Part shown: positions 1 to 64,000 of the stretch, piece after piece
Layout of the letters: every line of letters starts with the position of its first letter
Position numbering within the stretch: position 1 is the first letter of the stretch
Assembly (NCBI GenBank): GCA_019426215.1
Contig: CM033403.1
Span: 36,280,754 to 36,344,753 of the forward strand
Direction of reading: 5' to 3'
From: Buddleja alternifolia
Lineage: Eukaryota; Streptophyta; Magnoliopsida; Lamiales; Scrophulariaceae
DNA: 64,000 nucleotides
Position numbers and translations under genes: made by a program
Notes under the pieces: generated by a model
The model's input: only the letters and a program-made list of their open reading frames with translations
Database searches by the model: none
What the model was told of the DNA's origin: nothing

Positions 1-94
1 TTAAAACTAGTATCATCGGTTGATTCCAACGAAGAATTTCCTTTAACGAACTCAAGAAATTCGGGTCCCCTCTGCAATTTCAAAAGATTATCAT
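1..94 (-). pseudogene. LINE (L1-like) ORF2, start of endonuclease domain, runs off the window
   Basis: Read on the minus strand from the ATG at 94-92. The first residues give the opening of the plant LINE ORF2 apurinic endonuclease (exonuclease-endonuclease-phosphatase fold): an N-C-R-G motif followed by a leucine-rich stretch ending L-R-W-N-Q-P-M-I-L-V-L. This enzyme nicks the target DNA to prime reverse transcription. The tryptophan expected before N-C-R-G is TGA at 82-80, so this copy is dead, and it looks two codons short after N-C-R-G. The rest of ORF2, including reverse transcriptase, would lie left of base 1. It follows ORF1 (stop at 204-202) by about 110 bases, the usual LINE order. 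Confidence 0.6.
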
Positions 95-201
95 GATTAA
101 ACTTATAAATGAGAGGGAATACAATTGGACTAAATGAGTCATACCTGGAGGGGTTGTGGAACCCCCTATTCAATGTTCAGGATAATGTCTGTATCCATGT
201 T

Positions 202-480
202 TCAGTTGGTTACAGGTACATCATCTCGGTACTCATCTTCGCTATCACCACCCGACTTCACTAACAGATTCTCGCAATCCGAATCATCTGTCGAAAGTTC
301 CTGCTCGTGCCTCCCAACATTCGGCTCCAAAACTGCATGTGGGAGTTTGGCTCCAAAAATGAATGGTTGGTCCGAAGCCTCCCCTCTACTTTCAGTTAGT
401 GAATATTCGCTCGGTTCAAAAATTGGATTAATTCAGATGTGTGAAATAAAATACGTAGTACTATGTGAAAGGCGTGGAAC
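202..480 (-). pseudogene. LINE ORF1, C-terminal part, displaced by the Copia insertion
   Basis: The rest of the ORF1 that begins at 18224. Taking out the 16.3 kb Copia element and one copy of its GGAAC target duplication joins the two parts into 1710 bases, exactly 570 codons, in one frame ending at the TGA at 204-202. The C-terminal segment is acidic and serine-rich, as expected for a linker end, with no recognisable domain. One in-frame TGA (435-433) fits a CGA to TGA change, the usual decay of a methylated CpG. What is seen: frame continuity and target duplication. What is inferred: that this is the same ORF1. Confidence 0.7.
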
Positions 481-2364
481 TGTTAGGAATTTCTTATTAG
501 ATGTTTTGATGATGACAAGTAGGTTTTATGTTAGAACCCAAAAAAAATGTAAGTATAAGCTTTCTTAGAATATTTGTATAAACGTCTGAAAGCTTATGTA
601 TTTTTTACTAGGCTTGTAATTTTTATCTTTATAGACTTTTAGACTAAGTATGTGATACTAAATCACTAGTAGAGTTCTGTGTGAGTCTATTAAGTGATGA
701 AGTTGAAGACCAAGCGTCAGGTCAAAGTGAAGATGAAGATTAGTTCTAAGCGTCCGTCAAACGCTAAGGAACTGTTTTAGGATCTGAGAATCGAACGCTC
801 AAGATATTTTATGGACTTTTTAGACCAAGGATTGACACTAAGTCAATGATGGGATTCTGAGTGAGCCTATCAAAAATCAAGTCGAAAGTCAAGCGTCTAA
901 ATGACTGAATAAAGATAAGGACTTGTCTCAAGCGTCTGTTGAAAACGCATAAGAGACTGTCTCAGAGTCAAGCGTCTGGTAAAGCTCCTAGAGACTGTTT
1001 CTTTAAGCCAAGCGTCCAAAAGACTCAAGCACTCAAGTCTCAGAGTTACTTGAAGAACTATAACCCAAGTTATCAAAGACCTAAAATGCATTAATCTATT
1101 AATGATTATTTCCAACGAAAATAATACAACATGCATTAAAAATCGGTTAAGTGCTATTAAAATATAAGCACTATAACTTATGGGCAAACCACCTTTTGAC
1201 CAAGACTGTCAGATCTGTGAAACCAAGAACATGCCTGATCATTATAATATGTTCAAAAATCAGGAAATCAGAATCAAGGAATGTTTAGGGAGACGTGCTC
1301 CTAATTGTGTCCAACGGACAAACCTAGGAACCTATAAATAAGTCCCCTCAGCAAAAACCCAAAAAAAGAGGACAAAGCATATGAACTTATAAGTCATATA
1401 TACGTGAAAAATTCACAAATCTTGTATATAATATATATATACACAAAAAGACACAAGAAAAGGGTAAAAACTTTGCTGAAGGAAAAGCCTACAAAATTCA
1501 TAACCAAAGATCCTTCCAAGCTTTTCTTACCTATTCCAAAAAGACAGTCACAATATCTCAAACCTCTTCTTAGAAGAACCATATACTATTAACTGAGATA
1601 TCTCAAGTTGTTTGAACTTCTCAAAAATAAACAAACTCGTTACAGAAACTTTCAACATCTTTTATCTGAGTGAGAAAGTGTGTTCATCTACAGGCAGTAT
1701 TTTTGTGTAAAAGAATCTTGTGGAAGAAGATCTTTATTGGAGCTGAAATCTGTGTGACCAAGGAGTTCCGAGATCAGTTGTAACTTGCATTATTTCTGAG
1801 TGAAAGAAGCAAGGGGATAGAAGATCTTTATTGGAGCTGAAATCTATGTGACCAAGGAGTTCCGAGATTTATATCCAATCTCTCACTACTTTGTAGAAGT
1901 CTCTGTGTGACTCTTCGATAATCGACTTAGTGAATTTCTTCCTTGATAGAAGGAGAAGAAAGACGTAGCTGGGATTACATCACCCAGTGAACCTTACAAA
2001 TATCTTGTGTCATTTACCGCTTCATTCATCTACTGTTTTATTATTTTACTATTCATAATCTATACATCTTGAAAAAGGTTTAAAACAGTTAAGCGACTAC
2101 TTTGTATAAAACTGAACGCTAAGCTATAAAATTCTTTCATTGTGCTAACACTGATTAAGTGACTAAACATTGCCCTACTTTGGTAAGCATTGAAATCACC
2201 CAGTCTAAGTTATCTTTTCTCAAGCTCCTAATTCAGCGCTTAAGCTTTTCAAGCGTTCAAATACTTCAAAAGTGATACGACTTTCAGAAGTCAAAAAAAA
2301 ACTTCAGGGTCTATTCAACCCCCCCCCCCTTCTAGACCCCTTTGTATGCCATTTGGGACCAACA
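481..2364 (+). repeat. 5' LTR of the Copia element (1884 bp)
   Basis: Matches 14894-16788 along its whole length, with scattered substitutions and small indels, a few percent by eye. It contains a TATA box at 1333-1340, a C-run at about 2322-2330 near the 3' end, and at least six copies of the word AAGCGTC between 712 and 1016. It drives transcription of the element. Confidence 0.95.
1333..1340 (+). promoter_or_regulatory. TATA box of the Copia 5' LTR
   Basis: TATAAATA in a conserved context, repeated in the 3' LTR at 15751-15758 and, reversed, in the solo LTR near 6250. Its place, about 850 bases into the LTR, fits the U3/R boundary of a long plant LTR. Confidence 0.7.
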
Positions 2365-2366
2365 AG

Positions 2367-2380
2367 TGGTATCAGAACAG
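2367..2380 (+). other. Primer binding site, initiator tRNA-Met type
   Basis: TGGTATCAGA starts two bases after the 5' LTR and matches the common plant Copia primer site, which pairs with the 3' end of initiator tRNA-Met. One mismatch (AACAG where the usual site has GCC/GAG) may reduce priming. Confidence 0.9.
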
Positions 2381-2479
2381 TTGAAGTTGAAATCTAAGCG
2401 TTTCCAAGCGTAACTGCTTGTTTAGATTCATTTTTCTAAACTTAGTCGCCTTTTAAATTTTCTTTAAAAGTTTCATATC

Positions 2480-4687
2480 ATGGCCTTTAACAAGATGCCA
2501 AAGTTGATTGAGTCAAATTATGACTCATGAAAACTTAGAGCATTTGCTTATCTATGTTCTTGTGATAATGAAATGTGTGATGTAATTTCAGATGGCCCCA
2601 TCAAAATCATGAAAGTTGTAACTCGAGCACCTGGAGCGACTGTAGCTACTCCAGATGGTTATGTCGAGAAGCCAAAGTTAGAATGGACGCCAGAAGATCG
2701 GAAGAGAGCTAACTTGGATAATGTTGGGAGAAGCGCTCTATACTCAGCGCTAATAGACAATGACGGATTATTCAACAAAATCAAGTTATGCAAAACATCA
2801 AAAGAAATATGGGATAAATTGGCTACTGTGTGTGAAGGATCAACACAAATGAGAGAAAACAAGCTCTCAATAGCCATGCAAAGATTTGAGCAATTTAAGA
2901 TGATGCCAAATGAGACGCTAGACCAATTGGATACGAGATTCACATAGCTTATTACAGAGTTAGCATCACTGGACAAAGAATTAATCAACAAGGAAATGGT
3001 CACTAAAATATTCAGAAGTCTTCCAAGCAAGTATTTGGTAAAGATTGTCGCCATGAGAGAATCTCAGATATTGGAGAAGTTAACTCCAGAGCATGTATTT
3101 TCGAAGCTAAGAGCTTTTGAGTTTGAATTGGGTGAAGTCAACACATCGACTTTAGCGACTGAATCCGGAGCTCTAATCGCTAACATTAAGAACAAAGGGA
3201 AAACCGTCACCGAGGTGAAAGTGACAGAATCAAGCGAGGATATAGAAATGGCTTTGTTAGTCAAGAAATTTAAGAAATTTCTAAGATATGAAAAGAGAAC
3301 TCCCACTGGACAAACATCATTTCAAACCCCTCCTCCTGCACCAGCGCCTCAATATCAAGCGCCAGTGTATTCTATCTCCCAACCTCAAGCGCCAATTCAA
3401 TATCAAGCGCCTCCGTCACCCAATCAGAACTTCTCAGCGCCATATGTTTCCAAAAGGGTAACAAATGAACAAAAGATGAAAATTAACCTTTGTTACAACT
3501 GCAGGAAACCAGGGCACTTCCAAGTTAATTGCCCATATCCAAATGTGTCTAAGCCTACAAAGCAAGACCAAGCGGATAGAAACCAATTCAGGAGCAACCT
3601 TAGACAACAAGGCTTGCTAGCAGAATCAGAATCACTCTACATACCTGATGAGGACTTGGAATCATCGGATGAAAGTAGTGATGATGAGCCATCAAGCGAC
3701 TCAGCGTTCATTTGTCTCATGGTGAGAGATGATGAAGCGTCTGATGACTCGCTATCTGAGGTAACCACTGATTTATCACATCCTCTTTCTTATGATGAAC
3801 TACTTAACAAAGTAAAAGAATATTATAAGGATTTGTCAAGATGCCGCCCAGTTATATCAAAATCACTTTGATATCATTTTAGCACTCAAAAGTGATAACA
3901 TGACGCTCAAGGCAGAGTTGCAAGTTCAACAACAATTTATTGAAAAGAATCAATCGCTTGAAAGTGAAATTACTCAATTAAAAAGTGATATTGATATAAT
4001 AGTCAAGAGAGAAGTTGAAGTATCGCTACACTTGCCAAATCAGAGCAGATTATCCCATCATTATCAAATACATCAAGAATGCTAGATAATGTGACTGAAG
4101 TAACCAGACTATTTGGTGAAAAGACCGGTTTAGGTTGTGATAAATTTGGTCATAAATCTAAAGCGTCTAAGGTTATGACAACCAACAAAGAAAAAGGTGT
4201 AGTCTTTGTTGAAGAGAGGTCAAACAGACAAACGATGAATGAACCAAAAGATATTGGTACGAGGTCAAATGAAAAAGTCAACACTGATTCAGGCAAAGGA
4301 AAGACCAAAGTGAATGATTCACAGAAGAAAGTATATCCAAATGCTCAAAGGGCCAAGGAGAAACCTTTTACAAGTAAATCAAACGCTAAGTGTCTAACAC
4401 CAAAAGTGAATCCTAAGCCAGTGCCAAGGAGATACCAACGTCAATATCCACAAAGAACTAGATCATATTATCAATACTATGATAACTGTGATTATGATAA
4501 TGATTATTACTATAATCAAGGATATTACTATACACCTAAAAACCACACACAACACAAACCAAAACCCAAAAAAGCCAATCTTCCCGTAATGAAGACAAAG
4601 CAAATATGGGTTCCGAAAATTCTAATTCAGACTAACGTTACTAACAAGGAAGGACCCAAAACAAAATGGGTACCTAAAAGGAATTAG
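2480..4687 (+). pseudogene. gag: Copia gag polyprotein, broken
   Basis: Capsid and nucleocapsid protein that packages element RNA. The start ATG at 2480 opens with a typical Copia gag N terminus. The zinc knuckle C-Y-N-C-x4-H-x4-C is at 3491-3532, followed by an acidic, serine-rich segment and a coiled-coil-like stretch at about 3840-4020. A basic, Tyr/Asn-rich C-terminal region ends in a W-V-P-K repeat at about 4600-4680. Breaks: TGA at 2528-2530 where tryptophan is expected, TAG at 2945-2947, a frameshift near 3838-3842 and another near 4019-4022. Frames on either side of each break carry coherent gag-like sequence, so these are single lesions in one former ORF. It lies 115 bases after the 5' LTR and runs toward the protease. 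Confidence 0.88.
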
Positions 4688-4700
4688 AACTACCCTTTGA

Positions 4701-7700
4701 ATGCAGGTACCTAGAGCCAACACCGATACCTCAATTTGGTACATAGATAGTGGGTCATCAAGACATATGACTGGCTCAAAGGATCTTCTGATCAACTATT
4801 ATGCCACCAATGGTCCTCAAGTTATATTCGATGATAACTCTAAAGGTAAAACCAAAGGTATAGGTATCATGCATAGGGAGAACATCATGATAAGTGATGT
4901 ATACTACGTTGAGGGTCTTAAACATAATCTCTTAAGCATAAGTCAATTTTGTGATAAAGGCTTTGAAGTAAAATTTTCTAGTGACTATTGCTATATTAAT
5001 GACGCTAAGACTGGATCTACTAAATTGAAAGAAAAAAGAACAAACAATGTGATTTAGTAGATTGGGGTTCAACATTAGACAACAACCCTACATGTTTTGT
5101 AGCTAAGAATCAAAATGAATTGGGTTGGCTGTGGCATAGAAAAATGAATCATCTTAACTTTAAGGCAATTTCTCAATTAATATTGCTAAATCTTGTAGAG
5201 GGATTACCTAAAGGTTCCTTGAATAAAGATCGTTTATGTGATGCATGTCAAATGGGTAAACAAGTTAAATCATCTTTGAAGAAGAAACCTCATCTATCTA
5301 CATCTAGAATACTTGAATTATTACATTTAGATTGTTGGTCCCAAGTGGCATACGAAAGGGTCTAGAAGGAGGGGGGGTTGAATAGACCCTGAAGTCTTTT
5401 TCGACTTCAAAAAGTTTCGTATTAAAAATGGTTTTGGACGCTTGAGATGTAAACGTTTGACTGAGCGTTTACTTTGAAATATAGACGCTTAGGTTAAGCG
5501 TCTGATAAAGACTGTTTTTAGAAAGTTAACTTAGACTTCAAGATTTGAATACTTTAACCAAGTAGGTTTAAGCGTTCAGTTCTTTAATCAGTGTTAGCAC
5601 AGTGGAATGATTTTGTAGTCTTCTTTTAAAAGCTTTAGCGTCACACGAAGTTTCTTAGTTGCTTAGCGTTCGATTGTGTTTTACTTAATCAATTTATGCA
5701 ATGATATGATATGAAAGAATTGACTGAAAAGTAAATAACACAATATTTGTAAGGTTCGTTGGGTGATGTAATCCCAACTACAACCTTCTTCTCCTTGAAC
5801 ACTTGGAGGCAATCCACTAAAGTGATTCTCAAAGAATCACACAGAATCTTCTACACAATAGGGAGAGATAGATGTCGATGACTTGAGCTCCTTGATCACA
5901 CAGATTTCTGCGCCAAATCACTTCAATCTCCTTGCTTCTTTCACCCAGAAATGATGCAAGTATCCAACTTCGACTTCACACAGATCGCGAGGCTTGGATA
6001 GGTTTTTCTAAAACGGTTTGTTTGATTTTGATGAAGTTCAAACAACTTGGAAATATCTCAGTAGGAAAGTGGTTTCTTCGAAAAGAATGTTTGAGATATT
6101 TGTTGACTGTCTCAGGAATTGAAGAAAAGCAAAGGGAATGTTTTCTTGAATATTCTGGCTTTTCTGAGAGTTTAAGGAATGAGACTTCAAAGCAACAGCA
6201 ATTTGACTTGAAGATTGATTGTTTTTTTTTTGCTTGTTGTTGAAGTCCTATTTATAGGCATTCTTGGAGAAAGTGTCCGTTTGACACATGCACAGGCGCG
6301 TGTCTCTCACTTCCGCGAGTGAACAACTTTGGTCCTTTTTTCTGAAAATCTCCTGCACAAAAGTTGGTACTGCAGTCTGAGATAGTTGACAGTCCAATAG
6401 GGTGGCTTCTCCGTACGTTTGAAAGTGCTTATCACATTTAATGCTCTTATCAGCATTTAATGCATTTAAATTAAATACCCGTTGGTACTTAATGCTCTGA
6501 GAATATTTGCATTAAACTCCTTCTGGACTTAGAAATAAATTCAGGTGAAATTACTTCCGTCCTATAAGGTAACACTTGATGTAGCTGGTCAATTGGACGC
6601 TTGGAGACTTTATCTTCTTTCAGAAATCAGGCGCTTGAGTCTTCGAACTTTACCACTGATAAACTCACTCAGAAATTATCAGACGCTCAGCCTAAGACTA
6701 CTTAGCCTAACAATCTAAAATAAAATAAAACAAAGCCTAATAAGCCTATTACAAAACTAACGCTTCAAAGCTTATACAAATTTTCTACTAAAAACAAACT
6801 TACATATTTTGGGGTCTAACACAAAGTCCTAATTGCCATCATCAAAACATCTAACATGAAATTCCTAACATAGATTTGTTTGGTCCTATTCAAATCATGA
6901 GCGTTAGTGGTAAAAAATATTCACTAGTAATAGTTGATGATTTCTCATGATATATATGGATAGAATTTCTATCATCCAAAGATGAAACTAGTGTCAAGCT
7001 CACAGCGCTAATTCGTCAATTACAAAATTCAAAAGATTTAAAGGTGACAAGAATTAGAAACGATAGGGGAACTGAATTCACTAACCATGTTGTTGAGAAG
7101 TTTTGTAAAGATTTTGGAATAGTTCATGAGTATTCAGCGCCTAGAACACCTCTACAAAATGGAGTTGCCGAGCGACAGAACAGAATGCTTAAAGAAGCCG
7201 CTAGGACTATGTTAGCCGAGTCTAAGCTACCTCAAAGGTTCTGGGCCGAAGCTATCAGTACCGCTTGCTACACTCAGAACCGGTGTATGATCAACAAGCA
7301 ACATGAAAAGACTCCATATGAGTTATGGAAGGGACGTAAGCCTAATATTTCATATTTTCATGTATTTGGTTCAAAATGCTTCATTCATAACAATGGGTCC
7401 CAAAATCTAAAGACATTTGATCCTATGGCGGATGAAGGAGTCTTTCTAGGCTATGCCAAAAATGGAAAGAGTTTTCGAATCCTACATAAGATCAAATCAA
7501 AGGTTGAAGAATCCATTCATGTTGTGTTTGATGATGCTAACCAAGAACCGAGCAAGGTTAATGCTAATGATGTAGGAATTGAAGATCTTGCTCAACAAAC
7601 ATCACAAATCCATCGTTGTGATAATAGTGATATTGATGAAGATGATGAGATCATTGTGTCCAATCCTAAGACTACTCGTGAGGTTATCAATGATGATAAG

Positions 7701-9497
7701 ATTGTAAGAAACGCTGATGATCATGAAGAGAATGTTCATCAAGAGCAAATTAGAACTGTGAATAGTGAAACGCCTACGCAAGATGATAGTCAAGCGCCTG
7801 AGCAAATTAATCAAGCGTCTGATCAATCACTCAATCCGTTCCAACCAGACCGTAAATGGCTTAGAGATCATCCACCAGAATTAGTAATTGGAGATATTGG
7901 AGCACCTGTCAAGACTAGAGCCGCTACAATAAATGAGGCTATGTTTGCAAGCTTCTTATCTCAAATGGAACCAAAGAAAGTGGATGAGGCGCTTAATGAT
8001 TCAAGTTGGGTAGAAGCCATGCAAGAAGAGCTTAACCAATTTGAGCGTAGTAAGGTTTGGATGCTAGTACCAAGACCAACTCACCAAGGAGTCATTGGAA
8101 CTAGATGGGTCTTCAGGAACAAGATGGACGAAGATGGTATTGTTGTAAGAAACAAAGTCAGACTAGTCGCTCAAGGATATTGCCAAGAAGAAGGGATTGA
8201 TTTTGATGAGACATATGCTCTAGTAGCCTGTCTTGAAGCAATTCGAATATTCCTAGCGTTTGCCACATTCAACAAATTCACTGTGTATCAAATGGACGTG
8301 AAGAGTGCATTTCTAAATGGTAAACTCCAAGAAGAAGTATATGTGGAGCAACCACCAGGATTCATCAACAACCATGGCAAAAGTATGGTCTACAAATTGG
8401 ATAAGGCACTCTATGGCCTCAAACAAGCACCAAGAGCATGGTATGACACTCTCTCTATCTTCTTTATAGGTAAAGACTTTTCAAAAGGCAGCGTTGATAC
8501 AACGTTATTTAAAATTACCCATAATGAAGATATTCTCTTAGTCCAAATCTATGTTGATGATATTATATTTGGATCTACTAATAAGCGTCTATGTGAGAAA
8601 TTTTCAAGAATGATGCAAGATCAATTTGAAATGAGCATGATGGGTGAATTAACCTTCTTCCTAGGATTACAAGTTAAACAACACCCTAATGACATATTTA
8701 TAAACCAAACTAAATATACTAGAGATATGATTAAGAAATTTGGTATGGAAAATGCTTCATCTTCAAAAATTCCAATGAGCCAAACGTTTAAGCCAGATAA
8801 AAATGAAAGTGGGAAGAAAGTTGATATTACTAATTATAGAGGTATCATTGGATCACTTCTTTATCTTACAGCTAGTAGACCTGATATTATTGTCTCGGTA
8901 TGCATGTGTGCACAATTTCAAGCTGATCCTAGAGAATCACACTTAATTGCTGCCAAGAAGATCCTTAAGTACCTAAAAGGCACACAAAATGTGGGCTTAT
9001 GGTATCCAAGGGATTCTCCTTTTGAACTAATTGGTTACTCAGATGCAGATTTTGCAGGTTGCAAAATAGATAGAAAAAGTACTAGTGGTACATGTCAATT
9101 TCTAGGTGAAAGACTAATTTCGTAGCATAGTAAGAAACAACAATCCAGAGCGACTTCTACCACTGAAGCTGGGTATGTAGCCGCTGGAAGCTGTTGTGCA
9201 CAAATCCTTTGGATGAGACAACAACTTAGAGATTATGGTATAATCTTAGGTCCAACACCAATCCATTGTGATAACCAAAGCGCTTTAGCTATGACTCAAA
9301 ATCCTGTTCTCCACTCTAGAACTAAACACATTGACGTCCGCTATCATTTTCTACGTGACCATGTTCAAAAGAAGGATATCTCCATGCACTTCATTGGTAC
9401 AGAAAAACAATTGGCAGATATCTTCACCAAAGCGCTCAACGAACAACGATTTCTCACTTTGAGAAGTGAACTAGGTATGATCGACTTAAATGCTTAA
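4701..9497 (+). pseudogene. pol: Copia pol: protease, integrase, reverse transcriptase, RNase H; interrupted by a solo LTR
   Basis: Domains in order. Protease has the active-site D-S-G-S-S-R-H-M-T-G at about 4746. The integrase zinc-binding H-x-H/C-x-x-C is at 5132-5255, and the catalytic core begins at about 5300, is interrupted at 5333-6870, and resumes at 6871. It holds the D of R-G-T-E-F at about 7065 and the E of the G-V-A-E-R motif at about 7165. Reverse transcriptase spans about 7990-8760, with Y-V-D-D-I-I-F-G at about 8550. RNase H spans about 9030-9497, with S-D-A-D-F and H-C-D-N-Q. Lesions: a frameshift in the A-rich stretch near 5030-5040, a TGA near 6948 where arginine is usual in D-D-F-S-R, and TAG at 9123-9125 where tryptophan is usual. 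The 693-codon stretch 7044-9125 is still open, so the decay is moderate. The integrase-before-RT order defines Copia. Confidence 0.95.
5333..6870 (-). mobile_element. Solo LTR of a related Copia element, inserted in reverse in integrase
   Basis: 1538 bp that begins (plus strand) TGTTGGTCCC and ends CCTAACA, the reverse complement of the host element's LTR ends. It is flanked by a perfect 5-bp target duplication TAGAT (5328-5332 and 6871-6875). Removing it restores the integrase reading frame across the junction. A TATA-like box and AAGCGTC-type words are present in reverse. It is about 350 bp shorter than the host LTRs and clearly diverged, so it comes from another subfamily and not from the host itself. 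A full element must have inserted and lost its interior by LTR-LTR recombination. Confidence 0.92.
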
Positions 9498-10587
9498 TCA
9501 TACAAAACATCATACTTTATAGACATAAAATTTAGGGGGAACTTACTTTATTTTATGTAACAAAATATTTTAAGTTGTTAATTTTAGAGGGAACCTACAT
9601 AAGGGGAACTTTAAGAGAATAACTTTACCTACGCAAAATTGACCAAAAATGTTTTTCACGTTGCATTGGTCATAAGCACTTAGTGTTATGCATTAAAATT
9701 TATTTAGACTCTTCTCAAAATTGTTCTAAGCGTCTGAACTCTTTAAACAGAAACTAAACGCTTGAACTAATTCCCAGTTAAGCGCTTAGTAAAATGAATT
9801 TCAACTCAAGCGTCAATATCCAACGCTAGATGGAAATAATGGATTAGTCAGTCAAATAATTAATGCTGACTTGATATCCCTTATCTCTGTTTAAGAAAAC
9901 CAAGGGTACTCATTGCTTTTTCAAAAAATTGGTTCAACACATGTACACGTGTAAATACACTCTCCATATATTTCGGACGTGTACAGCTCACGTTGAATAT
10001 TTTAACATCACCTTGAAGTTCAAAAAGTGGTATGCGCAAAAATATGATTGAACGCTCAATAGTACAAAACGTCCTCAAATAAATTTCAAGCGTCAATACT
10101 ATATTCTAAAAAGAATGTGTTTAAATTGTGTCAAACGTCAACTCAAAAAGCTTCTACACACTCCTTTAATCTAAATATTGGCGGGTACTTAAATAACTCT
10201 TCAAAAATGACGGTTCACGAACAGTTCATGCTTACGTACGTGTCAGTTCTCCATACGCGCGTGTCTTACACCCAAAATCTCAACCGTTTTGCTTTCCAAT
10301 CTCTACTCGGACGTCAAAATTTTATACGTGGAAGTTACCAAATGTAACTGTGCCTACTTTTACAAACTCACGTCCACAGTATTTTTATTAAAGGCTGAGA
10401 TCTATTGCTTTCCACGTGTCAAAATCGTAACAAGAGAGAAAACACAATTTTCAAACTGTGTCACTTAAAATCAAATTATTTGCAGAAAATTAACCATTTT
10501 TACTCAAAGCTCTCTGCAAAACTCACTCTCTCTTCTATCTTTCAAAAGCACAATCTCACCTCCTTTCTCGAAAAAAAAAACTCTCAA
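9498..10587 (+). other. Spacer between pol and the third ORF of the Copia element
   Basis: About 1.1 kb with no convincing coding frame. It is AT-rich and holds several AAGCG(T/C) words like those in the LTRs. The short open frames here lack domain content. The segment before 10588 (about 10380-10587) is CT-rich and could be a leader for the third ORF, perhaps after splicing or internal promotion; no element proves this. Confidence 0.5.
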
Positions 10588-13500
10588 ATGGCACCCAAGA
10601 AATCCTCTACTGCTGCTACTAAAAACATCATCAAGGTCACTGAAGGCCTTGTGGTGGATTGGAAGTTCTTATACGAAAATACTGACATCAATCTATCGGA
10701 GATGATGGACTCTGTTGCTAAGGCTGGGCTTCAGAAATTCCTGACTAAGTATTCTTACTCATTCCCTGGCGAAGTTGAATTCTTCTGGAAGAATGCTAAG
10801 CTATCAGAAGACAAGACCTCTATTTCTTGTCGATTTCCCGATTCCAAGAAAAGTCTAAGAAATTCATTCTCTCTGCCGACACCATTGCCAAGAACTTCGA
10901 ACTGCCCAATCAGGGAGAAGCTCTGGACACCATCACTGGTGAGCAGATTGAAGAAATCTGGACCAGAATAAGTGTATATGAAGGTGTTCCATACAAGCCC
11001 TATTTTGAAAAGAAGGATATCGTCAACCGATATCGTGTATTGGCCGATTTCTGCAGTAAAAATATTGAATGCAGAGTGGGCACCTTTAACAAGGTAAACC
11101 CAACCCAATTTCAGATGATGACTGCTATACTACTCAACATCCAAATCAACTGGAGTGCTTATGTTTTTAGCATATTCAAAAACAGTCTGAGCGCCCCAAA
11201 CAAGCCTTATGGCTTAGCTCTCAGTGACTTGCTCTTCAGATCAGAATGTACGAATTCTGCTGGGATTACTGTGGCCAAACATAAATTCTATGGGAAGAGA
11301 ATTATCACAAATCTCTTCATCCTACGTAACCCCGAAGGTGCTGCTAAACCTCTCGCTGAGCGCCAAAATATTCATGAAGCGTCAGATGAGAAGGCTGAGC
11401 GTCCTGTTCAAGAGGAAACCGTGAAGCGTCCGATAACTAAAAGGAAGAGGGCTCCCAAAAAGCCCAAGGCTCAACCTATTCCATCTCCTCTCAAGGATGA
11501 TGTAGAAACTGATGAAGAAGAGGAAGATAATCTTCCACTCATAAAAAGAAAGAAACTTGAAAAGATCATCAAAAAGATCAACTTTGATGCCAAATCGACT
11601 GCTGCCCGTCCTAAAGCGTCCATACTAATTGAAGGGGTTAATATCAAGAAAATATTCAAGAAGCGTCGAGGATCAGGCAAGCATCAAGCTGCTTCTACTC
11701 CTACAGAGCCTGAGACTATTGAGCCAAGCGCTCAAGTAACAATTGCCGTTGAGACTAGTTCTCAGGGTAAGTTTATTTCTTCCCACAACATTTCTTTACC
11801 TACTTATGTAGAAGATCCTGCTCTTATTGAGGATAGTCCCTTTATTACAGCTCTTCCTCTAGCTGTTGTTGAAGCACCCATTGATATCCATCTGGATGTT
11901 GATATGACTGCGGTCGTGGCCATCGCTCAGGATGTTGCCACAGAAGCTGCTGCAATTGAAATCGAAGAACCTACTTTCCAAGAGGTTTACACATCAACTC
12001 GTATTCTGGCTATGACAGAGGCACGCTCAGAAAGTCAGAGCGTCGCTGTAGAAGTTACAAAGCTACAACACTTCTTCAAATTGGATCCCCTGAAAACAAT
12101 TGATCAATCAGTCAACTACATGCCTCCAGTTCTTGAAGAAGATTTCTTTCCTGCTGGTTACAATGAAGAAAATACCACAAATGCAGAGCATGACATAGCC
12201 AAGCTGATTAAGTTTGATCAGACCATCCGAGACACTATCTTCAACTCAGAGCTCACAGCAATTGACAAAGCGTACTATATTTTTGTTCAACTAGGCAAAA
12301 CTCCTCGTCAGATACCTGCTGCCATTGCCATCCAGGAAGCACGAATAGGTGTTAGCACTCCAAGATCTGATGTAGACTTGGCCTACTATCGAGATTATGG
12401 GCACAGCAAACCAACTGGTTTTGCTCTAAGAGACTACACCATTCGAGTGTATGATCCTCTCCGCCCAACCTTTCTCAATCCATCAGAAGAAGTTTTAAAC
12501 GGAGAAGGCTACACACATTTTCCACTTGTAGCAAACAGCCCTAACAACATAAATTCCGTCAATCCACTTCGGCTGTGGAAAAATAAAGGGATTCATGCAG
12601 GTGAGCGTCTAGTCTCTCTCACAGATATGATACAGACTGAAGCCGACACACTCTTTGATAGCGTCTGGAATGCCAGCTATCAGACTGATAGATATCGCTT
12701 CGAGTCAATCAGAGATATCCATCTTGAAGGCATTCGAGCTATAATCAATGCAGATCCTGATTACTGCATGACTGAAGTAAATTGGATTGAAGCATACATT
12801 GGCAACCGATGCAAGTTTGAAGAGCTAGTCAGCGCTCCTCACCTTTTTGGCCTAGGCATGAATGACAAGAAGCGTCATGTTGCAAATTACTGTCTGCAGA
12901 AGCGTCAACAACGTGTTGGACCAGTGCTCAAGTTGCCATCTGAGCATCAACAGATAGAGTAGTTCCTACGCCAAGTGTTGAACAAACTTGCCAAAACTCC
13001 TCTACACTTTAACGCTCAAGCGTCAACTAGTGGCAGCTTCCCAGACTCTTGCTTAAATAACTCTCACAGCCACTATGACGACAATCTCAATCTAATGGTC
13101 AAGATAATGTCACATGTTGCTCTATTCGACAGAATCTTTACCTCAAATCTGCGTAAATGGAATGGGTCAAGGATTTGCTCCTTCAACGGATTCTCACTGC
13201 TCCCCTCCATCAGAAGGGAAGTACTCAACCATTATGAGCTTGTCCTCTCTCTACTGGAAAGGAACCAAGAGCTTGCTCAATCCATATATCCGTATTTGGA
13301 AAAATATTATAGCGCTTATGTTCCTGCCTCTCGAAGACCTCAAAATCTTCCAACAGATAGGTTGATCGGATTTTCACGACAATACTGCTCAGACGCTCTA
13401 TTCTCAATCTGTCAAGCGCCTTTCAGAATATTTCCAAATCATGTGCTGGATATCTTAGGTCCCATGCACATAAGGGCCATAGACAGTCTTTTGCGCATAT

Positions 13501-14671
13501 TCATTCAAGGTGCTTGCCTCTCATCTCAACACTTACATGAACTTCTTCAGAATGCCTCATATACATATGCAGATGAGCAATTTGCAAGCATGAATTTTCA
13601 ATTCACGGATTTTCTCCAAGAAGTGTCAGCGCTTGCTGAATCACCTATTGAAAACATTTTTGCGCAAGCGTCACCTTCGCTGAGCGTCCAGAGGAACCGA
13701 TTCAAGCGTCTCTTCAAGAAGATACTCCTGACGCCTCTGACTCTGCTACCTCTGATAAACCTGATGTTGCCCCAGAGCTTCAAGGAACAGTGTTTGATCC
13801 TGCCTATCAAGTTTCCCTTGAATCTCTTAAGCACACATCTCGCTTCAAGCGGCCCGCGGTCCCCTCTACACAAGCAGCCATGGCTGAATGCCTTAAGCAA
13901 TTCCAGCAGATGACTGATGCTACTCAGACAAGTCACTTGGCCTTAAAAGAAGATATTACCAACCGCTTTACTATTCTAGAGACCTCTCTGACTGACGCTA
14001 ATCAAGCCAGTCAATTAGCTATGAAAGAGCACTTTGATCAACGCTTCAACATCTTAGAGGCCTCTGTAGCCCAGATTGCTAGTCAAGTCAGTCTACTAAT
14101 TGAGCACTTCATGAAGGCTGATGCTGGCAATAAGGGGAAAGAAAAGAAGAAAGGGGAGAAGAGGAAGTCTTCGAGTTCAAGAGCTCAAGATTCACTTCCG
14201 CCGCCCAAACGTCAACATATTCCTACTTTTCCTCCTGCGCAGAATCTTGAATTTCCATCATGGGTGATTACATCTGGAATAACTGGATCTGCGGGAGCGT
14301 CCGACAAAACAACAAGAACTGCTCCCATAGCCTTATATCCTAATCTACCAGTACCTTCTCATGCGAGCCTTGAACAGTTTGACATCCCTCTTCAAAGAGC
14401 ATCAATTCCAGAACCCACTGATCCAAGGCTCTTAGCTGAAGAAAGAAAGATGGATGACTTAAACAGAACTTTCAAGATTTGCCTCAGGTACACTGGTATA
14501 GACCCAGATGATTGGGATAGACATTTTGTTCTCTTCAAAGAAAGACAGAGAAAAGAAAACAAGTTTATAATCGACAAAGATCACGCTGCAATGATAAAAT
14601 TGGAAGATCACTTGATCGAAGCGATTCGAGCTGAAATGGTCAAGAAATACAAGATCAAGCCGCGTCATTAG
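10588..14671 (+). pseudogene. Third ORF of the Copia element (envelope-like position), broken
   Basis: A start ATG at 10588 follows a CT-rich leader. About 1360 codons can be followed through a frameshift near 10845, an in-frame TAG at 12960-12962 and a frameshift near 13665-13720. Seen: a lysine-rich N terminus; a globular N-terminal part (about residues 20-270) that resembles the plant transposon domain found in many LTR-element accessory ORFs; a long basic and acidic low-complexity middle with two K/R-rich, NLS-like clusters; a second globular part (about 12050-13650); a coiled coil with heptads at about 13870-14110; then a K/R-rich run. I see no signal peptide or membrane segment, so calling it an envelope protein rests on position only. 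A nuclear or capsid-accessory role fits the composition equally well. The end lies about 220 bases before the 3' LTR. Confidence 0.75.
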
Positions 14672-14879
14672 ATCTTTTAAATCTTTTGTTTTTCTTTGTC
14701 TCCACACAATTTCAGTTGTAAAATGCTTGTACTTTCAATGATATATATAAAGTGCATTTTTCAGCTGAAACATCTCGTTGAAGCTTAACTAACTTTAATT
14801 AACATTAAATAACTAAAGCTAACTTTTATTTTTTGGCTGTCTAACTCTTGAACTATAAAAGAGTAAGTATTGCCATCAT

Positions 14880-14893
14880 CAAAACGGGGAAAT
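14880..14893 (+). other. Polypurine tract of the Copia element
   Basis: AAAACGGGGAAAT immediately before the 3' LTR. A purine run with one interruption in this place primes plus-strand DNA synthesis in LTR elements. Confidence 0.7.
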
Positions 14894-16788
14894 TGTTAGG
14901 AATTTCTTATTAGATGTTTTGATGATGACAAGTAGGATTTATGTTAGACCCCAAAAAAATGTAAGTATAAGCTTTCTTAGAATATCTGTATTAATGTCTG
15001 AAAGCTTATGTATTTTTCACTAGGCTTGTAATTTTTATCTTTATAGACTTTTAGACTAAGTATGTGATACTAAATCACTAGTAGAGTTCTGTGTGAGTCT
15101 ATTAAGTGATGAAGTTGAAGATCAAGCGTCTGAAGTCAAAGTGAAGATGAGGATTAGTTCTAAGCGTCCGTCAAACGCTAAGGAACTGTTTCAGGATCTG
15201 AGAATCTAACGCTCAAGATATTTTATGGACTTTTTAGACCAAGGATTTGACACTAAGTCAATGATGGAATTCTGAGTGAGTCTATCAAAAATCAAGTCGA
15301 AAGTCAAGCGTCGAAATGACTGAGTAAAGATAAGGACTTGACTCAAGCGTCTGTTGAAAATGCATAAGAGACTGTCTCAGAGTCAAGCGTCTAGTAAAGC
15401 GCCTAGAGACTGTTTCTTTAAGCCAAGCGTCCAAAAGACTCAAGCGCTCAACTCTCAGAGTTACCTGAAGAACTATAACCCAAGTTATCAAAGACCTAAA
15501 ATGCATTAATCTATTAATGATTATTTCCAACGGAAATGATACAAGATGCATTAAAAGTCAGTTAAGTGCTATTAAAATATAAGCACTATAACTTATGGGC
15601 AAACCACCTTTTGACCAAGACTGTCAGATCTGTGAAACCAAGAACATGCCTGATCATTATAATATGTTCAAAAATCAGGAATGTCAGAATCAAGAAATGT
15701 TTAGGGAGACGTGCTCCTAATTGTGTCCAACGGACAAAAACCTAGGAACCTATAAATAAGTCCCCTCAGCAAAAACCCAAAAAAAGAGGATGAGGCATAT
15801 GAACTTATAAGTCATATATACGTGAAAAAGTCACAAATCCTGTATATAATATATATATATATATATAGACAAAAAGACACAAGAAAAGGGTAAAAACTTT
15901 GCTGAAAGAAAAGCCTACAAAATTCATAACCAAAGATCCTTCCAAGCTTTTCTTACCTATTCCAAAAAGACAGTCACAATATCTCAAACCTCTTCTTAGA
16001 AGAACCATACACTATTAACTGAGATATCTCAAGTTGTTTGAACTTCCCAAAAACAAACAAACTCGTTACAGAAACTTTCAACATCTTTTATCTGAGTGAG
16101 AAAGTGTGTTGATCTACAGGCAGTATTTTTGTGTAAAAGAAGCTTGTGGAAGAAGATCTTTATTGGAGCTGAAATCTGTGTGACCAAGGATTTCGAGATC
16201 AGTTGTAACTTGCATTATTTCTGAGTGAAAGAAGCAAGGGGATAGAAGATCTTTATTGGAGCTGAAATCTGTGTGACCAAGGAGTTCCGAGATTTATATC
16301 CAATCTCTCACTACTTTGTAGAAGTCTCTGTGTGACTCTTCGATAATCGACTTAGTGAATATCCTCCCTGATAGAAGGAGAAGAAGGACGTAGCTAGGAT
16401 TACATCACCCAGTGAACCTTACAAATATCTTGTGTCATTTTCCGCTTCATTCATCTACTGTTTTATTACTTTACTATTCATAATCTATACATCTTGAAAA
16501 AGGTTTAAAACAGTTAAGCGACTACTTTGTATAAAACTGAACGCTAAGCTATAAAATACTTTCGCTGTGCTAACACTGATTCAGTGACTAAACATTGCCC
16601 TACTTTGGTAAGCGTTGAAATCACCCAGTCTAAGTTATCTTTTCTCAAGCGCCTAATTCAGCGCTTAAGCTTTTCAAGCGTTCAAATACTTCAAAAATGA
16701 TACGACTTTCAGAAGTCAGAAAAAGACTTCAGGGTCTATTCAACCCCCCCCCCTTCTAGACCCTTTTGTATGCCACTTGGGACCAACA
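14894..16788 (+). repeat. 3' LTR of the Copia element (1895 bp)
   Basis: Direct copy of 481-2364. It differs by scattered substitutions and by a longer TA tract near 15843-15868. The right target duplication GGAAC follows at 16789-16793. The LTRs would have been identical at insertion, so the differences date it as not recent. Confidence 0.95.
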
Positions 16789-18224
16789 GGAACTAAATCA
16801 ATATTGATCAACGAATTTGTGAGAGTTGTTTTGGGTTTCGGAATTAACCGACGACGAACCGTTTGGACCCCTTTCCTGCTATTCGAAGGAGTGTTCTGCT
16901 CACCCTCGTATTCTAAATCCTTCTCCAACTCGTTTAGAACATTGAATCTGTTTTCAGTCAGGTTCGGCTTGGACTTTGCTTTTGTTGTAGTCATGCGCGG
17001 CTCCCCCGTATTTCTAGTCTCCTTGCGAACATAGTGCTGTTTAGGCTTACTATTGGGAATAACTCCTTTACCTTTGGTATCCTCATTTTCCGTCTCTGTA
17101 CTCCGAGGTTCTTCATATTGATTCGCACTAACATTATCCTTAGTAAAGGATATGGCCCGGTGAGTAGTCCCTCCCGTGTTTTTCTTCTGATATCTTCTCG
17201 GTTGGACTAAGTTCCATGGTCCGTATGTTGTAGGATTCGGTTGCTCCCTCAGTATATCTTCCCGTTCTTGTTGTCCCTGCGGATTTGCTTCCGACATTCC
17301 GGCATGGCCTGTAGAACCACATGTCTCCTGTCTATGTCCACATGCACCACATGCAAAGCACAAGAGATTGAGACCCTCATATTCAACCACTCGTATCTTC
17401 TTGTTCACCCGTAGGAAAGGTCGCAATGGTTTGTTAAGGTCAATCTCCACACAAACTCTAGCATATCGTCCTCTCCTTGCATCCTCAGTGTTTTTATCCA
17501 ATCGTATCACTTTTCCTATCTTTCCTCCCATGCCACGAATCACTGTGTCATTAAGATAATGGATGGGCAACTCCGAGAAACGTATCCACACAGCCGTGGA
17601 AGAAACTTTTTCCATTTTCGGGTTGAAGAAGGGATCCCACATGCGGACTGTTAAGTAATGGCCGAGAATCATCCACGGGCCATCCTCCAAGACATGATCA
17701 TATTCATCCTTATAGCGAAATCGAACTAGGTAAAAATCATTGCCAATATCAACTGGATTGATGTCATAATCGAGTTTCCATAGGGCTTTCATGCGCTGTT
17801 TTAACATGGAAAACCCTACTTTTCGGCCAAGAACCTTTATAACTAAGGCTCTTCGGTATGGTGCAACCAGGGTTTTGAGTGTTTCGGTTGAAATTGTATA
17901 GTCGTCTTCAACGTCATCCTCTCCGACATCTGCTCCAATCGGCGAATCCGTGTCATCATACTCCCCTTCACCGGTGTATAGAGTTGGTTCCACAAGTCTC
18001 CGGTTCCAGGTTTCACGTAACGTGTGTGAGTCCCAAGCATTCTTCGTAGTGTTATCTTTCTCCATGTCATGCATTCTCGTCGGATTTTGTTCCTCCATGG
18101 GGTTTGGAGAGTTCTCCATTCTTGGCGGTGTAGCGGCTCCCACCAATCCTCTCTTCAATTTTTTGGTATTTCGATTTGGTGTTACAGTGACCGGCGGCCG
18201 CCGATCTATTTCCGGCTCCTCCAT
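16789..18224 (-). pseudogene. LINE ORF1, N-terminal part: DUF4283 plus zinc knuckle
   Basis: RNA-binding protein of a plant L1-like LINE that coats the element RNA. The ATG at 18224 starts an open frame. A proline- and asparagine-rich N terminus leads to a DUF4283-like domain at about residues 100-230, recognisable by its W-K-L-D-Y-D-I, P-W-M-I-L-G-H-Y-L and W-I-R-F-S-E-L-P stretches. Next comes a zinc knuckle C-F-A-C-x4-H-x4-C at about residues 290-303 and a charged tail. The Copia element cuts the gene at its GGAAC target; the C terminus lies at 202-480. This part shows no stops, so the LINE was probably in fair state when hit. Its 5' end, upstream of 18224, cannot be placed. Confidence 0.85.
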
Positions 18225-18657
18225 CTGGCCGGCAGGCCGTGAAAGGTAGCGTGGTTAGGGTTTTTCATGAGAAATTTTTTTCTCAGACACAACTGTGAAT
18301 AAGTTTTTTGCTTGGTGATATTGAAAAATGTTCTTTATAAACTAAAAGCTATATGGAGACAAAACGAGCAGTTCCATTCTAAAGCGACTGCTTTCATATA
18401 TACTTATTTTTGGGTTTTTTTACTTCAAAGTAGAGTATTATTTTATGTTAATCGTGTTAGTTTACAAGTATTAAAATTTTTATACACGTATCGTGCACGA
18501 GTAAAGTGAAATACAAAATAAAGTATCATTTTACGATAGAGAATCCAAATTAATAGTTAAATAACCAACACAAAACATCGATTATCCTATAATGAATCTA
18601 ATTTATTGAGATCAATCTCGTCACCATAGGGTGCGTGGAATAATTTTGATTACTAAT
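18225..18657. other. Intergenic, probable LINE 5' leader then AT-rich spacer
   Basis: The first 60-80 bases right of the LINE ORF1 start may be its 5' untranslated leader on the minus strand. Beyond that I see no coding, RNA or repeat signal. Confidence 0.4.
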
Positions 18658-19269
18658 CTATGATGCATGGACACTGACACAGCAATACGGACACGAGCAC
18701 GGCATTTTCTAAAAAATTAGGATACGACACGGCTTCGACACGAATATATATATATATATAACATAAATTAGATATTGATTTTAATTTCAATATAATTTGT
18801 TAGAAAAATAAACAATGAAAATGTTTTTTACTTGTTTGTTGTTAATTTGTATTTTTCTAATTTCTTTGTAAATCTCTATATGTTTGAAAAAATTCAACTA
18901 CTTATCAACAATAAGCCAATAACGAATACAAAACAAAAATATAAATAGTCACAAATTACAAAGCAATTACAAATACAATCAAAGTATCAAATGCTTAAGA
19001 ATTAGAATTAGGATTTTTGAGATTTTTCTATTTATAATTGGAACCCCACACTTTTTAATTTTTTAGGAAAAATGTTAATCGTGTTATCACTGTGTCGGAC
19101 ACGCATTTGGTTATGTCCAACACGGTGGCCGAATTGCTTTTTTATTTTTTTACCATGGACACATATTAGCCGTGTCCGACACGTGACATTACCGTGTCAG
19201 AGGCGTGTCGTGTCGAACAAGCACCCGACACCACCGGGAGATAACTTTTGGAGTGTCCATACTTTATAG
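18658..19269. mobile_element. hAT-like non-autonomous DNA transposon with GTGTC/GACAC repeats
   Basis: Flanked by an 8-bp direct repeat TTACTAAT (18650-18657 and 19270-19277), the hAT target size. The ends are inverted: CTATGATGCATGGACACT on the left and, reverse complemented, CTATAAAGTATGGACACT on the right. Subterminal regions are dense in GACAC and its complement (about 18668-18740 and 19085-19260), as hAT transposase-binding arrays often are. The centre is AT-rich with a TA microsatellite near 18750. No transposase is encoded. Confidence 0.75.
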
Positions 19270-19277
19270 TTACTAAT

Positions 19278-19800
19278 TCACATCCAAAAATTCTCCATAA
19301 AAGATGAAGAGAAAGACAAGTATTTAATGCTCGGTAGCAAAAGGGCTAATCTTGCTATATATAGAATAGTTAGTAAAATACGGGATGAAAAATGTTCATC
19401 ATTTAACATATACGAGTATGTTATGAAATTTTATTGAAAGTTACGATGAAAAGATCGGCTAACCACGGTAACGAAAAATAAACAGATGTGTAAACATACA
19501 TGTATAATACGGGTTAATTCTATATAAATTTGTGAGATTTACTGATTGTACTCAGCTTTTAATTTATGAAAATAAAATTGTATATGAGTCATTTGTTGAT
19601 AGTAATTAATATTTTGATAAATTATTAACGTTCGGAGTTTTTAATTGCATTATACTCAATTACTACTTTAAAAATTAATAATAAACTTTTAAGTTTTAAA
19701 TTAAAAAAATATTTTTTTGCCAAAATATTATTCGTATACGGGATACATAAAGTACGTATACTAAATAGTTCAACTCAAAAGTACGAGTATTATTCATTAC
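19278..19800. other. AT-rich intergenic stretch, nothing recognised
   Basis: No coding frame of interest, no RNA gene, no clear repeat ends. Confidence 0.5.
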
Positions 19801-19940
19801 GGTTCGAATTCAAACTGCCACAAATTGTGGCTCTCCTCTCTTTATCAAGCTAGATAAAGTCTTTATGGTTCAGAACTATACCTATCAGTCCGGATTCGTC
19901 TGGCAAAATATATTTAGGGTATCCCTTCATCTAGAATTTT
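19801..19940 (+). mobile_element. Degenerate tRNA-derived SINE, same family as the copy at 55410-55590
   Basis: Begins at a B-box-like GGTTCGAATTC and then follows the other copy block by block: GTGGCTCTCC, an AAGTCTTTATGG block and AGGGTATCCC in the same order, ending near an A-rich stretch at about 19940-19956. The A-box part is not recognisable and no target duplication was found, so this is probably 5'-truncated. Confidence 0.55.
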
Positions 19941-20205
19941 TTTAAAAAAACATATGAGATCTTTTAAGCTAGAAATTTCACCAATGACCCCTTAAAAAAT
20001 CCTTAAATAAAATTTGGATTTGCGTGAATTTTATATAGAACAAAGAAAAATGTATTATCTTCGTGAGAATTATTTACTTTTAATAACATTTTACGTGGGT
20101 ATTAATATTTTTTGATGTTATGTTGGCCGTATTCTTTGTAAATATTCCACCATTTTCTATGTTAAATAGGATTTATAATCGATAAAAAATATTATAACTT
20201 GTATG

Positions 20206-20601
20206 TAGGGACGGAGCCAGGGGGACTGGAGGGTGCGGTCGCCCCCCCTCAATTTTGAAAAATTAATTTTTTACTTTATAAAATTTTTTATATTTGAATT
20301 TCGCCCCCCCTCAAAATCCAAAAATATCGTGTTTTTTCCCTTTATTTTGAGTTCGCTCCTCCCAAACTCAAAATTCTGGCTATAATGAAAGAGATATAAG
20401 AGTATAGTATAAAAAATGTCAAAAGTTATAATTGAACCAAATTTCTTATTATATTTTCCTCCACAAATATACCGTACCGTACCGCGGGGGGCAAGCCCCC
20501 CGTACCCCCCTTTGACTCCTTCAACTATCTGGCAAAAAACAATGTGTACCTATATCATAATAATCTCACCCCCCCCATTCAAATTCCTGGCTCCGTCCCT
20601 A
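20206..20601. mobile_element. hAT-like MITE with 16-bp perfect inverted ends
   Basis: Terminal inverted repeat TAGGGACGGAGCCAGG at the left, exact reverse complement at the right, flanked by a perfect 8-bp target duplication CTTGTATG (20198-20205 and 20602-20609). Length 396 bp, no coding capacity. Internal C-runs (20239-20248, 20304-20311, 20568-20577) and a short palindrome around ACCGCGGGGGG at about 20480 are present. A textbook non-autonomous hAT element. Confidence 0.9.
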
Positions 20602-20738
20602 CTTGTATGTATCGTATCATGTTTATGCATGTCAAGAAAAAACAGAAGTGGGGTGTAAAAACATAATATATATATCTAAACATACATTTTTGATGATTCA
20701 AAAGTAAGTATATATGTAAGAAAGAAAAGTCGTTCATT

Positions 20739-20934
20739 TTTTTTGTCTTTTCGTTTCCCCACGGGGTGTCCGGGCCAGCTTTCGCGCACCTCGACTAATC
20801 CCCACTCACAGTGAGTGGCTGCCGCTGGCCAATCATTATTTTGACAACGTTGAGAATCGATCTTGGGAGCATACCAGGTCGACCCCAAGTTGTCCCAGTG
20901 GTAGCCTTATACCACTGGGCCAAGAGACTTGGTT
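20739..20934 (-). mobile_element. Au-type SINE with 16-bp target duplication
   Basis: On the minus strand it starts with a tRNA-like head (CCCAGTGGTA, A box) and contains GTGGGGATTAGTCGAGGTGC and AGCTGGCCCGGACACC, the hallmark body of the Au SINE family, then a tail that reads as a T-run at 20739-20746 on the plus strand. It is flanked by a 16-bp direct repeat AAGAAAAGTCGTTCAT (20723-20738 and 20935-20950), as expected for LINE-driven insertion. Transcribed by RNA polymerase III; mobilised by LINE proteins. Confidence 0.92.
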
Positions 20935-20950
20935 AAGAAAAGTCGTTCAT

Positions 20951-22014
20951 GGCACAAGAGATGTTATAGTTTATTTTATAGGTGAAATTGACACATTTAT
21001 TTCAATTTTTTTTAATCTAACCCGCCTAGACCATGATCAATCCATCCTAAGCCAACTTAATTCAACCAAATACGTAAACATATGAACTAATCCTCGCTTA
21101 CTTTGAACATGCTAATTAATGAATTTCAACCGCCACCGCACGTCCGCACCTCTACTTATAAGTTATAACTTTTATATCAACATTTTAGATGTCACTAACA
21201 AATCCTCTAATATGTGTTAGCTATGAAATGCTGAATGAAATATGTATTATACTTATAATTTTCCCTTGTATCGTAGATGCAACGAAATTTTTGATTCGAT
21301 GCTCTCGAGTCGAATATGTTAGTCATATTTCATGTGAAAACTCTTTTAAATTGTGTGAAAGATTTTTCTTGTAAATCCACTAATTTGTCTAATATTTTGG
21401 CAGCATAAACTAGGTATTCAAAAAAAAGTATTGCTACTCAAAAGGAACATTATGTTTAGAGATACAGAGTAATTTCCTAAAAAAAAATTCACTTTAAAGT
21501 ATATAGATTGGATAATTAACTATTATCAAATCAAAGAAAAGTTGAAAACAGCCGCCTTGAATAAATCAAGTGCGAAATAAATAAGTAATATAAGGTAAAT
21601 AATAAATTTTGTAACATTTTATTTGCAATGCATTCGCCTTTTAGGTTGTTCTCTTTGGAAAAATGTAACAAATATTTAATTTTAGATCTAGTGATACTTT
21701 TTGTCCAGCAATAAATATTCAGTTAATTGAGATTATATATTAAGGTACTTATTTATTCTTAATAAAGACTACCAGATGTTCCCATTAATATTTTTTACCA
21801 TTGCTTAATAGTGATGTGGATTGAATTGCAAATGATAAGGAGTAATTTGCAATTTACAATTCACACCACATTACAGTCTTACACCATCATTTTTAAGTCA
21901 TAGGGTATTGCCATTACGAATTGATAAAAGTACGTAGGGCATCATTTAAAAGTAACCAAAAATACAAGGACTAAATTGAAAAAACCCATATCTCCAAATA
22001 TTCCCAAACTCTTC
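20951..22014. other. AT-rich intergenic stretch, nothing recognised
   Basis: Short open frames only, without domain content. No RNA genes or clear element ends. Confidence 0.5.
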
Positions 22015-22446
22015 GCTCTGTTTGGATGTGTTTTTATTTTATTTTCAACCGTCATTTTTTAAAATGCACAAGGGAATGAGTTTTTTTATATTTTTATGAG
22101 AAAAGTGAAAAAAGTAGGTATGTTTGGTTGCCTTTTTAAAAATGGTTGAAATTGGTGATTGTGATGTGTGAAATGATTGAAAATTAATGATTAGATAAAT
22201 AATGCTGGATTTAAAAATTTAAAGGAAAGGAGAGAGAAAAGTTTAAAAAAATGAAAGGAGATGAGAGAGAAAAGTGATAAAAGGAAATTATGAGATAAGT
22301 GACGTGAAATGTATTTTTAAAAAAATGATTGAAATTTATTAGGAACTTAAAAATGAAAATAAAAATGAGAATATTTTTAATTAAAAATAGTATAAAGTGT
22401 GTAATTTCAAGCTAAGATGAAAATGAAAACACAAACAAACAGGGCC
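22015..22446. mobile_element. MITE with GCYCTGTTTG-type inverted ends
   Basis: The left end GCTCTGTTTGGATGTG and the reversed right end GCCCTGTTTGTTTGTG agree over about 26 bases with four mismatches. The interior is rich in AAAATG/ATTTTT with no coding. No convincing target duplication was found, so the superfamily stays open. Confidence 0.6.
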
Positions 22447-22478
22447 AAGGTATCTCTCTTTTGGAAAAGTGGGAATAA

Positions 22479-22479
<1 letters not shown>

Positions 22480-22531
<52 letters not shown>
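22480..22531. repeat. (TA)n(CA)n microsatellite
   Basis: An alternating TA run passes directly into a CA run; the CA part overlaps the left target duplication of the next element. Confidence 0.95.
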
Positions 22532-22533
22532 TG

Positions 22534-22918
22534 TAGGGGTGTAAACGAGCCGAGCTCGGGCCGAGCTCGGCGATTTTGCCAGGCTCGAGCTCGAGCTCGA
22601 GCTCAACTTTAGGGAGCTCGAGTTGAGCCCAAGCTCGAGCTCAACTTTAGGGAGCTCGAGTTGAGCCCAAGCTCGCAAGCTCGAGCCTAAATTTTAAATA
22701 TTTATAATATTTAATATTTATATATTAAATATTTAATATATATAATTAATATTTATATATTAAATATTTAATATATATAATTAACATTTATAATATAAAA
22801 ATAAATATATATAAAAATTATGAAGAAGCTCGCGAGCTTTTGCAGACATAAACAGGCTCGAGCTCGAGCTCGAGAAAAGCTCGAGCTCAAGTTGAGCTCG
22901 AGTCGAGCCGAGCCCTAC
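22534..22918. mobile_element. hAT-like MITE with GAGCTC arrays and an AT-palindromic core
   Basis: Starts TAGGGGTGTAAACGAGCC and ends GAGCCGAGCCCTAC. Near-perfect 8-bp flanks: CACACATG at 22526-22533, GACACATG at 22919-22926. Both arms are runs of GAGCTCGAGCTC (about 22550-22690 and 22845-22915) around an AT-only core (22690-22815) built of ATATTTAATAT-type palindromes. No coding. The arms can fold into a long GC-rich hairpin. Confidence 0.75.
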
Positions 22919-23005
22919 GACACATGCGAAAAACACTTCGTTTCATCTCTCTCTACAATTTTCTCTCCTACACAAACCAAACTACAATACTGTGTGTGTA
23001 TGCAA

Positions 23006-23659
23006 TCTATATATATAGCAGAGCGGTCTTTGACTTTCATTGACTGCAATTGAGCCAAATAGAATTTTCACATAATTTTGAGTTTTTTAATTCTTCAGAA
23101 AAAATCTCATTGCCTCATTGGTTGACAACTTATCTACAAACTTAATAGTTTAAAATTTTAAAAATGAATTTGTTACACAAAATAAGGAAATTGTTTAAAC
23201 AATCTCTACTCACTCAAATTTAAGAGACATCCGAATATTTCATATCCCAAAAGAATAGGTTTAAGTTATGAAAGATCTGGAATAAAATACAAGTTATTTA
23301 TCTCATTCTTCATAAAATGTTTCTCATATTTTTCAGTCAAAACCTTTTTATGGCAATTAGTGCCAGACGCAATGTTGCATCGTTTACGGACTATCTTCGT
23401 TAATCGGTATGTCATTATTTTTCACCTTCATTCCTTTTTGTTGTTTTATTGTTACCATTATTCAATTCTTCTTCTTCTTTTAGTTTTTTTTTTTAATTAG
23501 TTAGATATTATTTAATTTTGTTGTTTTACATGATGGGAAGGATTCATTAGGTTTCTGTACTTATATCTCATCTCTTTATTTTTGTTTTCATTTTCATTGT
23601 TGTAGCGTATATTTTCCTCTTGATGCATTGGTGGACATTTTTTAATGCCAATGTTTATT
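23006..23659 (+). mobile_element. Helitron-like 5' terminus and body, copy 1 of a local repeat family
   Basis: TCTATATATATAGCAGAGCGG at 23006 resembles plant Helitron 5' ends (TC start after A, AT-rich, then a G-rich word). The following segment (TTGACT..TTGACTGCAATT..., then a block ending CATTGGTTGA) recurs at 25551 and, in part, at 24460 and 26330. No paired 3' CTRR hairpin was located, so the right limit shown is only the start of the next element. Confidence 0.35.
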
Positions 23660-24093
23660 CACCACAAAAAAAATATGACATTGGTGACAAAATGTCAAGT
23701 GATAATATCAAAGTTATCACTAATTGTCCATTTTTAGTGACAAGAATTTTTGTCTTGTCACTAAAATATACTCCACATGTTAAATAGTGACAAGATTTGT
23801 ATAAAAATTGTCACTCTTGATAATTAGTGACAAGAAAATTGTTGTCACTATTGACAATTAGTGACACATCTTTTGTGACAACTTAGTGACAACAATTATA
23901 GTTGTCACTTTATTTATATTGTCACTATATATGTGTCACTAATTGTCAATAGTGACAATTTTATAGAAACTCTTGTCACTAAAAAATCTTATTGTGACAA
24001 AGCAAAAATTGTTGTCACTCAATATAAACACTTAGTGACAATTTTAACATTGTCACTTTAAAATTTGTCACAAATATTACTTTTTTTGTAGTG
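23660..24093. mobile_element. CACTA-type MITE packed with GTGACAA motifs
   Basis: Ends CACCACAAAAAAA and, reversed, CACTACAAAAAAA match the CACTA (En/Spm) terminal signature. A 3-bp target duplication ATT flanks it (23657-23659, 24094-24096). Inside, more than fifteen GTGACAA or TTGTCAC words in both orientations resemble subterminal transposase-binding arrays and would allow extensive self-pairing. No transposase. Confidence 0.88.
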
Positions 24094-24096
24094 ATT

Positions 24097-25550
24097 GGAT
24101 TTTGATGTTGCTTTAAAAATTATTACTATTAATAATCTCTATTTCTTTTTTTTCTCTTTGCTTTCAGCTTTGTTTAATCCTAAAACTTTCTCTTAAATTT
24201 CATTTTTTGTTATTCAGTATCTAATTTCTGATTTTTCAGGAATTGCGTTGTTCGATAGGATGGAAGTGGTGCATTGAGTTTGTGTACTAATATATTCTAC
24301 TGCTAATCCATTTTTCGTTGGAGATGGATTGAAACATTGCACTACAAACATTATTGTTTTTAGAGTATGGCCCATGAATACAATTTATACATTGAAATAT
24401 AAACAATTATTACTTTTCCTCTTTATTTCTAACTTTAAGTTTTGCTCATTTTTAGAACTAATGTCAAATAGAATTTTCTCAGAATTTTGAGTTTTTTAAT
24501 TTAAAAGAAAAAAATTCATTGGTTGGATTTCAAAATTTGATTTTATAATAAATAAATTTACATAACAATATATATTTTTCTTTGATTAAGCCTATTTAAT
24601 AGGTAATTAAGTTGACAGATTTCTATTTCCCGTAACAAACAGACAAAATGAAGATAAATATGTCCTCCAATCTAGCCTAAATATTAGCATATTCAAAAGC
24701 TTCTTCTAATGCTATAAAATATCATCGAATCCCTGAAGAATTTTTTGAATCTACATTTCTGCCAATATGCATTTATGGCCAATTTCGTTTGTTTTTTCTC
24801 ACAAAATTATTTTGCCTAGATTGTTAGTAAGAACGCGATGACATCGATTTTGGGAGGTTTTTCTTGTGTATAACCATATTGTGTAGGTTTTTAGCTCTAC
24901 TATATTATTTTCAGTTTTTTCTATATCGTGTGGATTGAGTTTTCTTATTTACACAATTTGAGTGCCAAACCTTAGTAGTAAATCTCATATATACACTTAT
25001 TATAAATTGCCTTTGCAGTGCAACAGGATCGGAGATGCATGCAATAGGATTTTGCAACAAAAGATCTCATTTGGTTAGTTTGTACCTTTTTCTTTTATAA
25101 TAAAGTTTGATGTAACAGGTATTTCAAATTCCTTATAGCATCTAATTAAAGAGTATATTAGCATTCATTTCCAAATCTATCGATATTATCATATTCATAT
25201 TTTATCACAGAGAGATACACAGCTCGTGATCTTTTTTCTCAGAACTGAAAATGATCATTTTTGCCCAAGAATTTTAATGAATTTATTGAAGAGATGTTTT
25301 TGGTCTGAATGGAAGTAGTAATTGCACTACATGATTCGGATCTTATGCGTATTCTTGAAGAAGCTCACTTTTCTTCATATGGTGAGTAGCCGGACCGAAG
25401 CGTATTCTTAAACACATATAGATTGCAGCACTCATTTGCTTTTGTTCCCTTTCAATATTCTCATTGTTAACAATCTATATCATTCAAGGAGAACGGTATT
25501 TGATCCCAATAAAAAAAATGACTAGATATAGTTGGCCACACATATATCTA
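24097..25550. other. AT-rich stretch with a partial Helitron-like repeat
   Basis: The part at about 24465-24545 repeats the block from copy 1 (AATAGAATTTTC... to CATTGGTTG). The rest shows no coding frame. T-rich, intron-like sequence at 24900-25120 with no exons I can support. Confidence 0.4.
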
Positions 25551-26324
25551 TCTATATATATATATAGCAAAGCGGTTTGACTTAAATTGACCGCAATTTG
25601 GCCACATAATATTTTCTTAGAATTTTCAAAAAAAAAAAAAATTCATTGGTTAGTTATCATTCAAATTTTAAATTTTATCTAAATCTCAAAATTGGGATAG
25701 TATCATAAAAAGATTTTTTTACCTTGATTTTCTCCACATGCATCTCTCCCTTCTAAAATCCTCAATGCCTATAATATTTTCATTGGCATTTCCTTCTTCA
25801 CGTTTTTCATCCCTTACAAGCGAAAATGTATCATTATACAACATGCTAAAGGTTAGTTTTACTTCTTTTTTCTTTTCTAATTTTATTCTTTTATAGAGGA
25901 TTACATTGTTTGTAGCTTTTTCATGTGCAAGATGTCCCATATATTTCATTCACTGTAAATTAGAAAATGTTCATTTGATTGCAGATGAGTTTGGGTCATT
26001 ACATCAGTTTTCTTAAACAACCTGCAAGAGACAATGACAACAGGATCTACTAAGGTTTGCTTTATTTAACATTGTTTTATTTCATTTAATTTTTTGTCAT
26101 GGGTCATTATATTGTTTTACCGATTTTCTAATTCAATTTCTCATAATTTATATGAAAAGATGTTCTATTTTGAATCTCAAACAGACCACACTTACGAATA
26201 TGGCTTGGTATGTTTTTCTTTACTTTAATTCATAATTTTGTTTCTAAATTAATTATTTTACAATGGTTCATCAGTAGTTATTTATAGCTTTCTAATTCAA
26301 TTTTTTGCTAGCTATATTGCGTGT

Positions 26325-26358
<34 letters not shown>

Positions 26359-26880
26359 GACTTCAATTGAGTGCAATTTTTTGGTATTTTTAATTTTTTT
26401 TATTAGCTGAAAATTTCTTATAGGTTGATATGGTCTTTGCTTCTCCGCAAATTCTGAGTAATAAGGATTTTGTTGAAAAAATAATCCTAACAAATCTCTA
26501 ACTACATCTACAATCTTAGAGTTCGAGATATTTTTATTCAAATACAAGCCTCTATTTTATTTATTCACTTAAAATTATCTAATTGGTTTTCCATTTAAAT
26601 TTAAATTTTCTTATTACGGCAGAATAATCATATCGTTTAACAATTCGAAACCGTCAATTAATATGATATACTTCAATTTGTCATTCTCATTCTCTTTGTT
26701 CAATTTATCTATTGCAATATAATAACCAATTATGTTCAATGTATCTATATTTCATATTTTATTTATCCTAAAAAGTTTTTGATCAGATTGGCAGTGTGCA
26801 AGTCAAGAATTCAAGAATAATTTAGCACAAAACTCACAATCTTAATTGATAGTGAAGAAGTTAACATTTTGGGTTTAATG
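25551..26880 (+). mobile_element. Helitron-like copies 2 and 3 (5' ends), nested
   Basis: A second TCTATATATATATATAGCAAAGCGG start lies at 25551 with the same following words as copy 1. A third, lacking the GC word, begins after the TA run at 26325-26355 (TTTGACTTCAATTGAGTGCAA). The right limits are unknown. No helicase coding is visible, so these would be non-autonomous. Confidence 0.35.
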
Positions 26881-26884
26881 ATAG

Positions 26885-27165
26885 TAGAATGATCCGCCCC
26901 GGACGTTTTGAGGAAAAATTGAATGCGTGTTAGAGGCTTTACCTTGGGTTTCATCTCAAATCACATTTTAAGATGTGATCTTCTCATCCAGGCCCAAACC
27001 AACTAGGGCAGGCCCACACCCGAACTTCAAAAGCATTTTATTCACACAGCCGTCATTCACTTTCACCGCACAGTTAATTTCTCTCTCGTCGCAACTCGCA
27101 ACACAGCCGAAGAAGCGCAACCACCGCGGAAGGCTATCTCTCTCCTCGTCCTCCTAATCGAGTAT
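26885..27165 (+). promoter_or_regulatory. Promoter and 5' UTR-like segment of a plant gene
   Basis: Contains AGGCCCAAACC and GGCAGGCCCAC (GGCCCA 'site II' motifs common upstream of plant housekeeping genes), then a CT-rich leader (ACAGCCG... TCTCTCTCGTC... CTCCTCGTCCTCC) at 27040-27160. Base composition shifts sharply to GC here and back to AT after 27170, as at exon 1/intron 1 borders. It would feed the exon candidates from 28991 on. No transcript evidence. Confidence 0.45.
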
Positions 27166-27261
27166 TGCTTCTTCCGTGTTCGTTCGCTTTACATTTCTGT
27201 AAAAGAGAATTTCCGTTCGTGTTCCTCCTATTCACATCTTACATGTTTGTTAATGTTTTGG

Positions 27262-28830
27262 TTAGATCAGAGTTCATTAGATTAATTTACGCATTTCGTG
27301 TTCTTTAATTGTTGAAGAATATATAATTTTATATACTTAGAATTTCGTGTATATTATTGATAACATTCGTCAAATCATTAATGTATATTAATGATACCAT
27401 TCGTGTATATATTGTTTGAAGAATACGTAGATACCGTTCTACAAAAAAAATTCGTGTTCGTTAATGATTTTTTTAACTTAAGAGTATGATTCTTTCTTGA
27501 AATGTAAGTATTTCGTATTTAATTTTTTTTTCTTCATAAAAGAATTGTGATGGCGTATTATTCTATTGTTTGAGTGATTGTTAGTGCGATATTCATTAAT
27601 CTATTTTTGCAATCAGAGTTCATATGATTAATTTACGTATTTCGTGTTGTTTAGTTTTTGAAGAATATATAATTTTTATATACTTAGAATTTCGTGTATA
27701 TTAATGATACCATTCGTCAAATCATTAATGTATATTAATGATACCATTCGTGTGTATATAGTTTGAAGAATGCGTAGATACCATTCTACAAAAAAAATTC
27801 GGTTCATTAATGATTTTTTAACTTAAGAGTATGATTCTTTTCTTGAAAATGTAAGGCTATGTCTATTTCTATTTTGGAGGATTTTTTTATGAAAATTTTG
27901 GTGAAAATATGTTTGATTTTATTTTTAAAATAGACAAAAGTTATTGTAGCAGTCAAATCACGTAAATTTTTATTTGAAAAATTATGTTTATAATTAGTTA
28001 ATGATTGAAAAATATAATATAAAATTTATATAACACGAAAAAGTAAGCCAAAAGTGGAGAAGAGTGTAAGGTGGTGTAGGCAATATAGCTGTCAGAAATG
28101 TTTGGGCAAAAAACATCTGTTTGCTGAAAAATGAATAATCCAAATGAGTTTTGACCAAAATTTTAGCCAAAATATAGTTTCAAAATAAAAACAAACAAAG
28201 CCTACGTATTTCACGGTGTTTAATTTTATTTTTCTTCAAAAAAAAATTGTGTTGGCGTATTATTCCGTTGTGAGTGATCTTTAGTGCATCTCGTGTTCAT
28301 TAATCTATTTTTGTAATCAGAGTTCATTTCGATTATTTGTATTATCCGTGAACTTTTCACATGATTTTAGCAGTCAAATGAAGTTTTCTTCATTTCGATA
28401 TTTTGTATTATCCGTGAACTTTTCACATGTTCTGTAATCATTTCACGGTGTTTAATTTTATTTTTCTTCAAAAAAAAACTGTGTTGGCGTATTATTCCGT
28501 TGTGAGTGATCTTTAGTGCATCTTGTGTTCATTAATCTATTTTTGTAATTAGAGTTCATTTCGATATTTTGTATTATCCGTGAAGTTTTCACATGATTTT
28601 AGCAGTTAAACGAAGTTCTCTTCATTTCGATATTTTGTATTATCCGTGAACTTTTCACATGATTTTAGCAGTCAAACGAAGTTCTCTTCATTTCGATATT
28701 TTGTATAATCCGTGAACTTTTCACATGTTTAGATTAGTTAACTGTGTTGGCGTATTATTCCATTGTTTGAGTGATCTTTAGTGCATCTCGTGTTCATTAA
28801 TGTATTTTTCTAATCAGAGTTCTTTCCAGT
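27262..28830. repeat. Intron-like tandem repeats: two ~350-bp units, then ~70-bp units
   Basis: Unit 1 starts near 27265 (ATCAGAGTTCATTAGATTAATTTACG) and unit 2 near 27615 with the same order of blocks (GTAGATACCATTCTACAAAAAAAATTCG and others). From about 28270 the array continues with shorter units carrying GTATTATCCGTGAACTTTTCACATG, repeated at least five times to 28730. Unit 2 contains the MITE at 27855-28202. Confidence 0.8.
27855..28202. mobile_element. Tourist/PIF-Harbinger-like MITE, with its empty site preserved next door
   Basis: Ends GGCTATGTCTATTT and, reversed, GGCTTTGTTTGTTTTTATTTTG. Flanks are TAA (27852-27854) and TAC (28203-28205). The sister tandem unit carries the uninterrupted target ATGTAAGTATTTCG at 27502-27515, which shows that TAA was the target and that the right copy has mutated. 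Same family as the MITE at 49963-50327. No coding. Confidence 0.88.
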
Positions 28831-28990
28831 TAAAATAAAACTTAAAAGAGTATGGTCTTCAGTCGCTCGAGGATCAGTAGGCTAGATCCATCTCTTGTGA
28901 TACCTTGAATTAACTTGAAAAATTTGAGTTACTATTTGGATCACGTGTGCTCATTTTTTTTCTCATATCTATTATTATTTTGAAATGCAG

Positions 28991-29029
28991 GTCTTCAAGA
29001 TGGATCCCAGGCATTGTCCGTCCAAAGCG
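28991..29029 (+). CDS. Exon candidate 1 of an unrecognised spliced gene
   Basis: Preceded by an acceptor TGCAG (28986-28990) and followed by a donor GTATAT. An ATG at 29000 opens ten codons (M-D-P-R-H-C-P-S-K-A) in phase 0, joining in frame to exon candidates at 33005, 39124 and 39417. Not a family I recognise. A product of this kind could equally be one captured gene fragment. Confidence 0.4.
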
Positions 29030-30406
29030 GTATATACTTTTTCCTTCATTGTTATTTTCTGCATTGCTGCCTAGTGAATTGGACACTATGGGCCTTACTT
29101 TCAAATGAAACAAGTGAAATTAGGAACTGCCGTTTAAATTTTTTGGATACACAATTGACTAAATTTTTTTGAAAATACTTAATATAAATGAAAATATATA
29201 TTAAAAAAAAAGTACAAATGAATATAAGATGAAATTTTAAAAAATCTGAAGTAAAAAGAAAGAAGAAAAAAAATTTAAGAAAAATTTATTCTACAGTCGT
29301 CTTCTTCATTAATCTTCTACCACCCATCGCGGTTCCCAACACCGTTGATTCACACCACCGCTTCTCCCCCCACCGCGCTTCCCTCTGCGTCTTCTTCCGC
29401 TGAACTGGCTCATTGTTGCAAAACGGAATCGATTTGATTTTGAATTGAGTTCAATCGAATCAATTCTGAACCGATCCAATTCAATTTGAATAGATAGCGG
29501 GTGGTGCGTGGTCGAAAGATGAGATGTAGTGGCAATGTGAGGCGTCTTCTTGGAGAAGAAACGATGACTCAAACATTTTTTTCCTTTTTTTTATTTTTTC
29601 TTTTCTATTTTTGATTTTTTTTCTTTTCTATTTTTCCTTTTTATATATTCTGGTTTTCTTTTATTTTGGGGGTTTGATCAAAGGTATTTTCGACTTTTCG
29701 ACAATTCCATTAGGAGAAATTCCATCGTGTAAGGTTGTACAAACTACATGGGTCTGACTTGTGAGTGCTAAAGACAAAGATTGGGGGTATATTTGTAATT
29801 TTACCTACAGGCTACAATATAGGATACAATTACATAAGAAGAAATGAAAAGCCCACACACACACAAATGGGCCTTATATATGGGATTTAAAATAAGCCCA
29901 ATGTATTTACTTCTAGGGCAACACATCTTAACAAAGTTAGCAAAAGAACATTTTTTGAACAGGTCAAAACTTGCAACGGCAGGTTCACGTCTTTTCAGAT
30001 TTCTATGAGCGATAATATATAATATTTTTTTCTAACATTGTTATTTGTACTATCTTTTTTGAAGATGTTATTTGTACTATCTTTTACACTATAAGATATA
30101 AATGTACTTTCACTCCATCACAGCCACCACATACCTCTATTGTTCCTCTCTCTATTTATCTCATTCTACACATATACTCTCTCTCTCAAGAATATATATC
30201 GTTAAAAAAATATATCCTCTCCTCATCTCAATCTATTTAACAAAGCCCGAGATGGGCTAGTTTAATCTTGTTATCCTTTTATCTTTTTGTTGAACAAAGT
30301 TTAATCTTGCTCTTGTTTATAATAATTTACATGTCTAGTTGTGTTTTTACGACTAATTACATCTTTTTCGTTTAGAAGGCGTTAAAGAGATGATTTACTT
30401 GCCTTT
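29030..30406. other. Intron-like AT-rich sequence, no gene supported
   Basis: Contains a GC-richer patch at 29300-29450 (on the minus strand an 87-codon frame rich in Arg, Ser and Gly, without recognisable domain) and T-rich tracts at 29580-29660. Nothing here has firm ends or homology that I can name. Confidence 0.4.
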
Positions 30407-30705
30407 TGAATTTTTTTGAGGGTTAAAAGCATGAGAACCATGCTTCACATCTAATTATTTATTTTTTAGATGTGAGTAAATACCCAAACATGTTACATCT
30501 TTCATATCAAAATTGTAGATTTGAATTTTTTTAGGGTTAAAAGCATGAAAACTATGCTTCACATGTAATTATTTATTTTTTAGAGGTGAGTAAATACCCA
30601 AACATGTTACATCTTTCACGTAAACTTTGTAGATCTTTTATCGCTTTTAAAATTGTAGATCTTTTATCGCTTTTAAAATTGTAGATCTTTTATCGTTTTT
30701 AAGCT
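30407..30705. repeat. Tandem duplication (2 x ~114 bp) followed by three ~25-bp repeats
   Basis: TTGAATTTTTTTGAGGG... at 30407 and 30521 start two near-identical units that run through CCCAAACATGTTACATC. GTAGATCTTTTATCGCTTTT then repeats three times at about 30629-30705. Confidence 0.85.
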
Positions 30706-31483
30706 AGATCTGATGTTTTGATAAGTGATTTCTATGGATATGATCAGATCTAATAAAGATCTGATTTATGGATTATTAAATTACTCTGTTTTGTGTTTTT
30801 TTTTTTTTACTTTGAATGATGATTTTTTTTTCCAGACGATGTACTTGAATCTGTGGGGATTGAGATCTACTTTCTTTTGATCGATGATGACCAGATCTGA
30901 GGTATAATTTTTTCAATATTAAATTGTTAATTTTTGTGCTTATTTTTTGGATTAGAAATTCTCTTTCCTAATGATTCATTGAATGGATTTTAGGAGAATT
31001 GTAGTCGCGCAAGTGTGCATCTTCACTCTTGTTTTTCTTTGAAGTTCGTAGGCTCTTCTCGTATTTATACTTCTATATTCTTAATCACTATAGACCATCT
31101 CCAAGTCCTAGACCAGGGTGGATTTTACCCAGATCCAGACACAAAATATTGTGCCTGTATGGATCGGGGTCTAAGTGTCATAGAATATTTTTTCTTTTGT
31201 ATATTATTAGAAAACGAGATCTGGATCTAAGATAATGTTTGATTCTGGGTCGGGCCTGGGTTTGGGTCTAAGACATAAAATAGAGTTGTGGGTCGAAGTA
31301 TATTTACTGTATGATATTGCAAAAGTTAGACCATTTTTGTGTTTATAGGTCGGAGGTGGTCCTAGTGTGTGTTTAAACTATGTTCTTAAACCTATATCGG
31401 TGGTCTAACCGGAGTTGTGGGTGGGTGTATATGAAATGGATACAATGAAGAAAGCTAGTAGCTAAACAGTAGATAGAATGAAC
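30706..31483. other. Intron-like sequence, no gene supported
   Basis: Contains repeated GATCTGAT words (30705-30900) and short frames without domains. No clear element ends. Confidence 0.4.
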
Positions 31484-32824
31484 TCAGGATGTATGTATCT
31501 GAAAAAGTATCAATGGACCAAGAATGTACTAGTTGATACAAAATCAATAAGACGAAATCAACTTATGTCAGAGGTGAGCATGAACTGAAAATAAACCCAT
31601 CATAATGGGGAAAAGTGCTGAAAATTGATCAAAGCTGGCTTATTAGATGTTTGAAAATCGCCAATTCAACTCAGCAGCAATTCCCACCAATGGGGTAGGC
31701 ATGACAATCAAATCTCTTGGCCTAGATTAGGGGCATGAACTGAAAGTAAACCCATCATAATGGGGGAAAGAGCTGAAAATTGATCAAAGCTGGCTTATTA
31801 GATGTTTGAAAATAGCCAAATCAACTCAGCTGCAATTCCCACCAAATCAAATCTCTTGGTCAAGATTAGGCTCGCCTTGAGCTGGGTTGGGATTTGGTGG
31901 GTTGAGATTTGGTTCTCCTTGACCAGCAGGCCCCTAGGCTCGTGACCAGCAGGGCCGGAACCAGCAGGCCCCCTCGGCCCGTGAACAGCATGGCCACTCG
32001 GCTGTGCTGGGCACGTCCTCTGCGTGAAGCTTCCTAATCAGCTAGCTCTTTTTCCCGTGCAATTTCATACACTGTGACGTTTTGGTCTTCGACTGCATCG
32101 CATCCGCCGGGGCTGAATCCCCTTTCCTGAGCGATCTGCTTCTCTCGTTGGCGGATCGCCTTGATGCATTCGTCCAGTTTGTTGAGGTGACGCTCCGCCT
32201 CCAACTATTCTTTGGAGGGTATCGAATCCTGGTCTACCAAAACGTCACAGTGTATGAGATTGCACGGGAAACAGAGCTAGCTGATTGGGAAGCTTCATGC
32301 AGAGGACGTGCCTAGCACAGGCCGGGGGGCCATGCCGGTCACGGATCGGGGGGGCTTGCTGGTCACGAGCCTAGGGGCCTGCTGGTCAAGGAGAACCAAA
32401 TCTCAACCCATCAAATCCCAACCCAGCTCAAGGCGAGCCTAATCTTGACCAAGAGATTTGATTTGGTGGGAATTGCAGCTGAGTTGATTCGACTATTTTC
32501 AAACATCTAATAAGTCAGCTTTGATCAATTTTCAGCTCTTCCCCCCATTATGATGGGTTTACTTTCAGTTCATGCCCCTAATCTAGGCCAAGAGATTTGA
32601 TTGCCATGCCTACCCCATTGGTGGGAATTGCTGCTGAGTTGATTTGGCGATTTTCAAACATCTAATAAGCCAGCTTTGATCAATTTTCAGCACTTTCCCT
32701 CATTATGATGGGTTTATTTTCAGTTCATGCCCACCCCTGACATAAGTTGATTTCGTCTTATTGATTTCGTATCAGCTAGTACATTCTTGGTCCATTGATA
32801 CCTTTTCAGATACATACATCTTGA
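31484..32824. mobile_element. Foldback element: ~600-bp inverted arms around a 149-bp GC-rich loop
   Basis: The left arm 31484-32086 is the reverse complement of the right arm 32236-32824 with few mismatches, from TCAGGATGTATGTATCTG inward to CACTGTGACGTTTTGGT. Each arm carries an internal tandem duplication of about 150 bp (unit starting at GGCATGAACTGAAA) and a block of GGCCCC/ACCAGCAGG repeats. The loop (32087-32235) is GC-rich and unlike its surroundings. Arms this long suggest a foldback or long-TIR Mutator-like element. I found no target duplication, so the superfamily is open. Transcription would give a long double-stranded RNA. Confidence 0.88.
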
Positions 32825-32845
32825 ATTTTTAAATATAGGCGGTGT

Positions 32846-33378
32846 GATCGTAAGAAATGCTTTATAAGAGGGGGTCTTTATGTAATTTCAAAAATATGAG
32901 GGAGTTGTTGGATAATTGCACGTTATACGAGAGGGTCTTTGTGTAGTTTTCCGTTAAAATAAATAACTAATTCTTTTATTGGGATTTTATGTTTCTTGAT
33001 ATAGTTTATAGATGGTGAAGAATTGGTGCCATCACTGGAGGAGCAAATCAAGGGGAGAAATGCTACTGACAAGCTCAAAAAGGTGTTCGTCTTTTCTCTA
33101 CGTTTTTCATATGACACAAGATTAGTTTGTACATATTATTTATACATCATGTTATATGTATTCTTCTAGCGCGCTATTTATATTATGTTACATAATTTAT
33201 TTTGTGTTGCATGGTTATTCTAGTTATGGAATTTTCATTCTTTTCAGTTGTAGTAGTGGATGTACTAGTCAAACTGAAGAATATATGTTGTCGTTATGTG
33301 AATAAATTCAGAATCACTTTAGAAGGATGAATCATGAGGTTTTATTACCGTCTTAAGAGTAGTATTTCTTACTGAAGA
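32846..33378 (+). repeat. Segmental duplication, copy A (sister at 43738-44141)
   Basis: Shares with 43738-44141 the blocks GGGTCTTTATGTAATTTCAAAAA, the exon-like GGTGAAGAATTGGTGCCATC and AAGGATGAATCATGAGG, in the same order and strand. Homology ends at TTTCTTACTGAAG (33378), exactly where a Gypsy fragment begins. Confidence 0.88.
33005..33082 (+). CDS. Exon candidate 2 of the unrecognised spliced gene
   Basis: 78 bases, phase 0 to phase 0, bounded by GATATAG acceptor and GTGTTC donor. 26 codons with a charged, helix-prone composition (contains G-E-E-L-V-P-S-L-E-E-Q). The sister segment at about 43902-43965 carries a damaged copy of this exon with substitutions and a shortened end, so this copy is the better preserved of the two. 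Family unknown. Confidence 0.45.
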
Positions 33379-33837
33379 TTACCATTTCTCAGAATGGTAA
33401 GAAGGTGGTGTTAAAAGCTATGACTAAGCAGTCTGAGTGGAGGTCGATCTCAGCAAGAACTATGAGTAAATTCTTGTGAAAAGGGACATATGGCATATTT
33501 AGGTAGCTATTTTCAGTGTCAATGGTTTCTGTTGCTGAAAAAGAAAATGATCTGAAACTTACTGGTCTTCTAGAGGAGTGTGGAAATGTTTTTTCTGAAC
33601 CAAAAGGGCTTCCATCAGACAGAGTTATCCAACACCAGATAAATCTCAAGCCAAATATCACCCCTAAGAGGCAGGCCCTTTACAGGTATCTTTACACTAT
33701 GAAGAATGAAATTGAAGCCATAGTACAAGGTTTACCAGAAGCAGGGATTGTGAGGCCATGCTAGAGTCCATTTTCATCTCCTGTGCTCTTGGTAAAAAAG
33801 AAAGATGGAGGATGGAGGCTATGTGTAGATTACAGAT
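33379..33837 (+). pseudogene. Ty3-Gypsy pol fragment (protease-RT linker and start of RT)
   Basis: From about 33390 the plus strand encodes a Gypsy-type linker, then L-L-E-E-C-G-N-V-F-S-E-P-K-G-L-P (about 33564) and, after an in-frame TAG near 33762, the reverse transcriptase opening [18 protein letters not shown] (about 33783-33835). It stops abruptly where the minus-strand chromovirus begins. An orphan fragment of a different Gypsy family, in the opposite orientation to its neighbour. Confidence 0.82.
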
Positions 33838-34110
33838 CCAATCACACATCACACGAATTAACAAGAACAATCGGTTCTTGCCCCAAAGCCCAAAGCCAAA
33901 GCCTCCCAATATTATTAATCGTTAAAAAACTCCAAAAACCTACTTAGAGTATTTATACATGTCCAACTAATAATGATAAAACGAGAATAAAAATAAATCG
34001 ACTAAACGCTACCCGATGCTTTCTTTTTTCACATGTAAACGCCCCAAGGTCCAGTTGACCGTGCCTCACCCATCGGTTTCTCCTCTTGATCTTTGGCTCG
34101 CTCCACATCA
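33836..34110 (-). repeat. 3' LTR of the chromovirus, truncated at its outer end
   Basis: Aligns to 37896-38213 from ATCCAATCACAC to CGCTCCACATCA with internal deletions. The first ~33 bases of the LTR on the left side are missing, and the flank is the Gypsy fragment's RT. Confidence 0.8.
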
Positions 34111-34112
34111 AC

Positions 34113-37100
34113 TCACTCTCCCTCAGAAACAACCTTGTCCTCAAGGCGAAAGTCATGAAATTGAGCACGCAATTTTTCCACTTCAACCCAAGTAAATTTG
34201 TCGTTAGGCTTCCCCTTCCAACTCATAAGAACCTCCCGAATCTTCACCTGCCCATCACTGTGAACTCGCTATTTCAGCACTTTCTCAGGCTCGAGCAGCC
34301 CCGTTAAACAATTTCCAAACTCTCCGGCAATTGAGTTTCCACCGGATGATCTCCTTTAGCCCGTTTTATGTGGAACACTGGATGTATGCGGCTCGATGTT
34401 GGCAATTTCAATTCATATGCTACTTGACCGACTCTGCGAACTACCTCAATGGGACCATATAACTTCACAGCAGCTTTGAGTATCCCCTGCCGACATAGAA
34501 GTCTGCCGGTAAGGTCTCACTTTAAGAAAGATGAACTCGCCTACATCAAATTCAACTTCCCTACGATGCTTGTTAGCGTACTGCACCATCAGCTTCGGAG
34601 CCTTCAATAAATTCGACTTCAATTGTTGCAAAATCACATCCCTCGCCTGAAGTACCCCAGCAACCGATTCAACTCGGCATTCCTCCGAAAAGTATCACTG
34701 AAGAGATAGCAGAGGTCTGCCATATACAACCTCGAATGGTGTAATCTTCGCCGCGGTTTGGAGAGATGTATTGTACTAATATTATGCCCAAGATAACCAC
34801 CCGACCCATTTACGCTGTTGTTCAGACGAAAAACACCTCAAATACATTTCGAGCACCCTATTTATAATCTCGGTTTGGCCATCTGTCTCGGGATAATATG
34901 TTGTGCTATAATTCAAGTTAGTCCTCTGCATACTAAATAACTCATGCCAAAACGAACTCATAAAAAGTGGGTCGGCGATCACTGACAATGGAAAGAGGAA
35001 TACCATGCAAACAAACTATCTCGTGTAAGAAATTTTTGGCCACGGAATGAGCGGTTATGGGGGCCTTCAAAGCTATAAAATGGCCATATTTTGACAATCG
35101 ATCAACTACCACAAAAATACAAGAGCATCCCAACGATGTCGGAAGTCCGGTAATAAAATCCATTGAAATATCCTCCCAAATCATGTCCGAAATAGGTAAC
35201 AATTGGAGCAATCCCGCTGATGATTGAGAATCATACTTAGACTTTTGACAAACTAGACAATTCGCCACATACTCTTTTACTTTGCGAAACATCCCCTTCC
35301 AATATACACTAGCATTTCAACGGCGGTAAGTCCTTAAAACCCCTACATGACCCCTTCCGGGGTATCATGAAATTCGTATAAAAGTCGTGAAACCTAAGCC
35401 GAGTTCTTGGGTAACACCAATCAGTGCTTATAAAACCGTTGTCCGTCGATCACAGAAAACCCGGTTTAGAGGCTTTATCCCACTGCACCATTTCGACAAT
35501 GCCTCTGACATAAGCATCTCGCTGCTGCTCGTCAATTACATCACTCAAAGTCGTCCAAATCGGCCACTGACAGCCGTGCACACCCCTCGGGCTCAACCCG
35601 ACGCGACAACGAATCAACTGCTTTGTTGGACGGAACCGTCTTATACTAAATGTCAAAATCATAACCGAGTAGTTTCGCCACCCAATTTTGTTGTGCCAGT
35701 GTAACAATGCGCTGATTAAGTAAATGTTTATGGCTATGGCGGTTGGTTTTCACCACAAACCTTCGGCCCACTAGATACGGGCGCCAATGTTGCACGGCGA
35801 GCACCAATCCCATCAACTCTCTTTCGTAGCTGACTATGACAACAAACTCTCCAGCAAAGCCTTGCTAAAATATGCGAAAGGCCTCTTCTCTTGCATCAAA
35901 ACCGCTCCAATCCCTGTTCCCGACTCGTCACTCGATAACAAAAGGTTTCGTGAAATCCGGCATTGCCAATACTGGAGCCGAAGTCAAAGCCCCCTTCAAC
36001 GCCTGGAATGCGACGTCGGCTTCAATTGACCACTCAAACCGGGTTGCTACTTCTTTTTTTAATAACCGAGTTAAAATCCTAATCCTTAACAAATCGCCGA
36101 TAATAGCCTGTTAATCCCAAAAATCCTCGAACTGCTTTAATGGACTTGGGCGTGGGCCAGTCCACTATTGCCGCCACCTTCGTCGGATCCATAGACACCC
36201 CCAAGGCCAAATTGATGTGGCCCAAGTGTTCGACCTGGCTGCACCAAAAATCATACTTCTTCCTATTCGCCTTAAATTGGTTGGTTCGCAAAATGTCCAT
36301 CACCATAGAAAGGTGTCTTTTATGATCGGAACCTGAACGACTATAAATCAAAATATCGTCAAAAAAGACAAACAAACTTACGTAATAAGGGCCGGAAAAG
36401 GTCGTTCATAACGGATTGGAAAGTTGTCAGAGCATTCGAAAATCCAAAAGGCATGACGAGGAACTTGTAATGGCCGCTATGGGTACGAAACGCCGTTTTA
36501 GGAACATCAATTGGGCTCACGCGAATCTGATGGTACCCAGATCGTAAGTCAATCTTCAAAATACCGTCGCCGCTGACATCTCGTCCAACATTTCCTGTAT
36601 CACCTGGATCGGATATTTATGCGGTACCGTCACTTTATTCAGCTCCCGATAGTCCACACAAACCCTCCAGCTCCCATCCTTCTTTTTCACTAGTAATACC
36701 GGGCTTGAAAAAGGACTCAAGCTCGGCTATATGATCCCAGCTGCCAACATATTCTTGACCAAACGCTCAATTTCATCCTTCTGCAAATGGCCATAATGGT
36801 AAGGCCGAACAGAAACTGGCTCGGCTCCCTCCACTAACTCAATCCTGTGGTCTGCTGATCGATGTGGCAGTAACCCCTCCGGCTCCCTGAACACATCCGA
36901 AAAGCTATCCAGCACTTAGCGGGCTGATTTCTGCGGCTACCCTTGTGACTGCCCCACACTCGTGTGACCTGACCTCCACGGCAAATAGTTCTTTTTCTGG
37001 AGTATGTAAAAAGGCCTTTAATGTTACCTCTGAACGACAAGATGACCGATCGCCTGTGAGATGGATTTGTTTCCCGCCATAAGCAAATCCCATAGTCATT

Positions 37101-37821
37101 TTATTCCAATTCACCTTGACATCTCCTAAAGTGGACAACCAGGCGATGCCAAAAATTAGGTTAACTCCCCCTAATGGAAAAACATAGCAATCAGTGCGCA
37201 CCAAAAATTAAGTTCTGACAAACTTCTGCAGATTCGGTTCGTCGCTCGTTTCCCAATTGCACACCAAACCGGCTTGTTTGCACCACTCTTAACCCAAGTT
37301 GAGCTACCAATTTCTCAGATATATAATTGTGGCTTGCACCACTATCCACTAAATTCCTCAATCGCAATGTACGTGGACCCAAAATTCCCGTCACCTAACA
37401 CAAAGGGCTGACATGTCGGATTACTCCCATTCTGTCGTGTCCAACTGCTCCTCGGGCTCCTTATCCATCTCAATTTCCTCTAACTCCAAAACGGGCTCCT
37501 CATCATCCGCAGCCAATAGAAATCTCAAGTGTTTCATAGGACAATCGTGCATTGGATGGTAAGAGGCCTTACACCCGATTCTGCCGCTGCCTGGTGCTGC
37601 TGCAATGGTACCGCGACGCCTGTCGTGGCCGCCGTCGCGGTACTATTGGCACTAGATTGCGCCGCCGTCAACAAATTCATTCCCTTCAGCAATTCGGCCA
37701 TCTGACTTTGCAACGCGTTGATGCTACCTTTCATCTACACTTGTTCCTTCGTGAACATGCTCATCGCCTTCTCCAGCGCCTGGAAGAGTCCGTCGTTCAC
37801 ACCGGTACGAGTTTCAACCAT
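34113..37821 (-). pseudogene. Chromovirus gag-pol, many stops and frameshifts
   Basis: The ATG at 37821 starts a short gag N terminus (stop after about 28 codons); the capsid and zinc-knuckle part is missing. Protease V-D-S-G-A-S-H lies at about 37340, and the G-G-V-N-L-I-F-G-I-A-W-L-S linker at about 37160. RT runs from about 36910 with [21 protein letters not shown] and F-F-D-D-I-L-I-Y-S (usual Y-V-D-D or F-D-D form). RNase H lies at about 36100-35640. Integrase has its zinc-finger end C-L-V-C-Q-K-S-K at about 35245, catalytic D at D-F-I-T-G-L-P, and the E-containing stretch T-D-G-Q-T-E-I at about 34880. The chromodomain (K-I-R-E-V-L-M-S-W-K-G-K-P) is at about 34240-34130, stop at 34115-34113. 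The chromodomain would target insertion to heterochromatin. Not functional. Confidence 0.88.
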
Positions 37822-37843
37822 CATAATTTCGCGGGGTGGGATA

Positions 37844-37859
37844 TGCCAGGTCGGAACCA
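37844..37859 (-). other. Chromovirus primer binding site, tRNA-Tyr-like
   Basis: On the minus strand TGGTTCCGACCTGGCA lies three bases inside the 5' LTR. It is one inserted base away from TGGTCCGACCTGCC, the primer site of the PDS5-carrying element at 41825-41838. The latter fits the 3' end that I recall for plant tRNA-Tyr. Confidence 0.55.
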
Positions 37860-37862
37860 AAT

Positions 37863-38213
37863 TGATGGGTGATAATTTAAACACAAAGCACACACAAATC
37901 CAATCACACGAATTAACAAGAACAATCGGTTCTTACCCCAAAGCAAACGCTTCCCAATATTATTAATCGATAAAAAACTCCAAAAACCCTACTTAGAGTA
38001 TTTATACATCTCCAAATATCCACTTACCATAATAAGACTCCTAACAAAATAAATAACTGAATTACTCAACTAACAATGATATAATAATAAAACGAGAATA
38101 AGAACTGGTTCCACCCGCTGCTTTCTTTCTTCGCACGTAAATGCGCCAAGGTCCAGTCGACCGTGCCTCATCCATCGGTTCCTCCCTCTTGCTCGTTGAC
38201 TCGCTCCACATCA
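37863..38213 (-). repeat. 5' LTR of the chromovirus (351 bp)
   Basis: Complete copy: on the minus strand TGATGTGGAGCGAG...CACCCATCA. A TATA-like TATAAATACTC lies near 38008. The right flank TGAAC has no matching partner on the left because the other LTR is truncated. Confidence 0.85.
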
Positions 38214-39123
38214 TGAACACAGTGAAGCTATTGGCAGAAATTGGACGGACATAGTGGTAGAAATTTGTTTCACTTTGTTGGAACTTCTTAATGATCTTTT
38301 TCTATTTATTTGAGTTTCATGTTTTACACTTATAATGTGCAATATTTGGGTATGAGCTGAGTGCGTCATCGTATGCGTTGGAACTATTTTACTGCCCCCT
38401 ACATGAGATCAGCTAGCAACTAGATTATGACAAAAAAAGATCAACGAAAAACGTAGTCAACTTAAAAATAATTGATTATTATACAGTATTGTTTGATTAC
38501 CATTGTGGAATCTAGGACATCCCATACAGATTATGACAACTTAAATTTGGACTATCAGGAAAACAAGAAGACTTTTCATTATCCACTACAATTTGGTGAA
38601 AAAATTGGCTTTCTATTCCCAGCTAGCTGTACTCAATTCTCAGATTAATCAAGTTTCATAATAATGTTTTTCCTTTAACCAAACAAATATTATTAGTCAA
38701 TTTGGGATTAATGAAAAGAATGGTAGCTTAATGTCTCAATATTTTCTTTTTATCCAGAAAGGCCTTTAAAAAAATTAACTCTTTTTCTTTCTGATGGTTG
38801 AATGAGATCCTCAAACATGAAGGAAATCAAACTGTCTCATTGCCAATATCTACATGTGCTTACTAACTTTTGGTTATCCAATGGATCATAGTTAAGCTTC
38901 CTTTGTAGTTAAGAAAGAATCTTGGACATCTGCATGCTTTGTCTAGACTCTTTTACAACCGAATGAAGAGACTTTAAAGCATGTGAAGCTCAGTGCTTAT
39001 ATAATTTGATACTTCTTTTGTAATTCCTTCTAAACCACCTGTATTTTCTTTGAAATTTCATGGCTATATATTCTTATTTTCTGGTGGGATACTTTTTGAT
39101 GTTAAACTTTCTTGATCCTGCAG
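38214..39123. other. Intron-like sequence between exon candidates 2 and 3
   Basis: AT-rich with T-tracts typical of plant introns; no element ends or coding content recognised. Confidence 0.4.
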
Positions 39124-39481
39124 AATTTAAGACAAACATTGGATGACCTGACGCGTAATGGTTTTTCTTTTGTGAGTACCATGCCTTGAGGTTTTCTGAT
39201 TTCGTTTTGAAATTTTGCTTATTTATGATTCGCACACATGCACCCCATGAAAAGGAAAAAGGGTGTATTTTGGTTTACTGCAATTTGATTGTCAGATTCT
39301 CTTATTCTATTATCTTTTCGGACATTCCAAATAAATAGGAGAATTTGTATATACATAATATTTTGTATAAATTAGCTCATTTGGAATTTTTCATTTTTAT
39401 TTTTGTCCATTTGTAGTGCATAGTGGAGGAAGTTCAGGGACCACCTCAAGCTCGCACATGCAAAAGCCGTTTGATATCTGG
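39124..39481 (+). CDS. Exon candidates 3 (39124-39171) and 4 (39417-39481) of the unrecognised gene
   Basis: Exon 3 is 48 bases after CCTGCAG and before GTGAGT, phase 0. Exon 4 is 65 bases after TTTGTAG and before GTAATT, ending in phase 2. Together with exons 1 and 2 they encode 73 residues without a stop, all with consensus splice borders, which argues for a real former gene. Contains L-R-Q-T-L-D-D-L and E-E-V-Q-G-P-P-Q-A-R. I do not recognise the family. Nothing downstream continues the phase; the RPT2-like exon at 43340 does not fit. Confidence 0.45.
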
Positions 39482-39700
39482 GTAATTTTGTATATTCACG
39501 TTATATGTTTAAGTTGAGTAGCTCAAATTGTTGTTTAGTCTCTGTTTTAATGTGGTGTGTCACTAGAATCTGCCTCCGCATGAGAGCTAATATTATGAGC
39601 ATTGTGTTAGGCAAGTAAACTTTCTTTAGTGGTAGTTGTGCTGCGTTCTTGATGGCTAGAACGACAGTGGTTTACAAAGTAAAAACTTCTGCCTAGTGGT

Positions 39701-39919
39701 ATGAGTATGTCTATGGTGTCTAGTAGTGTGTCGCCGGGTGGTGGTGAGACAGTGAAGAAGAAGAGGGGTCGGCCTAGGAAATATGGCCCTGATGGAGCTA
39801 ATATGTCTGGGACTGTCTCCCATGTCTGGCTCCAAGCCTAACTCCGGGGCGATTAGCTCGGGGGAAAGAGCGAAGAAGGCCGCCTGGGAGTGGGTGGAAA
39901 CAAAAACTTTCTTCTCTTG
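39701..39919 (+). pseudogene. AHL-type AT-hook gene fragment (exon 1 plus start of intron 1)
   Basis: AHL proteins bind the minor groove of AT-rich DNA through AT hooks and a PPC domain. Here an ATG-led segment gives K-K-K-R-G-R-P-R-K-Y-G-P-D-G, the first AT hook with its typical flank. After a frameshift near 39825 and another near 39875 come S-G-A-I-S-S-G-E and R-R-P-P-G-S-G-W-K-Q, the second hook, ending at a good donor (G|GTAAGT). The intron-like sequence continues to 39969 and then, beyond the LTR element, from 42160. The PPC domain is absent. A genomic fragment, since it keeps an intron. Confidence 0.78.
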
Positions 39920-39986
39920 GTAAGTTTGTAGTTGGAGTTTAATTACGATCTTGGGTTTGGTAATGATAGGCTAAGGTGGACCAAAT

Positions 39987-40303
39987 TGATAGAACTTATT
40001 TTTTATAAACACGATAAATCAACAAGAATAAATCTTGCCCCTACAAACCGAAGTTTGTCTCAAGCTTAAAGCTCGATTCCACAATAAAATTTTGAATGAA
40101 TAAATTAACCCTAAAGACTCCTATTTATACTACTACTCAAACCCTAAAGAAAACTTGTCACCAAAGAAAACTTGCCACCAAAGAAACCTACTAACAATCA
40201 AACTCTACTAATTAATTAACTCAAACATAAAATAAAATTAAACAGCCTTAATAACACATCTAATCAGCTCCTTCTTCTTTTGCTCATAAATCCGCTTCAC
40301 AAC
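39987..40303 (-). repeat. Extra (distal) LTR copy of the PDS5-carrying element
   Basis: Nearly identical to the other two LTRs. It ends CACAAC then TT before the next LTR, and its inner side carries GGTGGACCAAAT, a primer-site stub. Confidence 0.9.
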
Positions 40304-40305
40304 TT

Positions 40306-40622
40306 TGATATAACTTATTTTTTATAAAAACGATAAATCAACAAGAATAAATCTTGCCCCTACAAACCGAAGTTTGTCCCAAACTTGAAGCTCGATTCCA
40401 CAATAAAATTCTGAATGAATAAAATTAACCCTAAAAACTCCTATTTATACTACTACTCAAACCCTAAATAAAACTTGCCACCAAAGAAAACTTGCCACCA
40501 TAGAAATACTAACAATCAGACTCTACTGATTAATTACCTCAAACATAAAATAAAATTAAACAGCCTTAATAACACGTCTAATCAGCTCCTTCTTCTTTTG
40601 CTCATAAATCCACTTCACAACA
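40306..40622 (-). repeat. 3' LTR of the PDS5-carrying element
   Basis: Minus-strand TGTTGTGAAGTGG...GTTATATCA. Contains a TATA-like ATAAATAGGAG near 40437-40450. The last codons and stop of the PDS5-like ORF fall inside it (40556-40622). Confidence 0.92.
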
Positions 40623-41797
40623 ATTCCACCCCCCTTAAAAACAGCCTTGTCCCCAAGGCTGAACTGAGGAAATTGTTGCCTATGCTTGTAAGGCCTTCCC
40701 GAACAAGGATCATCGAATCGCACCGTGTATGGCACCTGAGCTTCTTCATGCTCCGGTTTAGCTTCCAATTTCACCGGTTCTTGACCACTCAAATCATTAG
40801 ACTTGGTTTTGGATATTGCTCCGGGATCAAGCTTATGGTAAAAATTTGCTTTCTTTGGATAATTTGCATCACTCATAGTTTCTTTAGTCTCAATATGATT
40901 GATACCATTACTCTCAGTTGACTTTGGTGATACCACAGCGAGATCATTTTCTTGAATATTGGTCTTTTCGATACCACCCTTATCCACCGATTGGTCTGCT
41001 AAGATGTTTTCATTACTACATCTGATTTTACCACTGTTCTCTCGGCACAAGGAAGCTACAACCTCAATATAATCATCCACAGAAGCATCTAAAGTTTTTA
41101 CTGCTTGTGTTAAACAAGGTCTAAGCTTGTCTGCACAGTTTTGAATAACTCTCTCCGCCAACTTCTTTGCAATTGGCATGGCAGCCTCATTGCTCCTTTT
41201 CAAGGTAGCTAAGATTGGATTAAGTACATCTGAGGATATATCTTCACTTTCTTCTAATACAAGAGTCATAATTGTCTCCATAGATGCAAAGATGCCTTCT
41301 GTATGATAAACTCCAATAGCTTGAATAAAGTGTTGGAACATCTCAATAATCATCTGGTCACATTCTAAATCCAACATGATGACACAAGACCTGACTTTGG
41401 CCATGGTTATGGTGACCCTTTTTCCATGAGATCTGCTGGATGTGTTCGACAAATCCTGGAAGGATGATACAATCAACTGGAATACATCCTTCAACTTTTC
41501 ATCATCATATGGAGCATCCGGTGCAGTAATTCTGGTTATCTTACTGATGCAAGAAGCTACGCCTACTCTTACATCATTGTCTGAATGCTTCACCAGCTCT
41601 TCTGCAACCAGTGCCTTCATTAGTGGAGAAATAGCAGTTAGCATGGATTTGGCAGGTGACTGCTCCACTTTTGATAAGAGTTCCTCAATTAGATCGAGAA
41701 GAGGCAGGAGTTCATCGATAGAAGAAGGAGGCTGAAGAAGCCTGTTCCCAGCTGCGTTAAGACGTTCTTCCCGTTCTTTATGGGAAAGTCGCGTCAT
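40556..41797 (-). CDS. PDS5-like cohesin regulator, N-terminal HEAT region, captured in an LTR element
   Basis: PDS5 binds the cohesin ring and controls sister-chromatid cohesion and its release. The first ~270 residues follow plant PDS5: G-N-R-L-L-Q-P-P-S-S-I-D-E-L-L-P-L-L, A-S-C-I-S-K-I-T-R-I-T-A-P-D-A-P-Y-D-D, V-R-S-C-V-I-M-L-D-L-E-C-D and S-M-E-T-I-M-T-L-V-L-E-E-S-E. These are helical HEAT-type repeats. A polar, Lys/Ser/Glu-rich segment follows (about 270-370), possibly from later PDS5 exons, then a short chromovirus C-terminal tail (F-S-L-G-D-K-A-V-F-K-G-G-G). 413 codons without a stop and without introns, although plant PDS5 genes have many, so it derives from mRNA. The start chosen is the ATG at 41797; the frame is open back to the primer site at 41839. 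Full PDS5 is far longer, and this lacks most of the HEAT solenoid. Expression would come from the LTR. A small in-frame deletion is apparent before the V-R-S-C motif. Confidence 0.85.
   Translation of the reverse strand: MTRLSHKEREERLNAAGNRLLQPPSSIDELLPLLDLIEELLSKVEQSPAKSMLTAISPLMKALVAEELVKHSDNDVRVGVASCISKITRITAPDAPYDDEKLKDVFQLIVSSFQDLSNTSSRSHGKRVTITMAKVRSCVIMLDLECDQMIIEMFQHFIQAIGVYHTEGIFASMETIMTLVLEESEDISSDVLNPILATLKRSNEAAMPIAKKLAERVIQNCADKLRPCLTQAVKTLDASVDDYIEVVASLCRENSGKIRCSNENILADQSVDKGGIEKTNIQENDLAVVSPKSTESNGINHIETKETMSDANYPKKANFYHKLDPGAISKTKSNDLSGQEPVKLEAKPEHEEAQVPYTVRFDDPCSGRPYKHRQQFPQFSLGDKAVFKGGGIVVKWIYEQKKKELIRRVIKAV
40623..40640 (-). other. Polypurine tract of the PDS5-carrying element
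   Basis: On the minus strand AAGGGGGGTGGAATT directly precedes the 3' LTR; primes plus-strand synthesis. Its presence means the passenger ORF crosses a functional retroviral-type signal. Confidence 0.75.
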
Positions 41798-41824
41798 TAA
41801 TATCTTGAATTCACTCTTAGATCT

Positions 41825-41838
41825 GGCAGGTCGGACCA
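41825..41838 (-). other. Primer binding site, tRNA-Tyr-like
   Basis: Minus-strand TGGTCCGACCTGCC, three bases inside the 5' LTR. It complements the 3' end GGCAGGTCGGACCA that I recall for plant tRNA-Tyr. The match to tRNA-Tyr is from memory and should be checked. Confidence 0.6.
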
Positions 41839-41841
41839 AAT

Positions 41842-42154
41842 TGATAGAACTTAATTTTAAGAAAAACGATAAATCAACAAGAATAAATCTTGCCCCTACA
41901 AACCGAAGTTTGTCCCCAGCTTAAAGCTCGATTCCACAATAAAATTCTGAATGAATAAAATTAACCCTAAAGACTCCTATTTATACTCAAACCCTAAAGA
42001 AAACTTGTCACCAAAGAAAACTTGCCACCAAAGAAACCTACTAACAATCAGACTCTAGTAATTAATTAACTCAAACATAAAATAAAATTAAACAGTCTTA
42101 ATAACACATCTAATCAGCTCCTTCTTCTTTTGCTCATAAATTCGCTTCACAACA
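41842..42154 (-). repeat. 5' LTR of the PDS5-carrying element
   Basis: 313 bp, minus-strand TGTTGTGAAGCG...AGTTCTATCA, followed outward by the target repeat GCTAA. Drives the PDS5-like ORF if active. Confidence 0.92.
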
Positions 42155-42164
42155 GCTAAGGTGG

Positions 42165-43339
42165 TCATTGTCTTTGGTTTCAATCTTGAAAAAGTTGCTT
42201 TTGTATTGTACTTGTTGTAAATCCGAGGTGAGAACCCGTCTACCACATACCTTCCAAATGAAAAGGAAAAAGTTAGGTTAGCATATAGATAATAAATAGA
42301 AGGATTTGTTGATTTGATATGCTTTCTTCTAGATTTGATATAGTATTACTATGTTACAGAAAGTGTGCGTATTTGTGGAATTTGGATGGAACTGTTGTTG
42401 GAGCTTAAGCCTTTGTTTTTGTGCTTTTGATTTTCCTGTACATGCATAAGAAAAGGAGGCTTTTTAAGTTTATTTTATAAGCCACTTAGTCATATCGATC
42501 TTGTAAGTTTGATGTCTCATTCTATGATATTGAGTTTAGGTTGTAGTTCTATGTATGTTTGTTAAATTCTTCAATTACGAAAATAAGCTGGGAAATTCTG
42601 CTATTACTTCGGAATTTAAAGTTGTCAATTTTTAGATCATATTGTATAGCATGTCCAATTAGCTGACAAGCTTCAGCCATATCTTTGTCAACTTTTGCTG
42701 CAAGTCAGTGGTCTAATGAGATAGTTTTCAGTGGTGAAGTTAGGGCTTCTAGTAGTTCCATTTCATATTTCTTCAATCGAAATTAGTTACGTGCGATAAA
42801 GTTGTGATATGGGCAGTCTTGGTTTGGGCTGTTCTTGGCTTTGTATTTCACATGAGAGTACATGAAATTGGAGTGGCACTCCTGCTTGAACAACTTTTGA
42901 GCAATTTTTGAACGTAAGCAACAACATTAGACAAGTCTTCTTTGAATATCACTCCTTTTCTCTGCTATATGGTATGATTTTCCTAGCATTTGATTTGGTG
43001 GTGGAATGACCATGGGGATTATGTGACTAAAAAAACAAAATAGGTGATGACCATTTGTAAAAGTATTCTAAATGTTATCTACAAGATGAAAAGATTTTCT
43101 TGGAAAACAAATTTGTTCGTGAAATGTAAACCCATGAAGGATGTTGGAATGGCCATTTTCTGTTCAGAATGCTTAATTAAGATTATTGTGAATGATTTCT
43201 TGTGTCTATATGATAGCAGCTAGTGCTTCTACTCGGAGAAAAAGTTGTACTACAGAAAAAGCACCTCTTGGGGGTTGGAATTGCCTTTATTTGCAATTCA
43301 TTAATGAGTTCTATATTTTCAAAATTTGCTTTGTTGTAG
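42165..43339. other. Intron-like sequence before the RPT2-like exon
   Basis: Continues the AHL-side intron sequence interrupted by the LTR element. T-rich, no exon with good borders besides the one at 43340. Confidence 0.4.
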
Positions 43340-43468
43340 GTTCTTTCTGTTCTTGGACTGCTTGAAGATGATGTCGACCCCACGGTATCTGTAATGAAGG
43401 TTGAAAATCCATTGGAATCATATGCTGATATAGGTGGGTTGGATGCCCAGATTCAGGAGATCAATGAG
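43340..43468 (+). pseudogene. Single exon of 26S proteasome ATPase RPT2 (regulatory subunit 4)
   Basis: 129 bases (43 codons) between TTGTTGTAG and GTGCTAG. The peptide follows RPT2 just before its AAA domain: [19 protein letters not shown], then [19 protein letters not shown]2 is an ATPase of the proteasome base that unfolds substrates. This copy lacks about one codon in the conserved K-x-P-L-E-S part and has several changes; no AAA module follows, and reading past the donor meets a stop after four codons. A captured or relic exon with intron flanks, not a working gene. Confidence 0.82.
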
Positions 43469-43737
43469 GTGCTAGTTTGAGAAAGCAGATTAAGTAGGAT
43501 CAGAAAGCATTCGGTTGCTTCAGGAGTTTTGTTTTTATTGTACATATTGGTATATGCAATTTGTATACCTATCACATTTTTCTTTATTTCTGAATAAATT
43601 TAGTTACTTAAAATTGGGTGGTGTCATTTTTTTTTTATTTAGATATATAATTTTGCATTTTTTAGTGTAATTTTTGTTGAGCTAAAAGATAAATATTTTC
43701 CTGGGTTAAATTGTAAGAAATTTTAAATGCATGAGAT

Positions 43738-44141
43738 GTAATCATAAGAAATACCTTACATGAGAGGGTCTTTATGTAATTTCAAAAAAGCGAGGGAGTT
43801 GTTTGGTGATTGCACATTACGAGGGGGGTTTTGTGTAGTTTTTCATCAAAAAAAAAAAAAAAAAAATTTGTTGGGATTTTTTGTATATTGATATAGTTTA
43901 TGGATGGTGAAGAATTGGTGCCATCACCGGAGGAGAAAATCAAGAGTAGAAATGCTATGCGGAAAGGTGGTCTTCTTTTAACGCATTATTTTTATCAAGT
44001 TTACATAATTCATATTGTGTTGCATGGTTATTCTAGTTATGGAATAACCATAACTAGAATGAATATATTCTGAATTTCACTTTAGAAGGATGAATCATGA
44101 GGCTCTATTACCGGCTTAAGAGTAGTATTTCTTACTGAAGG
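43738..44141 (+). repeat. Segmental duplication, copy B (sister at 32846-33378)
   Basis: Same order of blocks as copy A, with a degraded exon-2 copy near 43902-43965. It differs by an A-run (43850-43866) and by a 31-base perfect hairpin at 44030-44060 that copy A lacks. The remainder after 44141 is unrelated to copy A. Confidence 0.88.
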
Positions 44142-44573
44142 GTTAGTTTCTATTTAAATTTCAATTAACAGTGAACTTGATAAACAATTTTAAATTTGGA
44201 AATATAGAATAACAAATAAAAAAGAATTGGGAAACGTAAATACGAATTAATCTGTCCACTTACTGGCTTTTTTGTTGTTTTTTTTCTTGATTTTAATTCT
44301 TATATCCAGACCATCAGTTTGTTTTGAAAGAATTTAAATTTATTCATGCTTACTTTCAAATAAGTTTTCAGCCATCCTGATTTGTTTTCTACAATTTCTC
44401 AACTTCCAACACCTCATATAAATATGCTAGTAAGTATCACATGATTTGCACGTGGTTATTCAATGAGAAATTTAATTGAAGTAAATGTCTAGTCTATTAG
44501 CAAATCAATAACTGGTTAAGAATTGATTATTTGGTAAAGGTCATCTTATACTTTTGGTCTCAAATACCACCTA
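44142..44573. other. AT-rich spacer, nothing recognised
   Basis: No coding frame, RNA gene or clear repeat. Confidence 0.5.
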
Positions 44574-44740
44574 TGGTCTCTCAACTCTATTATTTATCCC
44601 ATTTAAGTCTCTTATCTCTCAAACGCACTGAAATAGTCCCTCAAGTTATTACTTGTCTCACTTTAGTCTCTTGTCACTCAAATATGCTCAAATAGTCCCT
44701 CAACTCTCAAATTCATCTCATTACAGTCTTTTGAGTCAAT
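44574..44740. repeat. Three ~60-bp tandem repeats (GTCCCTCAACTC type)
   Basis: Units start near 44574, 44633 and 44692, each with (A/G)GTC(C/T)CTCAA... followed by CTCA(C/T)...AGTCT. Short repeats of this kind are common at ends of plant DNA transposons; no ends were found here. Confidence 0.75.
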
Positions 44741-46005
44741 TATCCGTTAAAGCTGATGTAACCTTGAGCCACGTGACTTACACCTTGTTAGGAAGGGTAT
44801 TTTTCTACTTTTGTAAAAAAAATTCTTGCAAATTTCCTATTTTTATCTATTTTATTTTATATTTTTTTCCCATTCTTTCCCAAAACCCTAACCTTAACCC
44901 ACATTTTCCCTCATCCCACTCTCCTAGTTCAATCCTCTCCACCTTCCATCCACCGTCAATGTTGCCACTACTGCCACGCTTCTCATATTGCGCCGCCATC
45001 CGCACCATCTGAAAATCAAATGACGTTACCCCATCTTTGGAAAATCAAATACCGCTACCCTTATTTTCTCAAAATCCATCGATGTCGCCCCATCCTCTGC
45101 AAATCCAACGATGTTGCCTCATCCATGTCGCCTTCTCTACCATCTGCCAAGTCGACCTCCTTCTCATCCAGCAAATTCCTTTGTTCGTCTCCTCTCGCCG
45201 TTGCTGTCCTGTTATTCGCTTTTAATTGTTGCAGATGGTTGGGAGGTAGTTTTGGAGGAATTTTTTTTGCAAAAGTTTAAAAAAGCTTTTGCAAAAAAAA
45301 AACTCCATGGATTTTAATGAAATGAATCTAAGAGTTGAGTGTATATTTAATTATTAACTATTAATTAATTAATTATCAATAGTAAAGGTGTGTATGAAAA
45401 TCTTTTTACGATAGAACAAATAATTGAGTTATGCACGCATTTATATAAGAGTTGGATAGATTAGATTAGATAGACAGATAACATTACTAAGTTTTCCTCT
45501 TTTGTTTCTTATAGATTGTTATGGCGTGGGCTAACAGAATTGCTTATCAGCGTCGACTTCCATTAAAACATAGCTGGTTGCTTTAAGCACTAGTTTTTCT
45601 CTTACGAGACATGTAAGGGAGTTACTAGCCCATTGCGCAAAACAATCAACAATTCTCTTAATATACATCACCAGATCAAACCACATACCATTTTTCTAAT
45701 TATTATATGAGAACTAACTAATAAACAACTATCAATAATTTATAGCAAGCTAATAAAAATACATCAATCAAGACATTATTATTTTGCAATGGTTATGTTG
45801 TTAAGTTCTATGCATCTAATAAATTATTAGACGTGCAATTGAGGTGCGCATATACTAATACATTTTTGAAGACAGAGACATGAAACGAGATAGAATAGAA
45901 TTTGAATTTGAATGAATAGGAAATTAAATTATCCCCCATTCTAACAAAAAAAAAAGAAGAAAGAAGAGGAAGTTAAATTCTAATGCATAAATGACACTAA
46001 CTAGT
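44741..46005. other. Spacer, no gene supported
   Basis: 44880-45230 is CT- and C-rich with overlapping short frames in three phases (rich in Pro, Ser, Leu) and no domain. The rest is AT-rich 3' flank of the F-box gene. Confidence 0.4.
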
Positions 46006-46996
46006 TTATGGGTACCATGGCGTCAATTGTTCGGGCAGTTCTAGGGTAGGTAAAGGCGTATACCAAGTAGCAAAGCGTAACTCTTTAAACCCATGAGAAC
46101 TGATATTGGTGTAATCACTCTCAAATGAATGGTATTTCCGAGTATTCAACGAGTAAAACACACCTTTATCGCCGTGAAACATTCGGAAATAAATCTTGTT
46201 TGCCATGCTTTTTTTAGGAGCGGTCTCTGCAAAAGTCGCGGAATGACTCACAAATAACATCTTATCACCTAAATCTTCCACCAATTCCCACTTCATATCA
46301 GGTTCTAATAGCCTAAATACATTGACTTTTCCTTCTTCATGTTCGACAAACACGACAAAAATCATTTTTTTCCCATGAATCTTAAATAAGAAGTGTTGTT
46401 TAATTACGCAGGGAGCCCTAGGTGGCGAGAGACACTTGGTGTAGACCATCCAACTTCGTTGAGAGAAATGTCCATTGATATCAAACGTACCAATATTCCC
46501 ATTCATATCCAAACAATATATGAATCCACGATGCAAAACTGGGGTGCAAGAGGATACTGGAAAGGGAAACTTGTTGCTGCCGTAGCAGTAGCTCCTCCAT
46601 TTATCCTCTCCCTGCTTAAGCATGCCAATTGGCAGATTTGTGGATTCTAGGTGGTCCGGCAATCCCAAAAATGAAGCATTGTGGGGAAGTTGGCGGGTGA
46701 AAAAAACTGATTGTTGTGTCGCCATCAGAAGGATCAAAGAAAAATATAGAATAATCATCTCGAGACATGAGCAACCATCCGTATTTAGAGCAGCGTATTT
46801 CTGCATTGCAAAACTTGGGATATTCCTTGTAAAAAACGTAATTAGAATTAGATTGAACGAATTTCCATATCCGCGTGTTCCTCCGATAAAACATCAGCCA
46901 AGGAGAGTTTGGCACAACTGCACTCCACGATTTGCATACTAGGCCAAAAGTTTTCCTATCTTTAGGAAAGAGCTTTGACACTACCAAAGTCAGAAG
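46006..46996 (-). pseudogene. F-box protein gene (DUF295/SKIP23-like), main part; split by an LTR element
   Basis: F-box proteins bring substrates to SCF ubiquitin ligases by binding SKP1. The N-terminal F-box reads, across the insertion, as D-L-P-E-E-L-L plus T-L-V-V-S-K-L, followed by K-T-F-G-L-V-C-K-S-W. A C-terminal region of the DUF295/SKIP23 sort includes R-G-F-I-Y-C-L-D-M-N-G-N-I-G. The stop is at 46008-46006. Two lesions: the 2.6 kb LTR element at 46997-49602 cuts the F-box, and a one-base indel in the A-run (T-run on this strand) at 46700-46706 shifts the frame. Otherwise about 330 codons are clean, so inactivation is recent, or the homopolymer shift is an assembly error. Confidence 0.8.
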
Positions 46997-47524
46997 TGAT
47001 GGGTATTAAGTGTGGAGACAAATCAAATGGATCAAAGAAAGAAGAAGAGAGGCGAAAACGGGCTGATTTCAGATTCTGGAAAAGCATGCCGCGGCATAGG
47101 ACCGCGGCATCAGGAAAGCATGCCGCGGCACAGGACAGCGGCATCAGAGGAGTGCCGCGCCGCCATGCCGCGGCATCAAGACTTGGACCGCGGCACAAAA
47201 CGGAAAAATGGCCTGGACGCGTTTTTGACACCTATGCACGCGTCTTTGATGACTCGACGCGTTATGGACGCGTTTTGGACTTCTTCTTTGCCTATATATA
47301 TCTCCCATGTTGCTATGTAATTAGTGTGTGAGAGAGGTGTACAAAAGAATTGATATATACGCTCTCTACCTCTTGTAATTGCATCTCATACAAAGAAATA
47401 AATCTCTCTAGTGCAGGTCCGTGGATGTAGGCATTATTGGCCGAACCACGTAAATTGTTGTCTCGTATTTTTTCTCGCTTTGATTCTTACTTTAAAGTTC
47501 GTTTATGCGCGTTGATTCCTAACA
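46997..47524 (+). repeat. 5' LTR with CCGCGGCA and ACGCGT clusters
   Basis: U3 holds repeated GCCGCGGCA words (47085-47185) and several (G)ACGCG(T) words (47215-47275) just upstream of the TATA box CCTATATATATC at 47291-47302. The 3' LTR at 49077-49602 is nearly identical. Confidence 0.92.
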
Positions 47525-47526
47525 AC

Positions 47527-47540
47527 TGGTATCAGAGCAC
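47527..47540 (+). other. Primer binding site, initiator tRNA-Met
   Basis: TGGTATCAGAGCAC two bases after the 5' LTR, the standard plant initiator tRNA-Met primer site. Confidence 0.92.
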
Positions 47541-47815
47541 GGGTTACAGCGATCCGTGGGCAAATCAATGGCGTCTGAAGATGGTAAAGTAAGAGTCGGG
47601 GAAAAAGCCTGAAAAGGTGACAGATGCAAACTGAGAGTTGCAGGAGATGCTGCAAGTTCTGGGGGTAATCCCATTGAACGTTAACGAGAAAACGTTCAAA
47701 AATCGTGGTGCCAGATGTAGAGGCAGAGACGCAGCAGCGAGAGCAGGTTTATGTTACTGGGTTGGGTAGACATGAAGCCAGTGGGAGCAGTTGCAGTGCC
47801 GGGGGCAGATCCGTA

Positions 47816-48010
47816 TAGCCGAAGGTCAAGAGGCCAGACTTGTGTTGCCAAGAGGGCCGAAGAACGAGCAAGCCGGGGACCGGAGAGACGGAGTTACGGA
47901 GCCATGAGCAGATTCGTATAGTCGGAGGTCAAGGGCCAGACTCGTGTTGCCAAGAGGGCGGAAGAACGAGCAAGCCGGGGATCGGGGAGGCAGAGTTACG
48001 GAGGCATAAC
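47816..48010 (+). repeat. Two-copy ~100-bp tandem repeat inside the LARD
   Basis: GGTCAAG(A)GGCCAGACT...AGAACGAGCAAGCCGGGGA occurs at 47823 and 47928, each followed by a similar GGAG(A/G)..GAGTTACGGAG. Confidence 0.85.
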
Positions 48011-48074
48011 CACGTGGATAATCCATGAAGGTAGAAAACGGGGCCAAGAGGGGTTGACCGTGGAGCCGGAAGTC

Positions 48075-48483
48075 ATGGGGGCAAGATGCGAAGCCGAGTT
48101 AGGCAGATTCGCTGAGTCGGGGCAAGATGCGTAGCCGGGTTAGGCAGATTCGCTGAGTCGGGGCAAGATGCGAAGCCGGGTTAGGCAGATTCGCTGAGTC
48201 GGGGCAAGATGCGAAGAGCCGGGTTAGGCAGATTCGCTGAGTTGGAGTAAGATGTGAAGCCGAGTTAGGCCTTCACTGAGCTGCGGCAAGATGTGAAGCC
48301 GGGTTAGGCCTTCACTGAGCTGGGGCAAGATGTGAAGCCGAGTTAGGCCTTCACTGAGCTGGGGGCAAGATGCGAAGAGTCGGGTTAGGCAGATTCGCTG
48401 AGCTGGGGCAGAACGCGAAGCCGAGTTAGGCAGATTCGTTGAGCTGCAGCAGAACGCGAAGCCGAGTTAGGCAGATTCGCGGA
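48075..48483 (+). repeat. ~41-bp tandem array (about ten units) inside the LARD
   Basis: Consensus block GGGGCAAGATGCGAAGCCG followed by GGTTAGGCAGATTCGCTGAG, with a variant (TTAGGCCTTCACTGAGCTG) in the middle units. Non-coding. A second short array of three ~47-bp units with GAGACAGGTTGACCAA lies at 48575-48712. Confidence 0.92.
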
Positions 48484-49076
48484 GCCTGGGTTTTATTGGC
48501 GTGAGGATCAGACATAGCTCATGCAGTTGGCAGGGAGCAGATATGTTGGAAGAATCCAAGATAGTCAATAGAAAGTCCTTGGTGTAAAGGTATCGCGAGA
48601 CAGGTTGACCAAGGTGGAAAGTCTTTGGTGTAAGGATGTCTTGAGACAGGTTGACCAAAGCGGGAAAATCCTTGGTGTAAGGATGTCGAGAGACAGGTTG
48701 ACCAAGGTGGTTATCCTCTTGTGAGGAGGATGGCAACAAAAGTTGCGGGGTTGTGAGACATGTTCCGGGTCTTGGGAGTAACCTATATCCGAGGTCAGTT
48801 GGATCGAGATGGATAAGTCACGCTAGTCAGGAGTTGGCTGATCACCAAAAGAATAGGGTAGTGGCGAAGGTTCAAAGAAGGGGAACATCGTTCACAATGT
48901 GAGTCTGTCAAGTGGGAGCACTAGGGACGGATTTGATCTCCAATGGGATTGGGGATGTGACGACTAGATTGAGGTTCACTTGGGAAAAGTGAAGGGACGA
49001 ATGAGAGATATATATTGAATGATCGGTATGAAGGGATTGTGTCTTCAACTTTGAGTTTGATCTCCAAGTGGGAGAT

Positions 49077-49602
49077 TGATGGATATTAAGTGTGGAGACA
49101 AATCAAATGGATCAAAGAAAGAAGAAGAGAGGCGAAAACGGGCTGATTTCAGATTCTGGAAAAGCATGCCGCGGCACAGGGCCGCGGCATCAGGAAAGCA
49201 TGCCGCGGCACAGGACCGCGGCATCAGAGGAGTGCCGCGGCGCCGTGCCGCGGCATCAAGACTTGGACCGCGGCACAAAACGGCAGAATGGCCTGGACGC
49301 GTTTTCGACACCTATGCACGCGTCTTTGATGACTCGACGCGTTATGGACGCGTTTTGGACTTCTTCTTTGCCTATATATATCTCCCATGTTGCTATGTAA
49401 TTAGTGTGTGAGAGAGGTGTACAAAAGAATTGATATATACGCTCTCTACCCCTTGTAATTGGATCTCATACAAAGAAATAAATCTCTCTAGTGCAGGTCC
49501 GTGGACGTAGGCATTATTGGCCGAACCACGTAAATCGTTGTTTCGTTTTTTCTTGCTTTGATTCTTACTTTAAAGTTCGTTTATGCGCGTTGATTCCTAA
49601 CA
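49077..49602 (+). repeat. 3' LTR of the LARD-like element
   Basis: Direct copy of 46997-47524, preceded by a purine-rich AAGTGGGAGATT tract and followed by target copy AGAAG. Confidence 0.95.
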
Positions 49603-49641
49603 AGAAGTTCTTCGGGGAGATCAGTCCAATCCACATTGTTT
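49603..49641 (-). pseudogene. F-box gene, 5' coding piece cut off by the LARD
   Basis: On the minus strand a polypyrimidine tract and CCCAG (49654-49642) precede codons for N-V-D-W-T-D-L-P-E-E-L-L, the first half of the F-box. Removing the LTR element and one AGAAG copy joins it in frame to 46991. The acceptor-like border suggests an upstream exon; the start codon was not found. Confidence 0.75.
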
Positions 49642-49654
49642 CTGGGAAAAGGAC

Positions 49655-49959
49655 AAAAGAAAAAGAAAACTTAAAACCATAATCTAGTAAAAATTAATGA
49701 TTTGTAATTTTTTTTTTTGAACAAGAAAACATATTATATTATATATCAAAGGTCACACCAATTTACAAAAGAGAGTACAGGGTTTGCGAGCTATTACCAT
49801 ATATAACCTGGCTTCCATCCTTCTCCATATGCACATCCAAAAACAGGACAAAGATACAAAAATTTCATTTACAAAAGGCCTCTCGGAGGCATATTTTGTA
49901 ATTTCAGTTTCAAAGAAAATAACGCGTGGCTCGTTTAATACCCTCATAATATCGAATAG
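49655..49959. other. Spacer 5' of the F-box gene
   Basis: AT-rich; short overlapping frames on both strands, none convincing. Confidence 0.45.
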
Positions 49960-49962
49960 TAA

Positions 49963-50327
49963 GGCTATGTTTGGTTATGTTTTTGGATGGTATTTTGGAG
50001 AGAAATTTATGAAAATGTGTGCGTATTTGATGAGACTGTGTTTGGTTTTATTTTGAGAGTTGATTTTTTGGTATATGTTTTGGTGAGATAGTGTTTGGTT
50101 TTGTTTCTAGAGGGAACAAAAATTACTGTAAAATCATAAAACTTTTGTCTGTTAATAATTAATTAATGATTGAAAATAGGAGAGAATACTTGGGTTACAA
50201 ATTTTTAAATAAATAATAATTGTATTTTTTTTAGACAAAAAAAAATATAATATTTTTGGACCAAAATTATGTTAACCAAACACAATTGGGCCAAAATTTT
50301 GGACCAAATTGGTTTGAAAACATAGCC
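49963..50327. mobile_element. Tourist/PIF-Harbinger-like MITE with TAA target duplication
   Basis: Terminal inverted repeat GGCTATGTTT, perfect at both ends, flanked by TAA (49960-49962 and 50328-50330). Non-coding, 365 bp. Same family as 27855-28202. Confidence 0.9.
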
Positions 50328-50330
50328 TAA

Positions 50331-50984
50331 GATTTTGATGATTCAGTCTCGTTAATTGATGAACCAAATCGTGAATGCAGTTTAAATCCTTATAAAAACT
50401 TCTTTTAAAAATAAATGCAAAAAAATCAGCTATGAAGTGTACAAATTATAAGGACATACAGATCTAAAATCTTCAAAGTATAAAATTAGGGATTCGGGTA
50501 AAATTGACTGCCAATCATGTTGGCATAACAAAATTCATATCAAAAGAATTCCAACGTAGTTTAAATAATAAATACGGAAAAGAAATTGAGAATAAATAAC
50601 AATAAAAGGTTTGAATTTTTCTTTTGTTACACAAAAGTTTGTGAAAATAAGTACTAGAACATTAAACAATTCAGTGAAATAATCAAATTTTATTTGAAAC
50701 GTACCTTTTGGTTAAATTAACAGGTCCCGAATCGATTGAGAGAAAAATATATTATGCACTTTCGCGTGAGTGAGAGAGGCAAATTATTACGATGGTAACT
50801 TGTATAAATAAGGTACTTAATTTGACACAGGCCTTATGGTTTAGGAATTGCAACTTGCAAGTGTGCGTGTATATATATATATATATATTGTATAACCAAA
50901 AAAAAAAAAAAGGAATATATATATATATATATATTGTGTATATGTATATATATATTAGTTTTCCACTCCTAGTCCGTGTAGGGT
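50331..50984. other. AT-rich spacer with TA microsatellites
   Basis: TA runs at about 50868-50887 and 50915-50955 separated by an A-run. No gene. Confidence 0.6.
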
Positions 50985-51269
50985 TCAGGAACCCAACCCC
51001 TTAATAAATACCAAGTCTTTTAACCCTAACCTAAAACACTCCCTTTCAATTTTCATCGGGCAACGCACAAGCAGAGGTAGGTACCCTTTCATCAGCTGAG
51101 CTTCATGTGTAAATGGCAATAATAAAACATTTGATTTTTTGAGGTTATTTATATAAGAGGGGTATATATGTCATTTCAGACGTAAAAATCTGTGTTTGAC
51201 CCCTATTAAGTTTGCAATAGAAAGCCCTTGCTTATTAAATACAAAAATAAAATAAAATAGAAAGCTCTG

Positions 51270-51300
<31 letters not shown>

Positions 51301-51470
51301 ATTCACAATAAAATTGTGGGATTTTCAGAAAGGCGAATTATTTGGCCTATATCATCCTACCAAGAAGTCGTTAATTTGAATTGAACCACTTCAATTTTTA
51401 CAAAAAACAACCAAATCCCGGTAAGTTCTCTGGAAATTTCTCTGTTTCATTATTTGGTTAGTTATTGTTA
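50985..51470 (+). promoter_or_regulatory. 5' UTR-like segment with telo-box-like motif, and ATT microsatellite
   Basis: TTAACCCTAACC near 51019 resembles the telo-box (AAACCCTAA) of plant ribosomal-protein and translation genes. A leader-like, CT-rich stretch and GCAGAGGTAGGTACC follow. (ATT)n at 51271-51300. No coding exon follows before the repeats at 51480, so this may be a promoter relic. Confidence 0.3.
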
Positions 51471-51604
51471 TAGGCTATGTAGGATTACTTTTGTTGGTAT
51501 ACGAGGATATGGTACGATACGACACGGATACGAAACATGACAAATCTCAAAATTTTAGGATACAATACACTAAGAATACGTGTATAAATATACATGTACA
51601 TTTT

Positions 51605-52135
51605 AACATAATGTATTTTTTCACCTGAATATCGAAATGAATCAATTCTTGCACTGTTACAAACTTTTCGAGTCAGACTACATTTTTTATGTTGAAGTCG
51701 AAGCCCGAAAATGTACAGAAAATGTCGAAAAATCATCCCAAAAATGACAAAAAAATATTTTTTTCTGAAAAATTCGTATATATGTGACTTTTTTTAACAT
51801 GTTGTATTTTTTCACCTGGATATCAATGAATCAATTCTTGCACCATTACAAACTTTGTGAGTTAATCTACATTTTTTGTGTTGAAATCGAAGCCTGAAAA
51901 TGTATAGAAGATATCAGAAAATCATCCCGAAAATGACGGAATTTTGTTTTTTTTTTAAAAATCCGTATGTGTGACTTTAACATGTATTTTTTCACCTAAA
52001 TATCGAAATGAATCAATTTTTGCACCGTTATAAACTTTGTGAGTCAATCTACATTTTTTGTGTTGAAGTCGAAGCCCAGAAATGTACAGAAGATGTCGAA
52101 AAATAATCCCGAAAATGACAAAAATTCACAAAGGA
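51605..52135. repeat. Three ~180-190-bp tandem repeats
   Basis: Each unit has GTATTTTTTCACCT..., then CAATTCTTGCAC..TTACAAACTTT, TGTTGAAGTCGAAGCC and AATCATCCC(G/A)AAAATGAC. Starts near 51610, 51799 and 51979. The leading part (51480-51600) has GATACGACACGGATACG words related to the hAT-like element at 18.7 kb. Confidence 0.88.
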
Positions 52136-52164
52136 AAATAAGAAAAGAAAATAACAATATATGA

Positions 52165-52307
52165 GGGTACGCCATTCACAATGGCGTACCCTGTCACATA
52201 AATTGAAAAAAAAAATAAGCAAAATAAAAGAATAAAAAAATCGGAAAATGTGGATACGCCATTGGTAATGGCGGATCCACCTGGATATGCCATTGTCATT
52301 GGCGTAT
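52165..52307. repeat. Array of three short hairpins with a GCCATT-N3-AATGGC core
   Basis: Hairpin 1 (52165-52191) has a perfect 12-bp stem GGGTACGCCATT and a 3-base loop CAC. Hairpin 2 (52250-52280) has a 14-bp stem with one mismatch, loop GGT. Hairpin 3 (52283-52307) is degenerate, loop GTC. No coding. Confidence 0.85.
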
Positions 52308-52579
52308 TATACTAGTTCTGAATATATTTTTTTTTGTGTATTATTTATATAAATATTATTTAAAATAGTATTATTTATTTAAAAAGTCCAATTTCCATCT
52401 GATGAGCATCTGATGACTTTTGTAGTTTGTAAAGATAAGAATGCATTACAGTATATGTAAATGTGAGTTCGCCAGTTGGAAAAGAGAAAGCGACATACAG
52501 AGACAAGCCATAACTATTTCAATTTTCTTACTAAAAGTATCACAGCTGGAATAATATCAAGCAAATCATACATTTTTAC

Positions 52580-53159
52580 CTTGAAGCATTCTTTTCCCGT
52601 ATGTTCATCGTCAACCACTATTGCATCCATGAATCTGCCCATTGATGGAAACAAAAAAAGGATAAAAAAAAATATTTTCGATTATAAGAATAAATCTTAT
52701 CCCAATACTTTGAGTAATCAAAATAAACCTAGACCCCTATTTATAATAATAATAATAAAACAAATTGCTACGCAAGCTACTGACTCCTACTAAAAAGGAA
52801 ATAATTAGATTTCTGAACAACTAGGAAACTCAATCAACTAGGAAATAAACTCCTAAACTAACAAGGACTCAAAATAAGGAAATAAAATAACAAAACATAA
52901 TAATTAAATCTGATTCTTTTTTTTTTTCTGCTGCTCGTAATTTGCTTCACACAACGATTTCACAATAATTAAAGACTACGTGATGCTCCATATCAAGTGG
53001 CTGACTGGTTTCTAAACATGAGGGTCTATGAGATGGAAAGCCAACTCTCAGAAACTCCTCCAACTTCTGAGAATCTATAGTATACCTGTAGCCTCCGTCA
53101 CCATTGAAGCCAATAAGAACCACATTTACTTCAAGAGGGACTTGAAATGGAACCCGCAA
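52580..53159 (-). pseudogene. Exon of a conserved plant protein (At5g58100-like), interrupted by a solo LTR
   Basis: The minus strand encodes V-P-L-E-V-N-V-V-L-I-G-F-N-G-D-G-G-Y-R-Y and S-H-R-P-S-C-L-E-T, which I recall as a conserved stretch of a large plant membrane or secretory protein, At5g58100-like; this is from memory. A solo LTR at 52643-52953 interrupts it. Joining the flanks keeps the frame through M-D-A-I-V-V-D-D to a donor AAG|GTAAAA at 52580. The acceptor side at about 53160 reads GCGG where CAGG would be expected, so splicing may be lost. No other exons were found with confidence, so it is probably a captured or relic exon. Confidence 0.5.
52643..52953 (-). mobile_element. Solo LTR related to the PDS5-carrying / chromovirus family
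   Basis: Plus strand TGATGGAAAC...TTCACACA; on the minus strand it starts TGTGTGAAGC like the LTRs at 40306 and 41842 (TGTTGTGAAGC) and ends ...TTCCATCA. About 311 bp. Flanks CCCAT and ACGAT agree at 3 of 5 bases, so the target duplication is weak. It has CCTATTTATAATAATAAT near 52735. Confidence 0.65.
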
Positions 53160-53744
53160 GCGAGATAAAATTGTAATTAGAGATCAACCACGACCATATA
53201 TCAGACAAAACAAAAATATTGTAAGAGCAATTATCTCATAATTTATTGCAGAAGCTACTTAAGCAGCATTATTTGAAAGAAATAAAAGGGGAAAGAATAT
53301 ACTGTGGTACATTTTAATACAAAGTGATGAAAGACTACAAAATAGAATTCTTTATGACATTGACGTTTTATGACGTCAATGTGCCATTGGCCATATTCAA
53401 CAGAAGATGAAACCTGTAGCATTTTTTTCTTGATAATTATAAGCTACAACTTATGTATTATTTGAAACAACCACGAGAATATATGATGAAAACTTGAACA
53501 ACCATGACCAGAATACAAAATGTTTAACCTCTAGTAAATAGACTTGAGGACCTTCAATTATTTTATTTACTAGGACAACTGATCAACGCATCACAAATTT
53601 GTTTATTATAACAAAGCACGTATCAGTTTTACAGCGGTAAGCCAACACTTCACTAAAGCCACAAAACTATTTCAGTTTTCACCGGATTTTCAGAATCAAA
53701 CAAAACATGCACCTTCTTATGTAGATGAAAAAATAAAAAAGAAA
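53160..53744. other. AT-rich intron- or spacer-like sequence
   Basis: No supported exon or repeat. A TGACGTTTTATGACGTCA-type palindromic patch at about 53362-53380 resembles a bZIP (TGACGT) site pair. Confidence 0.4.
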
Positions 53745-54420
53745 AGTTTGCATGAAGTGACAGAATAAATTCACCAAACAAAAAAATGAGCAGTTCCAAA
53801 GCCATAGGAAGGACAAAACAAAAGCAAGGAATGTTAAAACAGAAGCATTCCCAGCCAGAACTCAAATAACATGAATGTAATGTACATAGTAGATAGCACA
53901 AATACAAACAACATAAACACGCATTTTATCAATTAAGCTGCCAATTCAAAATGTGTCAGCTTACAATGTACAATCCATTACAACCAAAGCAAACAACCAT
54001 TTCAAAGATTCAACGATTCAAGTTGCACCTTCTCATGCAAACAAATAATTCGCACTCTTATCACCCATAAATAAATTTACCAAACAAAAAAAATTCAGCA
54101 GTTCAAAACCATCGGAAGGATGAAACAAGAGCAGGGATTGTTGTCGATTAAAGTTCTTATGCCTGTCAGTTTAATATTGCTCTTTCAGCTGTCGAATTGA
54201 CAATTCAAGGTAAGTAGATCAAATACACATATTAAGACTTCAATAATAAGAAATCTAAAAATAGAAACACTCGCAGTATAAACATGAAAGCAACATGTAC
54301 ATAGATAGCCCAGATACAAACAACACAGATACACATATTATCCATTAAGCTGTCAATTCAAATTCCTTCAGCTTACAATGTACAATTGAATACAACCAAA
54401 GCAAATATCAATTTCAATTA
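53745..54420. repeat. Imperfect two-copy direct repeat (~300 bp)
   Basis: Blocks AAACAAAAAAATGAGCAGTT, ACATGAA...GTACATAG, ATTAAGCTG(C/T)CAATTCAAA and CAGCTTACAATGTACAAT recur in order at 53775-54010 and 54075-54400. Confidence 0.8.
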
Positions 54421-55394
54421 TTCATAAACACACGAAATAGAAGGCGAAAAAAAAATCTGCGGAAAAAAAAAAGGACTTACTAATTACAGCTTCAAAGTTC
54501 AATTCAACCAAAACCAATCCAAAGAAACAAGATAGACATATGGATAGATAGATAGATAGAAAGATTCGAACATAATCTAAACAAACAAACATATCAACAA
54601 CACACCATTCCAAATGATAAATAAGAAACCTATACACGCATATACAAACACATATAAACTGAGAAATAAGCACAAAAACACATTATTCAATATACTACAC
54701 AGCAAACAACCATTTCACAACTGAAAATAATCAGACCGAATCATTGTACCACAATAGTTTCACATCATTGCGGGATTGACAAGTGTACATTAAAAAAAAA
54801 CTCCCAATAACAATTCAAAATAAATGGACACTTGTAACACCATTATGCGATAGAAGATCCACTCCGAAAAATAATACCTAAAACATATCCACACGCACCT
54901 ATAAATTAAAGCAAACACGAATGTGAGTCCGAAGTTTCAAATTTCCGGTTGGAATTTCAATCGAAAAGCTACAAGCAAATAAAGACGATATTATTTTGTG
55001 GGATTCTCCGACCTCGATCACGACTCTTTTGGACTAGGTCTTCAGTTGTGATTGTAAGGAGGTAATTTAAACTATGAATTCAATATTTATTTAATCCTTG
55101 TTCGTATCATTATACTCTTTCCTTAGCAACACCAAGTGTTTGTAGAATTGTCTCTGAGATTTGAGTTTGATTTTTCTCTCAAATGATCATATTAAAGTTG
55201 AAATGTACACATGTAGCTGATTGTAGATAAAATGTGATGCGGTTTTGATTGATTGATTGATTGATTAATATAAAACGATAGATTGCACTGATATGAAGCT
55301 CAATTAAATTCTTAACAAACAGTACAAGATTTTACTCCCTTTCATGCTTTTACAAAAGTTGAAAATCAGACGAAAATTCAACAAATTATGCCTA
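54421..55394. other. Spacer, no gene supported
   Basis: GATA microsatellite near 54542-54560 and TTGA repeats at 55251-55266. No coding or RNA gene. Confidence 0.5.
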
Positions 55395-55409
55395 ATAAAT
55401 TTCCTATTT

Positions 55410-55590
55410 TTTTTTTTTAATACAAGAGGGGAGGGGGATACCCTATATATAGTTTTTCAACTGAGCCATAAAGACTCTATCAAACTCCATAAAAAAGGGA
55501 GAGCCACACAACTGTGACTCCTGAGTTTTGAACCCAGGACCTCCCACTCACAAGTGGGAGGTGGTACCGCTAGGCCAAAGCCTAATTGGT
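55410..55590 (-). mobile_element. tRNA-derived SINE with 15-bp target duplication
   Basis: On the minus strand: A-box-like TAGCGGTACCA, a palindromic CCCACTTGTGAGTGGG, B-box-like GGTTCAAAACT, body GTGGCTCTCCC...GAGTCTTTATGG...AGGGTATCCCCC, and a tail that is a T-run on the plus strand. Direct repeat ATAAATTTCCTATTT flanks it (55395-55409, 55591-55605). Same family as the copy at 19801. Confidence 0.85.
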
Positions 55591-55605
55591 ATAAATTTCC
55601 TATTT

Positions 55606-56459
55606 GTCGCACTCTTTTGTTACTTTAATTCATTTATCATTTGAATTGAATCGTTTATTTTCTGAGTTTCCACTTAGGAGAACTCATTGACTGGAGTACT
55701 GAGCTGAATCCACCAAATACCCCCGTTGCTATGGTGCATTGATAATCCTAAATTTGATCCCCGTATCGTTATCGTACTCAGCACATATATTCTCGGATAC
55801 CATATCCAGACCACTTTTAAAGTGTCCAAAAATAAAAAGAAAAGTAAAAATTATGAATACCGTATCACACACAAAATTTGAGTTATCCGATATATTTTGG
55901 ATACCAGATAAAATATTTGTTTAATATTATATAATGCTTTTTGGACTAAAATAGGAAAATAGAAAATATTTTTGTTAAAAATTAACACATAAAAATTAAA
56001 TAAATGACAAAAAAATTTACAAAACTAGATAAAATTTTATTTATATCAATAAATTTATCGAATCAAATTTATTTCTATATATATAGAACTACCCTCGGCG
56101 TATCGTATCTTAAAATTTTAAAATTTATCATATTTTGTATGTATCGTATCGTACTCGTATCCGTACATCATTGCCCCATTGTTTTGGCTAAGTTCAAGAA
56201 AAATTACATGTCGACCCCTCATTTATTGTCTAATTATTAAACACACCTCTTTTATTGCAAAATTACATAAAATTCCCCTCAAGTTAAGATATTTTTACAG
56301 TTACATTTCTATGTAAGTGTATATTTAAAAAAATATATATATAATTTTATCCTTGTAAACATTACAATAAAACTCTTGAGGGAGTGCGTTGGAAGTTTTT
56401 TATAAGTGGAGTTATTTTCGGTAATTATATAATAAGTAAGGGGGCTTGTGTGTAATTTT
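55606..56459. other. AT-rich spacer with GTATCGTATCG-type repeats
   Basis: Clusters of CGTATC/GATACG words at 55765-55810 and 56140-56170 suggest a small element between them, but I could not fix ends or a target duplication. Confidence 0.4.
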
Positions 56460-57193
56460 ACCTTAAGTTTATTTCGTCGGGTTGGGATGGAAATTGGGCC
56501 GGTTAATGAAAATGACCCATGGGCATAGACCCTTAAATTTACTCCGTTTCACGCTTTTAGCCTTTTACAAATTACAAATATTGAAAATCAGACGAAAACT
56601 CCATTTCTCTCAGATTCATTTCTCTCGGATCTCTCATACATCTTCTGCGTAATATCTTCTCCACTGCGTAAGTTCATCTTCTCCACTACGTAAGTTCATC
56701 TTCTCCATCTATGCGATCTCGATAGATCTTCATTTTTTAGCATTTCGCATTTTCGCTCTCTCATTCCTGTTCTGAGATAATTAGTTATTTTTATGTAATT
56801 AGGTTTTTTGATTGTGCTGATATTCATGTTCTTACTGAGATATTTTAGTTATTTTTTTGATATTAGGTTTTTTTGATTGTGCTGATTTTGTATGATCGTA
56901 TCGATTTGATTTTGATGTTCTATGGAAATGCAAATGGTTACGGCAGCACGTTTTTATATGATTTCTCTTTGAAATTGGATGAATTCGTCTTGTTTGTTTT
57001 TCAATATTCTGATGCTTGAGGTAGTGGTGGTGATCTTCGGCTTTTCCGGGAAAGAGTAGTTTATTTCATGGTATTTTCTTCCAAGTGTGTGTATGCTTAA
57101 ATATATTAATGATTGCATTTGAATTTTGATTATACATTTCAACTTCATATCTAATTGATTTTAGATCTTTGTTTCAAATTTTCTCATCAATTA
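56460..57193 (+). promoter_or_regulatory. Promoter/5' UTR-like segment with tandem 24-bp leader repeats
   Basis: GGGCCGG and ATGGGCATAG motifs are followed at 56595-56715 by a CT-rich leader with a repeated CATCTTCTCCACT(A/G)CGTAAGTT block (two full copies, one partial), then T-rich intron-like sequence. CGTAAGTT resembles a splice donor, so the leader may hold duplicated donors. It leads into the PPR repeats. Confidence 0.4.
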
Positions 57194-57840
57194 GAGAACG
57201 ATTTAGATATAGTGGCCTATTGAATCAATTTGAACCACTAATCGGTTTTGAATTTCTTGCAGCAAGAGCAATGACGGAGAAATGTCTCATCTAGAACGGG
57301 GACAAGTGAACGATAGAATTTATTTTCTTTAGTGTAATAATACTTTGTTTAGTGTAATAATACTTTGTTGTTTCCTAATATGCTACTTTCACACCACCTT
57401 GATGATTCATATGGAGGAAATTGTTTGTTGTTATAGCCACTTCGCCTAGCAACTTCGTGTGATTAGTTTAAGAGACTTAATTGTTTATAAGCTTCGTGTG
57501 ATAAGTTTAAGAGTTTATTCTTCTGTTGATTATTCATCACTTGTTGATATAATTGTTTATATGCTTAGAAATAAAATGATAAAAATGTGATTAAGACTTG
57601 TTGATTAGAAATTTATAGAGAAATACAATTGGCTGGTGTGAAACCCAATGCTGTGACAATCCCTTGCTTGCTTCCAGCTTGTGGAAATATTGCAGCACTC
57701 GTGCATGGAAAGGCTGCACATTGGTTTTCCCTCAAAGGGGGCTTTTCAGGCGACGATTATGTAGGAAGTGCACTTATAGATATGGATGCAAATTGTGGAA
57801 AAATAGAAATTGCTCGCTGTTTGTTTGACAGGATACCTAA
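57194..57840 (+). repeat. PPR-fragment tandem unit 1 (~647 bp)
   Basis: Starts with GAACGATTTAGATATAGTGGCC and carries an exon-like CAG|CAAGAGCAATGAC, a doubled AGTGTAATAATACTTTG word, then the PPR coding piece. Units 2 (57841-58501) and 3 (from 58502) are near-identical. Confidence 0.95.
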
Positions 57841-57853
57841 GAGAAAGATTTAG
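57629..57853 (+). pseudogene. Pentatricopeptide-repeat (PPR) protein fragment, copy 1
   Basis: Pentatricopeptide-repeat proteins bind organelle RNA. The piece covers about two repeats: G-V-K-P-N-A-V-T-I-P-C-L-L-P-A-C-G, then Y-V-G-S-A-L-I-D-M, where the usual Y-A-K-C-G reads D-A-N-C-G, and F-D-R-I-P. No start ATG of its own and a stop right at the unit junction. Fragment only; upstream repeats and the C terminus are absent. Confidence 0.85.
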
Positions 57854-58501
57854 ATATAGTGGCCTATTGAATCAATTCGAACCACTAATCGGTCTTAAAT
57901 TTCTTGCAGCAAGAGCAATGACAGAGAAATATCTCATCTAGAACGGGAACAAGTGAACGATAGATTTAATTTTTTTTAGTGTAATAATACTTTGTTTAGT
58001 GTAATAATACTGTGTTGTTTCCTAATATGCTACTTTCACACCACCTTGATGATTCACATCACCTTGATGATTCACATGGAGGAAATAGTTTGTTGTTATA
58101 GCCACTTCGCCTAGCAACTTCGTGTGATTATTTTAAGAGACTTAATTGTTTATAAGCTTCGTGTTATAAGTTTAAGAGTTTATTCTTCTGTTTATTATTC
58201 ATCACTTGTTGATATAATTGTTTATATGCTGAGAAATAAAATGATAAAAATGTGATTAAGACTTGTTGATTAGAAATTTATAGAGAAATACAATTGGCTG
58301 GTGTGAAACCGAATGCTGTGACAATCCCTTGCTTCCAGCTTGTGGAAATATTGCAACACTCGTGCATGGAAAGGCTGCACATTGCTTTTCCCTCAAAGGG
58401 GGCTTTTCAGGCGACGATTATGTAGGAAGTGCACTTATAGATATGGATGCAAATTGTGGAAAAATAAAAATTGCTCGCTGTTTGTTTGACAGGATACCTA
58501 A
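57841..58501 (+). repeat. PPR-fragment tandem unit 2 (~661 bp)
   Basis: As unit 1, with a duplicated TTCACATCACCTTGATGA piece near 58050-58075 and a four-base deletion in the coding part (one CTTG lost near 58330). Confidence 0.95.
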
Positions 58502-58514
58502 GAGAACGATTTAG
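58294..58514 (+). pseudogene. PPR protein fragment, copy 2, frameshifted
   Basis: Same piece as copy 1. Loss of one CTTG (the other copies read CTTGCTTGCTTCC) shifts the frame near 58330, so even the short piece is broken. Confidence 0.85.
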
Positions 58515-59450
58515 ATATAGTGGCCTATTGAATCAATTTGAACCACTAATCGGTCTTGAATTTCTTGCAGCAAGAGCAATGACACAGAAATATCTCATCT
58601 AGAACGGGAACAAGTGAACGATAGATTTAATTTTTTTTAGTGTAATAATACTTTGTTTAGTGTAATAATACTTTGTTGTTTCCTAATATGCTACTTTCAC
58701 ACCACCTTGATGATTCACATGGAGGAAATTGTTTGTTGTTATAGCCACTTCGCCTAGCAATTTCGTGTGATTAGTTTAAGAGACTTAATTGTTTATAAGC
58801 TTCGTGTGATTAGTTTAATAGTTTATTCTTCTGTTGATTATTCATCACTTGTTGATTTAATTGTTTATATGCTTAGAAATGAAATGATAAAGATGTGATT
58901 AAAACTTGTTGATCAGAAATTTTTAGAGAAATACAATTGGCTGGTGTGAAACCAAATGCTGCAACAATCCCTTGCTTGCTTCCAGCTTGTGGAAATATTG
59001 CAGCACTCGTGCATGTAAAGGCTGCACATTGCTTTTCCCTCAAAAGGGGCATTTCAGGCGATGTTTATGTAGGAAGTGCACTTGTAGATATGGATGCAAA
59101 TTGTGGAAAAATCAAAGATGTTTATATAGGAAGTGCACTTGTAGATATGGATGCAAATTGTGGAAAAATCAAAATTGCTCGCTGCTTGTTTGACAGAATA
59201 CCTAATTGTAATTTGGTTTGCTGGAATGTAATGTTGGGAGCAAATTCAATGCATGGAAAAGCAAGAGAAACTATAGAAATTTTTCACTTGATGCAAAAAT
59301 GTGGGCAAAAGCCTGACCCTGTTAGTTTCACCAGTCTGTTATCGGCATGTAGCCAAAACAGCCTTACAGAAGAAGGGCGTTATTATTTTGAAAGCATGTA
59401 TAGGGATTATGGTATATACTCACTTTTATTTGTTCCCTTTTTAACAGGAA
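58502..59450 (+). repeat. PPR-fragment tandem unit 3, extended
   Basis: Starts as the other units. Its PPR coding continues past the point where units 1 and 2 jump back to the unit start, so this is probably the source copy or the last one. Confidence 0.9.
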
Positions 59451-59458
59451 ATGGGTAA
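58937..59458 (+). pseudogene. PPR protein fragment, copy 3 (longest), with internal 57-bp duplication
   Basis: 173 codons: the same two repeats, then N-L-V-C-W-N-V-M-L-G-A, the H-G-K-A-R-E-T-I-E-I-F repeat and Q-K-P-D-P-V-S-F-T-S-L-L-S-A-C-S-Q, ending E-S-M-Y-R-D-Y-G-I, as in plant E/DYW-type PPR proteins. A 57-bp block (D-V-Y-V-G-S-A-L-V-D-M-D-A-N-C-G-K-I-K) is duplicated in tandem, in frame, at 59060-59175. No N terminus, targeting peptide or E/DYW tail. A relic. Confidence 0.85.
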
Positions 59459-59789
59459 TAAGAAGGCTGCAAGCCAAGTCAGGTTTCACAATGCAATGAT
59501 AACAAAACAAGGCAAACGCATGCCAGCTGCAAAGGTCTGGGGTAGATCTCGAACTGGCCAGGCTCACGGCCCAGCTGCAGGTAATGGCCCAGCACCAGGG
59601 CAAGGCAATAACCTGGCTGAAGGCAATATGCCTGCTGTAGGGAATGGAGTTGCTGAAGCGAATGTGCATGCTGGGGGAATTGCTGAAGCGAATGTGTATG
59701 CTGGGGAAATTGCTGAAGAGAACGTGCCCGCTGGGGGTGATGGAACTGCTGCTGAGAACGTGCCCGCTGGGGGCGATGGAACTCTATAG
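59451..59789 (+). CDS. Small Gly/Ala-repeat ORF of unknown function
   Basis: ATG at 59451 right after an acceptor-like TTTTTAACAG; 112 codons. A basic N terminus (M-G-N-K-K-A-A-S-Q-V-R-F-H-N-A-M) is followed by Gly/Pro-rich sequence and four or five near-repeats of (A/N)E(A/E)NV(H/Y/P)AGG. Low complexity; no known domain. It overlaps the end of the PPR frame by a few bases. It may be a transposon-derived C-terminal exon, or not coding at all. Confidence 0.35.
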   Translation: MGNKKAASQVRFHNAMITKQGKRMPAAKVWGRSRTGQAHGPAAGNGPAPGQGNNLAEGNMPAVGNGVAEANVHAGGIAEANVYAGEIAEENVPAGGDGTAAENVPAGGDGTL

Positions 59790-60480
59790 ATTGCCTACAT
59801 CTATAGTATGCCTACATCTATAGTATGCCTAGTTGCCTGCTTAACATGGTCATGCCACATATGTTGTTCAATCTTGAGATTGAAACACTATAGATTCTAC
59901 ATCATTGTTACATGGTAAACATATAGTATGACTAGTATGTGCCTGCTGAAGGTTGAAACACTAAAACATTGCCTACATAACATGGTCATGCCTAGTATGT
60001 TCAATTTTGAGATTGAAACACTATAGATTCTACATCATTGCTACATGGTAAACATATAGTATGCCTAGTATGTGCCTGTTGAAGGTTGAAACACTACAAG
60101 ATTGCCTACATAACATGGTCATGCCTAGTATGTTGTTCTATTTTGAGATTGAAACACTATAGATTCAACATCTTTGTTACATGGTAAACATAATAGATTG
60201 CAATCATACGGGTTAAATGCTTTTTCCCCCTCTTTTTTCTATTTTTGGCATGCAATATATATTACTTGCATATTCAAAAAACACAGAAAACATAATTGCT
60301 TCATGACATGGTAAATACAATGAGCATTACTTGCTGATTTAATATTATATTGCTGCATATTACATTTTGATCTAAAAGCTTGCCTACAGAACATGGTCAT
60401 GCCTGGTATGTTGAAACACAATAGATTCTACATCATTGCTACACGGTAAACATAATAGATTGCAATTATACGGGTTAAAT
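59790..60480. repeat. ~135-bp tandem repeats with GAAACACTATAGATT
   Basis: TTGAGATTGAAACACTATAG recurs at 59873, 60006 and 60142 with GCCTACATAACATGGTCATGCC between; a fourth partial unit lies at 60395-60480. AATAGATTGCAAT(C/T)ATACGGGTTAA occurs at 60188 and 60455. Confidence 0.85.
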
Positions 60481-61193
60481 GCTTTTTTTCTCTTTTTTTT
60501 TTTTTTTGATATGCAATATATATCACTTGCACACAACATATGTTAAAATACTCATTCAAAAAACACAGAAAACATATTAATCGAATAACTTGAAAGTCAG
60601 ATAAATCAGATCCGATAGATCTGATCTCATCATCCTTTAAAAAGTAAATATATTTGATATCTCAAGCCGTGCATCATCTAGAAAAAATTCATCCAAAAAA
60701 TTTAACACAAAACAGAATATTTAATTATAAGAGAGTCGGATAAATCAGATCTCACGCCCCTCCCCCAATTCAAGTTCATCCGGAAAAAAATTCATTTACC
60801 ATGAAAATATAGCACAAAACGTAACAATTTAAAATTAAAAAAAATAGATAAATAGAGATCTATCAGATCTGATCTAAAATAAATCATAAGAAACCAGATC
60901 TAGAACAGATCTTATAAAAACAAGCATAATCATCAAAATCCGAGGCTCCCTTCTCGAAAACAAAATAAATTTTGATCAAAACATCAACGAAAAGAGATGA
61001 AATTTGTAACAAGAACAACTAAATTTATGAAAAAACAACAAAAAAATATGAAAAAAGTGAATCTCACAAAAGATGAATTACCTCATCTTGGATATCTTAT
61101 AGATCTAAGAGAGAGGATACGTACCGAGTGAGATCAAGAGAGGGAGAGAAAAATTAAGATTAAATTACCCCATCTTGGGTGTCTCATAGATAT

Positions 61194-61225
<32 letters not shown>

Positions 61226-61255
61226 CGACTTGAACAGAGAGAATAACGCAAAGAA
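60481..61255. other. AT-rich spacer with repeated AGATCTGATCT words, GA microsatellite
   Basis: AGATCTGATCT-type words cluster at 60600-60920; (GA)n at 61193-61225. On the minus strand the order CT-rich leader, then GAGGTAA..., then T-rich sequence resembles a 5' UTR and intron, but no coding exon follows. Confidence 0.45.
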
Positions 61256-61942
61256 GTGATGGCTGAGAATGGGGTTAACGTAAATCTTATATTGCGTGAA
61301 AATAAAGTACAAGAGGAGGGGGGTTTAAAAAAAAAAAAACAGTACAAAATATATAGTAATCTGACTTCTCAAAATCTTAAAAGACGTGAACCTTCCGACT
61401 CCACATGGGTACATCCCCTGCCTGACATTGTACAGTTTGACTTGTTCAAAAACATTTTTTTTGTTAATTTTGGTAAGATGTGTTGCCCTAGAAGTAAATA
61501 GGTTGGGCTTACTTTACATTCACATATATTTTGCCCAGCATCTAACCAGGCTACATTGTAATTTAATTTTTAAATTTTTTTGTGTGTGGGCTTTTCATTT
61601 CCTTTTACGTAATTTATCTTATATAATATGCAATTTTGTTCTCAACTTTAGGGATGGCAAAAAATCCGTGTATCAAAATTCAATCACGTTGGGTCCAAGA
61701 TGGGTAACGAGCCAGCAAATATGCGCCCCGGATTACGTCCTTTATATTCTTCATGCTACTCAATACACCCATCTTAACATCCAACTAATAAGAGTACGCA
61801 TTCCACGAGTTTTCACTTTTTATTCATTGTAAATTCTAATTTTTTTTATAATATTTAAAATCTAAACTTATAATTCTATCTTTTTCTTATGCAGGTAAAA
61901 TGAGGTGGACGAGTTGATTTTTTTTTCCATGTAGGACATTTT

Positions 61943-61988
<46 letters not shown>

Positions 61989-62244
61989 TCAACTCTAATT
62001 AATATATTCCTCATATGTGTATATCTATATACCTAACCTTTTACACATATTCCTATGGTTTAAATAGATACCGTCAACAAAATCCTTAACTTAAGCTAGA
62101 AGAGTATGCCTTCCTAATACATATTCCATGATTGATTCACTCTCATTATTATTATATTTCAAATTTTTACTCTCCTGTCAATTCCTTCAAAATAAATTCA
62201 GATGCTGCGTTTGTGGAGGGTCGAGAAGCTACGCACGACTATCA
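61256..62244. other. Spacer, (TA)n at 61947-61987, no gene supported
   Basis: Two overlapping frames of 80-150 codons (61256-61501 and 61386-61832) show no domain and unlikely composition. A short K-I-N-S-D-A-A-F stretch near 62185 recalls RNase H of plant LINEs but is too short to call. Confidence 0.45.
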
Positions 62245-63350
62245 TTTAAAAGAAAAAAAATTACATGCATTACTGGTTCACTCCAAAAGTAGTTATACAA
62301 AAGGACCTAAATGGGAATTAAAAAATTCAAATTTGTCACGACACTTTTGCTGCCGGGTTTAGCTTTATGTGAATGAGAGAATTCTTTTTTTGATTTTGTG
62401 TGTATTTACAATATAATATTATAGCCGATTTATAGACATAAAATAATAATTTCAAAAATTTATTACCTAAAGAGTAAATTCTATTTATTCATGATGAAAA
62501 TGAGAAGTCATGTAGATGAAAAGTTTTGGAAGATGAAAAAATTTTGGGAGATGAAAAGGTTTTTGAGAGTTGAATAGACATACATAAAATATAATTATTA
62601 TTTATTGGGTTTAACTTTATGTTGAGTTGAAGGGTTTCTTCTAAAAAGTCCAACTTTGGAATGATTGCAAGACTAAAGTATTTTGAGAGATGTGAATATT
62701 GAAAGACATGCATAGAAAAGTGGTGCCTAGAAAATAGTAAATTAATAATAGATGTCAAACAATCAATTACATTTTTTCAAATAATAAAAAAAATTTAAAA
62801 GTTTAAAAAATTAGTATTTGATCAAAATTAATATAATTGAGTCAAAATTAAAAGAAAAAAAAATTACATGCATTACTGGTTCACTCCAAAAGTAGTCATA
62901 CAAAATGACCTAAATGAAAATTAAAAAAATTCAAATTTGTCATGGCACTTTTGCTGCCGAGTTCAGTTTTATGTCAATGAGAGAATTCTTTTTTTGATTT
63001 TGTGTGTATTTATAATACAATGTCATGACCTATTTATAGGTACAAAACAATAATTTCAAAAGTTTATTACCTAAATAGTAAATTATATTTACCTGTGATG
63101 AAAATGAGAAGTTATGGAGATGAAAAGTTTTTGGGTGTTATAACCTATTTATAGGCACAAAATAATAAGTTCAAAGGTTTATTACCTAAAGAGTAAATTA
63201 TATTTACTCATGATGGAAAATGAGAAGTCATGGAGATGAAGAGTTTTTGGGAGATGAAGAGTTTCTGGGAGTTGAATGGACATCTCAAATAATAAAAAAA
63301 ATTCAAAATTTTAAAAAATTAGTATTTGGCCAAAATGCATACAATTGGGT
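62245..63350. repeat. ~600-bp tandem duplication plus partial third unit
   Basis: AAAGAAAAAAAATTACATGC...TTTTGCTGCCG(G/A)GTT...GAGAATTCTTTTTTTGATTTTGTGTG starts at 62248 and 62851. The TATTTATAG..(A/C)AAAATAATAA...GATGAAAATGAGAAGT part occurs three times (62430, 63030, 63150). Confidence 0.88.
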
Positions 63351-63380
63351 CAAAAGACTTCCTTCAAATATATATATATA

Positions 63381-64000
63381 CTAGCATAACCCTCGTGCTC
63401 TGCACGAAAATGTATCAAATGATTTGATTTTACAGAAATGATAGTGCTTGTTTAGATATGTATGGCTTTTTTTAATGATCTTCTGATTTGTCTCTTCATC
63501 AAATCATTGAAAGATGTGCAGCATCTAAACTTTGAGGTATCAACTGATGCTAACTAACTATTAGTTAGATAAATCAGCAAGATCTTTTCCGTTTAAGGAT
63601 ATCAAGACAATGTACTAAAAATTAAGACAAAAATTCAATTTTAATTATGCACTTAGCAGGAGTGGTGTTAATCGTCCGATGAATATTGACATTGGACTTT
63701 TTAAAATAATAACTTTTTACTTTTTCTCAATGTAGGGACAAATTTGATCGTGAAATTTGAGTCTTGCCTAAAAGGGTCATGTAGTCGGCATGCGACTTTT
63801 AAAATGCATATTAATAATTTTTGAACTATATTTTCTGCCACGTTTATAAGAAGTCTCTTAACTATATAGTTGCTTAACAAAGATATTCTGAATTATACAT
63901 TTTTAACGATTCTATTAATTAGAAAGTAACTTGCTTAAAATTTTCAAAGCAACGTGCAATCCAACACAATTGGAGTTAGTCACCTCCTTCATACACCATT
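63381..64000 (-). mobile_element. Helitron 3' terminus (minus strand), body runs off the window
   Basis: On the minus strand the sequence TCGTGCAGAGCACGA (6-bp stem, 3-base loop) is followed by GGGTTATG and the terminal CTAG at 63384-63381, then T (plus-strand A at 63380). This is the canonical Helitron 3' end: short GC-rich hairpin about 10 bases before CTRR, inserted next to T. The element extends rightward to and beyond 64000. No helicase coding is visible in the part present. Confidence 0.78.

Follow-up and report, generated by a model that had tools for sequence, protein, structure and literature searches.

How a long open reading frame (ORF) derived from the host gene PDS5 came to fill a small long terminal repeat (LTR) retrotransposon, and whether anything maintains it there, is the question raised by one locus in the 64,000-nucleotide stretch of Buddleja alternifolia DNA analysed here (the window). 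The minus strand at positions 39980–42154 is a non-autonomous Ty3/chromovirus-like LTR element of 2.2 kb, the features of which are listed in Table 1. The first-pass annotation had recorded an LTR, a primer site, a 413-codon ORF, a purine tract and an LTR, with almost the whole interior taken up by the ORF. All of these parts are present on the minus strand, and the ORF accounts for 1175 of the 1218 bp between the LTRs (96%), its final 21 codons and the stop falling inside an LTR. That description had missed a third LTR (39987–40303), which lies in tandem with the left one at a distance of 2 bp and brings the total to three LTR copies, and a 10-bp flanking repeat associated with a remnant of the primer site. 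The order along the minus strand is LTR, ATT, TGGTCCGACCT, leader, ORF, purine tract, LTR, 2 nt, third LTR and ATTTGGT. The LTRs are direct repeats starting with TG and ending with CA, the outer left copy excepted, and both priming sites are present, i.e. a primer-site-like sequence at the 5' LTR and a purine tract at the 3' LTR. The former, TGGTCCGACCT, fits the 3' end of plant tRNA-Tyr.

Table 1. Features of the element and of its borders, in window coordinates and in minus-strand order
Feature	Position	Strand	Remark
Direct repeat GCTAAGGTGG, right copy (target-site duplication, 5' side of the element)	42155–42164	.	Abuts LTR end TGTTGTGAAG
5' LTR (L5), TGTTGTG...TATCA, 313 bp	41842–42154	-	94.4% and 91.9% identity (blastn) to the other two LTRs
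TATA box TATAAATA within 5' LTR	41978–41985	-	
Primer-binding-site-like TGGTCCGACCT	41828–41838	-	Adjoins 5' LTR
18-nt leader AGTGAATTC...TTA, between splice-acceptor-like AAG and PDS5 ATG	41798–41815	-	Translation SEFKIL (SEFEIL in P0160)
Chimeric ORF, 413 codons including stop, ATG at 41797	40556–41797	-	PDS5C N-terminal part, chromovirus-like tail and LTR-encoded end
PDS5C-derived part, up to 360 codons: HEAT domain (aa 1–255) and disordered linker	40718–41797	-	Exact end within VPYTVR placed only approximately
Splice-donor-like CAG/GTG inside PDS5C-derived part	40736/40735	-	
Chromovirus-like C-terminal tail FDDPCSGRPYKHRQQFPQFSLGDKAVF, in frame	40637–40717	-	Likeness to tail of the Ty3 relic
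Polypurine tract AAGGGGGGTGGAAT	40623–40636	-	Adjoins middle LTR
Middle LTR (Lmid), 317 bp	40306–40622	-	Next to purine tract
LTR-LTR junction, 2 nt (AA)	40304–40305	-	
Outer left LTR (Lleft), 317 bp, tandem to Lmid	39987–40303	-	First T of TG lost at the LTR-LTR junction
ATTTGGT beyond outer left LTR, primer-site remnant	39980–39986	-	Identical 7 nt behind 5' LTR inside the element
Direct repeat GCTAAGGTGG, left copy (target-site duplication)	39970–39979	.	

The assignment of the N-terminal part of the ORF product to PDS5, which by the annotation's own account would fall if a protein search gave no significant PDS5 match, is upheld by Pfam (PDS5, PF20168; E=9.9e-51, profile positions 1–205), by PDS5 chains in the PDB (best E 4e-18) and by structure. 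The AlphaFold2 model contains a confident HEAT domain at residues 1–255, the remainder being disordered; when residues 1–250 are divided into 25 blocks of ten, pLDDT exceeds 80 in 23 blocks, and it dips to 66 and 73 at residues 131–150. In a Foldseek search with this model, the only PDB matches with E <0.001 were four PDS5 chains, the fold matches including human PDS5B. Because the other two minus frames are interrupted there by 29 and 40 stops and the Pfam match is so strong, the open frame is not due to chance. The host protein P0132 matches PF20168 over the identical profile span and has a Tudor match at residues 610–651 that falls below the cut-off (23.4 vs 27.2 bits), whereas no C-terminal Tudor domain was found by Pfam in the window ORF. 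Judged from these domain matches, the captured fragment is the HEAT part with some of the linker, lacking the Tudor part. The window copy has also lost two residues (LE) after residue 130, a loss private to it among the aligned rows.

Since PDS5 is the sole Pfam match above the cut-off in the ORF, with no gag, protease, reverse transcriptase or integrase of its own, the element can be regarded as non-autonomous. No chromodomain was detected by Pfam, only the short tail resembling the end of a polyprotein, and Rfam gave 0 matches in the window at the gathering threshold. No ATG occurs across the 161 nt from 20 nt below the TATA box to the ORF start (2.9% of 2000 mononucleotide shuffles were likewise without ATG); given this and the TATA box, a transcript from the LTR would begin translation at the PDS5 start.

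A broken Ty3 element with pieces of reverse transcriptase and integrase (Pfam) is located at 33.9–38.2 kb on the same strand, ~2 kb away. The start of its LTR resembles that of the captured element with a score of 9, which was reached by 12 of 5000 random pieces of the window, where such pieces can include the captured element's own LTRs. The primer-site junctions are ATCAATTTGGTTCCGACCTGG in the relic (ATCAATTTGG at 37857–37866) and ATCAATTTGGTCCGACCTGCC in the captured element, and the tails read QFHDFRLEDK and QFPQFSLGDK, respectively, the relic ending in ...LRAQFHDFRLEDKVVSEGE near 34145; identity between the tails is 9/19 over this short stretch. Such tails follow a chromodomain. The captured element is taken here as a relative of the Ty3 relic, with the putative chromovirus origin of its tail leaning on this one relic. 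The earlier statement that stops abound in the surrounding element proteins is true of this relic but not of a copia pol ORF of 724 codons (6951–9122) and a further ORF of 720 codons (10800–12962). On the other side of the element, the window also contains a KIB1-4 ORF at 46009–46893, for which six of nine matches are from Buddleja, the best at 74% over 89%.

Two protein searches listed 120 of 245 matches (proteins of ~235–747 aa) and 120 of 823 matches (~408–1298 aa); the larger one scored the 7985 candidates sharing most words, and both would miss short or broken copies. Three B. alternifolia proteins were among the matches listed, namely the host PDS5C gene product P0132 (Bualt10G0140900, chr10, 857 aa) and two sibling copies, P0002 (Bualt03G0221600, chr3, 278 aa) and P0160 (Bualt09G0016200, chr9, 1094 aa). 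Of the further copies that the annotation had asked about, at least two are thus seen at the protein level. Maximum-likelihood analysis of 23 rows groups the window ORF with P0002 and P0160 (100/100), and P0132 is the sister of this clade (100/100); the pairing of P0002 with P0160 inside the clade is not firm (94/74). P0132 accordingly represents a parental gene located elsewhere, and its position in the tree identifies the Buddleja-lineage PDS5C as the donor. The copies have in common 28 residues that differ from P0132, although at 9 of the 28 only one sibling has a residue. The PDS5 parts of all three end at EEAQ or within a few codons of it, the end in P0160 being an exon border of the gene model, and P0160 has the 5' leader SEF-IL ahead of the ATG, as in the window. 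Beyond EEAQ, P0002 continues into VQYTMR, where the window has VPYTVR and the host VPYNSEVR. There appear to be at least three copies at different loci (window, chr3 and chr9), the siblings being known as proteins only.

The chr9 copy has an unusual setting. In P0160, a METTL13-like methyltransferase, the PDS5 piece occupies residues 140–469 in the middle of the protein: PDB 2pxx aligns to residues 38–137 (chain 6–100) and then weakly (i-E 0.0017) to residues 470–538 (chain 103–179), and 5wcj (METTL13) aligns to residues 849–1059. The insert begins with SEFEILM and ends with EEAQQ, and the equivalent borders in the window, AAG/AGTGAATTC and CAG/GTGCCATAC, are splice acceptor- and donor-like; the cassette between them is 1080 nt, a multiple of three. 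The chr9 copy thus probably lies within a methyltransferase intron, and the gene model treats it as an exon. If this model is right, an unrelated gene at chr9 has gained the captured piece as a spliced exon.

We regard it as very probable that the locus is a non-autonomous Ty3/chromovirus-type element that captured PDS5C, was moved in trans and is now most likely in near-neutral decay. The anatomy described above supports the capture first proposed, in which an LTR element retained its primer site, chromovirus-like tail and purine tract. Template switches during reverse transcription would have put the 5' portion of a host PDS5C mRNA, already spliced, in place of nearly all of gag-pol, with the primer site, approximately the last 27 polyprotein codons, the purine tract and the LTRs retained. 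The proposed copying from mRNA gains indirect support, since the ORF is unbroken over ~355 host codons and the Arabidopsis orthologue of PDS5C is described as having at least seven exons (PMC8184781). The enzymes of a relative, acting in trans, would have spread the element to at least the three loci. The siblings would also lie in LTR elements, and the LTR promoter would yield an RNA with the PDS5 AUG first, the product of which has the HEAT but not the Tudor domain.

The borders of the element bear on how it was inserted. The flanking direct repeat is the 10-bp GCTAAGGTGG, which has two matches in the window, a number (at least two) reached in 0 of 100 shuffles. A target-site duplication of 4–6 bp directly at the LTR ends was not found; the repeat is 10 bp long with 7 extra nucleotides at one end. 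The duplications of plant LTR elements are reported as 5 bp in 93.4%, 4 bp in 6.2% and 6 bp in 0.4% of cases (PMC6317226), and an alternative reading of the ends, with a 5-bp duplication GCTAA and 12 extra nucleotides, fits almost as well. The left end retains ATTTGGT(CC), the sequence found behind the 5' LTR inside the element; on one reading, a primer-site copy may still have been attached to the 3' end of the DNA at the time of joining.

K80 distances are 0.039 between Lleft and L5, 0.049 between Lleft and Lmid, and 0.063 between L5 and Lmid. One flanking repeat and outer LTRs that form the closest pair are described as the signs that three LTRs were integrated together as one unit (PMC1950507), and both were found here. 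The LTRs carry only 8, 4 and 11 unique changes, which is close to a star, and the closeness of L5 and Lleft is a weak difference. The same source states that complex elements usually originate by recombination, and the near-star distances would also be expected if the three-LTR form had arisen after insertion, by recombination between neighbouring elements. We consider this somewhat unlikely, because the single flanking repeat encloses all three LTRs, L5 and Lleft are closer to each other than either is to Lmid, only 2 bp separate Lmid from Lleft and a second interior is absent. Insertion as a three-LTR unit is weakly favoured, and the LTR order seen is what transcription round a circle with two LTRs would give. 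At the rate of 1.3e-8 used in PMC5664825, the K80 of 0.039 suggests that the window copy was inserted ~1.5 Myr ago, and it would by now probably be a decaying relic.

Whether the captured frame has been under selection was assessed in several ways, and the P values of these constraint tests are uncorrected. A random substitution gives a stop in 3.1% of cases, and in neutral simulations at LTR-like rates the ORF stayed open in 1–18% of runs across seven rate settings. The 28 shared changes are placed on the stem of the copies, since the terminal branch leading to the host measures just 0.006 in the tree. Of these 28, 3 fall at columns that are conserved among 14 other hosts, against an expectation of 31% (P=0.013). 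Among terminal changes, those at conserved columns number 2/12 in the window copy (P=0.24), 3/8 in P0160 and 2/11 in P0002 (pooled 7/31, P=0.22). These counts follow a majority rule over 14 hosts, which gives 12 window-private changes and 3/28 shared changes at conserved columns; a stricter filter with 15 hosts gives 10 window-private changes, 2 of them conserved, and 4/28. Pooled terminal changes are fewer in the HEAT domain (18 of 581 cells) than in the linker (13 of 205; P=0.037), and in pairwise comparisons P was 0.013 for the window and P0160, 0.18 for the window and P0002, and 0.40 for P0160 and P0002. Taken together, the patterns hint that constraint acted before the copies diverged and has been slight afterwards, and selection since insertion appears to be at most weak or absent.

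That the element-borne PDS5 is, or long was, functional, i.e. a truncated HEAT protein under LTR-driven expression that selection maintains on behalf of the element or the host, would account for a frame that is open although few neutral runs keep it so, for stem changes that avoid conserved columns, for the scarcity of terminal changes in the HEAT domain and for the predicted folding of that domain. It is nevertheless improbable. The terminal changes do not avoid conserved columns significantly even when pooled, the difference between HEAT and linker is significant for only one of the three pairs, none of the tests was corrected, and the private LE loss of the window copy coincides with the dip in model confidence. 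In addition, the stem may span time as a host paralogue, and the gene models of P0002 and P0160 skip parts, possibly masking broken frames.

AT4G31880 is taken here to be the Arabidopsis PDS5C. This protein, PDS5C/RDM15 (PMC8184781), has an N-terminal ARM/HEAT domain, as does the product of the window ORF. PDS5C is described as recognizing H3K4me1 (PMC11519323). The mark is read by its C-terminal Tudor domain, whereas the window ORF is without Tudor and has a retroelement-like end. RDM15 is reported to be a factor of RNA-directed DNA methylation (RdDM), which silences transposons (PMC8184781), and according to a talk report the loss of PDS5C/E de-represses transposons near genes (PMC12859917). 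An effect on cohesion, as the first-pass annotation envisaged, is not what would first be expected, because the donor is of the short HEAT and Tudor type (PDS5C) and its Arabidopsis orthologue is an RdDM factor (PMC8184781). A Tudor-less, LTR-driven PDS5C/RDM15 protein or small RNAs might instead weaken host RdDM as a dominant-negative factor or decoy, to the benefit of the element, with the splice-ready cassette also seeding exons such as that in the chr9 methyltransferase; we consider this a long shot. If true, a retrotransposon would have turned a captured piece of the host silencing machinery into an anti-silencing factor. Because the Arabidopsis orthologue of the cargo helps to silence transposons, the idea that elements take over parts of the silencing machinery is directly testable at this locus. 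No anti-silencing capture of a comparable sort was found among the literature matches listed. It is also very improbable that a PDS5 retropseudogene of LINE type came by chance to lie between LTRs, or that the piece is a segmental copy of part of a PDS5C paralogue: LINE-type retroposition does occur in dicots (PMC4838847), but here the purine tract abuts Lmid, the primer site abuts L5 and one direct repeat surrounds the entire unit, the ORF continues in frame into the retroelement-like tail, other loci hold a piece with a nearly identical end, and the piece stops inside the coding region and so has no mRNA 3' end.

Capture of PDS5C by an LTR element, the preferred reading, is unusual in its cargo and belongs to a process that is already described, i.e. 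host-gene capture in LTR elements lacking gag and pol. The suggestion that no such case was known therefore stands in part: no LTR-element capture of PDS5 was found among the literature matches listed, which is not proof of absence, whereas captures without gag-pol are known (PMC5664825, PMC3726574 and PMC4717578). A Cannabis paper mentioning both PDS5 and retrotransposons proved to be unrelated. LTR captures in rice and sorghum are reported for 672 and 1,343 genes, respectively, multiplying with the element, and no PDS5 case was found in the parts of that survey consulted (PMC3726574). If the ORF simply decays, the present element is one more among many plant LTR-captured genes; it is also a clear small example in which gag-pol has been almost wholly replaced by one host gene piece that is present at other loci.

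The retroduplicated NLR genes of pepper are spliced host genes in LTR elements, as the PDS5C piece would be, present in multiple copies and with steps in trans, and ~72% of them are in elements without gag or pol coding potential; the cargo there is NLR genes, whereas in Buddleja it is the N-terminal part of PDS5C with a polyprotein-like tail in a three-LTR element (PMC5664825). Bs1 of maize, likewise an LTR element, has a chimeric ORF and carries fragments captured from host genes, but its fragments come from three genes, whereas in the Buddleja element one gene fills nearly the whole interior (PMC13317346). Gene-bearing TRIMs are also small and mostly occur in two or more copies, with gene pieces that are intronless, as the one in the window probably is; TRIM arrays of three or more LTRs are known too, but these arrays have interiors between the LTRs, whereas two LTRs abut in the Buddleja element (PMC4717578). 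As for the size by which TRIMs are delimited, the LTRs here measure 313–317 bp and the element 2.2 kb, compared with 1.17–1.45 kb for the gene-bearing TRIMs described (PMC4717578).

The PDS5-carrying element is accompanied by gene fragments scattered in its flanks, namely an AT-hook piece and an RPT2-like piece. The AT-hook coding fragment (KKKRGRPRKYGPDGA), which is presumably AHL-like, ends just left of the element; its reading frame is shifted farther along, and its Pfam AT_hook score (16.3 bits) lies under the cut-off of 17.4. The other piece resembles one exon of the 26S proteasome subunit RPT2, and a Pfam search with it returned no match.

Other features of the window and the two flanking fragments
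Feature	Position	Strand	Content
Copia element	2948-9125	+	open pol ORF, gag piece
Open frame	10800-12962	+	720 codons
Ty3 element	33900-38200	-	broken, degenerate LTRs
AT-hook fragment	39683-39835	+	
RPT2-like fragment	43340-43474	+	

The Ty3 relic is likely a relative of the PDS5-carrying element. The pol ORF of the copia element spans 724 codons (Pfam RVT_2, E 9e-72), and the long open frame had no Pfam match at E 0.01.

The PDS5 piece corresponds to residues 140-469 of the annotated protein Bualt09G0016200, where it interrupts a METTL13-like Buddleja gene model. This insert may represent a host fragment that was borne by a retrotransposon and exonised into the METTL13-like model.
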